Assembly (NCBI RefSeq): GCF_010672085.1
Contig: NZ_JAAHHT010000017.1
Span: 1 to 47,320 of the forward strand
Direction of reading: 5' to 3'
DNA from: Okeania sp. SIO3I5
GTDB taxonomy: Bacteria > Cyanobacteriota > Cyanobacteriia > Cyanobacteriales > Microcoleaceae
DNA: 47,320 nucleotides
Part shown: positions 1 through 47,320 of the stretch, piece by piece
Layout: each line of letters opens with the position of its first letter
How positions within the stretch are numbered: the first letter of the stretch is position 1
Notes under the pieces: model-generated
The model's database searches: none
What the model was told of the DNA's origin: nothing
Seen by the model: the letters and a program-made list of their open reading frames with translations, nothing else
Position numbers and translations under genes: made by a program

Positions 1-780
1 TGCTACACCATTGACCGACTCCTCATGGCCTTTGAGAGTCTGCAACTCCTTCCCCTGTTGGTTCCACAACTTGACTGTATTGTCGCCACTGGCAGTTGCA
101 ATCATCTGACCATCAGGACTAAGTGCTACACCATTGACCGACTCCTCATGGCCTTTGAGAGTCTGCAACTCCTTCCCCTGTTGGTTCCACAACTTGACTG
201 TATTGTCGCCACTGGCAGTTGCAATCATCTGACCATCAGGACTAAATGCTACACCATTGACCGACTTCTCATGGCCTTTGAGAGTCTGCAACTCCTTCCC
301 CTGTTGGTTCCACAACTTGACTGTATTGTCGCCACTGGCAGTTGCAATCATCTGACCATCAGGACTAAATGCTACACCATTGACCGACTCCTCATGGCCT
401 TTGAGAGTCTGCAACTCCTTCCCCTGTTGGTTCCACAACTTGACTGTATTGTCGCCACTGGCAGTTGCAATCATCTGACTATCAGGACTAAATGCTACAC
501 CATTGACCCAACTCTTATGGCCGGTGAGAGTCTGCAATAATTGACCCTGACGGTTCCACAACTTGACTGTATTGTCACCACTGGCAGTTGCAATCATCTG
601 ACTATCAGGACTAAATGCTACACCATTGACCCAACTCTTATGGCCGGTGAGAGTCTGCAATAATTGACCCTGACGGTTCCACAACTTGACTGTATTGTCA
701 CCACTGGCAGTTGCAATCATCTGACTATCAGGACTAAATACTACACTATAGACTGAACTCTCATGTGCCTCAAGAGGTTT
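1..780 (-). repeat. 123-bp tandem coding repeats (WD40 units)
   Basis: The motif gctacacca and its equivalents recur at about 1, 124, 247, 370, 493, 616 and 739, an exact period of 123 bp (41 codons). The first four intervals differ at only a few bases. Units further right on the plus strand (earlier in the protein) diverge more. The array continues beyond the left edge. Confidence 0.93.
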
Positions 781-2589
781 AAGTTGTCGGTATAATTTTT
801 CACTTATTACATCTACAACTTGCCAGAGAAGATTTGTTATTTTGATTTTGCTTTCAGCTTTAGGCCGAAAGATCGCGTTAGGGTGTGGCAGTTGTTTTAC
901 TGCTCTTAAAGCTTGTCGCAACGCCTCAAAATCATTACCAGAGTCAGACAATAATTTAGCAGTAATACTTTTACCGACTGCTTCTGTTTCCGCCTCCTTA
1001 AGATTTACTTGCCAAAACCTCACTCCAGTAATAGCAGCTATCATCAAGGATAGCGCCAATACTCCAAAACTTATCTGTAGTTGCTTTTCTGCTTTCCGCT
1101 TTGCCCGATCTAATATTTGATTTACCTTTGACTCAGCATCCAATTTTATCTGCATTTCCAACTTTTCTTGTTCTATCTCCTGTTTCTCCAACTCCTGAGA
1201 AGCAGTCAAGAAGCGATAGTCGAGAACACTCAAACTTTTATCCTTTGCCCATACTAAAGCATCCGTCAATGCTTCACCCCGCAATAGTCGCGACTGATCT
1301 TGATACCCCGACTTTTGCCAAGCAGCAAACGCCTCAGAGTAGGGGCGTAACTTGGCTAACTCCTGTTCTACCCACTGGAGATTAAACACTTCTCGATAGA
1401 TATAATTCATAACCTGCAACTGACCTTGATGTTTGACAACCAAACCTGTGAGGCGGAGTTCCATTTGTTCGGGAGTGTCGTTGGCTTTTATCCCCCCCAA
1501 CCCCCCCTTTGAAAGGGGGGGCTTTTTTTCTTCTAATTTCCCACTTTCCAAGGAGGAAGGAAGGGGAATTTCTTCCTCTAGTCTCCCCCTTTCCAAGGGG
1601 GACGGAAGGGGGATTTCTTCTAGTCTCCCCCTTTCCAAGGGGGACGGAAGGGGGATTAAAACCTGCTGATACAATCCCAACAACCGACTCGATCGTTTTT
1701 CATTTACCAAGAGGCGATCGCGAATTGTCCGTAAATGTTCTGGGTTATCGTGAGATTCCCAATTATTAATAATATAAGTCCGAACCAACTCTGCTACATC
1801 GGGACTACAACCATCATTATTTTGAACAATTATTTGACACAACTTTTGAGTTAAAAAAGGTTGCCCACCAGTCCATTTTAAAACTTCAGCTAATACTTTT
1901 TCTGGATTTTCTACCCTATTTTTTAAGCCAGGAATTAAAACATCTTTCGCTTCATCGAAACTAAAACCCGTTAATTCAATAGATTTACCAATATTAAAAG
2001 GAGTACGTTCTCTATCTTGAATTAAATCCGATACTGTAGCTACTCCCAACAGACAAAATGTCAGACGTTCGTAATCTTGATTATCAACACGCTGATTATA
2101 ACAAGCACGGATAAAAGCAAAAAAATCATCCTTAAATTCTAGCTTAATCATACTGTCAATTTCATCAACAAAAATTACTAGAGTTTGGGAGAATTCTACC
2201 AGCAATACATCCTCAATTAATTCTCCCAAACGTTGTACCGGATTCGCAGCACTATGTTCCTGCCACCAATCATTTAATTTGACCTTTTCTCTCAAACGAA
2301 ATCCTCGTAATAACTCAGAAGCAAATCCTTCATACCAAGCATCTTGAGTGACATAACTGCCAATTTTTGTAACATCTATAGACGCACATTTTAGCCCTTC
2401 TTTTTCAAGCTGTTTCATTGCCCGAACCCGTAAACTAGACTTACCCATTTGTCGTGAGTTCAGCACATAACAAAAATCCCTATTTCTTAAAGCATCAATT
2501 AGCAAGCGATCGCCTTCTCGTTTGACATAGGTGGGGTGTGTATATTTTAAACTTCCACCGACTTTATAATAGTTAGTAGGTGACAACAT
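1..2589 (-). CDS. AAA-like ATPase domain / WD40-repeat protein, C-terminus outside window
   Basis: An open frame of 863 codons runs from ATG at 2589 to the left edge without a stop, so the protein is partial. Residues 1 to about 300 are an AAA-like (AAA_35 type) NTPase: SRQMGKSSL (about 45-53) is the Walker A loop and IFVDEID (near 141) the Walker B strand. Residues about 310-367 are a low-complexity insert of repeated IPLPSPLERGRLEE units. A single membrane-like segment (SFGVLALSLMIAAITGV, about 505-522) follows. From about residue 607 come WD40 repeats of exactly 41 residues carrying SPDGQMIATASGDNTVKLW. The architecture matches cyanobacterial STAND-like sensor proteins: an NTP switch joined to a propeller that binds a partner. 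The target is unknown. The WD40 repeats are almost identical in DNA, which suggests recent expansion or gene conversion. Confidence 0.88.
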   Translation of the reverse strand, partial: MLSPTNYYKVGGSLKYTHPTYVKREGDRLLIDALRNRDFCYVLNSRQMGKSSLRVRAMKQLEKEGLKCASIDVTKIGSYVTQDAWYEGFASELLRGFRLREKVKLNDWWQEHSAANPVQRLGELIEDVLLVEFSQTLVIFVDEIDSMIKLEFKDDFFAFIRACYNQRVDNQDYERLTFCLLGVATVSDLIQDRERTPFNIGKSIELTGFSFDEAKDVLIPGLKNRVENPEKVLAEVLKWTGGQPFLTQKLCQIIVQNNDGCSPDVAELVRTYIINNWESHDNPEHLRTIRDRLLVNEKRSSRLLGLYQQVLIPLPSPLERGRLEEIPLPSPLERGRLEEEIPLPSSLESGKLEEKKPPLSKGGLGGIKANDTPEQMELRLTGLVVKHQGQLQVMNYIYREVFNLQWVEQELAKLRPYSEAFAAWQKSGYQDQSRLLRGEALTDALVWAKDKSLSVLDYRFLTASQELEKQEIEQEKLEMQIKLDAESKVNQILDRAKRKAEKQLQISFGVLALSLMIAAITGVRFWQVNLKEAETEAVGKSITAKLLSDSGNDFEALRQALRAVKQLPHPNAIFRPKAESKIKITNLLWQVVDVISEKLYRQLKPLEAHESSVYSVVFSPDSQMIATASGDNTVKLWNRQGQLLQTLTGHKSWVNGVAFSPDSQMIATASGDNTVKLWNRQGQLLQTLTGHKSWVNGVAFSPDSQMIATASGDNTVKLWNQQGKELQTLKGHEESVNGVAFSPDGQMIATASGDNTVKLWNQQGKELQTLKGHEKSVNGVAFSPDGQMIATASGDNTVKLWNQQGKELQTLKGHEESVNGVALSPDGQMIATASGDNTVKLWNQQGKELQTLKGHEESVNGVA
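1489..1662 (-). repeat. In-frame palindromic C/G-rich repeats inside the AAA-WD40 gene
   Basis: Three to four units carrying the palindrome CCCCCTTTCCAAGGGGG or a close variant lie at 42- to 45-bp spacing. The last is CCCCCCTTTGAAAGGGGGG at about 1502-1520. They stay in frame and add about 58 residues between the ATPase domain and the conserved segment NDTPEQMELRLTGLVV. The same palindrome type occurs between genes at 38385-38436, so this looks like an intergenic repeat family that entered a coding region. Confidence 0.85.
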
Positions 2590-3002
2590 ATCAAGAATTT
2601 AGAATTTAGAATTTAGAATTACTTCTTCTTATTTTTCCCCTTAAAATGGGAGGCTTTCAACCTGAATTATTTAATTATCAGGACTTACGCAAATTCTTAG
2701 ACAATACGCTATCCATAGAGGGCGAATGCCATTCGCCCCTACAAGATATGGCGGTTCGGCGTAAGTCCTGTATTTAATTATTAATTATTCGGTAATTTTA
2801 AAGTGATTAAAAACTAATTAATAAGTCAATTTTATCAAAATATTTGAGTCTAAAACCCCGCCTTTTAAGGCGAATTCTGACTTCTGACTTCTGACTTCTA
2901 CAGGACTTGCGCAGAACCACTATATATAGTAAGGGCGAATGCCATTCGCCCCTACAGGTGGTGTATAATTTCGTATTTTGCGTAAGTCCTGTTCTAACTT
3001 CA
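2590..3002. repeat. Gene-free spacer with two copies of a ~90-bp palindromic repeat
   Basis: Copies at 2679-2770 and 2901-2991 are bounded by CAGGACTTACGC (or TTGCGC) and GCGTAAGTCCTG, with a central GGGCGAATGCCATTCGCCC palindrome. The first copy is in reverse orientation relative to those at 4873 and 7826. Short direct repeats of ttctgac (2877-2897) and of agaattt (2594-2619) also occur. No gene or convincing promoter was seen. Confidence 0.8.
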
Positions 3003-4295
3003 TTAAAGATGTTCCTGGAAATATATACGATACAAAAGATACCGAGGCATTACTTTGTTTCCTTCTCTAGTAATTAATCCCATACTATATAATTTATGGG
3101 ATTGAATAGAATCAATTTGCACTGATTCTTTAGCATTAACTACTTCTTTAAAAGCAGCTTTTAGCTCTGAATTTCCATTTAGTATATTCAAATGTCGGCG
3201 CAAATGTCTTTCATAAATTCCAGCATCAGTAGCAGCATCCTCTAACAATTTTGTTAAGGTAACTTCTTGACGTACCAACTTATCAAATGCCAATTTAATT
3301 AAATCAGGATGACCCCCTACTTTTTCCATTAAAGAGTTAATTTCATCGTTAGTTAAATTAAGTCTAACTTGTTGTGCCCAATTTTTAATTTCCTCTTGAT
3401 TAAAATCTCTTAATTCTATCAAAGCCTCAACATTAAACGGAGATTTATTCAAATCTAAACGTCCATAATCTTCCGTGGAATGAACTACAATTAAACGTAG
3501 TTTTTCCCAAACATAAATAGTATTTGCCTCTTCATGCCAACTCCGTAATAGAGGTAAAAAATCTTGATAAATATCTGGGTAATCAAACAATTTATCAACA
3601 TTATCTAGTGCTAAAAGTAGAGGATTTTCCAAATTTTCCATAACTGCTTCTAAATAATTTGTAGCGCTGATAGTGTTACCTGTTACATCGTTCCAATTTT
3701 CAGTTATTCTCGGTAAATTATCTGGCAAGTCCTTTTGGATATAAGCACAGAAACACTGCATAAATATATCCAGGTCTTTAAACTTTTCTTTTGGCAATTT
3801 TAGGAAATCTAATTTAACAGTGTAATATTTTTTTTGCCTAGTATAGTTAACAATTTTGTTTAAAAGCAAAGTTTTTCCCATTTTGGAAGGAGCTTTAATT
3901 GGTATTAGAGCACCTGGTTGTAAGATTGTTTCATAGCAAATATATTCAATGGGTTGTCGCTCAATATAAATTTCTTTTTTTCCTTCAGAATAACTACTGA
4001 TTTCTGATAATTCTTGTTCCTCCCATTTCCGCTTCAACGCCTCTCTAAAATTTGTCTTAGATACCCTTTCCCCTAATGCTTCTGAAAGTTTATCCCATAA
4101 TTTTTTGCCATAATCTCTATTTAAAGTATTTGTGGCATAACCACATTCTTGTGCTATTTTTTCGTAAGTCTTACCCTCCAAAGCACCTTGAAGAACTTTT
4201 TTTTCAACATCACTAAGGTATTTTCCTGTCTTTTCAAAGACATACTTATCTGCAAGTTTTTCTGCTATATCAGTAAATTCAACTTCTGAGTTCAT
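3003..4295 (-). CDS. HTH plus AAA-like (AAA_35) ATPase
   Basis: This 430-residue protein has an N-terminal helix-turn-helix-like region (about 25-75, including LEGKTYEKIAQECGYATNTL), as found at the front of many cyanobacterial AAA_35 and vWA-MoxR-associated proteins. An AAA-like NTPase follows. SKMGKTLLL (about 137-145) is a Walker A loop with the QMGK-like form of the family rather than the classic GxxGxGK. PLLLALDNVDKLF (225-237) is the Walker B strand. The C-terminal half (HPDLIKLAFDKL and winged-helix-like sequence after it) fits the family. It probably works as an NTP-driven switch in signalling or a biological conflict response. It is transcribed in the same direction as the AAA-WD40 gene, with about 410 bp of repeats between them, so co-transcription is uncertain. 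No effector domain is visible. Confidence 0.8.
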   Translation of the reverse strand: MNSEVEFTDIAEKLADKYVFEKTGKYLSDVEKKVLQGALEGKTYEKIAQECGYATNTLNRDYGKKLWDKLSEALGERVSKTNFREALKRKWEEQELSEISSYSEGKKEIYIERQPIEYICYETILQPGALIPIKAPSKMGKTLLLNKIVNYTRQKKYYTVKLDFLKLPKEKFKDLDIFMQCFCAYIQKDLPDNLPRITENWNDVTGNTISATNYLEAVMENLENPLLLALDNVDKLFDYPDIYQDFLPLLRSWHEEANTIYVWEKLRLIVVHSTEDYGRLDLNKSPFNVEALIELRDFNQEEIKNWAQQVRLNLTNDEINSLMEKVGGHPDLIKLAFDKLVRQEVTLTKLLEDAATDAGIYERHLRRHLNILNGNSELKAAFKEVVNAKESVQIDSIQSHKLYSMGLITREGNKVMPRYLLYRIYFQEHL

Positions 4296-4519
4296 GGATA
4301 GTTTAGAAATCTAGACTTATTACCGATTTTATCATATAAATTTATTTACCATCCAAAAAAGATAAATCCATACTTTTCCATACTTTCCCATACATTTTTG
4401 TGAAACTGCTTCAGTTTTCCGAATTTTATATGTCAATTATTTCCTGACATTTTCCCATTGTTAGTCTAATTATCAAATGTCAATATAGGAGACAACAAAG
4501 TAATAAAGGATTTTCAACT

Positions 4520-4819
4520 ATGACTATATTTAATAATAATCAAAATTCTGCCCCTAAAACAATGGAACAACTTGTCATTAAAGAACGCCTCCGTCAAGCA
4601 AAATTAAGCTTTAATATTGCTCTAAGCTTAACTATAATTAGTGCAATTATTAGTGTAACAGGTGTAGGACTTTTACTATCAGGAAAAACTTCTTCAGGAA
4701 AATCTATAACCACAGGTGGACTTGCTGGAAAAATCGTTAGTGTTGGATTACTAAAAATGACTAAAGATACTAATGAAAGACTCGATAAAATAGCCACCGA
4801 ATTCCAAGATGAAGATTAA
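4520..4819 (+). CDS. Small two-helix membrane protein, cyanobacterial TRADD-N-associated type
   Basis: A 99-residue protein. An amphipathic N-terminal stretch (MEQLVIKERLRQAKLSFNI) leads into a membrane helix (about 31-53, ALSLTIISAIISVTGVGLLL). A glycine-rich turn and a weaker second hydrophobic segment (about 66-80, TTGGLAGKIVSVGLLKM) follow, ending in KDTNERLDKIATEF. This resembles the cyanobacterial TRADD-N-associated two-transmembrane domain described in predicted NTP-dependent conflict systems. Recognition is from memory of the motif order, not a search. AAAGGA at 4505-4510 is a good ribosome-binding site nine bases before the ATG. It is divergent from the HTH-AAA gene, with 224 bp between them that could hold both promoters. 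It may anchor or sense at the membrane for the neighbouring ATPases. Confidence 0.7.
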   Translation: MTIFNNNQNSAPKTMEQLVIKERLRQAKLSFNIALSLTIISAIISVTGVGLLLSGKTSSGKSITTGGLAGKIVSVGLLKMTKDTNERLDKIATEFQDED

Positions 4820-5145
4820 AATCAACAAAATAAAAAAGCAGAGAAACCGGGTTTGTCTCAGAATAATATCAACAGGACTTACGCAGAACCCCCATATCTA
4901 GTAGGGGCGAATGGCATTCGCCCTCTACGGATAGTGTATTGTCTAAGAATTTGCGTAAATCCTGATCAAATCTAGTAGTATCGGTACAATTCAATATCGT
5001 AGGGGTTTGGTCTCCAAACCCTTACCAAACTTGGAATTTTTGCCAATAAAGTTATTTTTAGATTCACTATTCAGGGATACCGTTTCTCAAGTTATTGAGG
5101 TACAGTTTTTTTTATTCCTTTCTACTCCCTATTCCCTTAATTTAA
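4820..5145. repeat. Spacer with palindromic repeat copies
   Basis: Position 4873-4964 is a copy of the 90-bp CAGGACTTACGC palindromic element. Positions 4976-5032 hold GTAGTATCGGTAC followed by GGTTTGGTCTCCAAACC. The same pair occurs in reverse orientation at about 24285-24338, so this is a second dispersed family. No supported gene was found. Confidence 0.7.
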
Positions 5146-5292
5146 ATGACATATTTACGTCTACAAAACATCAAAAAAAGCTTCGGAAACTTTCTCACCA
5201 ACGATAATATTAATATTTCGATTGCTGCTGGTTCTATCCATGCAATTCTTGGAGAAAATGGCGCGGGAAAAACTACCTTAAAAAAGGTCTAA
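5146..5292 (+). pseudogene. Truncated duplicate of the ABC ATPase N-terminus
   Basis: ATG at 5146 opens a frame of 48 codons that matches the first 45 codons of the gene at 5386 nearly base for base (MTYLRLQNIKKSFGNF against MPYLRLENITKSFGNF). Similarity ends just after the Walker A motif GENGAGKTTL, where KKV and a TAA stop follow. A GCGGGCAAGATGCCCGC palindrome (5295-5311) lies right behind the break. It is a partial duplication lacking Walker B, so it cannot be an active ATPase. A short peptide could still be made. Confidence 0.85.
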
Positions 5293-5294
5293 TC

Positions 5295-5311
5295 GCGGGC
5301 AAGATGCCCGC
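5295..5311. repeat. GCGGGC palindrome of a dispersed family
   Basis: GCGGGCAAGATGCCCGC followed by acta recurs at 34365-34381. A related form, GCGAGCATCTTGCTCGC, lies at 10769-10785. All three are outside intact genes. Confidence 0.75.
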
Positions 5312-5385
5312 ACTATAAAATTTTCACCATTTACCCTGTAAATTATTTGCCCAAAATATGTTGTAACTAATAACTGATAACTGAA

Positions 5386-6897
5386 ATGCCATATTTACGT
5401 CTAGAAAATATCACAAAAAGCTTCGGAAACTTTCTCGCCAACGATAATATTAATATCTCCATTTCAGCAGGTTCTCTTCATGCAATTCTTGGAGAAAATG
5501 GCGCGGGAAAAACCACCTTAATGAATATATTATCAGGACTTTATCAACCAGATTCCGGTCAAATTTACCTAGAAGATAAACCGATAAAAATTTCCTCTCC
5601 CAGTAGAGCAATTAATTATGGTATTGGCATGATTCATCAACACTTTATGTTAGTACCACAATTAACAGCAACAGAAAATATTATTTTGGGAACTGGTGGA
5701 AATTTTCATCTAAACTTATCGGCAAAATCTAGAGAAATTAACGCTATGGCAAAATCCTATAATTTAGAAATTCCAGCTAATACCAAAATTGCAGATTTAC
5801 CAATAGGTATTCAGCAACGAGTAGAAATTCTCAAAGTAATTTATCGCCAAGCTAAAATTTTAATTTTAGATGAACCAACAGCAGTTTTAACTCCAGTAGA
5901 AGTCAATTCTTTGCTCAATATTTTGCGACAATTAGCAGCAAATAATCATACAATTATTTTTATTAGTCATAAACTAGAAGAAGTAATTAATGTCTGTGAT
6001 ACTGTCACAGTTTTGCGTCGGGGAAAAGTTGTAGATACTATCGCAACAGCAGCAACTAATACTCAAAAATTAGCCGAAATGATGGTAGGGCGAGAAGTAA
6101 ATTTAATTCCCAAAAAAATCCCTGCTGAAAAAGGTAATATTGTTCTGGAAGTCAAAAATATAGAAGTCAAAAATGACCGAGGTTTATCTGCCGTGCGCGG
6201 TCTATCTTTTCAACTTCATAGTGGGGAAATTTTGGGAGTTGCAGGAGTAGATGGCAACGGTCAAAAAGAATTAGCTGATGCAATTAATGGTTTGCGTTCT
6301 CTTGAAAAAGGAGAGATAAATTTTGCCCATAATTTAACAGATAAATTCAAAGTAGGATATATTCCCGAAGACCGCCAAAAAATGGGGTTAATTCTTAATT
6401 TTAGTATTGCTCGGAATTTGATTTTGAAATTGTTTAAGTTTTTGCCTTTTTGCCGTTATGGTTTTTTACAGTCTAGAGCAATAAATAATCAAGGAAAAAA
6501 CGCCATAGAAAAATTTGATATTCGTGCCAGTAATCCACAGTTAAAAGCAAGTCAACTTTCTGGTGGAAACCAACAAAAAATTATTCTGGCGCGAGAACTT
6601 TCTGGGGAACCAAAATTAATTGTCGCCATGCAACCTACCCGTGGTTTAGATATCGGTGCCACCGAATATGTACAACAAACTTTACTTGCTCAAAAACAAC
6701 AGGGGGCAGCTATTTTGTATATTTCCACAGAATTAGAAGAAATAATGGCAATGAGCGATCGCATTGCCATAATATATGAAGGTCAGTTTGTGGATATTCT
6801 GGATGCGGGAACTGCTACAGTCGAGCAGGTAGGATTATTAATGACATCCGGCGCAAAATCATTAGACTTCTTGCAGAAGTCAGGGAATAGGGAATAG
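5386..6897 (+). CDS. ABC transporter ATP-binding protein with two NBDs (simple sugar/nucleoside type)
   Basis: This 503-residue protein has two ATP-binding domains in tandem, as in the YufO/NupO and RbsA-like ATPases of BMP-dependent nucleoside or sugar importers. NBD1 has Walker A GENGAGKTT (36-44), the degenerate signature LPIGIQQRVEI and Walker B ILILDEPTAVL. NBD2 (from about 250) has a degenerate Walker A (GVDGNGQKE), signature LSGGNQQKIILARE and QPTRGLDIGA in place of the Walker B region, which is normal for this family. It sits at the cytoplasmic face of the membrane. No permease or BMP-type binding protein gene is near, so partners must be elsewhere. The last residues (SGNRE) and the stop come from a GGGAATA tandem repeat starting at 6882. 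The ancestral C-terminus may therefore have been altered. The start is set by alignment with the truncated copy upstream. Confidence 0.88.
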   Translation: MPYLRLENITKSFGNFLANDNINISISAGSLHAILGENGAGKTTLMNILSGLYQPDSGQIYLEDKPIKISSPSRAINYGIGMIHQHFMLVPQLTATENIILGTGGNFHLNLSAKSREINAMAKSYNLEIPANTKIADLPIGIQQRVEILKVIYRQAKILILDEPTAVLTPVEVNSLLNILRQLAANNHTIIFISHKLEEVINVCDTVTVLRRGKVVDTIATAATNTQKLAEMMVGREVNLIPKKIPAEKGNIVLEVKNIEVKNDRGLSAVRGLSFQLHSGEILGVAGVDGNGQKELADAINGLRSLEKGEINFAHNLTDKFKVGYIPEDRQKMGLILNFSIARNLILKLFKFLPFCRYGFLQSRAINNQGKNAIEKFDIRASNPQLKASQLSGGNQQKIILARELSGEPKLIVAMQPTRGLDIGATEYVQQTLLAQKQQGAAILYISTELEEIMAMSDRIAIIYEGQFVDILDAGTATVEQVGLLMTSGAKSLDFLQKSGNRE

Positions 6898-6923
6898 GGA
6901 ATAGGGAATAGGGAATAGGGAAT
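6882..6923. repeat. GGGAATA heptanucleotide repeat
   Basis: About five consecutive copies of AGGGAAT/GGGAATA overlap the ABC ATPase stop codon. This is a short tandemly repeated sequence of the kind known in filamentous cyanobacteria. Related runs lie at 27066-27081, 38253-38280, 39700-39734 (reverse) and 46065-46136. Confidence 0.9.
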
Positions 6924-7008
6924 GAAATTGTTGATTCTTGAATTGATTTCATTTTTTATTTTTGGAGATGTCTATTGTATTAGAGCATTTAGACTAAAAT
7001 TGTTTGTA

Positions 7009-7075
7009 AAAAACCTAACCCCCCAACCCCCTTCCCTGGTAGGGTAGGGGGAGAGGTCTTAGGAGATTCCTTTTT
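7009..7075. repeat. C/G-rich dispersed repeat with hairpin
   Basis: AACCTAACCCCCCAACCC, a short loop, then GGGGGAGAGGTCTT and GGATTCC-like sequence. The same block flanks the 20-bp hairpin at 38365-38505. It lies between the convergent ends of the ABC ATPase and the DUF938 gene and could act as a bidirectional terminator, though this is inference. Confidence 0.6.
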
Positions 7076-7181
7076 TCCCTGATTTAATTGATTGTCCTCA
7101 GCAAAAAATGTACTGCTATATCTGTTGGGTTTCGTTCCTCAACCCAACCTACTTTTGACTTTTGAATTCCATGAAACGGTA

Positions 7182-7805
7182 TTAGTCTTTATGGAAAACT
7201 ACAGACAAATTATTTGCTGGCATTTCCACTTTCTCCACAAACGTTAACCCCTCATTCTCTGCTGCCGCTACCACATCTTCTAGGTTTCTCACCCCCCACT
7301 CAGGATTTTGAAATCGCAAAGACTGATCAAATGCAATATTACTCGGTGCTGTATGTTCTTCTCCTAATTTGTAGGGACCATACAAATATAGCACGCCATT
7401 CTGCGGCAGCAAACGTCCCGCACCTGCCATTAATCCCAGACAAGTAGACCACGGAGAGATATGAATCATATTAATATTGACAATAGCTGCAATCTCAATA
7501 CTTTCTTTCTCCACTGCCCAAACTGACTCCCGCACATCAATATTAAGGGGTGGATGCAGGTTATTTGACGGACTATGTTTTTGCCATGCTGCTATACTCT
7601 CCCGCAAGATGGGGTTACGCTCAGAAGGAAACCACTGGCGCGGTTGCAAATGGGGAGAAAAGAAAATAGCGTGTTCTCCCGTACCACTGGCAATTTCTAA
7701 AATATTGCCCGTTGTTGGCAAAACTCGCTCCAGGACTTCCAAAATAAATTCCCGGTTGCGTTCGGTTGCCGGAGCATATTGTCGAGCATCATTAAAAGAG
7801 GTCAT
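7182..7805 (-). CDS. DUF938 family SAM-dependent methyltransferase
   Basis: This 207-residue protein is close to the full family length. The N-terminal segment ARQYAPATERNREFILEVL and the motif GNILEIASGTGEHAIFFS (motif I, binds S-adenosylmethionine) are characteristic of DUF938 proteins. PSERNPILRESIAAW follows as the acidic-strand region. Later conserved parts include NINMIHISPW and GVLYLYGPYK. It should be a cytosolic class I methyltransferase, but the substrate of this family is not established. The gene is convergent with the ABC ATPase. A 90-bp palindromic repeat (7826-7911) lies directly upstream, so its promoter is either inside the repeat or further away. Confidence 0.88.
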   Translation of the reverse strand: MTSFNDARQYAPATERNREFILEVLERVLPTTGNILEIASGTGEHAIFFSPHLQPRQWFPSERNPILRESIAAWQKHSPSNNLHPPLNIDVRESVWAVEKESIEIAAIVNINMIHISPWSTCLGLMAGAGRLLPQNGVLYLYGPYKLGEEHTAPSNIAFDQSLRFQNPEWGVRNLEDVVAAAENEGLTFVEKVEMPANNLSVVFHKD

Positions 7806-7825
7806 TTCAGTTATCAGTTATTAGT

Positions 7826-7911
7826 CAGGACTTACGCAGAACCCCCATATCTAGCGAATGGCATTCGCCCTCTACGGATAGCGTATTGTCTAAGAATTTG
7901 CGTAAGTCCTG
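7826..7911. repeat. 90-bp palindromic repeat copy
   Basis: CAGGACTTACGCAGAACCCC to GCGTAAGTCCTG. It is nearly identical to the copy at 4873-4964 but lacks about six bases (gtaggg) in the centre. It is flanked on both sides by cagttatcagtta-type short repeats. Confidence 0.88.
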
Positions 7912-8000
7912 ATTAGTTATCAGTTATCAGTTTACCTCAAAATATCTTCTCTTTTTTAGGATAATTACTGATGATAAATTTCAGACTAGGAAATATTTTT

Positions 8001-8924
8001 CTAACTGCTCCCAGTTAAGTTTTCCCTATTCCCTGCTATAGATAAATTATCCCACTCAAACAATGAAAAAACTCCAGTATAACTTTTCCAAAATTCTCCC
8101 TTTTCTAAATAATTTAACAGCAACTCACAAGTAGGAAAAAAACCACCAATACTTGAATATTTTTTCTGAAAAGCTAAATGACGTAACTCTAAAAGTAAAA
8201 TTGGTAAACTTTCCTTAGTACCCCTGATATAACCTAGCCAAAAAACTTCTTTATCTCTATCCAATGCACTTTGTATTGCCAAACTAACTAAGCGATCGCT
8301 CTGTTTAATTCCCCACACCAAACCTCGCTCAATCAGATTTTTAAATAGTTCTATTTTCAGCTTTTGCCATTTAACTTCCCGACCTATATAAAAACAATTA
8401 TTCTCACCATAAAATTCAGAGCTATTTACTAACTCCCAAGCCGAATTAAAATCCGAATTATTAAGTTGAGTAAATATCAAACCTGATAGAGATTCTACTG
8501 TAGAAATAGGTGTATTTCTGTGAGGAATATAATAACTGATAATCTTCCGATTTCTTCTAGCCATCATTCCTAACATAACTTGATCTTCAGACCGAACAAT
8601 ACAACGGGAAGTTTTGATATTATTTTCCCGTAAAAACTCTTCTATTTGTGAATTTAAAATTCTGGCTATACCCTGACCTCGGTAAGCGCGATCGACACGC
8701 AACCCTTCCCACCAAGCTTCCGAGTCTGACACCATAAATACTCGTCCTATCCCCACCGGTACTTCATTAACTACAGCGACAAAAATTCGACCCTTGGGTT
8801 CAGAAAACCATTGATCCCAAACTAGATGAATATAGTCTGATTTATTTTCCCATGTATTTTGACAAAAAGCTAAAACTGCTTCTCTATCCTCAGTGCGTGC
8901 TAATCTAACTTGTACTTCTACCAT
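8001..8924 (-). CDS. GNAT family N-acetyltransferase
   Basis: A 307-residue protein. Residues about 4-130 form a GNAT fold: VRLARTEDREAVLAFCQNTW at the start, WWEGLRVDRAYRGQGIARIL containing the acetyl-CoA-binding RGQGIA loop (motif A), then NIKTSRCIVRSEDQVMLGMM. The long C-terminal half (about 150-300) has no motif I recognise and may be a second, degenerate acetyltransferase-like domain. It probably transfers an acetyl group from acetyl-CoA to an unknown amine. The C-terminal end SIAGNRENLTGSS is encoded across an AGGGAATAGGGAA repeat, so the last dozen residues are probably not ancestral. There is no clear ribosome-binding site before the ATG. Confidence 0.82.
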   Translation of the reverse strand: MVEVQVRLARTEDREAVLAFCQNTWENKSDYIHLVWDQWFSEPKGRIFVAVVNEVPVGIGRVFMVSDSEAWWEGLRVDRAYRGQGIARILNSQIEEFLRENNIKTSRCIVRSEDQVMLGMMARRNRKIISYYIPHRNTPISTVESLSGLIFTQLNNSDFNSAWELVNSSEFYGENNCFYIGREVKWQKLKIELFKNLIERGLVWGIKQSDRLVSLAIQSALDRDKEVFWLGYIRGTKESLPILLLELRHLAFQKKYSSIGGFFPTCELLLNYLEKGEFWKSYTGVFSLFEWDNLSIAGNRENLTGSS

Positions 8925-9353
8925 TTGAGTTATTTTTTTCTTGCTAATTATCTAGTTTAATTTACATAATAAGTTTTGTCGAGTCTAATATTTTAATCTC
9001 AATGTATATTGTACAATATTTTTAGTACGCAAAGAAACCAGTTTTTTGAGGAGAAATCATAGATTATGAAAGTTTGTTTTCTTGCTAATACTGGGGAACT
9101 TCTACCTGAAAATTATCTTGATTCGTCTCTATATTGTACTTTGGTTTTCTATCCCTAATTATTATGAAAAATTGGTAGACTAAGATGAACAAGCAGTGTT
9201 AATTTTTGAGAAATATAAAGAGTTAATGGATGCTGAAGTTTCTGAACCTTTGAGTGTGAAAAAATAGAAACCGGGTTTGTGTTAGATGTCTCGCTATACT
9301 GATATCTGTTTCCCAAAAACCCGGTTTCTTAATAATGCTCTAAAACAATTTGA
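8925..9353. other. Spacer with a decayed ORF and an inverted repeat
   Basis: The stretch holds a possible gene remnant at 9066-9267. It also has an inverted repeat with arms AAACCGGGTTT (about 9269-9279) and AAACCCGGTTTC (about 9318-9329), which lies just past the stop of the PEP-CTERM gene and might end its transcript. The same AAACCGGGTTT core recurs at 4846 and within 12800-12900. Confidence 0.5.
9066..9267 (+). pseudogene. Possible remnant of a small gene
   Basis: ATG at 9066, nine bases after a weak GAGGAG-like site (9048-9053, rather far), opens MKVCFLANTGELLPENYLD and stops after 30 codons. After a frame change, EKYKELMDAEVSEPLSVKK runs to a TAG at 9265-9267. The two parts look like the ends of one decayed reading frame. 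I do not recognise the family, and the case rests only on the protein-like composition. Confidence 0.3.
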
Positions 9354-10124
9354 TTACTTACGCTTTAGTCGGGAACCTACGAATAATGCGCCTACGGATA
9401 ACAATCCTACAACCATTCCTGGTTCTGGAACCGTTTCAGTTGCATCTGGTTCAGAGGCAGCTCCCCAGATACTAGCATTCAAACCGGAAATGTTCCTGAC
9501 GAAAGTTCCAGCACCCGTTTCTAGATTGAGTGCAAGTTGCTTTCTATTTGCAGTATAGCCAAATAACGTTCCATCATCACCAAAAGCAAGACCAAAAACT
9601 CCGCGATAACCAATATTACCAACTTTTGTAGCGGCACCATCTTGTGTAATAGTCCAGAGGGAATCACCACTAGAGGTTGCCCAAAACAGATTGCGAGCTG
9701 CATCAAATACAATATCACCACTACTTATGAAACCTGAGATAGAAGATATCAGCGATGCTGCTCCAGAGTTGGTGTCAATAGAGTAGAAACGAGAACCGCC
9801 TGCTCCGTACAGGACTCCATCATCCGTAAAACCTAGGGCATTAAGACTTGCTCCTAAATTACCAATATAGTTATGTGTTCCCGCCGCTAAATTTACCGAA
9901 TATAGTTGGCTGAATGTAATACCCCAGAGTTCGTCCATAGGATCGAGAGCAATATCAGTGAAAGTTGGAGTTGATGCAAGCTGAGTGTAAAACCCAGTTG
10001 AGTCATCGATGGCGCCAACTTTACCATTGTTCGTTGACACATAGAAAGTTCCAGCTTGAGCAGAGGTTGTCAGTGCAGATGTAGCTGCGACACTTAACAG
10101 TAGGGAGGATAGTAGTTTTTTCAT
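9354..10124 (-). CDS. PEP-CTERM sorting domain protein, predicted secreted propeller-like
   Basis: This 256-residue protein has a signal peptide (MKKLLSSLLLSVAATSALTT, cleavage likely after SAQA near 24). The middle part has repeated short motifs (ALDPMDELWGIT, FTDDGVLYG, FGDDGTLFGY) that look like beta-propeller blades. The C-terminal sorting signal is VPEPGMVVGLLSVGALFVG followed by SRLKRK: the PEP motif, one membrane helix and a basic tail. Known PEP-CTERM proteins are processed by an exosortase and displayed at the surface or in exopolysaccharide. The exosortase gene is not in this window. It is probably an extracellular structural or adhesion protein. The ATG is supported by the signal peptide. 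It appears to be a single-gene unit. Confidence 0.88.
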   Translation of the reverse strand: MKKLLSSLLLSVAATSALTTSAQAGTFYVSTNNGKVGAIDDSTGFYTQLASTPTFTDIALDPMDELWGITFSQLYSVNLAAGTHNYIGNLGASLNALGFTDDGVLYGAGGSRFYSIDTNSGAASLISSISGFISSGDIVFDAARNLFWATSSGDSLWTITQDGAATKVGNIGYRGVFGLAFGDDGTLFGYTANRKQLALNLETGAGTFVRNISGLNASIWGAASEPDATETVPEPGMVVGLLSVGALFVGSRLKRK

Positions 10125-10998
10125 AGATTTACGGATTTGTTAATACTTCAAGATTCGAGCAATTGCTCTATCAAAGACCTATAGATAAGTCCAACTTCAA
10201 AACTAGAGTTCCTAAATTGGGCTTGTTGGGTTCCGCTTTAGACTTCTTCAAGAATAGCGATTTGGAAATTGCAGCATAAGGGTTTGAGAATATTTTGTTA
10301 TGTCTTTTAGACTCGCTGAATCTAGAGGAGTTAGCGTTTTCCACTTTGGGAATTCAACTCTACTTGTTTGCCAAGGAAGCGCCCTCCGTTCTTAGACGAA
10401 ATCTCAAATATCTTTTGCAAAATTTACACATCCCCTTGAGAAGGCCAATAGTATTTAGGACCTCTGCTGTTAAGTGTTACCTATGAGAACTATTGTAGCA
10501 GATTAACCGACAACTAACCAGAAATTTTCGGAGTTAAACCCGCAACTCACCAAAAATTAAGCAGCTCAACCTCAGTAAAATTATCTATTAATAATATTGG
10601 GAACTGCCTATATCGGAAATTTGGCCACCAGTATTTGAGGGGGAAGAATCAACGGAAATTAACACTCAAGAGTAACAATTCTAAGGGAAGTCAAAAGTTA
10701 AAAGCCAAAATTTACAGCATATTCCAAGTGTATAAAGTACAGAGATTAGCAATTAAATGAATGCAAGTGCGAGCATCTTGCTCGCGACGGGTGTACCTCA
10801 CCAAAGTAGAATCTGCTATCAGAGATTAACAATTAAATGAATGCAAGTGCGAGCATCTTGAGCGCGACGGGTGTACCTCACCAAAGTAGAATCTGCTATC
10901 AAAGTTCGAGATTTTTCAAACAAGCGATCGCTCGTTCTATTTGCCAGAAAATAGGAGCGATAGAACGACCTGACGCCGCGCGCTCGCCTACTTTACTT
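10125..10998. other. Gene-free spacer with an 80-bp tandem duplication
   Basis: No frame here looks like a real protein. The only structure I see is the tandem 80-bp duplication at 10741-10900 and short HIP1-containing sequence (agcgatcgctcg at 10922). The region 10130-10740 has no repeats or motifs I can name. It may hold the promoter of the PEP-CTERM gene at its left end. Confidence 0.6.
10741..10900. repeat. 80-bp tandem duplication
   Basis: Positions 10741-10820 and 10821-10900 are identical except for three bases (position 9 and positions 41-42 of the unit). The unit contains GCGAGCATCTTGCTCGC. In the second copy the two adjacent changes break this palindrome. Confidence 0.95.
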
Positions 10999-11346
10999 TT
11001 AAGCTCCTATCGAACGAATGCGAACTGTTGTTGGCGTAATAACCGTGAAAGCACCAGGCAAGTCATCGGAATGTCTGGCGATCGCCTCAGAAATAATAGT
11101 TGCTTTACTAGAATTAGGTAATCCAGCAAATCTCACCAAAATTACACCAGATGCAACGCGACCCAAACGAAACACTAACTCTCCAAAATCCTTATCTGCT
11201 GTTAACAACAACGCGCTTTCCTTGTTAGCTAAATCTAGAACTACATCATCAGAAACTCCTGGTTCCATTTCTACAATGTACCAAATCACATGACCATCTA
11301 GTCGCAAGCGATCTACTATTGCCTGCTTAATATTTTCGTCTGCCAA
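10999..11346 (-). CDS. DUF5615 PIN-like toxin, start region probably damaged
   Basis: A frame of 115 residues from TTG at 11346. ADENIKQAIVDRLRLDGH, LLLTADKDFGELVF and VRFAGLPNSSKATIISEAI match DUF5615 (Mut7-C-like PIN) toxins, which are predicted ribonucleases. The acidic residues of LADEN and TADKDFGE are the expected metal ligands. Family members normally begin M-x-x-FLADE. Here the natural ATG at 11362, which overlaps the end of the antitoxin gene, reads MFRKF and then shifts frame because one A appears to be extra (ATGTTTCGTAAATTTATTGG). Either translation starts at TTG 11346, or the toxin is frameshifted, or the frame is corrected in translation. It sits directly behind the DUF433 antitoxin gene. 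Confidence 0.8.
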   Translation of the reverse strand: MADENIKQAIVDRLRLDGHVIWYIVEMEPGVSDDVVLDLANKESALLLTADKDFGELVFRLGRVASGVILVRFAGLPNSSKATIISEAIARHSDDLPGAFTVITPTTVRIRSIGA

Positions 11347-11351
11347 TAAAT

Positions 11352-11597
11352 TTACGAAACATTCTCCACAATAGGATAAATGACATCAGCTTTTAATGCT
11401 TCAGCAGCAAACGCTAAAGCTGCTTGAATGTCCTCCCGCTTCAGTCGGGGATGCTCATCCAACAGTTCTTCAGGAGTCTCTCCTGCTGCCATACTTTCCA
11501 GAATAAATTCCACCGTAATGCGAGTTCCCGCTATCGTTGGTTTGCCCATCATTATTTTAGGGTCTGAAACTATACGTTGTCGATATTTCTCCATCAT
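11352..11597 (-). CDS. DUF433 antitoxin
   Basis: This 81-residue protein carries the DUF433 signature: IVSDPKIMMGKPTIAGTRIT, then VEFILESMAAGETPEELL and HPRLKREDIQAALAFAAE. The GKPTIxGTRI segment and following helices form a winged-helix DNA-binding fold. DUF433 genes usually lie before DUF5615 toxins, as here. The protein should neutralise the toxin and repress the shared promoter, which would lie in 11598-11700. ATG at 11594 is an alternative start (the protein begins MM). The toxin's natural ATG overlaps its last codons, a typical translational coupling. Confidence 0.88.
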   Translation of the reverse strand: MMEKYRQRIVSDPKIMMGKPTIAGTRITVEFILESMAAGETPEELLDEHPRLKREDIQAALAFAAEALKADVIYPIVENVS

Positions 11598-11952
11598 TTT
11601 TCCCGACAGAAAGTTGTATTCAATTATTGTAGCATAAGCAAGGATCGATCTATAAAATTACTAGAAAAGGTGACGTTTTATCTATGTTGCCAGAAAACAA
11701 GACCGATAGAACTCTGTTCCTCAATATGTTAAAATCAAATCGAAACCTCAATTACCAGGAGAAAAACAATGGTAGCAATTCCCAAACCAGTTCCAATGAC
11801 TCCCCAAGAATACCTTGACTGGGAGGAAAAACAACCGATTAAATATGAATATATGAACGGTCAAGTTTTTGCCATGACTGGGGGAACTATTCCTCATAAT
11901 GACATTAGTGTTAATTTGACGGCGGCCTTAAAACCTCATCTGCGGGGTAAAG

Positions 11953-12091
11953 GGTTTCAACAATGAATAATGAATAATGAATAATGAATAATTACCTCTC
12001 CTTGAAAACGGATAGGATTGACTCGAAGGAAAATTTTTATTTCTTATCCCCTATCCAAGGGGAAGCTTTAAACCAAAATTTTTCGGTAAAG
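11953..12091. mobile_element. ~139-bp dispersed repeat inserted in Uma2
   Basis: Core 11955-12090 begins TTTCAACAATGAATAATGAA and ends CAAAATTTTTCGGTAAA. A copy with the same start, middle (TTATCCCCTATCCAAGGGG) and end is at 34433-34567. GGTAAAG occurs on both sides (11946-11952 and 12085-12091). It may be a target duplication, although the second copy also ends GGTAAA. Removing one GGTAAAG plus the insert joins LRGK to VLMVDVK in frame. Confidence 0.8.
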
Positions 12092-12197
12092 TATTAATGG
12101 TAGATGTCAAACTGGGAGTATCCGAAAACGGACCTTTTTATTATCCTGATGTCATGGTAACTTGCGATGAAAGAGACCGACGTGCTATTAAAATTAT

Positions 12198-12341
12198 GGT
12201 GGTGGTGCTGAGGAATGGTAGAGAGAGTGTGGGAGGTGTGGGGAGTGTGGGAGGTGTGGGAGGTGTGGGAGGTGTGGGAGGTGTGGGAGGTGTGGTCAGA
12301 AATTACAAAATATATATTCGCCATTACTATGCAGGACTACC
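12198..12341. mobile_element. 144-bp MITE-like element with 8-bp target duplication
   Basis: AAAATTAT at 12190-12197 is repeated at 12342-12349. The 144 bp between have imperfect terminal inverted repeats: GGTGGTGGTGCTGAGGAATG at the left and, reading the other strand from the right end, GGTAGTCCTGCATAGTAATG; 15 of 21 terminal bases match. The centre (about 12227-12295) is a tandem GGAGGTGTG-type repeat. It has no coding capacity. Exact removal rejoins RAIK to IIYYPCLVVEV in frame. Confidence 0.82.
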
Positions 12342-12632
12342 AAAATTATTTATTATCCTTGTTTAGTCGTGGAGGTTTTGTCTCCAGGAACCGAAGCTTT
12401 TAACAGGGGCAAAAAGTTTAAAAATTATCGCGACATTTCTACTTTAAAAGAATACGTTTTCATTGATGCGCGAGAGATGATAGTGGAGTGTTTTCGCCCT
12501 AACGACAATGGTGTTTGGGAAATTTATAATTATGGGGAAGGTGATGAAGTAACTTTAACTTCCGTAGATTTGAGCTTTCCCATTGAGATGCTTTATGAGG
12601 ACGTAGTTTTGGAGGCAGTAGAGGAAGAATAG

Positions 12633-12932
12633 AGAGCTATATCGCTTTTCAAAACCCCATTGAAGTAATAGAGAAAGAAATTGGCATTGCTGAACTAACG
12701 GATGAATCTTTCACTCCCCACACTGATTCATCCCACAAATATCCAACACCTAAAATTTCAATAGGTAAAATTTTGCCTCAATAGAGTGTAAACTAAAATA
12801 GGACTTACGCAAAGAAACCCGGTTTCTAGGATAAATCATTGTTTTTGACAATAAATATCTAGGAGAAACCGGGTTTCTGGGTTGACCTGCGTAAGTTCTG
12901 TAAAATTAGAAAACCTAACATTATAATCGATC
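12633..12932. repeat. Spacer before alaS with a variant palindromic element
   Basis: Position 12800-12900 is bounded by AGGACTTACGC and GCGTAAGTTCTG, like the 90-bp family. Its inside is replaced by a second inverted pair, AGAAACCCGGTTTCT and AGAAACCGGGTTTCT. TATAAT at 12922-12927 lies very close to the alaS start, and I see no -35 partner at normal distance, so a promoter call is not made. Confidence 0.7.
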
Positions 12933-15557
12933 ATGTCTGCAAAAAAACTCACAGGTAACGAAATTCGCCAAAAGTTTCTCGACTTTTATGCACAACGGGA
13001 ACACCCTATTTTGCCTAGTGCATCTTTAGTTCCCGAAGACCCGACGGTATTACTGACTATTGCGGGAATGTTACCTTTTAAACCGATATTTCTCGGACAA
13101 GAACCCCGGAAATATCCCCGCGCGACTACTTCCCAAAAATGTATCCGTACTAACGATATTGAAAATGTTGGTCGCACTGCCAGACATCACACTTTTTTTG
13201 AGATGTTGGGTAATTTCAGTTTTGGTGACTATTTTAAACCAGAAGCGATCGCTTTTGCTTGGGAAATTTCTACAAAAACATTCGGTTTACCACCGGAGCG
13301 TTTAGTTGTCAGCGTGTTCCGAGAAGATGATGAAGCGTTTGCAATTTGGCGCGACGAAATTGGTATTCCAGCACATCGCATTCAACGGATGGATGAGGAG
13401 GATAATTTTTGGGCATCAGGTCCGACTGGTCCGTGCGGTCCGTGTTCGGAAATTTATTATGATTTTCATCCAGAATTAGGGGATGATAACATTGACCTGG
13501 AAGACGACAGCAGGTTTATTGAATTTTATAACCTGGTGTTTATGCAATATAACCGCGATGCAGAGGGAAATTTGACTCCACTGCAAAACAGAAATATTGA
13601 TACCGGAATGGGGTTGGAAAGGATGGCACAAATATTACAAAAAGTGCCGAATAATTATGAAACTGACCTAATTTTTCCCATCATTAAAACTGCTGCGGAT
13701 ATTGCTGGTATCGACTATGGAAAAGGTGACGACAAAACCAAGGTTTCTCTGAAAGTCATTGGCGATCATGTGCGAGCAGTCAGTCATTTAATTGCTGATG
13801 GTGTCACCGCATCCAATGTTGGCAGGGGTTATATTTTACGACGGTTAATTCGGCGAGTTGTGCGTCATGGTCGTTTAATTGGAATTTCTGGAGAATTCAC
13901 CTCAAAAATTGCTGAGACAGCGATCGCTCTTTCTGAGGATGTTTATCCAAATCTTCGGGAACGGGAAACTGTTATTAAAGCTGAGTTGGAACGGGAGGAG
14001 TCACGCTTCCTGAAAACATTGGAGCGGGGTGAGAAATTGTTGGCAGAAGTTATGGCAAAACCGGAAACTCAGAAAAGTAAACAAATTTCTGGAGAAGATG
14101 CTTTTAAGTTGTATGACACTTATGGTTTTCCCCTAGAGTTGACTCAGGAAATAGCTGAGGAAAATGGTTTGACTGTCGATGTGAAAGGGTTTGAGTCAGA
14201 AATGGAACAGGCGAAAATTATCGCTCAGTTAGCACACGAAACTATTGACTTGACTGCCGAGGGTGGAGTCAAATTAGATGTTGACAAAACGGAATTTTTA
14301 GGATACACAGATTTGACTTCTCCTGCACAGGTGATGGCGTTGGTAGCAAATGGGGAACAGGTTGAGTATGGGGAAACGGGTACTCAAGTGCAAATTGTAC
14401 TTGACAAAACGCCTTTTTATGCCGAGTCTGGAGGTCAAATCGGCGATCGCGGTTGTCTGACTGGAGATAACGTAGTAGTGCGGATAGAAGATGTGCAAAA
14501 GCAGAATAATATTTTTGTGCATTTCGGTTCCGTGGAAAAGGGAACGTTAGAGTTAGGAATGACTGTGAATGCTGAAATAGATGGTACTTGTCGCCGTCGA
14601 GCGCAGGCAAACCATACGGCAACTCATTTGTTACAAGCAGCGTTGCGTTCTCTGGTAGATTCGTCAATTTCTCAAGCGGGTTCCATGGTATCTTTTGACC
14701 GTTTGCGGTTTGATTTTAATTGTCCGCGAGGGTTGAAACCAGAGGAAGTTCAGCAAGTGGAAACACAGGTGAATAGTTGGATCGCTCAAGCACATCCAGC
14801 GACTATTGCAGAAATGCCATTGGAAGTCGCAAAGTCAAAAGGAGCAGTTGCTATGTTTGGGGAAAAATATGCTGACGTGGTGCGGGTAGTTGACTATCCC
14901 GGAGTGTCGATGGAATTATGTGGGGGAACTCATGTAACTAATACGGCAGAAATAGGAGCGTTTAAAATTATTTCCGAAGCTGGTATTTCCTCTGGGGTGC
15001 GCCGTATAGAAGCGGTGGCAGGTTTGGCAGTTTTAGATTATTTGAACGTCCGGGATACTGTGGTGAAAGAATTGAGCGATCGCTTCAAGGCAAAACCAGA
15101 GGAGTTATCGGAGCGGGTGAGTAACTTGCAGCAAGAGTTGAAGGAGTCGCAAAAACAGTTGGAAGCGTTGAAAGGCGAGTTAGCAGTAGCGAAGTCCGAT
15201 CAGTTGTTGGGAAATGCTGAGACTGTGGGTGAGTTTCAGATATTGGTAGCGGAAATGCCTGGAGTTGATGCCGAGGCGTTGAAGACAGCAGCAGAGAGGT
15301 TGCAACAAAAGTTGGGCGAGAGTGCTGTGGTATTGGGTTCCGGAACTGAGGGGAAAGTCAGTTTAGTTGCTGCTTTTAGTAAATCTGTGAATGGTAAAGG
15401 TTTGCAAGCAGGGAAATTTATTGGAGGGATAGCAAAAATGTGTGGAGGAGGAGGCGGTGGACGCCCGAACTTGGCGCAAGCAGGGGGTCGCGATCCGAGT
15501 AAATTGAAAGAGGCGTTGGAGAGTGCGAAGGAGCTGTTAGTTGAAGGGTTGAAGTAG
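12933..15557 (+). CDS. alaS: Alanyl-tRNA synthetase
   Basis: A full-length 874-residue enzyme, the usual bacterial size. It charges tRNA-Ala with alanine in the cytosol. The class II catalytic core at the N-terminus contains [28 protein letters not shown] (motif 2 region) and [12 protein letters not shown] (motif 3 region). The editing domain has the metal-binding HTATHLL and CGGTHVTN motifs. A coiled stretch (about 715-760, [20 protein letters not shown]) leads into the C-Ala domain, with the glycine run [18 protein letters not shown] near the end. HIP1 sites lie within the gene. It stands alone, followed at once by a terminator. No nearby gene is functionally related. The start [19 protein letters not shown] fits the family. 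Confidence 0.98.
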
Positions 15558-15567
15558 TCAAGTTTAG

Positions 15568-15597
15568 AAGGTGGGTAAAAAACCCGCCTTTTTTTTC
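15568..15597 (+). terminator. Rho-independent terminator of alaS
   Basis: AAGGTGGGT and ACCCGCCTT form a nine-base stem (one G-T pair) around a five-A loop. A run of eight T follows. It starts 11 bases after the alaS stop. Confidence 0.9.
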
Positions 15598-15666
15598 CTA
15601 AAGTTTTGTAGTAATATGAATAAAATTTTTCTAGAAATTTTTAAGTATAGATAGTCAATATAAATA

Positions 15667-16542
15667 ATGGCAGATTTTGGTTATAAAATTGATTTTGCAA
15701 GAGATACAGAAGACCCTGGTAGAGTATTTCGTGCTATGTTGGGACTCATAGAATTTTCCAAAGTAACAGATAATACTTTAATTAAATATCTTGATGTTGA
15801 AATTGAGTCTACTTTAGTATTAGAAAATATAGAACAAGGTTCATTTATTGTTTGGTTAAAAAACATTTTAAAGCCTGTTGATACTAACAAAAAAATAAAT
15901 TTTAAACCTATTTGTTCGTACCTTGCAAAAGGAAAGCTCTATATTGTTGAATTCATTAGAGATAGAAATACAATAAATGATAATTATGAATTATTAGAGA
16001 TAAAAGAGAGACTAAAATTATTAGCACAAGAAACTGAAACTAATTTAGGTATTTATCCAGACCCAAGCAACAAAGATTTATTATTAAGTATAGATAAATT
16101 TCAGGCAGCAAACTCTGAACTTCAAAAATCAGATCAGCTATATTATCTAACTCAAAACTCAATCTGTCCTGTTAACCGTAATTTTTCTCTTTCTGAAGAA
16201 TCTAAGGACAATTTGTTATTTAAAGATGTTATTAAAGATGAGCGTGAAATGATTTTAAAAGTCAAAAAGCTTGATTTACTTGGTCAATCAAAATGGGAAT
16301 TTAAACACGGAAAAAGCAGAATCGAAGCAAAAGTTGCTGACTTCAAATGGTTAGAATCTTTTAAAAATAGGGACATTACTATTTTTCCTGGTGACGCAAT
16401 CAAAGCTATCGTTGAAGTCATCGAAAAATATGATTTTAGTGGAGAATTAGTCTCAACTCAGTATACTATCAAGGAAGTTATTGAGATTATACCTCCACCC
16501 CCACCGCGAGGAACCCAATTATCTCTTTTCCCTGATGAATAA
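15667..16542 (+). CDS. Conserved-looking protein of unknown function ending in a clamp-binding-like QLSLF motif
   Basis: I do not recognise this 291-residue protein. The N-terminal half (FGYKIDFARDTEDPGRVFRA, VLENIEQGSFIVWLKN) and the C-terminal half (DLLGQSKWEFKHGKSRIEAK, then IFPGDAIKAIVEVI) look like two compact alpha/beta domains. There is no signal peptide or membrane segment. The tail is a proline run (PPPPPRG) followed by TQLSLFPDE. QLSLF (284-288) is an exact fit to the bacterial sliding-clamp-binding consensus QL(S/D)LF, and position at a flexible C-terminus is common for such motifs. That suggests, but does not prove, contact with the DnaN clamp and a role at DNA. It stands between alaS and toxin-like genes, convergent with the PIN gene, in A/T-rich DNA unlike alaS. 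It may be accessory. Confidence 0.75.
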   Translation: MADFGYKIDFARDTEDPGRVFRAMLGLIEFSKVTDNTLIKYLDVEIESTLVLENIEQGSFIVWLKNILKPVDTNKKINFKPICSYLAKGKLYIVEFIRDRNTINDNYELLEIKERLKLLAQETETNLGIYPDPSNKDLLLSIDKFQAANSELQKSDQLYYLTQNSICPVNRNFSLSEESKDNLLFKDVIKDEREMILKVKKLDLLGQSKWEFKHGKSRIEAKVADFKWLESFKNRDITIFPGDAIKAIVEVIEKYDFSGELVSTQYTIKEVIEIIPPPPPRGTQLSLFPDE

Positions 16543-16616
16543 TAAACAATATTTTTAGTTGTTGAATTAGAAAAGCAAAATTTAACATCTCCCCAATATT
16601 GAGCAAATCATTAGTA

Positions 16617-17018
16617 TTAGTAACGCCAAACAGAGACTAACATTACATCAAAATGATAGTCATAAGTCCACACTGGTAAACTCAGGCGATTAGAAATAAT
16701 TGCAGTTATACCATCGAACAAAGTAATTTGTTGGTCAGGAAAATTCCCTACTAATTGTATTGCTGCTGAGTAATCATCAACTGTGGGGTTAACTAATTCA
16801 ACTCCTGAAAAAATCTGCTGTAAAAATGTTCTGGCAGTTTCATTTCCTAGACGATACAAAATTAAAGTATAAGCTTCTAAAACAGTAGGATAAGCAACAA
16901 TAACTCCTAAATTTTTTTGTTGCAGTTGGTTTAATTCTACTTGAGCTTGTTGATGGTATTGGTCATCTGGATCGACCGCAGCATAAAGGGGTCCAGTATC
17001 AGCTATAACACTTCTCAT
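16617..17018 (-). CDS. PIN-domain (VapC-like) toxin
   Basis: This 133-residue protein has the acidic residues of the PIN nuclease active site: Asp7 in IADTGPLYAAVD, Glu48 in YPTVLEAYTLIL, Asp102 in TLFDGITAII and Asp120/Asp124 in WTYDYHFDVM. The length is typical of VapC toxins. The expected activity is metal-dependent RNA cleavage in the cytosol. It starts two bases after the stop of the 276-residue gene at 17021, so the two are one transcription unit. No small antitoxin is next to it, so the large upstream gene sits where an antitoxin would be. An unlinked antitoxin, or a PIN protein with another role, is equally possible. Confidence 0.85.
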   Translation of the reverse strand: MRSVIADTGPLYAAVDPDDQYHQQAQVELNQLQQKNLGVIVAYPTVLEAYTLILYRLGNETARTFLQQIFSGVELVNPTVDDYSAAIQLVGNFPDQQITLFDGITAIISNRLSLPVWTYDYHFDVMLVSVWRY

Positions 17019-17020
17019 TA

Positions 17021-17851
17021 CTATTTATTGTGAGGTATATCGGCGATAACTGAATCGTGATTAATTGATGTTTTTTGATATCCACTACCTTTTGATGCTG
17101 GAGTTATATGGAGAGTTTTGTTGACTGGGGATGATAAATCTTTCCCATGATTCTCTCTTTTAATTTCTTCCATTCTTGCTTTTGCCCAAGTCATAGCAAG
17201 TTTATTTTTCTCTAGTTGCTCTTGAGCAGTCCGCCCTAAATTCAAATATGGCAATAAAGTTCCCTTTTCTGAATTATCTATTTCTGTTTCTTTATTTAAT
17301 AAATATTGACCTTTTTCCCATAACTTAGAAGTCGATTTTGACTTTCTCAATTCAATTGCTCTATCTACACCTTTTGGAATTATCCAAAAAGACTTTTTAT
17401 ACTTACCAAATAAATCTTCTTTTTGTTGTAGGGAAGGCAAAGTTAATCTAAATCTAATTAACCAACCTTGCCATCCATTACATTTAGAACTTACTTTAGT
17501 AAAACTGTAAGCTGTATTCACAAAATAGTGGTGACTTTCCACCGAAAAAATATCCCAACAAGACTCGATACCAGCAGCCAATTTCTCTATCTTATCCACA
17601 TACTTATTTATATCTCTAGGGATATCATTTTTAAATTCTATTTCTGTATTAATTGCCTCCAAATATTTTCTCGTACCCGCCATCATCTCCTGTAAAGTTT
17701 CCTCTACACTTTGACCTTTAAGAGCAGCAACTTCTCGAAAAAATTCCTGTGCTTCATCAGTCAATGAATTAGGGTAAATACAATTTTCTAAAAATGATTT
17801 TAGTTTCTCTATATTCTCTTTTCCTTGTTCTGGTAATAATCCATTAATCAT
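17021..17851 (-). CDS. Unknown protein co-transcribed with PIN gene
   Basis: A 276-residue, mostly helical and charged protein that I do not recognise. It begins MINGLLPEQGKENIEKLK. A GTG at 17869 would extend it by six residues, but AGGAGG stands eight bases before the ATG at 17851 and decides the start. The region EEFFREVAALKGQSVEETL-like (AQEFFREVAALKGQSVEETL) resembles the short helical antitoxin segments of ribbon-helix-helix proteins, but that is weak. The centre (NGWQGWLIRFRLTLPSLQQK, FWIIPKGVDRAIELRK) may be a globular domain. The last 40 residues are polar and probably disordered. With the PIN gene only two bases downstream, it may be an unusually large partner of the toxin. Confidence 0.7.
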   Translation of the reverse strand: MINGLLPEQGKENIEKLKSFLENCIYPNSLTDEAQEFFREVAALKGQSVEETLQEMMAGTRKYLEAINTEIEFKNDIPRDINKYVDKIEKLAAGIESCWDIFSVESHHYFVNTAYSFTKVSSKCNGWQGWLIRFRLTLPSLQQKEDLFGKYKKSFWIIPKGVDRAIELRKSKSTSKLWEKGQYLLNKETEIDNSEKGTLLPYLNLGRTAQEQLEKNKLAMTWAKARMEEIKRENHGKDLSSPVNKTLHITPASKGSGYQKTSINHDSVIADIPHNK

Positions 17852-18219
17852 CTTATTTTCCTCCTGCACATTAGATATGTTAGAACTATTATACTCTAAT
17901 ATTTACCACAGTATAAAGAGGTATAGTATTAACTATAATAGCTCTCATTATTATTTCTGTTCCAGAAAATGTTTATAATTAGATATTATTTTATAGTGAA
18001 TTTATAGCACATATTTGGAATGGTGTCAATTAGGAGCGATCGCCAAACTTGCCCCAAAAAATCATCCGTACATCCGTGCTAAAATCCGTGTCTAGCTACT
18101 AGGGAGCGTTTCGCTGCGCGACATGAAAGGCGAAGCTTAGCGGCAGCTATATCACCAATAATATGTTAAAATCAAAACAAGTCTATTTAACGATTTAAAA
18201 ATAACAACTATACTTAAAT
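17852..18219. other. Spacer without a gene
   Basis: I see no coding sequence. The DNA at about 18040-18145 (ccgtacatccgtgctaaaatccgtg and a gcgctgcgcgacatgaaagg-like stretch) is more G/C-rich than its surroundings and resembles scattered intergenic repeats. Promoters for the divergent genes at 17851 and 18220 should lie here. Confidence 0.5.
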
Positions 18220-18405
18220 ATGACCCCAAATCCAACCATAGAAGAAATAAAATCTCTGATATTTCAGTTACCTATTCAGGAGCAAATAACCCTCATAAAA
18301 GACCTTGAGGAAAGACTAGAAACTCTCAGCATGATGCAACTAGCAGAAACAAGTTTTTCAGAGTGGAACGAACTAGAAGAAGATATTTACGATGTCGAAT
18401 CTTAA
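18220..18405 (+). CDS. Small antitoxin-like protein paired with MazF-like gene
   Basis: A 61-residue helical acidic protein: MTPNPTIEEIKSLIFQLPIQ, EQITLIKDLEERLETLSMMQ and an acidic tail EWNELEEDIYDVES. This form is typical of the small antitoxins in front of cyanobacterial MazF/PemK-type toxins. Its last 14 bases overlap the start of the toxin gene, a normal coupling. It would bind the toxin through its acidic C-terminus. Because the toxin gene is truncated, the antitoxin is probably a leftover or acts on other toxins. No strong ribosome-binding site is visible. Confidence 0.72.
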   Translation: MTPNPTIEEIKSLIFQLPIQEQITLIKDLEERLETLSMMQLAETSFSEWNELEEDIYDVES

Positions 18406-18604
18406 ACCTCTAGAAATTTGGTTAGTTCGCTTCCCTTTTAGCGATTTAACTTCTACAAAAGTTAGACCTGCGCTAATTTTAACAGTTCATAGAAAAGAAG
18501 CAATTATTTTAGGCATCTTCTCGAAAGTTACTAATAGTAATTTACAAACTACTTGGGTATTAATGTCAGAAGTAATTATAGAATTATCAACATATACTAT
18601 ATAA
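18392..18604 (+). pseudogene. MazF/PemK-like toxin, C-terminally truncated by a repeat
   Basis: Seventy codons: KPLEIWLVRFPFSDLTSTKV and RPALILTVHRKEAIILGIFS are a clear MazF/PemK beta-barrel start, with the conserved RPALIL. Intact family members have roughly 110-120 residues, so the C-terminal helix and part of the barrel are missing. The break lies in a 29-bp sequence (18589-18617, beginning AACATATACTATATAACCGG) that recurs exactly, in reverse, at 23763-23791. No continuation of the toxin could be found downstream. It is probably inactive. Confidence 0.8.
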
Positions 18605-18612
18605 CCGGATTC

Positions 18613-18742
18613 TATATAGCAATCCTAAATTGGTCGTAACAAGTTTTATAATAGTTAATTTAACCTGAAAACATGAGTAAATTCTGGCTCCTTACTCCTA
18701 ACTGCCACCAAAATATTACAACCTAAATAGGATTGCTATATA
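18613..18742. repeat. Inverted-repeat element behind mazF remnant
   Basis: Perfect 15-bp arms, TATATAGCAATCCTA (18613-18627) and TAGGATTGCTATATA (18728-18742), enclose 100 bp of unremarkable DNA. It touches the truncated end of the mazF-like gene. The remaining spacer to 19021 has no gene. Confidence 0.85.
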
Positions 18743-19021
18743 TAGCAATCAGGAATAATACCACCATGCATTAATGCTATACTTACTCAAAACTTCAGTT
18801 ATTAACTAATAAGCAATGTTTTTAAGAATTTGTTGCCATGAAATGAAGATATAAGATATTTTTGAACCCTACTCTGTACGGACGCCCTTATGCAACGTCC
18901 CTACTGCTCAAGGAGATGTAGCAAGAATGCATGAGAAATGGTATTAGAAGAGTTTAATCAAAGGTTTATAATTTATGTAAATCTATATTGTATAGTATTT
19001 TTAGTCATTATCAAAATCACT

Positions 19022-20455
19022 ATGAAACCAGAAAACTCCACTCCCAAAATTGACTATGATGTAGCGATCGTCGGTGCTGGTCCTGTAGGATTAGCAACTG
19101 CCCTCGGTTTACGACAGCGTGGAATCAAAAATATTATCGTCCTTGACCAAACTCGCGCCTTTCGCCAGGTAGGTCAGACTATTGGTCTTTTACCAAATGG
19201 TATGAAAGCACTTAGATATATTCATACCCAAGCTCACAAAAATCTTACAGAAGAATTTAAAAAATCCAAGAACCCACTAAAAGAAGATCCGTCAAAGCAA
19301 AAATGGACGATGAGAAATGTAAATGGGGAAAAAATACCTTCACCTTCAAAGGGACTCGGTGAAATATTTGGCAAGTATGGGGAGCATCTAGGATTGATAC
19401 CTTGGTATGAGTTACAGACTCAACTGAGAAGACTATTACCAGAAAATCTTGTCAAACCTAATCATCGTTTTATTAGCGTAGTTGCCGAACCAGAATTTCA
19501 ATGTGTTCGGGCAGATTTTGTTTCTAATCTGGGAGCAAAACCTAACCCCTATTCCTACTGGGAAGATCAACAAAAAAAGGCTCGAACTAACACAGAAAGT
19601 TCATCCCAATTTCCTGAATCAGAAATCACATCTATTCGTGCTAAACTATTGATTGGAGCAGATGGGATTAATTCTACAGTACGTCAGTCAATTTACAAAG
19701 ATACTCCATACTCTGCATACAGCAAACCTAAATATTCAGGTTTTTCAGGCGTTCAGACTGAAGGAATTTATCAGGTTCCAGAAGCACTGTCACAGCAAAT
19801 CAAGGAGCAGTTTTTTGATGATGCTAAAACAGCAGCAATTTATAATTACCCAACCTCGGAAACTTCCACAATTAACCAAGAACCTACTATGAAAATGCTG
19901 ATCTGGTCTTATGAACCTGGTGAGTTTGAATATCTAATTGATGCAATTATGCCATTTGAATCATTGGCAGGGAAAGTAGGAAAAGATTTGATTGATAGTT
20001 TAGTCTTGGAATTGAAAAAAGCTAACTTTCCAGAAATAATTCAGCGGTTGGTAGCTTTATCACCTCCAGAAAATCTAGCAAACCGCCCCTTTTATATTCA
20101 CCCCGTCAATATTCCTGCTCCAGATCGGGCAAAGTGGAGCATAGGGCGAGTTGTATTAGTAGGAGATGCAGCTCATGGAATGCCACCAGTTGCTGGTCAA
20201 GGTGCTAATCAAGGGATGGAAGATGCTGCAGCGATCGCTACTTTGGTGGCTAAGATTAATCAGCAAAATCAATGGGATGATACAGCAGGTATAGAAACAG
20301 CTTTCGATAAATATGAATCTTTGCGTCGCCCTATTGTAGAGATTGCTCAAGAGGGAAGTATGAGAATACGATCCTTTTATTCAGAATGGCATGAGCAGTT
20401 TGCTGAAGAAATCTATGGTCGTAATATTGCAGAAATTATGCAAACCTTGTTATAA
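19022..20455 (+). CDS. FAD-dependent monooxygenase, paralogue 1
   Basis: A 477-residue flavoprotein of the PHBH/UbiH-like group (FAD_binding_3). The FAD-binding dinucleotide motif VAIVGAGPVGLATALGL is near residue 15, the DG motif is LLIGADGINSTVRQ, and the GD motif is VVLVGDAAHGMPPVAGQGAN. It should use FAD, NAD(P)H and oxygen to hydroxylate or epoxidise a small, probably hydrophobic or aromatic, substrate. An ATG at 18938 would add 28 residues. However, the two paralogues downstream begin at the point matching ATG 19022, and DNA similarity with the third gene includes this start, so 19022 is chosen. This is the first gene of a three-gene tandem array with gaps of 45 and 50 bp, almost surely one operon. 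Confidence 0.88.
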   Translation: MKPENSTPKIDYDVAIVGAGPVGLATALGLRQRGIKNIIVLDQTRAFRQVGQTIGLLPNGMKALRYIHTQAHKNLTEEFKKSKNPLKEDPSKQKWTMRNVNGEKIPSPSKGLGEIFGKYGEHLGLIPWYELQTQLRRLLPENLVKPNHRFISVVAEPEFQCVRADFVSNLGAKPNPYSYWEDQQKKARTNTESSSQFPESEITSIRAKLLIGADGINSTVRQSIYKDTPYSAYSKPKYSGFSGVQTEGIYQVPEALSQQIKEQFFDDAKTAAIYNYPTSETSTINQEPTMKMLIWSYEPGEFEYLIDAIMPFESLAGKVGKDLIDSLVLELKKANFPEIIQRLVALSPPENLANRPFYIHPVNIPAPDRAKWSIGRVVLVGDAAHGMPPVAGQGANQGMEDAAAIATLVAKINQQNQWDDTAGIETAFDKYESLRRPIVEIAQEGSMRIRSFYSEWHEQFAEEIYGRNIAEIMQTLL

Positions 20456-20500
20456 TCAAGAATCTTACAACTGTTGTACAATTATCAATATTAGTTTATA

Positions 20501-21955
20501 ATGCCAGAAAACTCCAATCCAAAAATTGACTATGATGTAGCAATAGTAGGTGCAGGTCCAGTGGGATTAGCAACTGCCCTCGGTTTATATCAACGTGGGA
20601 TAGAAAATATTATTGTCCTCGACCAAACTCGGGCCTTTCGTAAAGTAGGTCAGGGTCTCGATCTTTTACCCAATGGTTTGAAAGCAATTAAATACACCCA
20701 TACCCAAGCTTATGAAAATATTAAAGAAACTGGTAATAAGCTCAATAACCCAACACAACCAAACCAGGAAACAAAGGCACAAAAAAATCAGTCTGCTCCA
20801 CGATGGGTGACCAGAAATGTCAACGGAGAGGAAATCCGTTCATTTTCTCTAGAATACGATGAATGGTTTCATAAGTATGGAGAAGGTAGAGTATCAATAT
20901 CTTGGTACGATTTACAAACTCAATTGAGGACACTTTTACCAGAAGAAGTTGTTAAAGCTAATCATCGTTGTATAAATGTAGTTGCCGAACCAGAATTGAA
21001 ATGCGTCCGCGCGGATTTTATTTCTAATCAGGAAGTAGAAACTAATCCCTATGCTCACTGGGATGATCAACAAGAAAAGAATAAAAGCAGTAGTGTAAAT
21101 TCCTCCCAATTCCCTGAATCAGAAATCACATCTATTCGGACTAAACTATTAATTGCAGCAGATGGAATTAATTCTACTGTACGTCAAGTAATCTACAAAG
21201 AGACTCCATATAGTGAATATAGCAAACCAGAATATTCTGGTGTTGTAGCTATTGGCAGTGGAGGAGTATATGAAATACCAGAAGCACTCTCACAAAAAAT
21301 CCAGGATTTGTTTATTCAAGGTTCGCGAATAGTAACTATTCTCAATCAGCAAATAGCGGAAAATTCTACAGAAAACCAAACCCCCAGAATAATCTTATTT
21401 TCCCGTCAGTCCGGTCAATGTGGATATTTAATCCACACACCTTTGACTTTAGAATTATTGGCAGGAAAGTCAGGAAAAGAGTTAATCGATCTGGCTATCT
21501 TGGAGTTAAAAAAAGCTAACTTTCCAGAGATGATTCAGCAATTGGTAGCTTTATCTTCTCCAGAAAAGATCATACAACGTCCGTATTATATTCACCCCGT
21601 CAATATTCCTGCTCCCAACCAGCCAAAATGGAATATGGGGCGGGTTGTATTAGCGGGAGATGCAGCTCATGGAATGCCACCATTTATGGGTCAAGGCGCT
21701 AATCAAGGTCTGGAAGATGCTGCTGTGATAACAACTTTAGTAACTGAGATCGACAAACAAAATAAGTGGGACGATCTGGTGGCGATAGAAACAGCTTTCA
21801 GTAAATATGAGGGTTTGCGTCGCCCACTTATGGAGCGAATTCAATACGCAACTTTGACAAGACTACCTCTGTCTTCAGAGCAGTATGGACAGGAGTATGC
21901 TCAACAAGTCTACGCTCGCAATATAGATCAAATTATGCAAACATTATTGTCATAA
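20501..21955 (+). CDS. FAD-dependent monooxygenase, paralogue 2
   Basis: A 484-residue protein, closely related along its length to its neighbours. It has the same FAD motifs (VAIVGAGPVGLATALGLYQR, LLIAADGINSTVRQVIY, VVLAGDAAHGMPPFMGQGAN) and the same C-terminal ending (IDQIMQTLL). It differs most around residues 75-100 (after IKYTHTQAYENIKE) and 260-300, probably the substrate side. In paralogues 2 and 3 GQGANQGLEDAA and GYDEWF/EYDEWF-type sequence are shared where paralogue 1 differs, so these two are the closer pair. It starts 45 bp after paralogue 1. The preceding CTGTTGTACAAT sequence is repeated before paralogue 3, showing the duplication unit included upstream DNA. Confidence 0.88.
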   Translation: MPENSNPKIDYDVAIVGAGPVGLATALGLYQRGIENIIVLDQTRAFRKVGQGLDLLPNGLKAIKYTHTQAYENIKETGNKLNNPTQPNQETKAQKNQSAPRWVTRNVNGEEIRSFSLEYDEWFHKYGEGRVSISWYDLQTQLRTLLPEEVVKANHRCINVVAEPELKCVRADFISNQEVETNPYAHWDDQQEKNKSSSVNSSQFPESEITSIRTKLLIAADGINSTVRQVIYKETPYSEYSKPEYSGVVAIGSGGVYEIPEALSQKIQDLFIQGSRIVTILNQQIAENSTENQTPRIILFSRQSGQCGYLIHTPLTLELLAGKSGKELIDLAILELKKANFPEMIQQLVALSSPEKIIQRPYYIHPVNIPAPNQPKWNMGRVVLAGDAAHGMPPFMGQGANQGLEDAAVITTLVTEIDKQNKWDDLVAIETAFSKYEGLRRPLMERIQYATLTRLPLSSEQYGQEYAQQVYARNIDQIMQTLLS

Positions 21956-22005
21956 GAACTCTGATAACTGTTGTACAATATTTTAGTAATTATCCGTATC
22001 AATTT

Positions 22006-23445
22006 ATGAAACCAGAAAACTCCAATCCAAGAATTGACTATGATGTAGCGATCGTCGGTGCGGGTCCAGTGGGATTAGCAACTGCTCTAGGTCTACGTCA
22101 ACGTGGAATCGAAAATATTATCGTCCTTGACCAAACTCGTGCCTTTCGTAAAGTTGGTCAGGGTCTCGGTCTTTTACCAAATGGCTTGAAAGCACTTAAA
22201 TATATCGCTCCCCAAGCTTATAATAATATCAAAGCTACTATTGGCCAACCAAACAACTCATTACAAACAGGTCAGAAAAATGAAGTAGAAAAAAAACAAC
22301 CTTCCCCAGAATGGCATCATGTAAATGTGAAGGGGCAACAAATTCGTTCTTATTCCATGGGATACGATGAATGGTTTCAGCAGTATGGGGAAGGAAGAAT
22401 CTCAATATCTTGGTACGATTTACAAACTCAACTGAGAACACTATTACCAGTTGAGCGCGTCAAAGCTAATCATCGTTGTATTAATGTAGTTACCGAGCCA
22501 GAATTTCAATGTGTTCGAGCAGATTTCGTTTCTAATCAGGAGGTAGGAACTAATCCCTATGCTCACTGGGACGAGCAACAAGAAAAGAATCAAAGCAACA
22601 CTGTAAATTCCTCCCAATTTCCTGAATCAGAAATTACATCTATCCGTGCCAAACTATTAATTGCAGCAGATGGAATCAACTCTAGTGTCCGTCAAATAAT
22701 CTATAAAAATACTGCATATAGTAGATACAGTCAGCCAGAATATTGTGGTGTTGGCGCGATCGGCAGTAGTGGAACATATCAGATCCCAGAAGCACTTGCA
22801 CAAGAAATTAAGGAGAGATTTTTTCATGGTTCTCCTAGAGTCGTAACTATAACAAATCACGAAAGTGACGTTCCCAGAATCATATTATTTTCTCCTCAAC
22901 CTTCTCAGTTTGGATATCTCCTCCATGCAGCTTTTCCATTGGAGTCATTGCTAGAAAAATCGGGAGAAGAGTTAATTAATATTGCCGTAGAAGAGTTAAA
23001 AAAAGCCGACTTTCCAGAGATGGTTCAGCAGTTGGTAGCTTTATCTTCCCCAGATAAGATGATACAACGTCCGTATTATACTCATCATGCTACCGTTTCT
23101 GCTCCAGAACAGCCAAAATGGAATATGGAACGGGTTGTATTGGCAGGAGATGCTGCCCACGGGATGCCACCATTTATTGGTCAAGGAGCTAATCAAGGAC
23201 TAGAAGATGCAGCAGCGATCGCTACTTTGGTAGCTGAGATTAGCAATCAAAATCAGTGGGATGATGTGAGAGCTATAGAAGCAGCTTTTAGCAAATATGA
23301 GGCTTTGCGTCGTCCATTTGTCACTTATATTCAAGAAGAAACTTTAATTGGTAAACCTTTTTTTTCATCAGATGAGAAGTTACGGAAATATAATCAAAGA
23401 GTTTTATCTCGCAATATTGAGGAAATTATGCAAACATTTCAATAG
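22006..23445 (+). CDS. FAD-dependent monooxygenase, paralogue 3
   Basis: A 479-residue third copy. FAD motifs are intact: VAIVGAGPVGLATALGLRQR, LLIAADGINSSVRQIIY and VVLAGDAAHGMPPFIGQGAN. It begins MKPENSNPRIDYD, nearly the same as paralogue 1. The segment after SGTYQIPEALAQEIKERFF is shorter than in paralogue 2. All three keep the catalytic framework, so they may act on successive positions of one substrate or on different substrates. No synthase, reductase or transporter for a pathway is adjacent. The 3-prime side runs into repeat-rich DNA, with no clear terminator. Confidence 0.88.
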   Translation: MKPENSNPRIDYDVAIVGAGPVGLATALGLRQRGIENIIVLDQTRAFRKVGQGLGLLPNGLKALKYIAPQAYNNIKATIGQPNNSLQTGQKNEVEKKQPSPEWHHVNVKGQQIRSYSMGYDEWFQQYGEGRISISWYDLQTQLRTLLPVERVKANHRCINVVTEPEFQCVRADFVSNQEVGTNPYAHWDEQQEKNQSNTVNSSQFPESEITSIRAKLLIAADGINSSVRQIIYKNTAYSRYSQPEYCGVGAIGSSGTYQIPEALAQEIKERFFHGSPRVVTITNHESDVPRIILFSPQPSQFGYLLHAAFPLESLLEKSGEELINIAVEELKKADFPEMVQQLVALSSPDKMIQRPYYTHHATVSAPEQPKWNMERVVLAGDAAHGMPPFIGQGANQGLEDAAAIATLVAEISNQNQWDDVRAIEAAFSKYEALRRPFVTYIQEETLIGKPFFSSDEKLRKYNQRVLSRNIEEIMQTFQ

Positions 23446-24537
23446 GAGAGATGGGGTGATATCAAATCCGGTTATACAGTAATCGCATTCAAACATCCTC
23501 AACTAAAATATGTGTTTGCTAGAAGCACGAATTTAAAAATTTATGCATTTTCATTTCCTTTCTTACTCCTAATATCATGTTCGGTTGAATACTTATAAAT
23601 AATTATCAAGGAGTCAGGAGTCAGGAGTCAGGAGTCAGAATTTCTGGAGAAAGGAGTCAGGAGAAAAGTAGAAGTATAATATCTTTTCCCTACTCTCAGA
23701 CCTAAAATTTTATTTATAACTGATTACCCGAACATGATATAACTCCTAACTCCTAACTCCTCATATAGAATCCGGTTATATAGTATATGTTCATTATTAA
23801 ATCGGACAATCGGACCATCTCCCCCAACAATACACTCTTGTATTCAACTGGATTTGATATTACTCCTTACTCCTTACTCCTTACTCCTTACTCATTACTC
23901 ATTACTCATTACTCATTACTCCTCAGTAATACGATAACTAATTACCCGGATTCTATATCAGCTATGGGTAGGGTGTGTTAGCGCCAGCGTAACGCACCAA
24001 TAACCTATATGTAGTGCCTTGGCGTAAGTCCTAACTATATTAAGATATATGTTGATAATTCTATAATTACAGGACTTACGCATAACCACCGTATCTAGTA
24101 GGGGCGGACCGTTCGCCCCTACATATAGCCTATAATTTGATATTTTGCGTAAGTCCTGAATTACTTTAATAGATATCTTCCTATATTCCCCAAATTCTTC
24201 TCCTGAGAGGGATTATATCAAATCCGCGCTCGCAACGGAAGTGATATAATTCTACCATCATAAAAGAGTGAAAACTCCTAGTTTGTCGAGGGTTTGGAGA
24301 CCAAACCCCGGAGAGTCTGGAATTCTACCGATACTACCGGATTTGATATTATGGGTAGGTCCCCATCTCCCCATCTCCCCATCTCCCCATCTCCCCAACC
24401 ATATAATAACTATCGGGACTTAAACAAAATCAACCAAAAAAATAGGCTCAAATATAGACAGGTAAAGGCTTTTACGTCAAAAAGGCATAAATCTTGAATT
24501 ACCAACGGTTCTAGCCATTTTTAGGGCATCGACGTAA
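23446..24537. repeat. 1.1-kb repeat-packed spacer with nested inverted repeats
   Basis: An outer pair, GATATCAAATCCGG (23458-23471) and CTGGATTTGATAT (23848-23860), encloses an inner pair, ATATCATGTTCGG (23572-23584) and CCCGAACATGATAT (23727-23740). Short tandem repeats lie inside and after them: GGAGTCA (about 23610-23638), CTCCTTA then CTCATTA (about 23862-23921). A 90-bp palindromic copy is at 24070-24158. ATATCAAATCCG (24215-24226) with CGGATTTGATAT (24338-24349) is a further pair. CCCCATCT runs are at about 24361-24398. No gene was found. Confidence 0.85.
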
Positions 24538-24579
24538 TTCAAAGCAATAGAATATCAGCCAAATTTTGCCGAAGCTTAT

Positions 24580-27081
24580 GTGAATTTAGGTACATTATCC
24601 GTTCAAAAAGAACAGTGGCAAGAAGCGATCAGCTATTATCAAAAAGCCATAGAAATTAAACCAGACTTAGCAGCAGCTTACCGAAACTTAGCCAGAGCTT
24701 ATGAAAAAATAGGCAACCATACTGAAGCGGCAGAATGTCGTAAACAAGCTTACTCTTTAGAACCTGGTAAAACAAAAATCAATCAACCGAAGAAAATCAC
24801 AAAATCAAATTCAGAATCATCAAATGAAGCAACCAAAATAGCAATTCCCAATGATGCCACAACTACCTACAAAACCCTGGGCAAAATGTTGCAATCTCAA
24901 GGGCAAATAGAGGCAGCTTGGCAGTCATATAAAAAAGGTCTATCTGTACAACCAAATGACCCAGAAATTTATCTGAATATTGGCAGTTTATATGCTGAAC
25001 AGGGACAATGGACAGAAGCAGTTCAATGCTATCAAAAATCCCTTGCTCTGAAGCAAAATTATGCCGATGCTTACCGCAAGTTAGCTACAGCTTGGACGCA
25101 AATCGGCAAGCAAACAGAAGCTTATAATTGTTGGTATCGAGCCTATACTTTAGAACCAGAAAAAGCTACAGCAGAAGAACATTTAATATTAGGAAATACT
25201 CTGCTCAGACAAAACGTAATTGATAAAGCAATATCCTGTTATTGTCGGGCGATCGAATTAAATCCTAATTTATCAGGAGCTTATGAAAATTTAGGGGAAG
25301 CATTAAAGCTACAGGGAACCAAGAAACCTACCACACCAGTATTTCCTAATCATTGGCAAAATCCAACAAATTCTCTCAACTTACTAACAGCAGAAAATCA
25401 TCAAAATAGTCAAGGAATAATTCAAAAGGTTAGGGCTGAAAATACAATTCATATTATTCAGAAACTCCAAAATTTTGAAAGAGTTGTTGGTGACTTAGTA
25501 AATACAGTTACATCAACATTTAATTTAAAAAATGACTTATCGGATAATTATCTAGAATCATCTTTATCTCTGTTAGAAAATAGTCAGCCTCAAGCAAGTG
25601 CAAACTCTACAGGAATTATCAAACCTGTACATTCCAACAAACCTCTAATCATTGAACCAGATTTAAGTAATATTTATTGGGATTTAGAGGGAGAAAAAAC
25701 AGTTATTAATACTCCAACACAAACTAACAATCATCAGATTATTCACTCTGGTTTAAAATCAGATGAAATTTCTCAAATTAATCAAACAATACCTATAAAT
25801 TCCACACCTGCTTTACCACCTAATGGTACGGTAAATATTCCAGAGATTTATATTCAGGAAGCTCAAAAATATTATGAACAGGGATTGTATGAACAAGCAA
25901 TTTCCCAATGTCAACAAGCTATTTCTATCAAAATAGATGCAGTACCAGCTTACATAATTCTCGGAAATTCTCAGGAAAAAATTGGGCAAATAAAAGAAGC
26001 AGAGAGAAACTATCAAACAGCTCTTGAAATTGAGCCAAATAATGCCTCTATTTATAAAAAATTAGGCAATTTGTATGCTGGATATAAATCTTGGCAGTCA
26101 GCAGTTGCTTGTTATCAAAAAGCAGCAAAAATTGAACCAGATGTGGCTGATAATTATCGCAATTTAGCTAAACTTTGGACGGAATTGGGTAAACCAAAAT
26201 CAGCAATAGATTATTGGTATCAAGCTTACTCTCTAGAACCGAAAAAAGTAACAGCTAACGATCATTTTAATTTAGGAAATAAATTGTATAGGCAAGGGGA
26301 AATTACTAAAGCAGTATCCTGTTATCAAAACTCTATAAAATTAAATCCTAATTTTCCTACGGTTTACTATAATCTTAGTGTAGCTTTAAAACATCTTGGC
26401 AGATTAGATGAAGCAATTAGTTATCATCAAAAAGCCAAGGAAATATTGGCAGATAAAAATCAAGATCAGGATAATTTAAAGGTTGAGATGAATTCTCGTA
26501 TATTAACCAAATTAGAAATTCAACATCAGAATGGTAATCAACCAAGTGCAGCAGAAATAAACTTGGAAAATCATCAACCACGGCAGTTAGATAGGGCAGT
26601 ACAAAATGAGAAAAAGTCTACTCAAACAGAACAAATTAAACAGATATTAAAAAAAGCCAACACTTATTATTTAGAAGGATTGTTTAAAGAAGCGATCGCC
26701 TCCTGTGAAAGAGTAATTAAAATTCAACCAGCTCCAGAAGCTTATCAAATAATGGGGAAAGCTTTTCAAGAGCAAAATCAAATAGACAATGCCATGAATT
26801 ATTATCATCAAGCACTGAAAATAAATCCTAACTTAGCTGGTGCTAATTATGAGATAGGAAAAATATTAGCAGTGCAGAAAAACTGGCATGAAGCTATTCA
26901 TTATTATCGGCAAGCTCTATCTGTATTAAAGTTAGATTTAGATAGTCAAACATTAATAGGATTAAAACCCGATATTTGGGAAGTTCATCAGCAATTAGGA
27001 GATGCACTACAGGAAATTGGGGAAATAGAAGAAGCTGTGAAAATTTATCGTCAAGCTCTTATAGCAGGGAATAGGGAATAG
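24580..27081 (+). CDS. TPR-repeat protein, both ends apparently lost
   Basis: An 833-residue protein made of tetratricopeptide repeats in blocks (about 1-60, 85-250, 420-615 and 680-830) separated by polar linkers. Typical units are AISYYQKAIEIKPDLAAAYR and LGNLYAGYKSWQSAVACYQK. TPR superhelices bind other proteins. In cyanobacteria such genes often carry glycosyl- or sulfotransferase domains, none of which is present here. The frame is open upstream from 24538 and already encodes a TPR unit (AIEYQPNFAEAYVNLG) before the only usable start, GTG 24580, so the true N-terminus looks lost. The last residues (AGNRE) and the stop are GGGAATA-repeat DNA, so the C-terminus is altered too. It may be a fragment of a larger gene related to the one at 30037. 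Confidence 0.75.
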   Translation: MNLGTLSVQKEQWQEAISYYQKAIEIKPDLAAAYRNLARAYEKIGNHTEAAECRKQAYSLEPGKTKINQPKKITKSNSESSNEATKIAIPNDATTTYKTLGKMLQSQGQIEAAWQSYKKGLSVQPNDPEIYLNIGSLYAEQGQWTEAVQCYQKSLALKQNYADAYRKLATAWTQIGKQTEAYNCWYRAYTLEPEKATAEEHLILGNTLLRQNVIDKAISCYCRAIELNPNLSGAYENLGEALKLQGTKKPTTPVFPNHWQNPTNSLNLLTAENHQNSQGIIQKVRAENTIHIIQKLQNFERVVGDLVNTVTSTFNLKNDLSDNYLESSLSLLENSQPQASANSTGIIKPVHSNKPLIIEPDLSNIYWDLEGEKTVINTPTQTNNHQIIHSGLKSDEISQINQTIPINSTPALPPNGTVNIPEIYIQEAQKYYEQGLYEQAISQCQQAISIKIDAVPAYIILGNSQEKIGQIKEAERNYQTALEIEPNNASIYKKLGNLYAGYKSWQSAVACYQKAAKIEPDVADNYRNLAKLWTELGKPKSAIDYWYQAYSLEPKKVTANDHFNLGNKLYRQGEITKAVSCYQNSIKLNPNFPTVYYNLSVALKHLGRLDEAISYHQKAKEILADKNQDQDNLKVEMNSRILTKLEIQHQNGNQPSAAEINLENHQPRQLDRAVQNEKKSTQTEQIKQILKKANTYYLEGLFKEAIASCERVIKIQPAPEAYQIMGKAFQEQNQIDNAMNYYHQALKINPNLAGANYEIGKILAVQKNWHEAIHYYRQALSVLKLDLDSQTLIGLKPDIWEVHQQLGDALQEIGEIEEAVKIYRQALIAGNRE

Positions 27082-27082
27082 C

Positions 27083-27202
27083 AAAATTGGGCGTTGCTGA
27101 ATACTGGGATGATTGAGGCTGACGCGGAGACGCGGAGACGTGGGGATTATGCTTGAGCCTCAAGGGATGATTTTGTCCCACAATTATGCAATGCCCAAAA
27201 TT
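27083..27202. repeat. Inverted-repeat element between TPR gene and repeat array
   Basis: Arms AAAATTGGGCGTTGC (27083-27097) and GCAATGCCCAAAATT (27188-27202) pair with one mismatch. The inside (about 27108-27165) is more G/C-rich, with gcggagac repeated. It resembles a small non-coding mobile element, but no target duplication was found. Confidence 0.7.
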
Positions 27203-27231
27203 GTAGTAGTAGACTGACACAACTTAAATGG

Positions 27232-29720
27232 TCACGGCTGGGTGCTTCAGAAAATGTATCGACTCTGACGTATAGAGCAACAGAAGAAAAACTTTCAGAT
27301 TCATCTCCTCACTGTGGGTGCTTCATAAAATGTATCGACTCTGGCGTATAGAGCAACAGAAGAAAAATTTGACGATTCATCTCCTCACGACACGGGGGCT
27401 TAATAAAATGTTTTGACTCTGGCGTATAGAGCAACAGAAGAAAAATTTGACGATTCATCGCCTCACGGCGGGCGGGTGCTTCAGAAAATGTACCGACTCT
27501 GGCGTATAGAGCAATAGAAGAAAAATTTGACGATTCATCTCCTCACTGTGGGTGCTTCAGAAAATGTATCGACTCTGGCGTATAGAGCAGCAGAAGAAAA
27601 ATTTTCAGATTCATCGCCTCACGGCGGGTGCTTCAGAAAATGTATCGGCTCTGACGTATAGAGCAATAGAAGAAAAATTTGACGATTCATCTCCTCACTG
27701 TGGGTGCTTAAGAAAATGTATCGACTCTGGCGTATAGAGCAGCAGAAGAAAAATTTTCAGATTCATCCCCTCACGGTGCGGGTGCTTAAGAAAATGTATC
27801 GACTCTGGCGTATAGAGCAGCAGAAGAAAAATTTTCAGATTCATCCCCTCACGGCGGGTGCTTCACAAAATGTACTGACTATTGCTCTATACGCAATAGA
27901 AGAAAAATTTGACGATTCATCTCCTCACGGCGCGGGGTGCTTCAAAAAATGTATCGGCTCTGACGTATAGAGCAGCAGAAGAAAAATTTTCAGATTCATC
28001 CCCTCACGGCGGGTGCTTCACAAAATGTACTGACTATTGCTCTATACGCAATAGAAGAAAAATTTGACGATTCATCTCCTCACGGCGCGGGGTGCTTCAA
28101 AAAATGTATCGGCTCTGACGTATAGAGCAGCAGGAGAAAAATTTTCAGATTCATCGCCTCACGGCGCGGGGTGCTTCACAAAATGTATCGGCTCTGACGT
28201 ATAGAGCAGCAGGAGAAAAATTTTCAGATTCATCGCCTCACGGCGGGGTGCTTCACAAAATGTTTTGACTCTGACGTATAGAGCAACAGAAGAAAAATTT
28301 TCAGATTCATCGCCTCACGGTGGGTGCTTCACAAAATGTATCGACTCTGGCGTATAGAGCAGCAGAAGAAAAATTTTCAGATTCATCGCCTCACGGCGGG
28401 GTGCTTCACAAAATGTATCGGCTCTGACGTATAGAGCAACAGAAGAAAAATTTGACGATTCATCGCCTCACGACACGGGTGCTTCATAAAATGTATCGAC
28501 TCTGGCGTATAGAGCAGCAGAAGAAAAATTTTCAGATTCATCCCCTCACGGCGCGGGTGCTTCAGAAAATGTTTTGACTCTGACGTATAGAGCAACAGAA
28601 GAAAAATTTTCAGATTCATCCCCTCACGGCGCGGGTGCTTCAGAAAATGTATCGACTCTGACGTATAGATTAATAGAAGAAAAATTTGACGATTCATCTC
28701 CTCACGGCGCGGGTGCTTCAGAAAATGTTTTGACTCTGACGTATAGAGCAGCAGGAGAAAAATTTTCAGATTCATCGCCTCACGGCGGGGTGCTTCACAA
28801 AATGTATCGACTCTGACGTATAGAGCAACAGAAGAAAAATTTTCAGATTCATCGCCTCACAGCGCGGGTGCTTCACAAAATGTATCGACTCTGGCGTATA
28901 GATTAATAGAAGAAAAATTTTCAGATTCATCGCCTCACAGCGCGGGTGCTTCACAAAATGTATCGACTCTGGCGTATAGAGCAGCAGGAGAGAAATTTGA
29001 CGATTCATCGCCTCACGGCTGGGTGCTTCACAAAATGTATTGACTCTGACGTATAGAGCAGCAGTCGAAAAATTTTCAGATTCATCGCCTCACGGTGCGG
29101 GTGCTTCACAAAATGTATCGACTCTGGCGTATAGAGTAACAGTCGAAAAATTTTCAGATTCATCGCCTCACGTCGGGTGCTTCACAAAATGTATCGACTC
29201 TGGCGTATAGAGCAACAGTCGAAAAATTTTCAGATTCATCGCCTCACGGCGCGGGTGCTTCACAAAATGTTTTGACTCTGACGTATAGAGCAACAGTCGA
29301 AAAATTTTCAGATTCATCGCCTCACGGCGCGGGTGCTTCACAAAATGTATCGGCTCTGACGTATAGAGCAACAGAAGAAAAATTTTCAGATTCATCGCCT
29401 CACGGTGCGGGTGCTTCACAAAATGTATCGACTCTGACGTATAGAGCAACAGAAGAAAAATTTTCAGATTCATCGCCTCACGGTGCGGGTGCTTCACAAA
29501 ATGTATCGACTCTGACGTATAGAGCAGCAGGAGAAAAATTTTCAGATTCATCGCCTCACGGCGCGGGTGCTTCACAAAATGTATCGACTCTGACGTATAG
29601 AGCAGCAGGAGAAAAATTTTCAGATTCATCGCCTCACGGCGCGGGTGCTTCACAAAATGTAATGACTCTGACGTATAGAGCAACAGGAGAGAAATTTGAC
29701 GATTCATCGCCTCACCGCGC
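27232..29720. repeat. Array of 32 tandem units of 76-79 bp
   Basis: Thirty-two units start with GGTGCTT or a close variant, at 27241, 27317, 27395, 27475, 27551, 27627, 27703, 27781, 27857, 27936, 28012, 28091, 28170, 28247, 28323, 28400, 28478, 28556, 28634, 28712, 28789, 28867, 28945, 29022, 29100, 29176, 29254, 29332, 29410, 29488, 29566 and 29644. Each runs through AAAATGTATCGACTC, TGACGTATAGAGCA, GAAGAAAAATTTTCAG and TTCATCGCCTCACGGC. Length varies almost only in the G/C joint (CACGGCGCGGG). Lengths not divisible by three in the left half argue against a protein. Open frames in both directions in the right half follow from a run of 78-bp units. There are no unique spacers, so it is not CRISPR. 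Confidence 0.95.
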
Positions 29721-30036
29721 GGCTCTACGTTGTGTATTTAGTCCTCTTTTTCCTGATAGAAGTAAAAAGTATTGAAAAGTCTAGAAGAACTGCTAATTCA
29801 TACCAATTTGATGAATGTTTGCTACCCTTTCTTGAGCAAGGGAGTGGGGCAAAGATAAACACAATAATAACTAATACTAAATAGCTAATAGTTATCAAAA
29901 ATGTTATTTAGTCATGTTAATTACTTAAGAATTTAAGTTTCATCCAAGCATAGCATTCTTTTTTTTAAATTGGTATTAAAGCGTTACATTCTAACAATTT
30001 GATGACTAAAAAATATCATAAATAAATAAATTTCCT
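29721..30036. other. Spacer before the TPR/glycosyltransferase gene
   Basis: A/T-rich DNA with no repeat of the families listed here and no supported reading frame. It presumably holds the promoter of the gene at 30037. I could not pick out convincing -35 and -10 boxes. Confidence 0.5.
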
Positions 30037-33000
30037 ATGCTAACAGACACAAAAACCGATACAACCACTCAAAATATGCAAGAGTCTAAGTATGCTAAAA
30101 CCCACTATCGCTTAGGGCAAATTTCCGCAAAACAAGGAAAACTAGAAGAAGCTATTACTTGTTACAATACAGCTATTGAAATCAATCCATACTTTACTGA
30201 AGCTTACTATTCTTTAGCTAATATTTTAGTCAATCAAAACCAGCTAGAAGCAGCAGCAAGTCTTTGTCAAAAACTAATTAAAATTCAACCCAATCTATGG
30301 CAAGCTCATCATAATTTAGGGGAGATATTAATTAAACAAGAAAAATTTTCGGAGGCAATTTTAGCTTATCGTCATGCCATAGAATTAAACCAAAACTCTT
30401 ATCTGTCTTATTTTAAATTAGCAGAAATATTAGTAAAAGTAAGACAATTTTCTCAAGCAATAAATGCTTACCGTAAAGCAATTGCACTAGATCCAAATTT
30501 TGCCGATGCTTATCAATATTTGGGTGATGTTCTAGTAGAAACTGACCAGAAAGAAGAAGCAATTAAGGTCTATAGAAAAGCTGTTGAAATTAAACCTCAA
30601 TTATGGGATGTACATCATAAATTAGGTAATTTATTGCAAGAAAAAGAAGAGTTAGAAGCTGCCGTTGCTGCTTATAATAAATCCATAGAATTCAAGCCAG
30701 ATTTTTCTTGGTCTTATAATAATTTAGGGGATGTTTTTGTTAGTTTAGAACAATGGGATAAAGCAGCTAAAGTTTATGATCGAGCTACTAAATTGAATCC
30801 TGATTTTGCTTGGGGTTATTATAAATTAGGCGATGTTTTAGTTAATTTAGAACAATGGAAAGAAGCGATCGCTGCTTATCGTCAAGCAGTAGCTATCAAT
30901 TCTCAAGCACCATGGTATCTCTACAAGTTGGGAGCGCTTTTGCATCAACAGGGTGAGTTTGAGGAAGCAGTTGGTTATTTGCGCGAAGCAGTAAAACTCA
31001 AAACAGATGCGTCTGAGTTTTATCTTGGTTTGGGAGCAGTCTTAGTTAAGTTGAAGCAATGGTTAGAAGCAGAGAAGTATCTCCAAGAAGCGATCGCTAC
31101 AACTGACTCCTTCGATACTTCCCATTCAGCAGCAGCGTATTATTATTTGGGAGTCGCCAAGTCTGAGCAACAGCAGTGGTTGCAAGCAGTAGAATTTTAT
31201 CGTCGCAGTCTAGAAATTAACCCCGATGGAGGCGACTGTTGTTTAGCGTTAGCAGAAGCTTTTGGTAAATTAGAAAAATGGTCAGAAGCAGTAGAATTTT
31301 ATCGTCGGGCGGTGCTTTTATCTGGTAAGTCAAACCAAGTTTTGTTCCGTTTAGGAGAGGCGTTGGGGCAGTTACAAAACTGGGCAAAAAATGTTAACTT
31401 ATCTCCCGAATTAGATGTCAAAAAAGAGGAGATTGCAGATTCCCAAGCGGAAATCTCTAGTTTCCAGAAAGTAGTTACTCAAGAACCAGAAATAATCTTA
31501 TTTACTCCTTATTACAAAGCCAAACATTCTAAAAGGCAGGAGGAATTAATTTATTGTCTGAAGAAAAATACACAGTGTGATGAAATTGCAAAAATTATCT
31601 TAGTAATAGATGACGATCATATTCCAGAAGTCGAAAGTTCTAAGATTGAAATTGTCAAAGTATCTGCCAGACCTACCTATCTTGACTGGGTAGAATTAAC
31701 TGAGCAAAAGTGTCAGAATCAAATTTCAATTCTTGCCAATACTGACATCTATTTTGATGAATCTATTGCCCGCATCCGAGAAATATTTGCTGCCGATCCA
31801 CAAGGGTTTGTAGCATTAAGTCGTTATGAAAAAGAAGCGGAAAATCAAACCTTACATAAAACTCCGCATTGGTCACAAGATGTTTGGGCTGTTTCTGGAA
31901 ATTTTAAATTTACAACATCCTTTAAAAACTCTCTGAGAGTTTCTTTAGGAGTCCCTCGTTGCGATAATAAAATTGCTTACTTATTTGCTATTCATGGCGC
32001 TCCAGTTTATAACCCTTGTCATCATATTAAAACAGTTCACGTTCAAGAAAGCCAGTTAAGATATTACGATAAATATGGTGATACAAGCATTTTAGGGGGT
32101 ACTGCATGGGTTTACCCAAGTATCATTATTAATGAACCATCTAAAATACAAATAGATTTATGGACATTAAATTCCTCTAATTTAGCTGGATTACAAGTCA
32201 ATAAAACATGGGATTCTTTAAATAAAAAAAGTCAGAAAGAAGAAAGCAAAGAATCAGATACTAACGACAAAGAAAAATCTAGTGAAAAGAAAATAATCCA
32301 CAACGTTTTAGGATTTGACTCTGATTGGCAGTACCCGGCAATTACAGAAAAATATGCCTATCAAATGGCAAATAAATTTTTAACTAAAGATAACTTTGAG
32401 CAAAATGTTATTTACTTTGGATTCCCTTGGGCAACACTGCTCGACAAACGGCTTCATAGTCAAGATAAAACCGAAGCTAATGCTTTAATAGAAAAGTTGA
32501 ACAGCTTTCAAGATGAACTGAAAAAATACAAAAAAGTTATCACAGTTTGTCAACATATCCGAATGTTAGAATTTGAAGGTATTTTTGACGCAGTAGGTAT
32601 TACTGATATTTTTTGGTCTCATACAAAAAAAGACCAAAATGTTCTCCCTTCTTATCCACACATTTCATTGCATTCTTTCCCACTTTATCCCGTACAAGCA
32701 ATTGATATAGAAGCAAAAAAAACAGATAAAAAATATTTGTATTCATTTGTAGGAACTCGCCCGAGCAAATCTTATTTAACAGATTCAAGAACTAAAATTA
32801 TTGATTCCCTATCAGATGATAACCGAGGGTTAATAATTGCCAGAAATCAATGGCATTACAACAAAATTGTCTACGATCGCCAAATTCTCAAAAAGGTGAA
32901 AAATGATGATAATCTTGTAGACAACTCCGCGTCAGAAGAATTCAAACAAGTGATGCAGGAAAGCGTATTCGCTCTGTGTCCATCGGGATCTGGTCCAAAC

Positions 33001-34326
33001 TCGATTCGTCTCTGGGAAGCTATTGGTTTGGGAGCAATACCAGTTGTGATAGCTGACACCTATTTACCTCCAGGCGATCGCTCACTCTGGGATGAAGCAA
33101 CAGTAACTTGTTCCGAAAAATTAGAAGATATCAAAGCGCTACCCGATCGCTTGGCAGAAATACAAAAAGACGATGCACTCCTCCACAAAAAACGTGAAGC
33201 ACTCAAACAACTGTGGACGAGATATGGAGCAGACTGCTTCGTATACGACATCGAGAAATTATTTTTCCAATATGCGTCAGGGAAACTGGGAGCAACCAAA
33301 CCCAAAACCAAAGCATCCAAAGGTTTGAAGAAAGCAGTTAGTTTGTTAGCACCTAAAAAATTAACCAAAGAAGACTTCAAACCATCCTATACTTGGCCAA
33401 ACCCAACATTCCCATTCCGCTTATATTATGATGGCGCCAAGTGTAGAATTTTCATCATCGAAAACATCCAGCACAACTGGAAATGGATGGCAGAATGTCA
33501 CGAACGTTTTCGGAAAACAGATTTCTTCTTCGTAATGACAGGGTGGTATCAAAGTCCGACTTTTGCTGATGAAGCAGAGGCAATTTTTTCCGTACTCAAA
33601 TTAGATAAGAAACAATTTTTCTTCATGTATAATTCCCCCCAGGAAATGGAAAACTTTGCCAAGAAAGGTTTTCAAGGGGATGTTATTAACCAAAACGCTT
33701 GGTTAGATGAGAAAGCGATCGCGCAGCATCTTGACAAAGAGAAAATATACGATGGCATTTATGTAGACTTTAACAAAAAATCTAAACGTCCTCAACTGGC
33801 AGATCGAGTTTATCCGTTAGCACTGGTGACAAAATCTAATCATGGCAAAGCTTTTGCCGATACACCCCCATACAAATTTCTCAATGAGCAACAACTGTCG
33901 CCTACAGAAATGTGGGAAAAAATTAATCAATCTCATTGTGGTTTGGTGTTATCAGCAGAAGAGGGAGCGTGTCAAACTTCCAGTGAATACCTATTGTGTG
34001 GCATACCTGTCGTATCCACATCTTCCCTGGGAGGACGCGACGTTTGGTATAACGAACATAACTCCATTATTTGCGAGGCAACACCGGAAGCAGTTGCATC
34101 TGCAGTCGAAAAATTTGTCAAAAATCCTCCTGATGCACAGCGCATTCGTCAGCAACATATAGAGCAGGCAAAAGAGTACAGAGAAAAGTTTATTCAGGTG
34201 GTAGCTGATGTTTTTAAGCAGTTTGGAGTCATTGATGTCGAGGCATCAAGCTATTTCCAAAAGAACTTTTATAACAAAATGAGGAAAAACGAAAACATTA
34301 AATTTGTTAAATCTCTTTTTGTTTGA
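30037..34326 (+). CDS. TPR / multi-domain glycosyltransferase fusion protein
   Basis: This 1429-residue protein has four parts. Residues 1 to about 465 are a long TPR superhelix (AITCYNTAIEINPYFTEAYY and similar units). About 483-720 is a GT-A-like domain (ILFTPYYKAKHSKRQEELIY, VIDDDHIPE, ISILANTDIYFDESIARIRE). About 765-1085 is an exostosin-like domain, with VFALCPSGSGPNSIRLWEAI and GAIPVVIAD as its signature. About 1108-1429 is a GT-B-like C-terminal domain (SHCGLVLSAEEGACQTSSEY, LLCGIPVVSTSSLGGRDVWY). TPR fused to glycosyltransferases is known from protein O-glycosylation and surface glycan assembly. A soluble, multi-step enzyme acting on a glycoprotein or exported glycan is the likely role. 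The following genes are methyltransferases, suggesting methylated sugars. No membrane segment or signal peptide is present. Confidence 0.85.
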   Translation: MLTDTKTDTTTQNMQESKYAKTHYRLGQISAKQGKLEEAITCYNTAIEINPYFTEAYYSLANILVNQNQLEAAASLCQKLIKIQPNLWQAHHNLGEILIKQEKFSEAILAYRHAIELNQNSYLSYFKLAEILVKVRQFSQAINAYRKAIALDPNFADAYQYLGDVLVETDQKEEAIKVYRKAVEIKPQLWDVHHKLGNLLQEKEELEAAVAAYNKSIEFKPDFSWSYNNLGDVFVSLEQWDKAAKVYDRATKLNPDFAWGYYKLGDVLVNLEQWKEAIAAYRQAVAINSQAPWYLYKLGALLHQQGEFEEAVGYLREAVKLKTDASEFYLGLGAVLVKLKQWLEAEKYLQEAIATTDSFDTSHSAAAYYYLGVAKSEQQQWLQAVEFYRRSLEINPDGGDCCLALAEAFGKLEKWSEAVEFYRRAVLLSGKSNQVLFRLGEALGQLQNWAKNVNLSPELDVKKEEIADSQAEISSFQKVVTQEPEIILFTPYYKAKHSKRQEELIYCLKKNTQCDEIAKIILVIDDDHIPEVESSKIEIVKVSARPTYLDWVELTEQKCQNQISILANTDIYFDESIARIREIFAADPQGFVALSRYEKEAENQTLHKTPHWSQDVWAVSGNFKFTTSFKNSLRVSLGVPRCDNKIAYLFAIHGAPVYNPCHHIKTVHVQESQLRYYDKYGDTSILGGTAWVYPSIIINEPSKIQIDLWTLNSSNLAGLQVNKTWDSLNKKSQKEESKESDTNDKEKSSEKKIIHNVLGFDSDWQYPAITEKYAYQMANKFLTKDNFEQNVIYFGFPWATLLDKRLHSQDKTEANALIEKLNSFQDELKKYKKVITVCQHIRMLEFEGIFDAVGITDIFWSHTKKDQNVLPSYPHISLHSFPLYPVQAIDIEAKKTDKKYLYSFVGTRPSKSYLTDSRTKIIDSLSDDNRGLIIARNQWHYNKIVYDRQILKKVKNDDNLVDNSASEEFKQVMQESVFALCPSGSGPNSIRLWEAIGLGAIPVVIADTYLPPGDRSLWDEATVTCSEKLEDIKALPDRLAEIQKDDALLHKKREALKQLWTRYGADCFVYDIEKLFFQYASGKLGATKPKTKASKGLKKAVSLLAPKKLTKEDFKPSYTWPNPTFPFRLYYDGAKCRIFIIENIQHNWKWMAECHERFRKTDFFFVMTGWYQSPTFADEAEAIFSVLKLDKKQFFFMYNSPQEMENFAKKGFQGDVINQNAWLDEKAIAQHLDKEKIYDGIYVDFNKKSKRPQLADRVYPLALVTKSNHGKAFADTPPYKFLNEQQLSPTEMWEKINQSHCGLVLSAEEGACQTSSEYLLCGIPVVSTSSLGGRDVWYNEHNSIICEATPEAVASAVEKFVKNPPDAQRIRQQHIEQAKEYREKFIQVVADVFKQFGVIDVEASSYFQKNFYNKMRKNENIKFVKSLFV

Positions 34327-34589
34327 AATTATAGCGAATTTCATCTCATTCAGGTATAGAAATAGCGGGCAAGATGCCCGCACTACAAAAATTCAAACGT
34401 TAATATTTGTACCTCACATACCTGGAATCTGCTTTCAACAATTAATAATGAATAATGAATAATTAATAATTACCTCTCCTTGAAAAGAAGAGTATTGAGT
34501 CAAAGGAAAATTTTTATTTATTATCCCCTATCCAAGGGGAGGCTTTAAACCAAAATTTTTCGGTAAAAAAATTGGAGGCAAAAAATTCT
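34327..34589. repeat. Spacer with two dispersed repeats
   Basis: GCGGGCAAGATGCCCGC lies at 34365-34381. Position 34433-34567 is the second copy of the 136-bp element found inside the Uma2 gene, here ending five bases or so before the GGAGG ribosome-binding site of the next gene. GGAGG at 34574-34578 decides the ATG at 34590. Confidence 0.85.
34433..34567. mobile_element. Second copy of the Uma2-inserted dispersed repeat
   Basis: It starts TTTCAACAATTAATAATGAA, has TTATCCCCTATCCAAGGGG in the middle and ends CAAAATTTTTCGGTAAA, parallel to 11955-12090. The two differ mainly in the number of AATAATG units and around 34484-34500. The orientation is the same as the first copy relative to the plus strand. 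Confidence 0.85.
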
Positions 34590-35591
34590 ATGAAAGTTGT
34601 AAATTCAGAAACTCAAAATATCAGTAAATATGATTTTAAACCATCCTATACTTGGCCGAATCCGGCTTTTCCATTCAGGGTGTATTACGAAAGTAAAAAA
34701 TGCCGAATTTTTATTATTGAAAATATCCAACACAATTGGAAATGGATGTCTGAATGGCACCAAAATTTTCGGGAAACAGACTTTTTTTTCGTTTATTGTG
34801 GTTGGTATCATAGCCCTTCCTTTGCTAAAGAAGCTGATAAAATTTTTTCCTTGCTGAACTTAGATAAAAAGCAATTTTTTATCATGTATAATTCCCCCCT
34901 AGAAATGCAAAATTTTGCAGAAAAAGGCTTTTATGGGGATGTAATTAATCATAATGCCTGGCTAGACGAAAACTTAGTAATGCGACCTCTAAATCTTGAG
35001 AAAATTTACAACGCTATTTATGTCGGGCGTCGCAGTAAATTTAAAAGACATATTCTTGCTTCTAAGGTCTCTGAATTAGCACTTGTAGCAGGAATTAATC
35101 ATGGAAATGCTGTTTCAGAAATTCCTTATTATAAATATTTGAATGATCAACAATTATCAGCAGAAGAAGTATGTGAAAAAATTAATCAAGCTCATTGTGG
35201 TTTGATTTTATCCGCAGAAGAAGGAGCTTGTTTTTCCTCAAGTGAATATCTTTTATGTGGGTTGCCTGTTGTTTCGACAGAATCAAAAGGAGGGCGTGAC
35301 GTTTGGTACGACGAATACAATTCAATTGTTTGCAAACCAACTCCAGATGCAGTTGCTTTAGCAGTAGAAGAATTTGTCCGGAATCCACGGAATCCACAAT
35401 GTATTAGACAAAAGCATATTGAGCAAGCAGAAAAATACAGAGCCAAGTTTATTAATGTCTTAGCCGATGTTTTTCATCGTTTCGGTGTGAAAGATAATCC
35501 AGTTGAGTATTTTAATGACAAATTTTACCATAAACTTAGGAAGTCTTATAAGCCTGATTTTCAAGCAATTTTTGGTAAAAATTACTCTTGA
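34590..35591 (+). CDS. Stand-alone glycosyltransferase, copy of the C-terminal domain of the upstream fusion
   Basis: A 333-residue protein similar along nearly its whole length to residues about 1110-1429 of the preceding gene. Shared sequence includes FKPSYTWPNP, KCRIFIIENIQHNWKWM, GDVIN-NAWLDE, CGLILSAEEGAC and GGRDVWYDEYNSIVC. The last part resembles the donor-binding half of GT-B enzymes (SSEYLLCGLPVVSTESKGG). It is likely a sugar transferase. TTG at 34572 is possible, but GGAGG twelve bases before ATG 34590 favours the latter. It probably arose by duplication of the fusion's last domain, or the fusion captured this gene. It begins a run of genes leading into four methyltransferases. Confidence 0.82.
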   Translation: MKVVNSETQNISKYDFKPSYTWPNPAFPFRVYYESKKCRIFIIENIQHNWKWMSEWHQNFRETDFFFVYCGWYHSPSFAKEADKIFSLLNLDKKQFFIMYNSPLEMQNFAEKGFYGDVINHNAWLDENLVMRPLNLEKIYNAIYVGRRSKFKRHILASKVSELALVAGINHGNAVSEIPYYKYLNDQQLSAEEVCEKINQAHCGLILSAEEGACFSSSEYLLCGLPVVSTESKGGRDVWYDEYNSIVCKPTPDAVALAVEEFVRNPRNPQCIRQKHIEQAEKYRAKFINVLADVFHRFGVKDNPVEYFNDKFYHKLRKSYKPDFQAIFGKNYS

Positions 35592-35637
35592 TATTTAGGA
35601 TTTTTAATCTTGTCAAAACTCAGTAATTTTGGAGAAA

Positions 35638-36561
35638 ATGAACAATTACGAAAATTTAAAAAATAAACAAGAATCTAACCACCGTGAATCTTTTGCAAAA
35701 GCGGTTGCACAGGATAAAACTGCTAACTATTTAGATGTAGAAAATACCCATGGTTGGTCAAGAAGTTACCCCCTTTACAAAATGGAAAAATTCTTTCGAC
35801 ATATCGCACCTAGTGAAGTTGTTACAATAGGTGATGGTAAAGGCGGACATGAAGCACAAATTATTAAAAGATTTGGCAATAAAGTTATCGCTACTGATAT
35901 TGCTACAGAAATGCTAGAAGTTGCCAAAAAAAGAAACTTAATTGATGATTTTGCCAAAGAAGATGCCGAAAATTTATCCTTTGCAGATAATTCCTTTGAT
36001 TACTGTTTTATTAAAGAATCTTTGCATCATTTACCCAGACCATACTTGTGTATTTATGAGATGTTAAGAGTTGCCAAAAAAGGAATTATTTTAATCGAAC
36101 CCAACGGCGATCGCTCTTATCAAATAGGTAAAGAACAATATGAATCATCTGGTAATTATAAATATCAATTTACACTCAAAGAATTAGTTCAATGTGCAGC
36201 TTGTTTAGGATTTAATCATGTTGCTTATGGATATTCACCCAACGTTCATTATATTTTGAATTGTCTTTGTTTTCAACAAGAATTTCCCGAAAAATGGGCG
36301 AACAAAGAAACAAGACCAAAACCTATGGAACTTGCAGGAAAATTAATGCCATGCTCTATTAAATACGGAGATAAATTTCAGCAATCTAAACCTGGTTTTG
36401 AAAAAGCAATTGATGAGTGGTACAAAAGTCATGAACCTCAAGTTAATCCCTTGCTAATTTTTATGATATTTAAGAATAAAATTTCACCACAATTGCAAGA
36501 TGTTTTGAAAGAATGCGATTTTGAAATTCCTGATATTAAACCCAATCCTTATACTAACTAA
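35638..36561 (+). CDS. Class I SAM-dependent methyltransferase (Methyltransf_11 type)
   Basis: A 307-residue protein. Motif I is VVTIGDGKGGHEAQIIKRFG (a GDGKGG variant of GxGxG), followed by VIATDIATEMLEVAKKRN (acidic end of strand 2), EDAENLSFADNSFDYCFIKE and ILIEPNG. LHHLPRPYLCIYEMLRVAKK is typical of Methyltransf_11. It probably methylates a sugar or lipid in the surface-glycan route suggested by its neighbours. ATG 35638 is used; TTG 35629 is a weaker alternative. GGAG lies only three to four bases before the ATG. The stop is eight bases before the next gene, so the two are co-transcribed. Confidence 0.82.
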   Translation: MNNYENLKNKQESNHRESFAKAVAQDKTANYLDVENTHGWSRSYPLYKMEKFFRHIAPSEVVTIGDGKGGHEAQIIKRFGNKVIATDIATEMLEVAKKRNLIDDFAKEDAENLSFADNSFDYCFIKESLHHLPRPYLCIYEMLRVAKKGIILIEPNGDRSYQIGKEQYESSGNYKYQFTLKELVQCAACLGFNHVAYGYSPNVHYILNCLCFQQEFPEKWANKETRPKPMELAGKLMPCSIKYGDKFQQSKPGFEKAIDEWYKSHEPQVNPLLIFMIFKNKISPQLQDVLKECDFEIPDIKPNPYTN

Positions 36562-36569
36562 TTAATATT

Positions 36570-37247
36570 ATGAAAAGTAGCAACCAAAAAATTTGCCCTA
36601 TCTGTGGAGGAACTGAATTTGAAAGTAAATTAAGAACTTCACGTTTTGGCACTCCACACCATTGTGTGAAGTGTGGTTCCGGAGAGCGACAGCGTGCCAT
36701 TTGGAAGATTTACGATAAAATCCCCAAAGAAATTCTGAAAAAATCTAAAGCTCTACAATTTAGTGATGATAACGGCGTTGATAGAAATGCTTTTGCCAGT
36801 TTTGAAGTTTCTGTATACGGTGGCGATAATTCTCTCGATATGATGAGTATTGAAAGAGCAAACGAATCTTATGATTGGATAATTTCTAACCAAGTTTTAG
36901 AACACGTTGCAGACGATACTGTGGCAGTTGAAGAGCTTTTGCGAGTATTAAGTCCTAGAGGAGTTATTCATATTAATATTCCTAACCCTGCTTATAATTT
37001 ACACACCAATGACTGGGGATATCCCGATCCAAAAATACACGATCATTATCGACACTATGGCAGTGACTTTTTGCTGAGAATTGATAAAGCATTAACTTCT
37101 GCTTACGCAATACAAGTAGTTGAAATAGATGATGTTACTGACACATTAGAATTAGTGTATTTCATTAGTAAATCTTTTAATCTCTTGGTGCAACAAATAG
37201 GCAGAAGTTTGCTAGCACAAAAATGCGTTGTTCTTCGTGGCAAATAA
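36570..37247 (+). CDS. Methyltransferase with N-terminal zinc ribbon
   Basis: A 225-residue protein. The N-terminus has two CxxC pairs, ICPICGG and HCVKCGSGERQR, forming a likely zinc ribbon. The class I methyltransferase-like region after it has ALQFSDDNGVDRNAFASF at the motif I position, which lacks the usual glycine-rich loop. SLDMMSIERANESYDWIISN and QVLEHVADDTVAVEELLRVL follow. Such proteins occur in polysaccharide and sugar-modification clusters. Loss of the glycine loop raises the question whether it binds S-adenosylmethionine normally. It starts nine bases after the previous stop without its own clear ribosome-binding site, so translational coupling is likely. Confidence 0.78.
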   Translation: MKSSNQKICPICGGTEFESKLRTSRFGTPHHCVKCGSGERQRAIWKIYDKIPKEILKKSKALQFSDDNGVDRNAFASFEVSVYGGDNSLDMMSIERANESYDWIISNQVLEHVADDTVAVEELLRVLSPRGVIHINIPNPAYNLHTNDWGYPDPKIHDHYRHYGSDFLLRIDKALTSAYAIQVVEIDDVTDTLELVYFISKSFNLLVQQIGRSLLAQKCVVLRGK

Positions 37248-37358
37248 ATGGAGAAATCACTAAATCAGAATCAGATTTCATCAAAGAAATTATTAAAAAT
37301 ATGGCGAAATCTAACTATAAATTCAATCAAAACCAACTAATAAATTAGGAGCAAAATA

Positions 37359-38195
37359 ATGAATTTAACTAAAAATCTGTTAGTACCAGATTATATTTAT
37401 TCAGCCAGGGTTGACGTAGCAGATATTCCATTTTTTGAAGAAGCATTTTATCAGGATTTAGAATTCTATACGGAAGACATAAAATCTACCTCAGATAGAT
37501 TTAATTACGGTTTAAGAATTGGATATGGTTATATGAATATGATTAAGAAAAATCTATATTCATTACCAGAAAAATACACGATTAAATCCCTCGGCGATAA
37601 AGGATTTGATTGGAGATTTGTACCAGAATTAATCAACAAATATGATGTCAAATATTCTATTTGTGCTGGTGCAGGTACAAATATAACTTTTGAAACATCT
37701 TTTGCACAAGAATTTCCAGATATTAATATTACTTTGCTCGATCCTTCACCTCATTCTGTTAAACATATTGAAAGGATAAAACTACCATCTAACCTCAAAT
37801 TTTTACCCGTAGGTTTTTCTAATAAAGATGAAATCTTGAAATTTCATAAGCCATCTACTCATGGCGCTGGTTCTCTTTCTACATTAAATCTTCAACCAAG
37901 TGATACTTTTTTTGAGTTGCCAGTTAAAAGAATTTTGACTATTTTAAATGAGCAAAATATTGAAGCTAAAAACTTATGCTATCTCAAATTTGATATTGAA
38001 GGTTCAGAACACGCTGTTATTGATGATATTATCAAATCTAAATTAAGACCTGCTCATATAGCTTTTGAATTCGATCAACCAGTTCCCCCTTGGACTATGG
38101 AAAAAACATTAAAGAAATTGATTAAATATGGTTATGCTATTGTTGATATTTGGGGTCTAAATGTGCTTGCTATTGATAAATTATTAATTACTTAA
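37359..38195 (+). CDS. FkbM-family methyltransferase
   Basis: A 278-residue protein. Near residue 105 YSICAGAGTNITFETSFAQE is motif I. ITLLDPSPHSVKHIERIKLP carries the acidic strand-2 residue. LPVGFSNKDEILKFHKP and NLCYLKFDIEGSEHAVIDDI match the FkbM fold, the DxEGxE segment being the hallmark. The C-terminus ends AIVDIWGLNVLAIDK. FkbM enzymes commonly O-methylate sugars of exopolysaccharides or glycolipids, which fits the cluster. AGGAG at 37347-37351 lies seven bases before the ATG. Confidence 0.88.
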   Translation: MNLTKNLLVPDYIYSARVDVADIPFFEEAFYQDLEFYTEDIKSTSDRFNYGLRIGYGYMNMIKKNLYSLPEKYTIKSLGDKGFDWRFVPELINKYDVKYSICAGAGTNITFETSFAQEFPDINITLLDPSPHSVKHIERIKLPSNLKFLPVGFSNKDEILKFHKPSTHGAGSLSTLNLQPSDTFFELPVKRILTILNEQNIEAKNLCYLKFDIEGSEHAVIDDIIKSKLRPAHIAFEFDQPVPPWTMEKTLKKLIKYGYAIVDIWGLNVLAIDKLLIT

Positions 38196-38621
38196 TGCAA
38201 AATTTATGGGTGCATCTCAATGCAAGAAGAAAGCCAAAAAATTATTGCTTTTAGGGAATAGGGAACAGGGAATAGGGAATCAGAAAAAAGTATTTTGGCA
38301 AATATCAGATGCACCCAAATTTATTGACTTAATCTAATAGCATATCTAGCTTAAAAATGTGGGTGAAAAAACCTAACCCCCCAACCCCACAACTATCCCC
38401 CCTTGCCCCCCTTTGAAAGGGGGGATAGTTGTGGGGAGTAATTTCTCCCCTCTAAAGAGCAGGAGAGGGGGAGGGGCAGGGGGGAGAGGTCTTCTGGATT
38501 CCTGCTCAAACACCCACAATTTTAGTCTAGACACGCTACTAATCATATTTTCAACAGATACTTTCAACAGTATCAAACAACAAAATATTTCACAAAAATC
38601 TCAAATATTTAGGAGTAAATA
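38196..38621. repeat. Spacer with heptamer repeats and a 20-bp perfect hairpin
   Basis: GGGAATA-type repeats lie at 38253-38280. CCCCACAACTATCCCCCCTT (38385-38404) and its perfect complement (38417-38436) form a hairpin with a 12-base loop. This sits inside an AACCTAACCCCCCAACCCC ... GGGGAGAGGTCTT block like that at 7009-7075. It may end the operon transcript, though no T run follows. AGGAG at 38611-38615 is the site for the next gene. Confidence 0.85.
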
Positions 38622-39404
38622 ATGAATATGCACTCAGTCAGTTCTAACGTATTATCAAAGTATAAAAATTCATATCGTGGTGGGATGTCTGAATGGAGAT
38701 TATTAGGGGGTAAACCAAAAGCACATCATGTACAATCTTTGTGTAAAGCAAATAATATTTCTCCCTCATCCTTGATAGAAGTTGGTTGTGGAGAAGGTGC
38801 AATTTTAGAACACCTTGACAAACAAAATTTCTGTGAAAATATGTATGGAATTGACATTTCAGAATCTGGCATTAAAGTTGTTTCATCTAGAGACATAAAA
38901 ACTCTCAAAGAAGTAAAAGTTTTTGATGGATATCGTATTCCCTACCCAGACAAAAGTTTCGATCTTGCCATTTGTTCTCATGTTTTAGAACACGTCGAAT
39001 ATGAAAGAATATTATTGAGAGAAATTGCACGAGTTTCTAAGAATTTTATCATAGAAGTTCCCATTGATTATCGTCCGGGAGTAGATTCAAAAGCGAATCA
39101 TTTTTTATCATACGGCCATATTAATATGTATAGTCCAACAACTCTACGATTTCTTCTTAAAAGTGAGGGTTTTTCAATATTAGATGACATTATTGATATT
39201 ACCGATCCTGAAGTATCATGTTTTAATTACTTTTTTAACCAAAAGAAAGAAGAACCAACTGAGGATAATATCAAAACTAAGATGAATAAACTTACAGAAG
39301 AAGTTGATAATTTTAGGAGTAAAAATACGTTACAACAAGAGGCAACTGCTTCGGATTATACAGTTCTAGTTGATTCTAGTACAGAAGGGATTCAAATTTT
39401 TTAA
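38622..39404 (+). CDS. Class I SAM-dependent methyltransferase
   Basis: A 260-residue protein with a full motif set: LIEVGCGEGAILEHLD (motif I, near 50), MYGIDISESGIKVVSS (acidic strand 2), YRIPYPDKSFDLAICSHVLE then HVEYERILLREIARVSK, and IIEVPID. The final 40 residues (NKLTEEVDNFRSKNTLQQEA) are polar and extend past the fold. The substrate is probably a sugar or lipid precursor of the same cell-surface pathway. It begins after AGGAG with a seven-base gap. It is separated from the earlier methyltransferases by repeats and may have its own promoter. Confidence 0.85.
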   Translation: MNMHSVSSNVLSKYKNSYRGGMSEWRLLGGKPKAHHVQSLCKANNISPSSLIEVGCGEGAILEHLDKQNFCENMYGIDISESGIKVVSSRDIKTLKEVKVFDGYRIPYPDKSFDLAICSHVLEHVEYERILLREIARVSKNFIIEVPIDYRPGVDSKANHFLSYGHINMYSPTTLRFLLKSEGFSILDDIIDITDPEVSCFNYFFNQKKEEPTEDNIKTKMNKLTEEVDNFRSKNTLQQEATASDYTVLVDSSTEGIQIF

Positions 39405-39743
39405 ATCATGTTTAATTAAATCATAAATATGATTTAAAAGATGGTTTTAGATGCTGATTATCCATGATTTTTGACTTCTGTTATTTCCCTTTTTCAGCGA
39501 TTTTCAAATAAATTAAAAACTTGTAGAGACCTTGCATCAAGGTCTCTTATAATATATAAGGATATTACAGCGGTTTTCATTTTGGTAAACCACCGTAGGG
39601 ACGTTCCATGGAACGTCCCTACAAATTTTTGGTTATGAGGATGTGGTTTATAAATCTGAAAACTGCCGTATAATTATTTAGTAATTCCTAGTATTTCTCA
39701 TTCCCTATTCCCTATTGCCTATTCCCTATTCCCTTCTTCAAAT
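39405..39743. repeat. Spacer with hairpins and a perfect 28-bp palindrome
   Basis: AGAGACCTTG (39525-39534) and CAAGGTCTCT (39538-39547) form a short hairpin that may act as a terminator. GTAGGGACGTTCC and GGAACGTCCCTAC around ATGG-type centre form a perfect 28-bp palindrome at 39595-39622. This sits between the outer imperfect arms ACAGCGGTTTTCA (about 39567) and TGAAAACTGCCGT (about 39671). TATTCCC repeats at 39700-39734 run up to the next gene. Confidence 0.8.
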
Positions 39744-39971
39744 ATGAACAACTTAAACATTTTCAAATCTCCCTATTTCTGGTGTTTCTGCTTTACCATA
39801 ATTTTCCTACTTTCCCTAGACTTTTGGTCATGGAAACAAACAATTTCCTTTTCATTTCTCCATCTCCCACCCTGGGTTTTCTATTTTATCGGTTTGCAAA
39901 TTATCTTCGCCTGTGCTATTCTAATCTTTTCTCAAACTTTCTGGAAATCTGAAACTGAAGAGGAAAATTAA
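39744..39971 (+). CDS. Small membrane protein (DUF3311-like), symporter partner
   Basis: A 75-residue protein with two hydrophobic helices (about 11-28, FWCFCFTIIFLLSLDFW, and about 42-62, PPWVFYFIGLQIIFACAILI) joined by a short polar loop, ending in an acidic tail (WKSETEEEN). Small DUF3311-type subunits of this shape are often encoded directly before sodium:solute symporters. Here its TAA overlaps the symporter ATG by one base (TAATG). It likely assists assembly or function of the symporter in the cytoplasmic membrane. The family name is by context and shape rather than by a sequence signature. Confidence 0.75.
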   Translation: MNNLNIFKSPYFWCFCFTIIFLLSLDFWSWKQTISFSFLHLPPWVFYFIGLQIIFACAILIFSQTFWKSETEEEN

Positions 39972-41395
39972 TGATGCTCGAAAACCTAACTCCCTACTTA
40001 TTTATTGGTGTATATTTACTCTCTACTTTAATCATCGGAATTATTGGTTATCGTAGCCAAAAAAACACCCCAGAAGATTACTTTCTAGCAGATAGAAAAA
40101 TCAGCTCTATAGTTCTATTTTTTACCCTCATTGCCACAAACTTTAGTGCCTTTGCTTTTCTCGGACTTTCTGGTGCTGGTTATCGCGTTGGTATAAGTTA
40201 TTATACAATGCTCGGATTTGGTACGGCCCCAGTCGGAATTACATTTTATTTAATTGGTTATAAAGTTTGGCTTTTGGGCAAAGAAAAAGGTTTTATTACC
40301 CCCTCAGAATTAATCGAAAATCGCCTCCCTAGTCAATCACTTAAAATACTATTTTTAGCAGTAATGGTAATTTTTACCATACCCTACTTAGCCCTACAAC
40401 CAATTGGTGGCGGTTATATGCTCGAAAATTTAACTAACGGGCAAATTCCCTATTTTTGGGGAGCAGCTTTTTTGACTTTCATCATTGTTTTATATGTGTT
40501 TGTGGGTGGAATGAAAAGTGTAGCCTTAACCGATGTTTTGCAAGGGGTATTAATGTGTGTTGTAATGATAGTTTCAGTAGTGGCGATCGCTCAAAGTATT
40601 GGTGGCATTACTGAAGCTAATCAAACTGTTTATCAACTAAAACCAGAGCTTTTTTATCGTTCTGGAATGAATGATTTTTTCACTCCCCACAAATGGTTTA
40701 GTTATATGTTGCTTTGGGGTTTAAGTGTGCCAATGTTCCCCCAAATGTTTATGCGGTTTTATACTGCGAAAAGTGGTAATTACCTCAAACTTCCTGCTAC
40801 TTTATATCCTTTAATTGGTCTAATGTTTATTTGTCCGGTTTTAATTGGAATGTGGGGTCATATTAATTTTCCCGATTTAGCTGCACAAGAAGCAGATAGA
40901 ATTTTTCCCATGATGTTAACTGAATATACCTCAACTGCCATAGCTTCATTAGTAATGGTGGGAGTTTTAGCAGCCTTAATGTCAACCCTTGATTCTCAAC
41001 TTTTAGCATTAAGTTCCATGATTACTAGGGATATTTATATTGTATATATTCGCCCCCAAGCTTCCCTAACAGAACAAACTTTTGTTGGCAAAATTTTAAT
41101 CGTTATTCTAGCAATAATTGGTTTGATTTTAGCAGCAAATCCTCCGGCAACAATAGCAGCGATCGCTACTCAAGCTTTTACTGGTTTAGCAATATTATTT
41201 CCCACAGTTATTGCCGCTTTGTATGGCAAAAATATTTCACCTTTAAGTTGTATAATTTCGATTATTTTTGGTGAGATAACACTTATTGGTTTTCAGGTAG
41301 GTATTATTCCCAAAAGTTTTGCTTTAGGATTTCTGCCAGTAGTGCCGATAATGGTAATTTGCAGTCTAATTATTTTAATCGGGAATAGGAAATAA
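39971..41395 (+). CDS. Sodium:solute symporter (SSS) family protein
   Basis: A 474-residue membrane protein with about 13 hydrophobic helices and no signal peptide. [20 protein letters not shown] followed by [20 protein letters not shown] is the typical SSS start. [20 protein letters not shown] and [20 protein letters not shown] are the two family signatures. It should import a small organic solute with Na+. The substrate cannot be told from the sequence, but the PanF/acetate-like branch with a small partner subunit fits. The last residues (LIGNRK) are encoded by a gggaatagg-like repeat, and the stop overlaps the ATG of the next gene by one base. Confidence 0.9.
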
Positions 41396-42282
41396 TGAAG
41401 AACATGAGAAGGTTTTTATTACTCGCACTTACACTCTTCGTAAGCATTTGGGGTAGTATGCAACTTGCATCCCAAAGCATCCCTCCGAAAGCAGCAGCTA
41501 ATTCAACCTCCAAGGTTGTCTTGATGTCTGAAGTCGAGTGGGGGCCGCTAAACCCCGCCCGTGGCGACAAAAGCCCCAGGGCGGGAACTCTTTGGGGCGA
41601 TCGAACCAGATCCGGGCCGTCAGGCTTTCTCGTTCAGTTTGTGGATGGCTTCTCGTCACCACCTCACATTCATAACGTCACCTACCGTGGAGTGGCTATT
41701 ACTGGCACTATTCACAACGACGATCCTAATGCCGAGAAGATGTGGCTACCGGCGGGTTCTTTCTGGACGCAACCAGCCGGGGAAGTGCATATTACCTCTG
41801 CTAACAGCAGCAAAAACATGGCGTACATAGAGATTGAGGATGGACCGTATCTCGTCCTTCCTCCTGAGGAGGCGTTTGATAATGGAGAAAGGCCAGTCAA
41901 CGTCGATAAATCAAACTTTGTTTGGCTGGACGCATCGAACATTGTTTGGCTCGATCAGCCCGAAATGCCAGCCTCTGCTAATGGAGCTAAGGTAGCTTTT
42001 CTTTGGGGCAAGCCGCAGGACGGTGAGTTAAATGGGACTCTTGTCAAGCTACCTGCTGGATTTACCGGAAATATAGGTAGTCACGGCTTGACATTCCGTG
42101 CTGTAGTTATCCAGGGTAGACCTAAGTACCGAGTACCGGGTGAGACCGACGTTAAGATCATGGAACCGGGCAGTTATTTCGGCTCGAACGGAGAGTCGAT
42201 GCATCAGGTATCGTGCGAAGTGGGAGAGGAGTGCATCATCTATGTGCGCATGGAGGGCAAGTTCGACGTCGTTCCCGCATAG
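41395..42282 (+). CDS. DUF4437 cupin-like exported protein
   Basis: A 295-residue protein. An N-terminal signal peptide ([20 protein letters not shown]) is followed by two cupin-like halves. The first has [20 protein letters not shown] with [11 protein letters not shown], and the second has [20 protein letters not shown] with GRPKYRVPG and a late [20 protein letters not shown]. This duplicated layout is that of DUF4437 proteins, a metal-binding-type beta-barrel of unknown reaction. It probably acts outside the cytoplasm. The DNA is clearly richer in G and C, and in GCC/CCG/GGC codons, than flanking genes, a sign of recent transfer. Even so, its ATG overlaps the symporter stop (TAATG), so it is translationally coupled to an older-looking gene. 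Confidence 0.85.
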
Positions 42283-42995
42283 CATTCTTTTGCTACTATT
42301 TCTCCTCTAGTTATTTTACTTACTGACTGATATAGATATCCAGTTGAACAGTCGTCCGCAGCGTTTGTACAACTTGAATCAGGACTTACGCAGAGACTCT
42401 ATATATAGTGAGGGCGAATGCCATTCGCCCCTACAGATGGTGCTTCAAAGGTCGATTTGCGTAAGTCCTCTTGAATAATAATATAGCTTGTAGTAGGGAT
42501 TTAGCTGGAAGTATGGATATTTTTGAGGCTAAAGTTCTACTACAAACAAAAACTTTTTGGTCGCGTAAGCGGAACGGAGTCCTATCGCTCATTATCCAGA
42601 CATCATCAGGATTTACGCAAATTCTTAGATAATACACTATAGGTAGGGGGCAATTCGCGTTTGCGCACCATGAGCAGGAAATCGCCCCTACTAGATATGG
42701 TGGTTCTGTATAAGTCCTGTTCAGAATTTATATCATGTCCGGTAGCATCGGTATTGTATGCAAAGGTAGGGAACACTTAACTGGGAACACTTAATTGGGA
42801 AAAAGAATACTTAAGAGGAAGAAAAAAACTTAAACAGGACTTACGCAAAATATCAGGTCAGGCACTATCTGTAGGGGCGAACGGCCGTTCGCCCCTACTA
42901 TATATGGTGGTACTGCGTAAATCCTGTTAAATTTCCTGTAGATATTCACCCTTTGGTTTACACTCTCCAATACCAGCGGACATGATATTAGAATT
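42283..42995. repeat. Spacer with three palindromic elements and an enclosing inverted repeat
   Basis: Copies of the 90-bp family lie at 42380-42470, 42607-42719 (centre altered by about 20 extra bases) and 42835-42926. The last is enclosed by ATATCATGTCCGGTAGC (42730-42746) and AGCGGACATGATAT (42975-42988). These outer arms are relatives of those at 23572 and 23740. No gene was found. Confidence 0.85.
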
Positions 42996-44180
42996 CTAAA
43001 TTCTGAATTCTATATTTTGATAAACTTTTGCCCAGTTTTCTTTTTCCACAGCAGGAGCAAACTGTTCTAGAACTTTTTTCCTGGCAGCTTTTCCTAACTC
43101 CTGTCGTAACTGGGGCGATCGCTCTAACTTACGCAAAGCTACAACTAACTCCTCACTTGAACCTGGGTTAACAACTAAACCATCAACACCATCTGTCAAA
43201 ATTTCACCAATAGCATCAACATTCGATCCTACTATAGCTCTAGCAGCTAACATTGCTTCTAACATAGCATTAGGACAACCATCATTCAACGAAGGAATCA
43301 TAAAAACATCCATGTAAGGTAAATAGGCGATCGCCTCGTCACGACTCAACATTCCTGTGACAATGATGCGTTCAGAAATTCCGCTATTCTTAAGTTCTTC
43401 TTGCCAATAATCTTGTTCCCGCGCTACAAAATCACCTACTAATAATAATGTTAATTCAACATTTTCTGCGGTAAGTTGAGCGCAAGCATCTAATACATAT
43501 TCTAATCCTTTTTTATCTCGGAACCTACCTACGGAACCGATAACCATTCCCCGGCAATTTTTTACCAGTTCTGGAGTGGCAAAATTATCAAAATCTACTG
43601 GTTGAATAGAATTCCAAAAAACTGACGATTTTGCTTCTAAATTAGGTAGCAATACTTTAGCACGTTTGAATAAATCTTCACTGACAAAAGTTAGCCAAGA
43701 TGCCTTCTCTAAAATCCAACATAATTGAGCGTGTTGTTGGGGGTCAAAAATATGTTTGTGGAGGTCACTACCACGAATACTATTAATTACAGGCAGGTTA
43801 TTTTCTAGAGCTAATAATGTTGTTAAAAAACCAGTTTCTTTAATAAAAAAGGAATGAAATAAATCAAAATTAAACTGTTGATGAAGCTGTCGGAGTTGAA
43901 AATATATTTCACTGCGATATTCCATAATCATTACACTAGGTGCATAAGGTTCTGTTGTCCGAATTGCTGCCTTTAAACGATGTACTAAAATGCCATCTTG
44001 TTCTATTGTTTTACGATGAGCGCGTTGGAGACTTTTCCCTTTTTTCTTGAAATGAAAAACAGCAACATGAACTTCATAATCCAACTCTAATAACATTTGA
44101 GAAATGCGGTAGACGGACTCACCTACACCACCAACATCGGGAGGAAATTCTAAAGTAGTTAAACAAACTTTCTTTTTCAT
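42996..44180 (-). CDS. Glycosyltransferase family 4 protein
   Basis: A 394-residue GT-B enzyme. The N-terminal acceptor half starts MKKKVCLTTLEFPPDVGGVG, the usual glycine-rich loop after a proline pair. The donor half has VIGSVGRFRDKKGLEYVLDA, then VTGMLSRDEAIAYLPYMDVF and PSLNDGCPNAMLEAMLAARA, where the two glutamate positions of the GT4 EX7E motif are replaced by D...E. IGEILTDGVDGLVVNPGSSE follows. It transfers a sugar from a nucleotide donor to an exopolysaccharide or lipid acceptor at the cytosolic membrane face. A TTG at 44240 would add 20 residues (MSANPNYPLSINKLFPPSKI), but the family start favours ATG 44180. It is probably expressed with the glycosyltransferase upstream at 44779. 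Confidence 0.87.
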   Translation of the reverse strand: MKKKVCLTTLEFPPDVGGVGESVYRISQMLLELDYEVHVAVFHFKKKGKSLQRAHRKTIEQDGILVHRLKAAIRTTEPYAPSVMIMEYRSEIYFQLRQLHQQFNFDLFHSFFIKETGFLTTLLALENNLPVINSIRGSDLHKHIFDPQQHAQLCWILEKASWLTFVSEDLFKRAKVLLPNLEAKSSVFWNSIQPVDFDNFATPELVKNCRGMVIGSVGRFRDKKGLEYVLDACAQLTAENVELTLLLVGDFVAREQDYWQEELKNSGISERIIVTGMLSRDEAIAYLPYMDVFMIPSLNDGCPNAMLEAMLAARAIVGSNVDAIGEILTDGVDGLVVNPGSSEELVVALRKLERSPQLRQELGKAARKKVLEQFAPAVEKENWAKVYQNIEFRI

Positions 44181-44778
44181 AATTTTTGATGGAGGGAACA
44201 GTTTATTAATTGATAATGGATAATTAGGGTTTGCGCTCAAAAGTCTTTTAGTAGGGGTAAGATTCAGCAGTCGTAGGGGTGAATAGCCATTCGCCCGTAC
44301 AGGATAAATCGGAATTTAGAGGAGGTAGGAATAAGAATTGTAAGAGTAATTTTTCTCCCATAGTCAGCCCAAAATAGTAGTGCAGGATGGCAGAAATAAC
44401 TGACCAGTTACAAAATCCTAAAAGCCTTACTAACCAATACTTTTTAATTTTTAATTTTGAACTTTGAATTCCGCGTAGCGGCACTAGCTTTTTGAGCATT
44501 TTCAACTGAAAACCAGGCACTTTTTAAAAGACCTAAAAAAACTCAAACTTTTATAGATCAATACTTTTATAATTAATCAGCAAGCCCTAATTATATTATG
44601 TCCGCTAGTATCAGAGCGTGTAAACCAAAGGGTTCATATCTACAGGAAATTTAAGTTGTTTCGGGGTTAATACCCTTAATTCCAAGAATACTAAAGCTTT
44701 CATCCCAAATTTCTGAATTCTAAATTCTTATTTACTGCTGACTGCTGAAGTGCTGATTTCTGATTGCTTTTTTAACTG
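44181..44778. other. Spacer between two glycosyltransferase genes
   Basis: A GTAGGGGTGAATAGCCATTC and GCCC palindrome (about 44273-44303) is a partial relative of the 90-bp repeat centre. TATTATGTCCGCTAGTATC at about 44596 is a lone arm of the ATATCATGTCCG family. The rest is A/T-rich without a supported gene. AACTGAT repeats start at about 44774. Confidence 0.6.
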
Positions 44779-44830
44779 TTAACTGATAACTGATAACTGA
44801 TAACTGATAACTGGTAACTGATAACTGATA
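44774..44830. repeat. AACTGAT heptamer repeats entering a coding region
   Basis: About seven copies of AACTGAT/TAACTGA overlap the 3-prime end of the glycosyltransferase gene on the minus strand and encode its last residues (ISYQLPVISYQLSVIS). Confidence 0.9.
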
Positions 44831-46020
44831 GTAGATGTTTCCCCATACAATAACTTGTAAATCAAATCAACAATTCGAGGTAGTGCCTCTAAGTCTAACT
44901 TAAATAATTTAGGTGGATTTTTAGCAGTATTATCTAGTTTTTCTACAACTGCTGCCATCAAATTTTCTGGAGTTAAAAAATCTGGATGAATTACCTTAAG
45001 TAAACCTACTTTATCCAGAGATTCAGCACGAATAAACTGTTCTTTAACCGGCTTAGTTCTTGGTACTATAACTGCTGGTTTATCAAAAGAAAAAATTTCA
45101 CAAACTGTATTATATCCAGCCATAGAAACAATAACATCAGCAGCATTTATATAACTTGTTAATTCATCAGTAAACTCAATAATTTTCAGATTAGAATAAT
45201 GTTTTGCTTTTTCAGAGAGTGCTTGTTGCTTTTCCAGTGGCATTTCTGGACCACAAATAATTAAACTGGTAATTTTATGTTGTTTTGGTAAATGAGATAA
45301 TCCTGAAATATAATTGTCAATTAAATAATAACCATCGGCACCACCCCCTGGAGTTACTAACACAAATTTTTGGTCAGGATTAAGATTTAATTCCTGTCGT
45401 ATTTCGTCACGATTTTTCCGTTCTGCTATACGACGAATATAACCACAATGTTTAACTTTTTCTACAATTGAATCAGGGAATTTATATTCTTTGGTAATAT
45501 CAAATACTTCCTGCATACCAACTACCCAAACTTGATCATAAAAGAGTTCAATTCCTTCATAATATCCCTTGGTTTTCCATTCTGTGATTATTTTCTCAGG
45601 AGAGTCAAGTATATCTCTGAGTAATAGCACCATTTTTGGAGAGTAATCAGAATTTTTAATCTCCTCTAGAGTATCTCTCAATTCTTCTTGCAAACCATAA
45701 GGTTTCTTATCTACTAAAATAATATCTGGTTTAAAATTTATTGTCGTTACCTTAATTAACTCAGAACGCAGTTTGAGTATTTCTTCTTTTTCTATTTCCA
45801 AATATTTAACTGCAAGTTCGCCAAATTCATTTCTAGCAATACATGGAAGCTTTATGTAATCAAGTCCTTTCGGCATCCGAAAATTATGCACCACTGGCGA
45901 ACTACATACAAGCAATATTGATAGTTTAGAAATTTCCTCTAGTAAATATCGGCAAATTGTTAGCATTCTGCGTAGGTTTCCCAAACCATAAGTATCATGG
46001 GAGTAAACCATTATTTTCAT
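44779..46020 (-). CDS. MurG/GT28-like glycosyltransferase
   Basis: A 413-residue protein. The start MKIMVYSHDTYGLGNLRRML has the HDxxGLGNxRR loop typical of predicted GT28 C-terminal-like glycosyltransferases. The second half contains FVLVTPGGGADGYYLIDNYI (donor-binding glycine loop) and YINAADVIVSMAGYNTVCEI with FDKPAVIVPRTKPVKEQFIR, the MurG-like nucleotide-sugar site. It likely acts in glycan or glycolipid synthesis with the GT4 enzyme that follows in the same direction. The final 16 residues derive from AACTGAT repeats, so the ancestral end was near YKLLYGE. It is a cytosolic, membrane-peripheral enzyme by family. Confidence 0.85.
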   Translation of the reverse strand: MKIMVYSHDTYGLGNLRRMLTICRYLLEEISKLSILLVCSSPVVHNFRMPKGLDYIKLPCIARNEFGELAVKYLEIEKEEILKLRSELIKVTTINFKPDIILVDKKPYGLQEELRDTLEEIKNSDYSPKMVLLLRDILDSPEKIITEWKTKGYYEGIELFYDQVWVVGMQEVFDITKEYKFPDSIVEKVKHCGYIRRIAERKNRDEIRQELNLNPDQKFVLVTPGGGADGYYLIDNYISGLSHLPKQHKITSLIICGPEMPLEKQQALSEKAKHYSNLKIIEFTDELTSYINAADVIVSMAGYNTVCEIFSFDKPAVIVPRTKPVKEQFIRAESLDKVGLLKVIHPDFLTPENLMAAVVEKLDNTAKNPPKLFKLDLEALPRIVDLIYKLLYGETSTISYQLPVISYQLSVIS

Positions 46021-46919
46021 CGATACTTACCTCATTTCAGTTATCAGTTATAGCGCTACGCGCTAGGGAATAGGGAATAGGGAATAGGGAATAGGGAATA
46101 GGGAATAGGGAATAGGGAATAGGGAATAGGGAATAGTAAACTGTTAGCTTTCAGCATTTAGAAATGTCCTAACCTTAATGCGTAGCGCTATATCAGTTAT
46201 TAGTTATTAGTTATCAATACCTCTTGCAATAAGGACGCTTGAAATACTAAAATTGATTTTTTTTATCCCCTTAAAAGAGGAGACTATGGACTTTATTTTT
46301 TAGTCATTTTTTTTTACTGTTCAACCTTCGTTGGATTTTATTTACTGCTGACTGGACGTAGCACTTTTAATTTGGTCTTTAAATGATAATCTATGTAGTG
46401 TAGAATATAATAAGTTAATATCCCCAAATTTTTTCTTTAGGACTTTTGCTAGTAGTATCAATAGTGCTAATTTGTAGTTTAATTATTGTGATATTTTCCT
46501 ACTAAGTTGAGGTTCAAATTTTCATTAAATTAATTTTCCCTTTTTATCAAAAAAATTAGGTCGCGCAACCCCGTCTTTTAAGGCAAAATGTTTTTGGAGC
46601 GTTGCTCTAATTCCCGTTACAAAAACAACTTTTGTAGGAGCGAATGGCCAGCAGGCCCCTACTTACCCTCCAACTCCCTTTAAATGTCAAATAATTACCT
46701 AAAACGGTTGTGAGTGTCAAAGTTTTTAGCCTATCAAATCTGGCATTCTAAATTCTAAATTCTAAATTCTGAATTCAGTGAAACGGTATAACTTACTCCG
46801 AGGTAAAACTATCCCCCTAATGTTCCCTAGACTATTTCGAGATTTGAAAAACAATTGTTGTTAAAATTATTGAGGGGAAAACTTACTCAAGTAAAAAAGG
46901 TTGACAAATAGCAGTAAAT
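46021..46919. repeat. 0.9-kb spacer with heptamer repeat inside an inverted repeat
   Basis: GGGAATA repeats (46065-46136, about ten copies) lie between TATAGCGCTACGCG (about 46050-46063) and GCGTAGCGCTATA (about 46179-46192), which are inverted copies. Further on there are only A/T-rich sequence, a short GTAGGAGCGAATGGCCAGCAG-like remnant near 46635, and TTCTAAA repeats near 46750. No gene is visible, and no convincing promoter for the gene at 46920. Confidence 0.75.
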
Positions 46920-47320
46920 ATGATAGAAAATTCAGAAAAATTGATAACAATTGCCGTTGTTGGAGACATCCACAATCAATGGGAACCAGAAGATGAAATA
47001 GCCCTCAAATATCTGGGAGTTGATTTGGTACTATTTGTGGGAGATTTTGGTAATGAGGCAGTAGAAGTTGTTAGGGAAATTGCTGCTCTTGACATCCCCA
47101 AAGCAGCAGTTTTTGGTAATCACGACGCCTGGTATACTGCAACTCCTTGGGGAAGAGAAAAATGTCCTTATGACCGAACTCAAGAAGATAGAGTGCAGCA
47201 GCAAATAGATTTATTTGGGGAAGCCCATGTAGGTTATGGTCAGTTGGACTCGCCCGATTTAAACTTGACAGTGGTGGGGACTCGCCCTTTTAGTTGGGGA
47301 GGTCCAGAATGGAAATATCA
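46920..47320 (+). CDS. Metallophosphoesterase (TIGR04168-like), C-terminus outside window
   Basis: One hundred and thirty-three codons from ATG 46920 to the right edge. ITIAVVGDIHNQWEPEDEIA has the GDIH metal-ligand motif, LVLFVGDFGNEAVEVV has GDxGN, and AAVFGNHDAWYTATPWGREK has GNHD. All are in the order and spacing of calcineurin-like phosphoesterases. The HDAWYTATPWG stretch and following CPYDRTQEDRVQQQIDLFG suggest the cyanobacterial/plastid TIGR04168 group, whose substrate is not known. The expected activity is phosphoester hydrolysis with two metal ions in the cytosol. The histidine motifs of the second half lie beyond the window. Confidence 0.88.
   Translation, partial: MIENSEKLITIAVVGDIHNQWEPEDEIALKYLGVDLVLFVGDFGNEAVEVVREIAALDIPKAAVFGNHDAWYTATPWGREKCPYDRTQEDRVQQQIDLFGEAHVGYGQLDSPDLNLTVVGTRPFSWGGPEWKY

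Follow-up and report, generated by a model that had tools for sequence, protein, structure and literature searches.

STRR of filamentous cyanobacteria are heptamers, and the unit of LTRR is 37 bp. In flies, elements of the Foldback/Tetris type, which hold internal tandem repeats together with terminal inverted repeats, found satellite arrays. LTRR is a tandem repeat from Nostoc/Anabaena (Masepohl 1996, cited in PMC2408588). BrickBuilt of Porphyromonas gingivalis is a 23-nt minisatellite inside a MITE, and its description reports no leader-to-tail versions without the repeats (PMC4596501). REP/REPIN–RAYT systems consist of short palindromic extragenic repeats in many copies (PMC3733652, PMC3116915). 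REP are dispersed palindromes of 20–40 bp.

The repeat array described here lies in Okeania sp. SIO3I5, in a stretch of 47,320 nt that was analysed as a whole (the window), and its unit forms further arrays in the same genome. The nearest published counterpart that we found for the unit family, judged comparable, is BrickBuilt. According to PMC4596501, BrickBuilt shares with this family spacer-free imperfect tandem repeats in non-identical arrays at many intergenic loci and a restricted host range. A leader and tail that end in short inverted repeats, present at some loci, may be a further point in common. The BrickBuilt unit is 23 nt, whereas the unit here is mostly 75–78 nt, and the likeness between the two is one of organisation. 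Unlike BrickBuilt as portrayed in that text, the genome studied here has many places with the terminal inverted repeat (TIR) motif but no array, and no TIR motif was found near 14 of its 27 studied arrays. Two further features of the present arrays set them apart from the BrickBuilt description, namely inverted hairpin cores and the clustering of units by species.

STRR and LTRR have periods of 7 or 37 bp, as against spacings of mostly 75–77 nt here. They are likewise non-coding tandem repeats scattered in genomes of filamentous cyanobacteria (for LTRR, PMC2408588). A comparison by eye did not show the LTRR stretch printed there within the consensus of the unit, and the LTRR hosts in that source are Nostoc/Anabaena, whereas the hosts here are Okeania, Hydrocoleum and a Microcoleaceae MAG. 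A GTAG at the 5′ edge of several arrays is a REP-like hint, but the unit here is tandem and ~76 bp long. Identity with REP/RAYT was rejected because none of the 10 Y1_Tnp matches in the genome lies on a contig carrying any of the 27 arrays. A CRISPR array does not fit either, since there are no unique spacers and only a joint of 5–9 nt varies in length. Foldback and Tetris are eukaryotic, and their likeness to the arrays here is one of process only. No title or abstract describing this repeat was found in a literature search that subscription journals largely lie outside.

The unit family is best read as a fast-changing bacterial counterpart of satellite DNA, often placed against the ends of small transposon-like elements. 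Our data indicate that it is probably a lineage-restricted, non-coding minisatellite family, which would have been seeded with MITE-like elements before its units were multiplied and made uniform at each site. Satellite-like biology, in the form of dispersed arrays, concerted evolution and seeding by transposable elements, thereby becomes testable in a bacterium. The summed spans of the 27 arrays, ~31 kb with two of them (L019 and L024) inflated because the box finder joined neighbouring repeats of other periods, are a countable component of the non-coding DNA of large cyanobacterial genomes.

Architecture and coding status of the window array

TRF placed the array at 27232–29722 on the plus strand, with a period of 78, 32.1 copies, 88% matches and a score of 3575. 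When the window was shuffled 20 times in two-base blocks, the top score for a period above 20 was 71. Offset-78 self-identity of the array was 0.61, and it never exceeded 0.28 when the array was shuffled base by base 200 times. The first-pass annotation had described a spacer-free array of 32 units of 78 bp between two TPR genes, and this description held. The upstream gene (24580–27081, plus strand) encodes TPR repeats, and the downstream gene (30037–34326, plus strand) combines TPR repeats with Exostosin_GT47 and glycosyltransferase domains. The unit body, which runs from GTGCTTCA to CCTCAC, has a length of exactly 71 nt in all 32 cases, and only a G/C joint of 5–9 nt separates one body from the next. 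The first body (27242–27312, plus strand) opens with the box GTGCTTCAGAAAATG. All length change among window units is located in the joint, as had been noted, but the unit-to-unit spacing is 76–80 nt and not 76–79 nt, the value of 80 occurring once in 31 spacings. Two near-palindromes had been assigned to every unit. They are common but not universal: CTCTG(A/G)CGTATAGAG is exact in 28 of the 32 units (17 with A and 11 with G), and GAAAAATTTTC is exact in 21. The array also has higher-order structure. A 170-bp exact repeat with overlapping copies starting at 27809 and 27964 (27809–28133, plus strand) forms a duplicated two-unit block, which supports the minisatellite reading.

Three other repeats or gene groups were seen in the window. 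A 123-bp tandem repeat with 95% matches and 6.2 copies touches the window start (1–770). Three FAD_binding_3 paralogues stand in a row on the plus strand (18938–23445), with neighbouring copies in some relatives. To the right of the array, a dispersed repeat of ~180 bp (29800–29982) has many matches at ~69–86% identity in all seven genus genomes searched.

The hairpin core of the unit occurs in two orientations. The family core is TTGCTCTATACGCAA, and among 337 units 274 have the usual orientation, 56 are inverted and 7 are undecided. Inverted cores are found in 29 of the 31 window units scored, 12 of 16 units of L012, 8 of 13 units of L010, six units of L026 and one of L106. The two window units with the family-typical core are at 27858–27936 and 28013–28091 (both plus strand), the second lying 155 bp beyond the first. 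Inverted cores are the trace expected from template switching across the hairpin arms, a process that would flip the core. The sequence letters of one L012 unit show a flip of a larger segment, bounded by short arms. Replication slippage or unequal recombination, which the hairpin and the G/C joint may also favour, would multiply and homogenise units in place.

At first pass, length changes in the left half of the array that ignore codon phase had been taken to argue against a protein role, and the family-wide data uphold this. Only 105 of 335 unit spacings (60–90 nt) are divisible by 3, and conservation has no codon periodicity (0.82, 0.82 and 0.84 by position modulo 3). The synonymous fraction was measured in 15 of the 32 window units, those with a length of 78 nt. 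It is 0.295 in the open minus frame and 0.261 in the mostly open plus frame, compared with 0.285, 0.329 and 0.464 in frames full of stops, so the open frames do not stand above the stop-filled ones. A stop-free frame exists only on the minus strand, where its value is below those of the two stop-filled minus frames (0.329 and 0.464), and the mostly open plus frame has a stop in 3 of the 15 units. The right end of the window array is open for 167 aa on the plus strand (29272–29775, over the homogeneous part of the array) and for 179 aa on the minus strand, and 12 of the 27 array spans hold internal open frames of 91–247 aa. These open stretches would suit a repeat protein gene or its remnant, but the 167-aa frame and the frames inside the 12 spans were judged spurious, and in view of the spacings and the lack of codon-phased conservation this origin is extremely improbable. 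Neither codon-phased length change nor protein-like substitution was found, and a coding array is refuted for the family as a whole by spacings, codon phase and synonymous fraction together. An intact long frame in relatives, which would have spoken for a protein, was not seen, as the two relatives compared have no array at the junction.

Repeated small RNAs made from the array had been another proposal, and a structured RNA was considered along with it. The family consensus contains a short hairpin, and a typed consensus folds on one strand at z = −1.58. RNAalifold found no consensus structure on either strand among 42 units, and among 21 array consensuses there was only a 4-bp hairpin, inside the range of column shuffles, with mean single-sequence z of 0.02 and −0.56 on the two strands. 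No match for the unit was found in Rfam, and no conserved fold with covariation was detected. Structured RNA was rejected as a family feature on RNAalifold, shuffles and Rfam. Judged from the sequence, the small-RNA proposal gains no support, and an RNA role of either kind is very unlikely.

The unit family within the genome and among relatives

A search for the unit elsewhere in the genome and in relatives had been suggested at first pass, and it was positive on both counts. In the whole-genome search the window unit gave at least 137 matches, and a more typical consensus gave at least 240. We studied 26 further arrays in the same genome, 27 with the window array; these are the loci retrieved and delimited and not a full census, and matches elsewhere exist (for example at C35). 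The number of boxes per array ranges from 2 (L109) to 32. Spacings are mostly 75–77 nt (252 of the 335 between 60 and 90 nt), and some arrays are near 71–72 or 83 nt. Predicted ORFs of at least 110 aa nearest to the arrays sit outside the array spans, except for an overlap of 39 nt at L011. The 27 arrays are therefore imperfect, spacer-free tandem repeats at many loci that are intergenic with respect to predicted ORFs.

Some subfamilies and neighbours of the unit were also observed. L022 (1–1569) holds a subfamily whose units reach 83 bp through an insertion within their A/T part. Tandem repeats of 287 bp (L019, 4205–5197) and 103 bp (L024, 3460–3838) adjoin arrays and share a box-like GCTTCA/GAAGC...AATG with the 76-bp unit, as might be expected of a module that these repeats have in common.

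The 76-position model found the unit in 12 of 61 family genomes, including the source genome, from 3 of 11 genera, and did not find it in the other 49 (E ≤ 1e-4). Among 243 genomes drawn from the order it was found in two, the source genome and one congener, at E ≤ 1e-6, a stricter filter than in the family search, at which weak matches are lost. An exact-pattern scan of named genomes returned 20 stretches, in Okeania records, Hydrocoleum sp. CS-953 and one Microcoleaceae MAG. A 1020-base query had no match in phage and plasmid records, and an origin of the array from either was set aside. Viral contigs were searched with the translated 167-aa frame, a weak test for non-coding DNA, and of two pattern matches none was confirmed.

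Conservation along the unit is uneven. When the consensuses of the 27 arrays are compared, no more than one deviant occurs in 29 of 76 columns, compared with 5.1 expected at a uniform rate, and the dispersion is high (chi-square 355, 75 d.f.). The most conserved stretches include the box GTGCTTCAGAAAATG. This uneven pattern is not what plain neutral drift would produce, and it counts against the minisatellite reading. It hints that a host protein or the transposition machinery recognises the unit, but it is not proof, because core inversions and shared ancestry inflate the figure. The near-invariant columns and the box would be expected if the array were maintained as binding sites for a protein of the nucleoid, of segregation or of regulation, and a protein-binding platform had been among the first proposals. 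Such a role is unlikely, as the array is missing at the window junction in two congeners, the unit was not found in most of the family genomes, box number per array varies widely, and no gene family is common to most flanks in the 32 of 52 flanking ORFs scanned. Eight of 30 flanking ORFs had no Pfam match at 1e-6. Domains that recur, Epimerase/NAD-binding at L012, L025 and L107 and DAO at L010 and L016, are limited to a few loci, and a shared gene context for the arrays was rejected. The best reading does without any host function for the arrays.

MITE-like elements at the array edges

A segment of ~100 bp precedes many arrays, and its ends are inverted repeats, GACTGACACA... and ...TGTGTCAGTC. 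In the window, a MITE-like terminal inverted repeat abuts the left end of the array (27206–27231, plus strand); its exact pattern match is at 27212–27228, and the array begins 3 bp past it. With at most one mismatch, the TIR motif GACTGACACANCTWAAA has 91 matches in the genome, compared with one for the same motif read backwards. It occurs within 200 bp of 13 of the 27 arrays, the window array included, and 18 of the 91 matches are near arrays, compared with 0.36 expected. The motif is present on both sides of L108, and also of L107 if a weaker match is counted. The ~100-bp element itself has 13 matches covering at least 71 positions. Nine of these are beside arrays, which supports the minisatellite reading, and four have no adjoining unit within the inspected range of up to 1.5 kb per side. 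These four copies, together with the 14 of 27 arrays for which the motif search, at its stringency, gave nothing within 200 bp, weigh against seeding by MITE-like elements. The association between arrays and elements is thus strong but not obligatory. Among the ideas of the first-pass annotation, an expanded mobile-repeat core gained the best support, from the 13 arrays close to a MITE-like terminal inverted repeat.

Two side observations concern sequences near such ends. A TnpB-like fragment (Cas12f1-like_TNB) is located at L009 (3961–4440), 80 bp from the array and between TIR motifs ~1.9 kb apart. L014 and L017 have a common 43-bp stretch 3′ of their arrays (95%; ATTAGCTTTTTTCG...), which resembles the interior of the MITE-like element.

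Of the 27 arrays, 15 begin 32–38 unit positions before the first box, and the element is directly there in eight of them and unrecognised in seven. The 3′ ends are scattered over the unit. In the reading preferred here, a seed made up of a single unit or a small number of them would have been carried to a new site, or would have arisen there, together with a MITE-like element. A less probable but still credible alternative is that the arrays spread by another route and that the element inserts secondarily at their edges, nested at a preferred site near the hairpin. TIR motifs occur at both 5′ and 3′ ends of arrays and in both orientations, and many places with the motif have no unit within the inspected 1.5 kb, as secondary insertion would allow. 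Random insertion would strike long arrays internally, but all 91 motif matches are at or outside the edges of the 27 array spans, and none is internal. The near-identical unit position at which the element joins eight arrays, and at which seven more start where no clear element is seen, also argues against secondary insertion.

A comparison of the L108 locus bears on the same question. Element and array are both present in the source genome and in the congener G003, where they are on two contigs. In three genomes of genus g7 the TIR pair encloses other DNA and the unit is missing, which indicates that element and array are separable and which agrees with secondary insertion. Neither a TIR match nor the unit was found at L108 in G001, G002, G005, G013 and G023. 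A single TIR-like match, again with the unit missing, was found in G004, and the alignment of G018 covers just one side. A clean empty site for element plus array, or a target-site duplication, was not found at L108, where the relatives have diverged or hold other DNA.

It is also conceivable, though doubtful, that the ~76-bp unit is a very small mobile element in its own right, having the 5′ end GGAAAATTT and the hairpin as its 3′ end, and that its preference for its own hairpin end as a target would produce head-to-tail arrays. This would explain the shared 5′ start of 15 arrays, the excess of near-invariant columns and the single unit direction per array.

Array turnover between species

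Units are homogenised within arrays. Mean unit identity is 0.883 within arrays and 0.721 between arrays, and 325 of 333 units have their nearest neighbour in their own array (units of 65–90 nt, other spacings being dropped). This is consistent with local amplification in the preferred reading, that of a minisatellite family seeded with MITE-like elements. We compared eight array pairs, of which three share both flanks between species and the rest share one flank or a short stretch. A comparison of array length between strains had been proposed at first pass; it was done here between species, and all three flank-sharing pairs differ in copy number. Box counts are 25 and 17 for L013/L096, 22 and 4 for L110/L049, where L049 is a locus of Okeania hirsuta, and 9 and 4 for L101/L103. 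In these pairs, respectively, 33 of 40, 26 of 26 and 10 of 13 units are closest to another unit of their own array, and therefore array turnover is fast but incomplete. Since array length differs between species, the array may be useful as a strain marker.

At the window locus, two congeners, one with a genome that is 81% complete, keep both flanking genes at 83–87% DNA identity. No unit match was found at their junctions, where 1.26 and 0.98 kb lie between the gene matches. The window array is therefore a gain in the source lineage or a loss in theirs, and loss could also account for its absence. A third relative (G003) is uninformative here, as its contig ends 173 bp upstream of the downstream-gene match. 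Just to the right of the array, positions 29749–29786 of the window are still alignable in both congeners.
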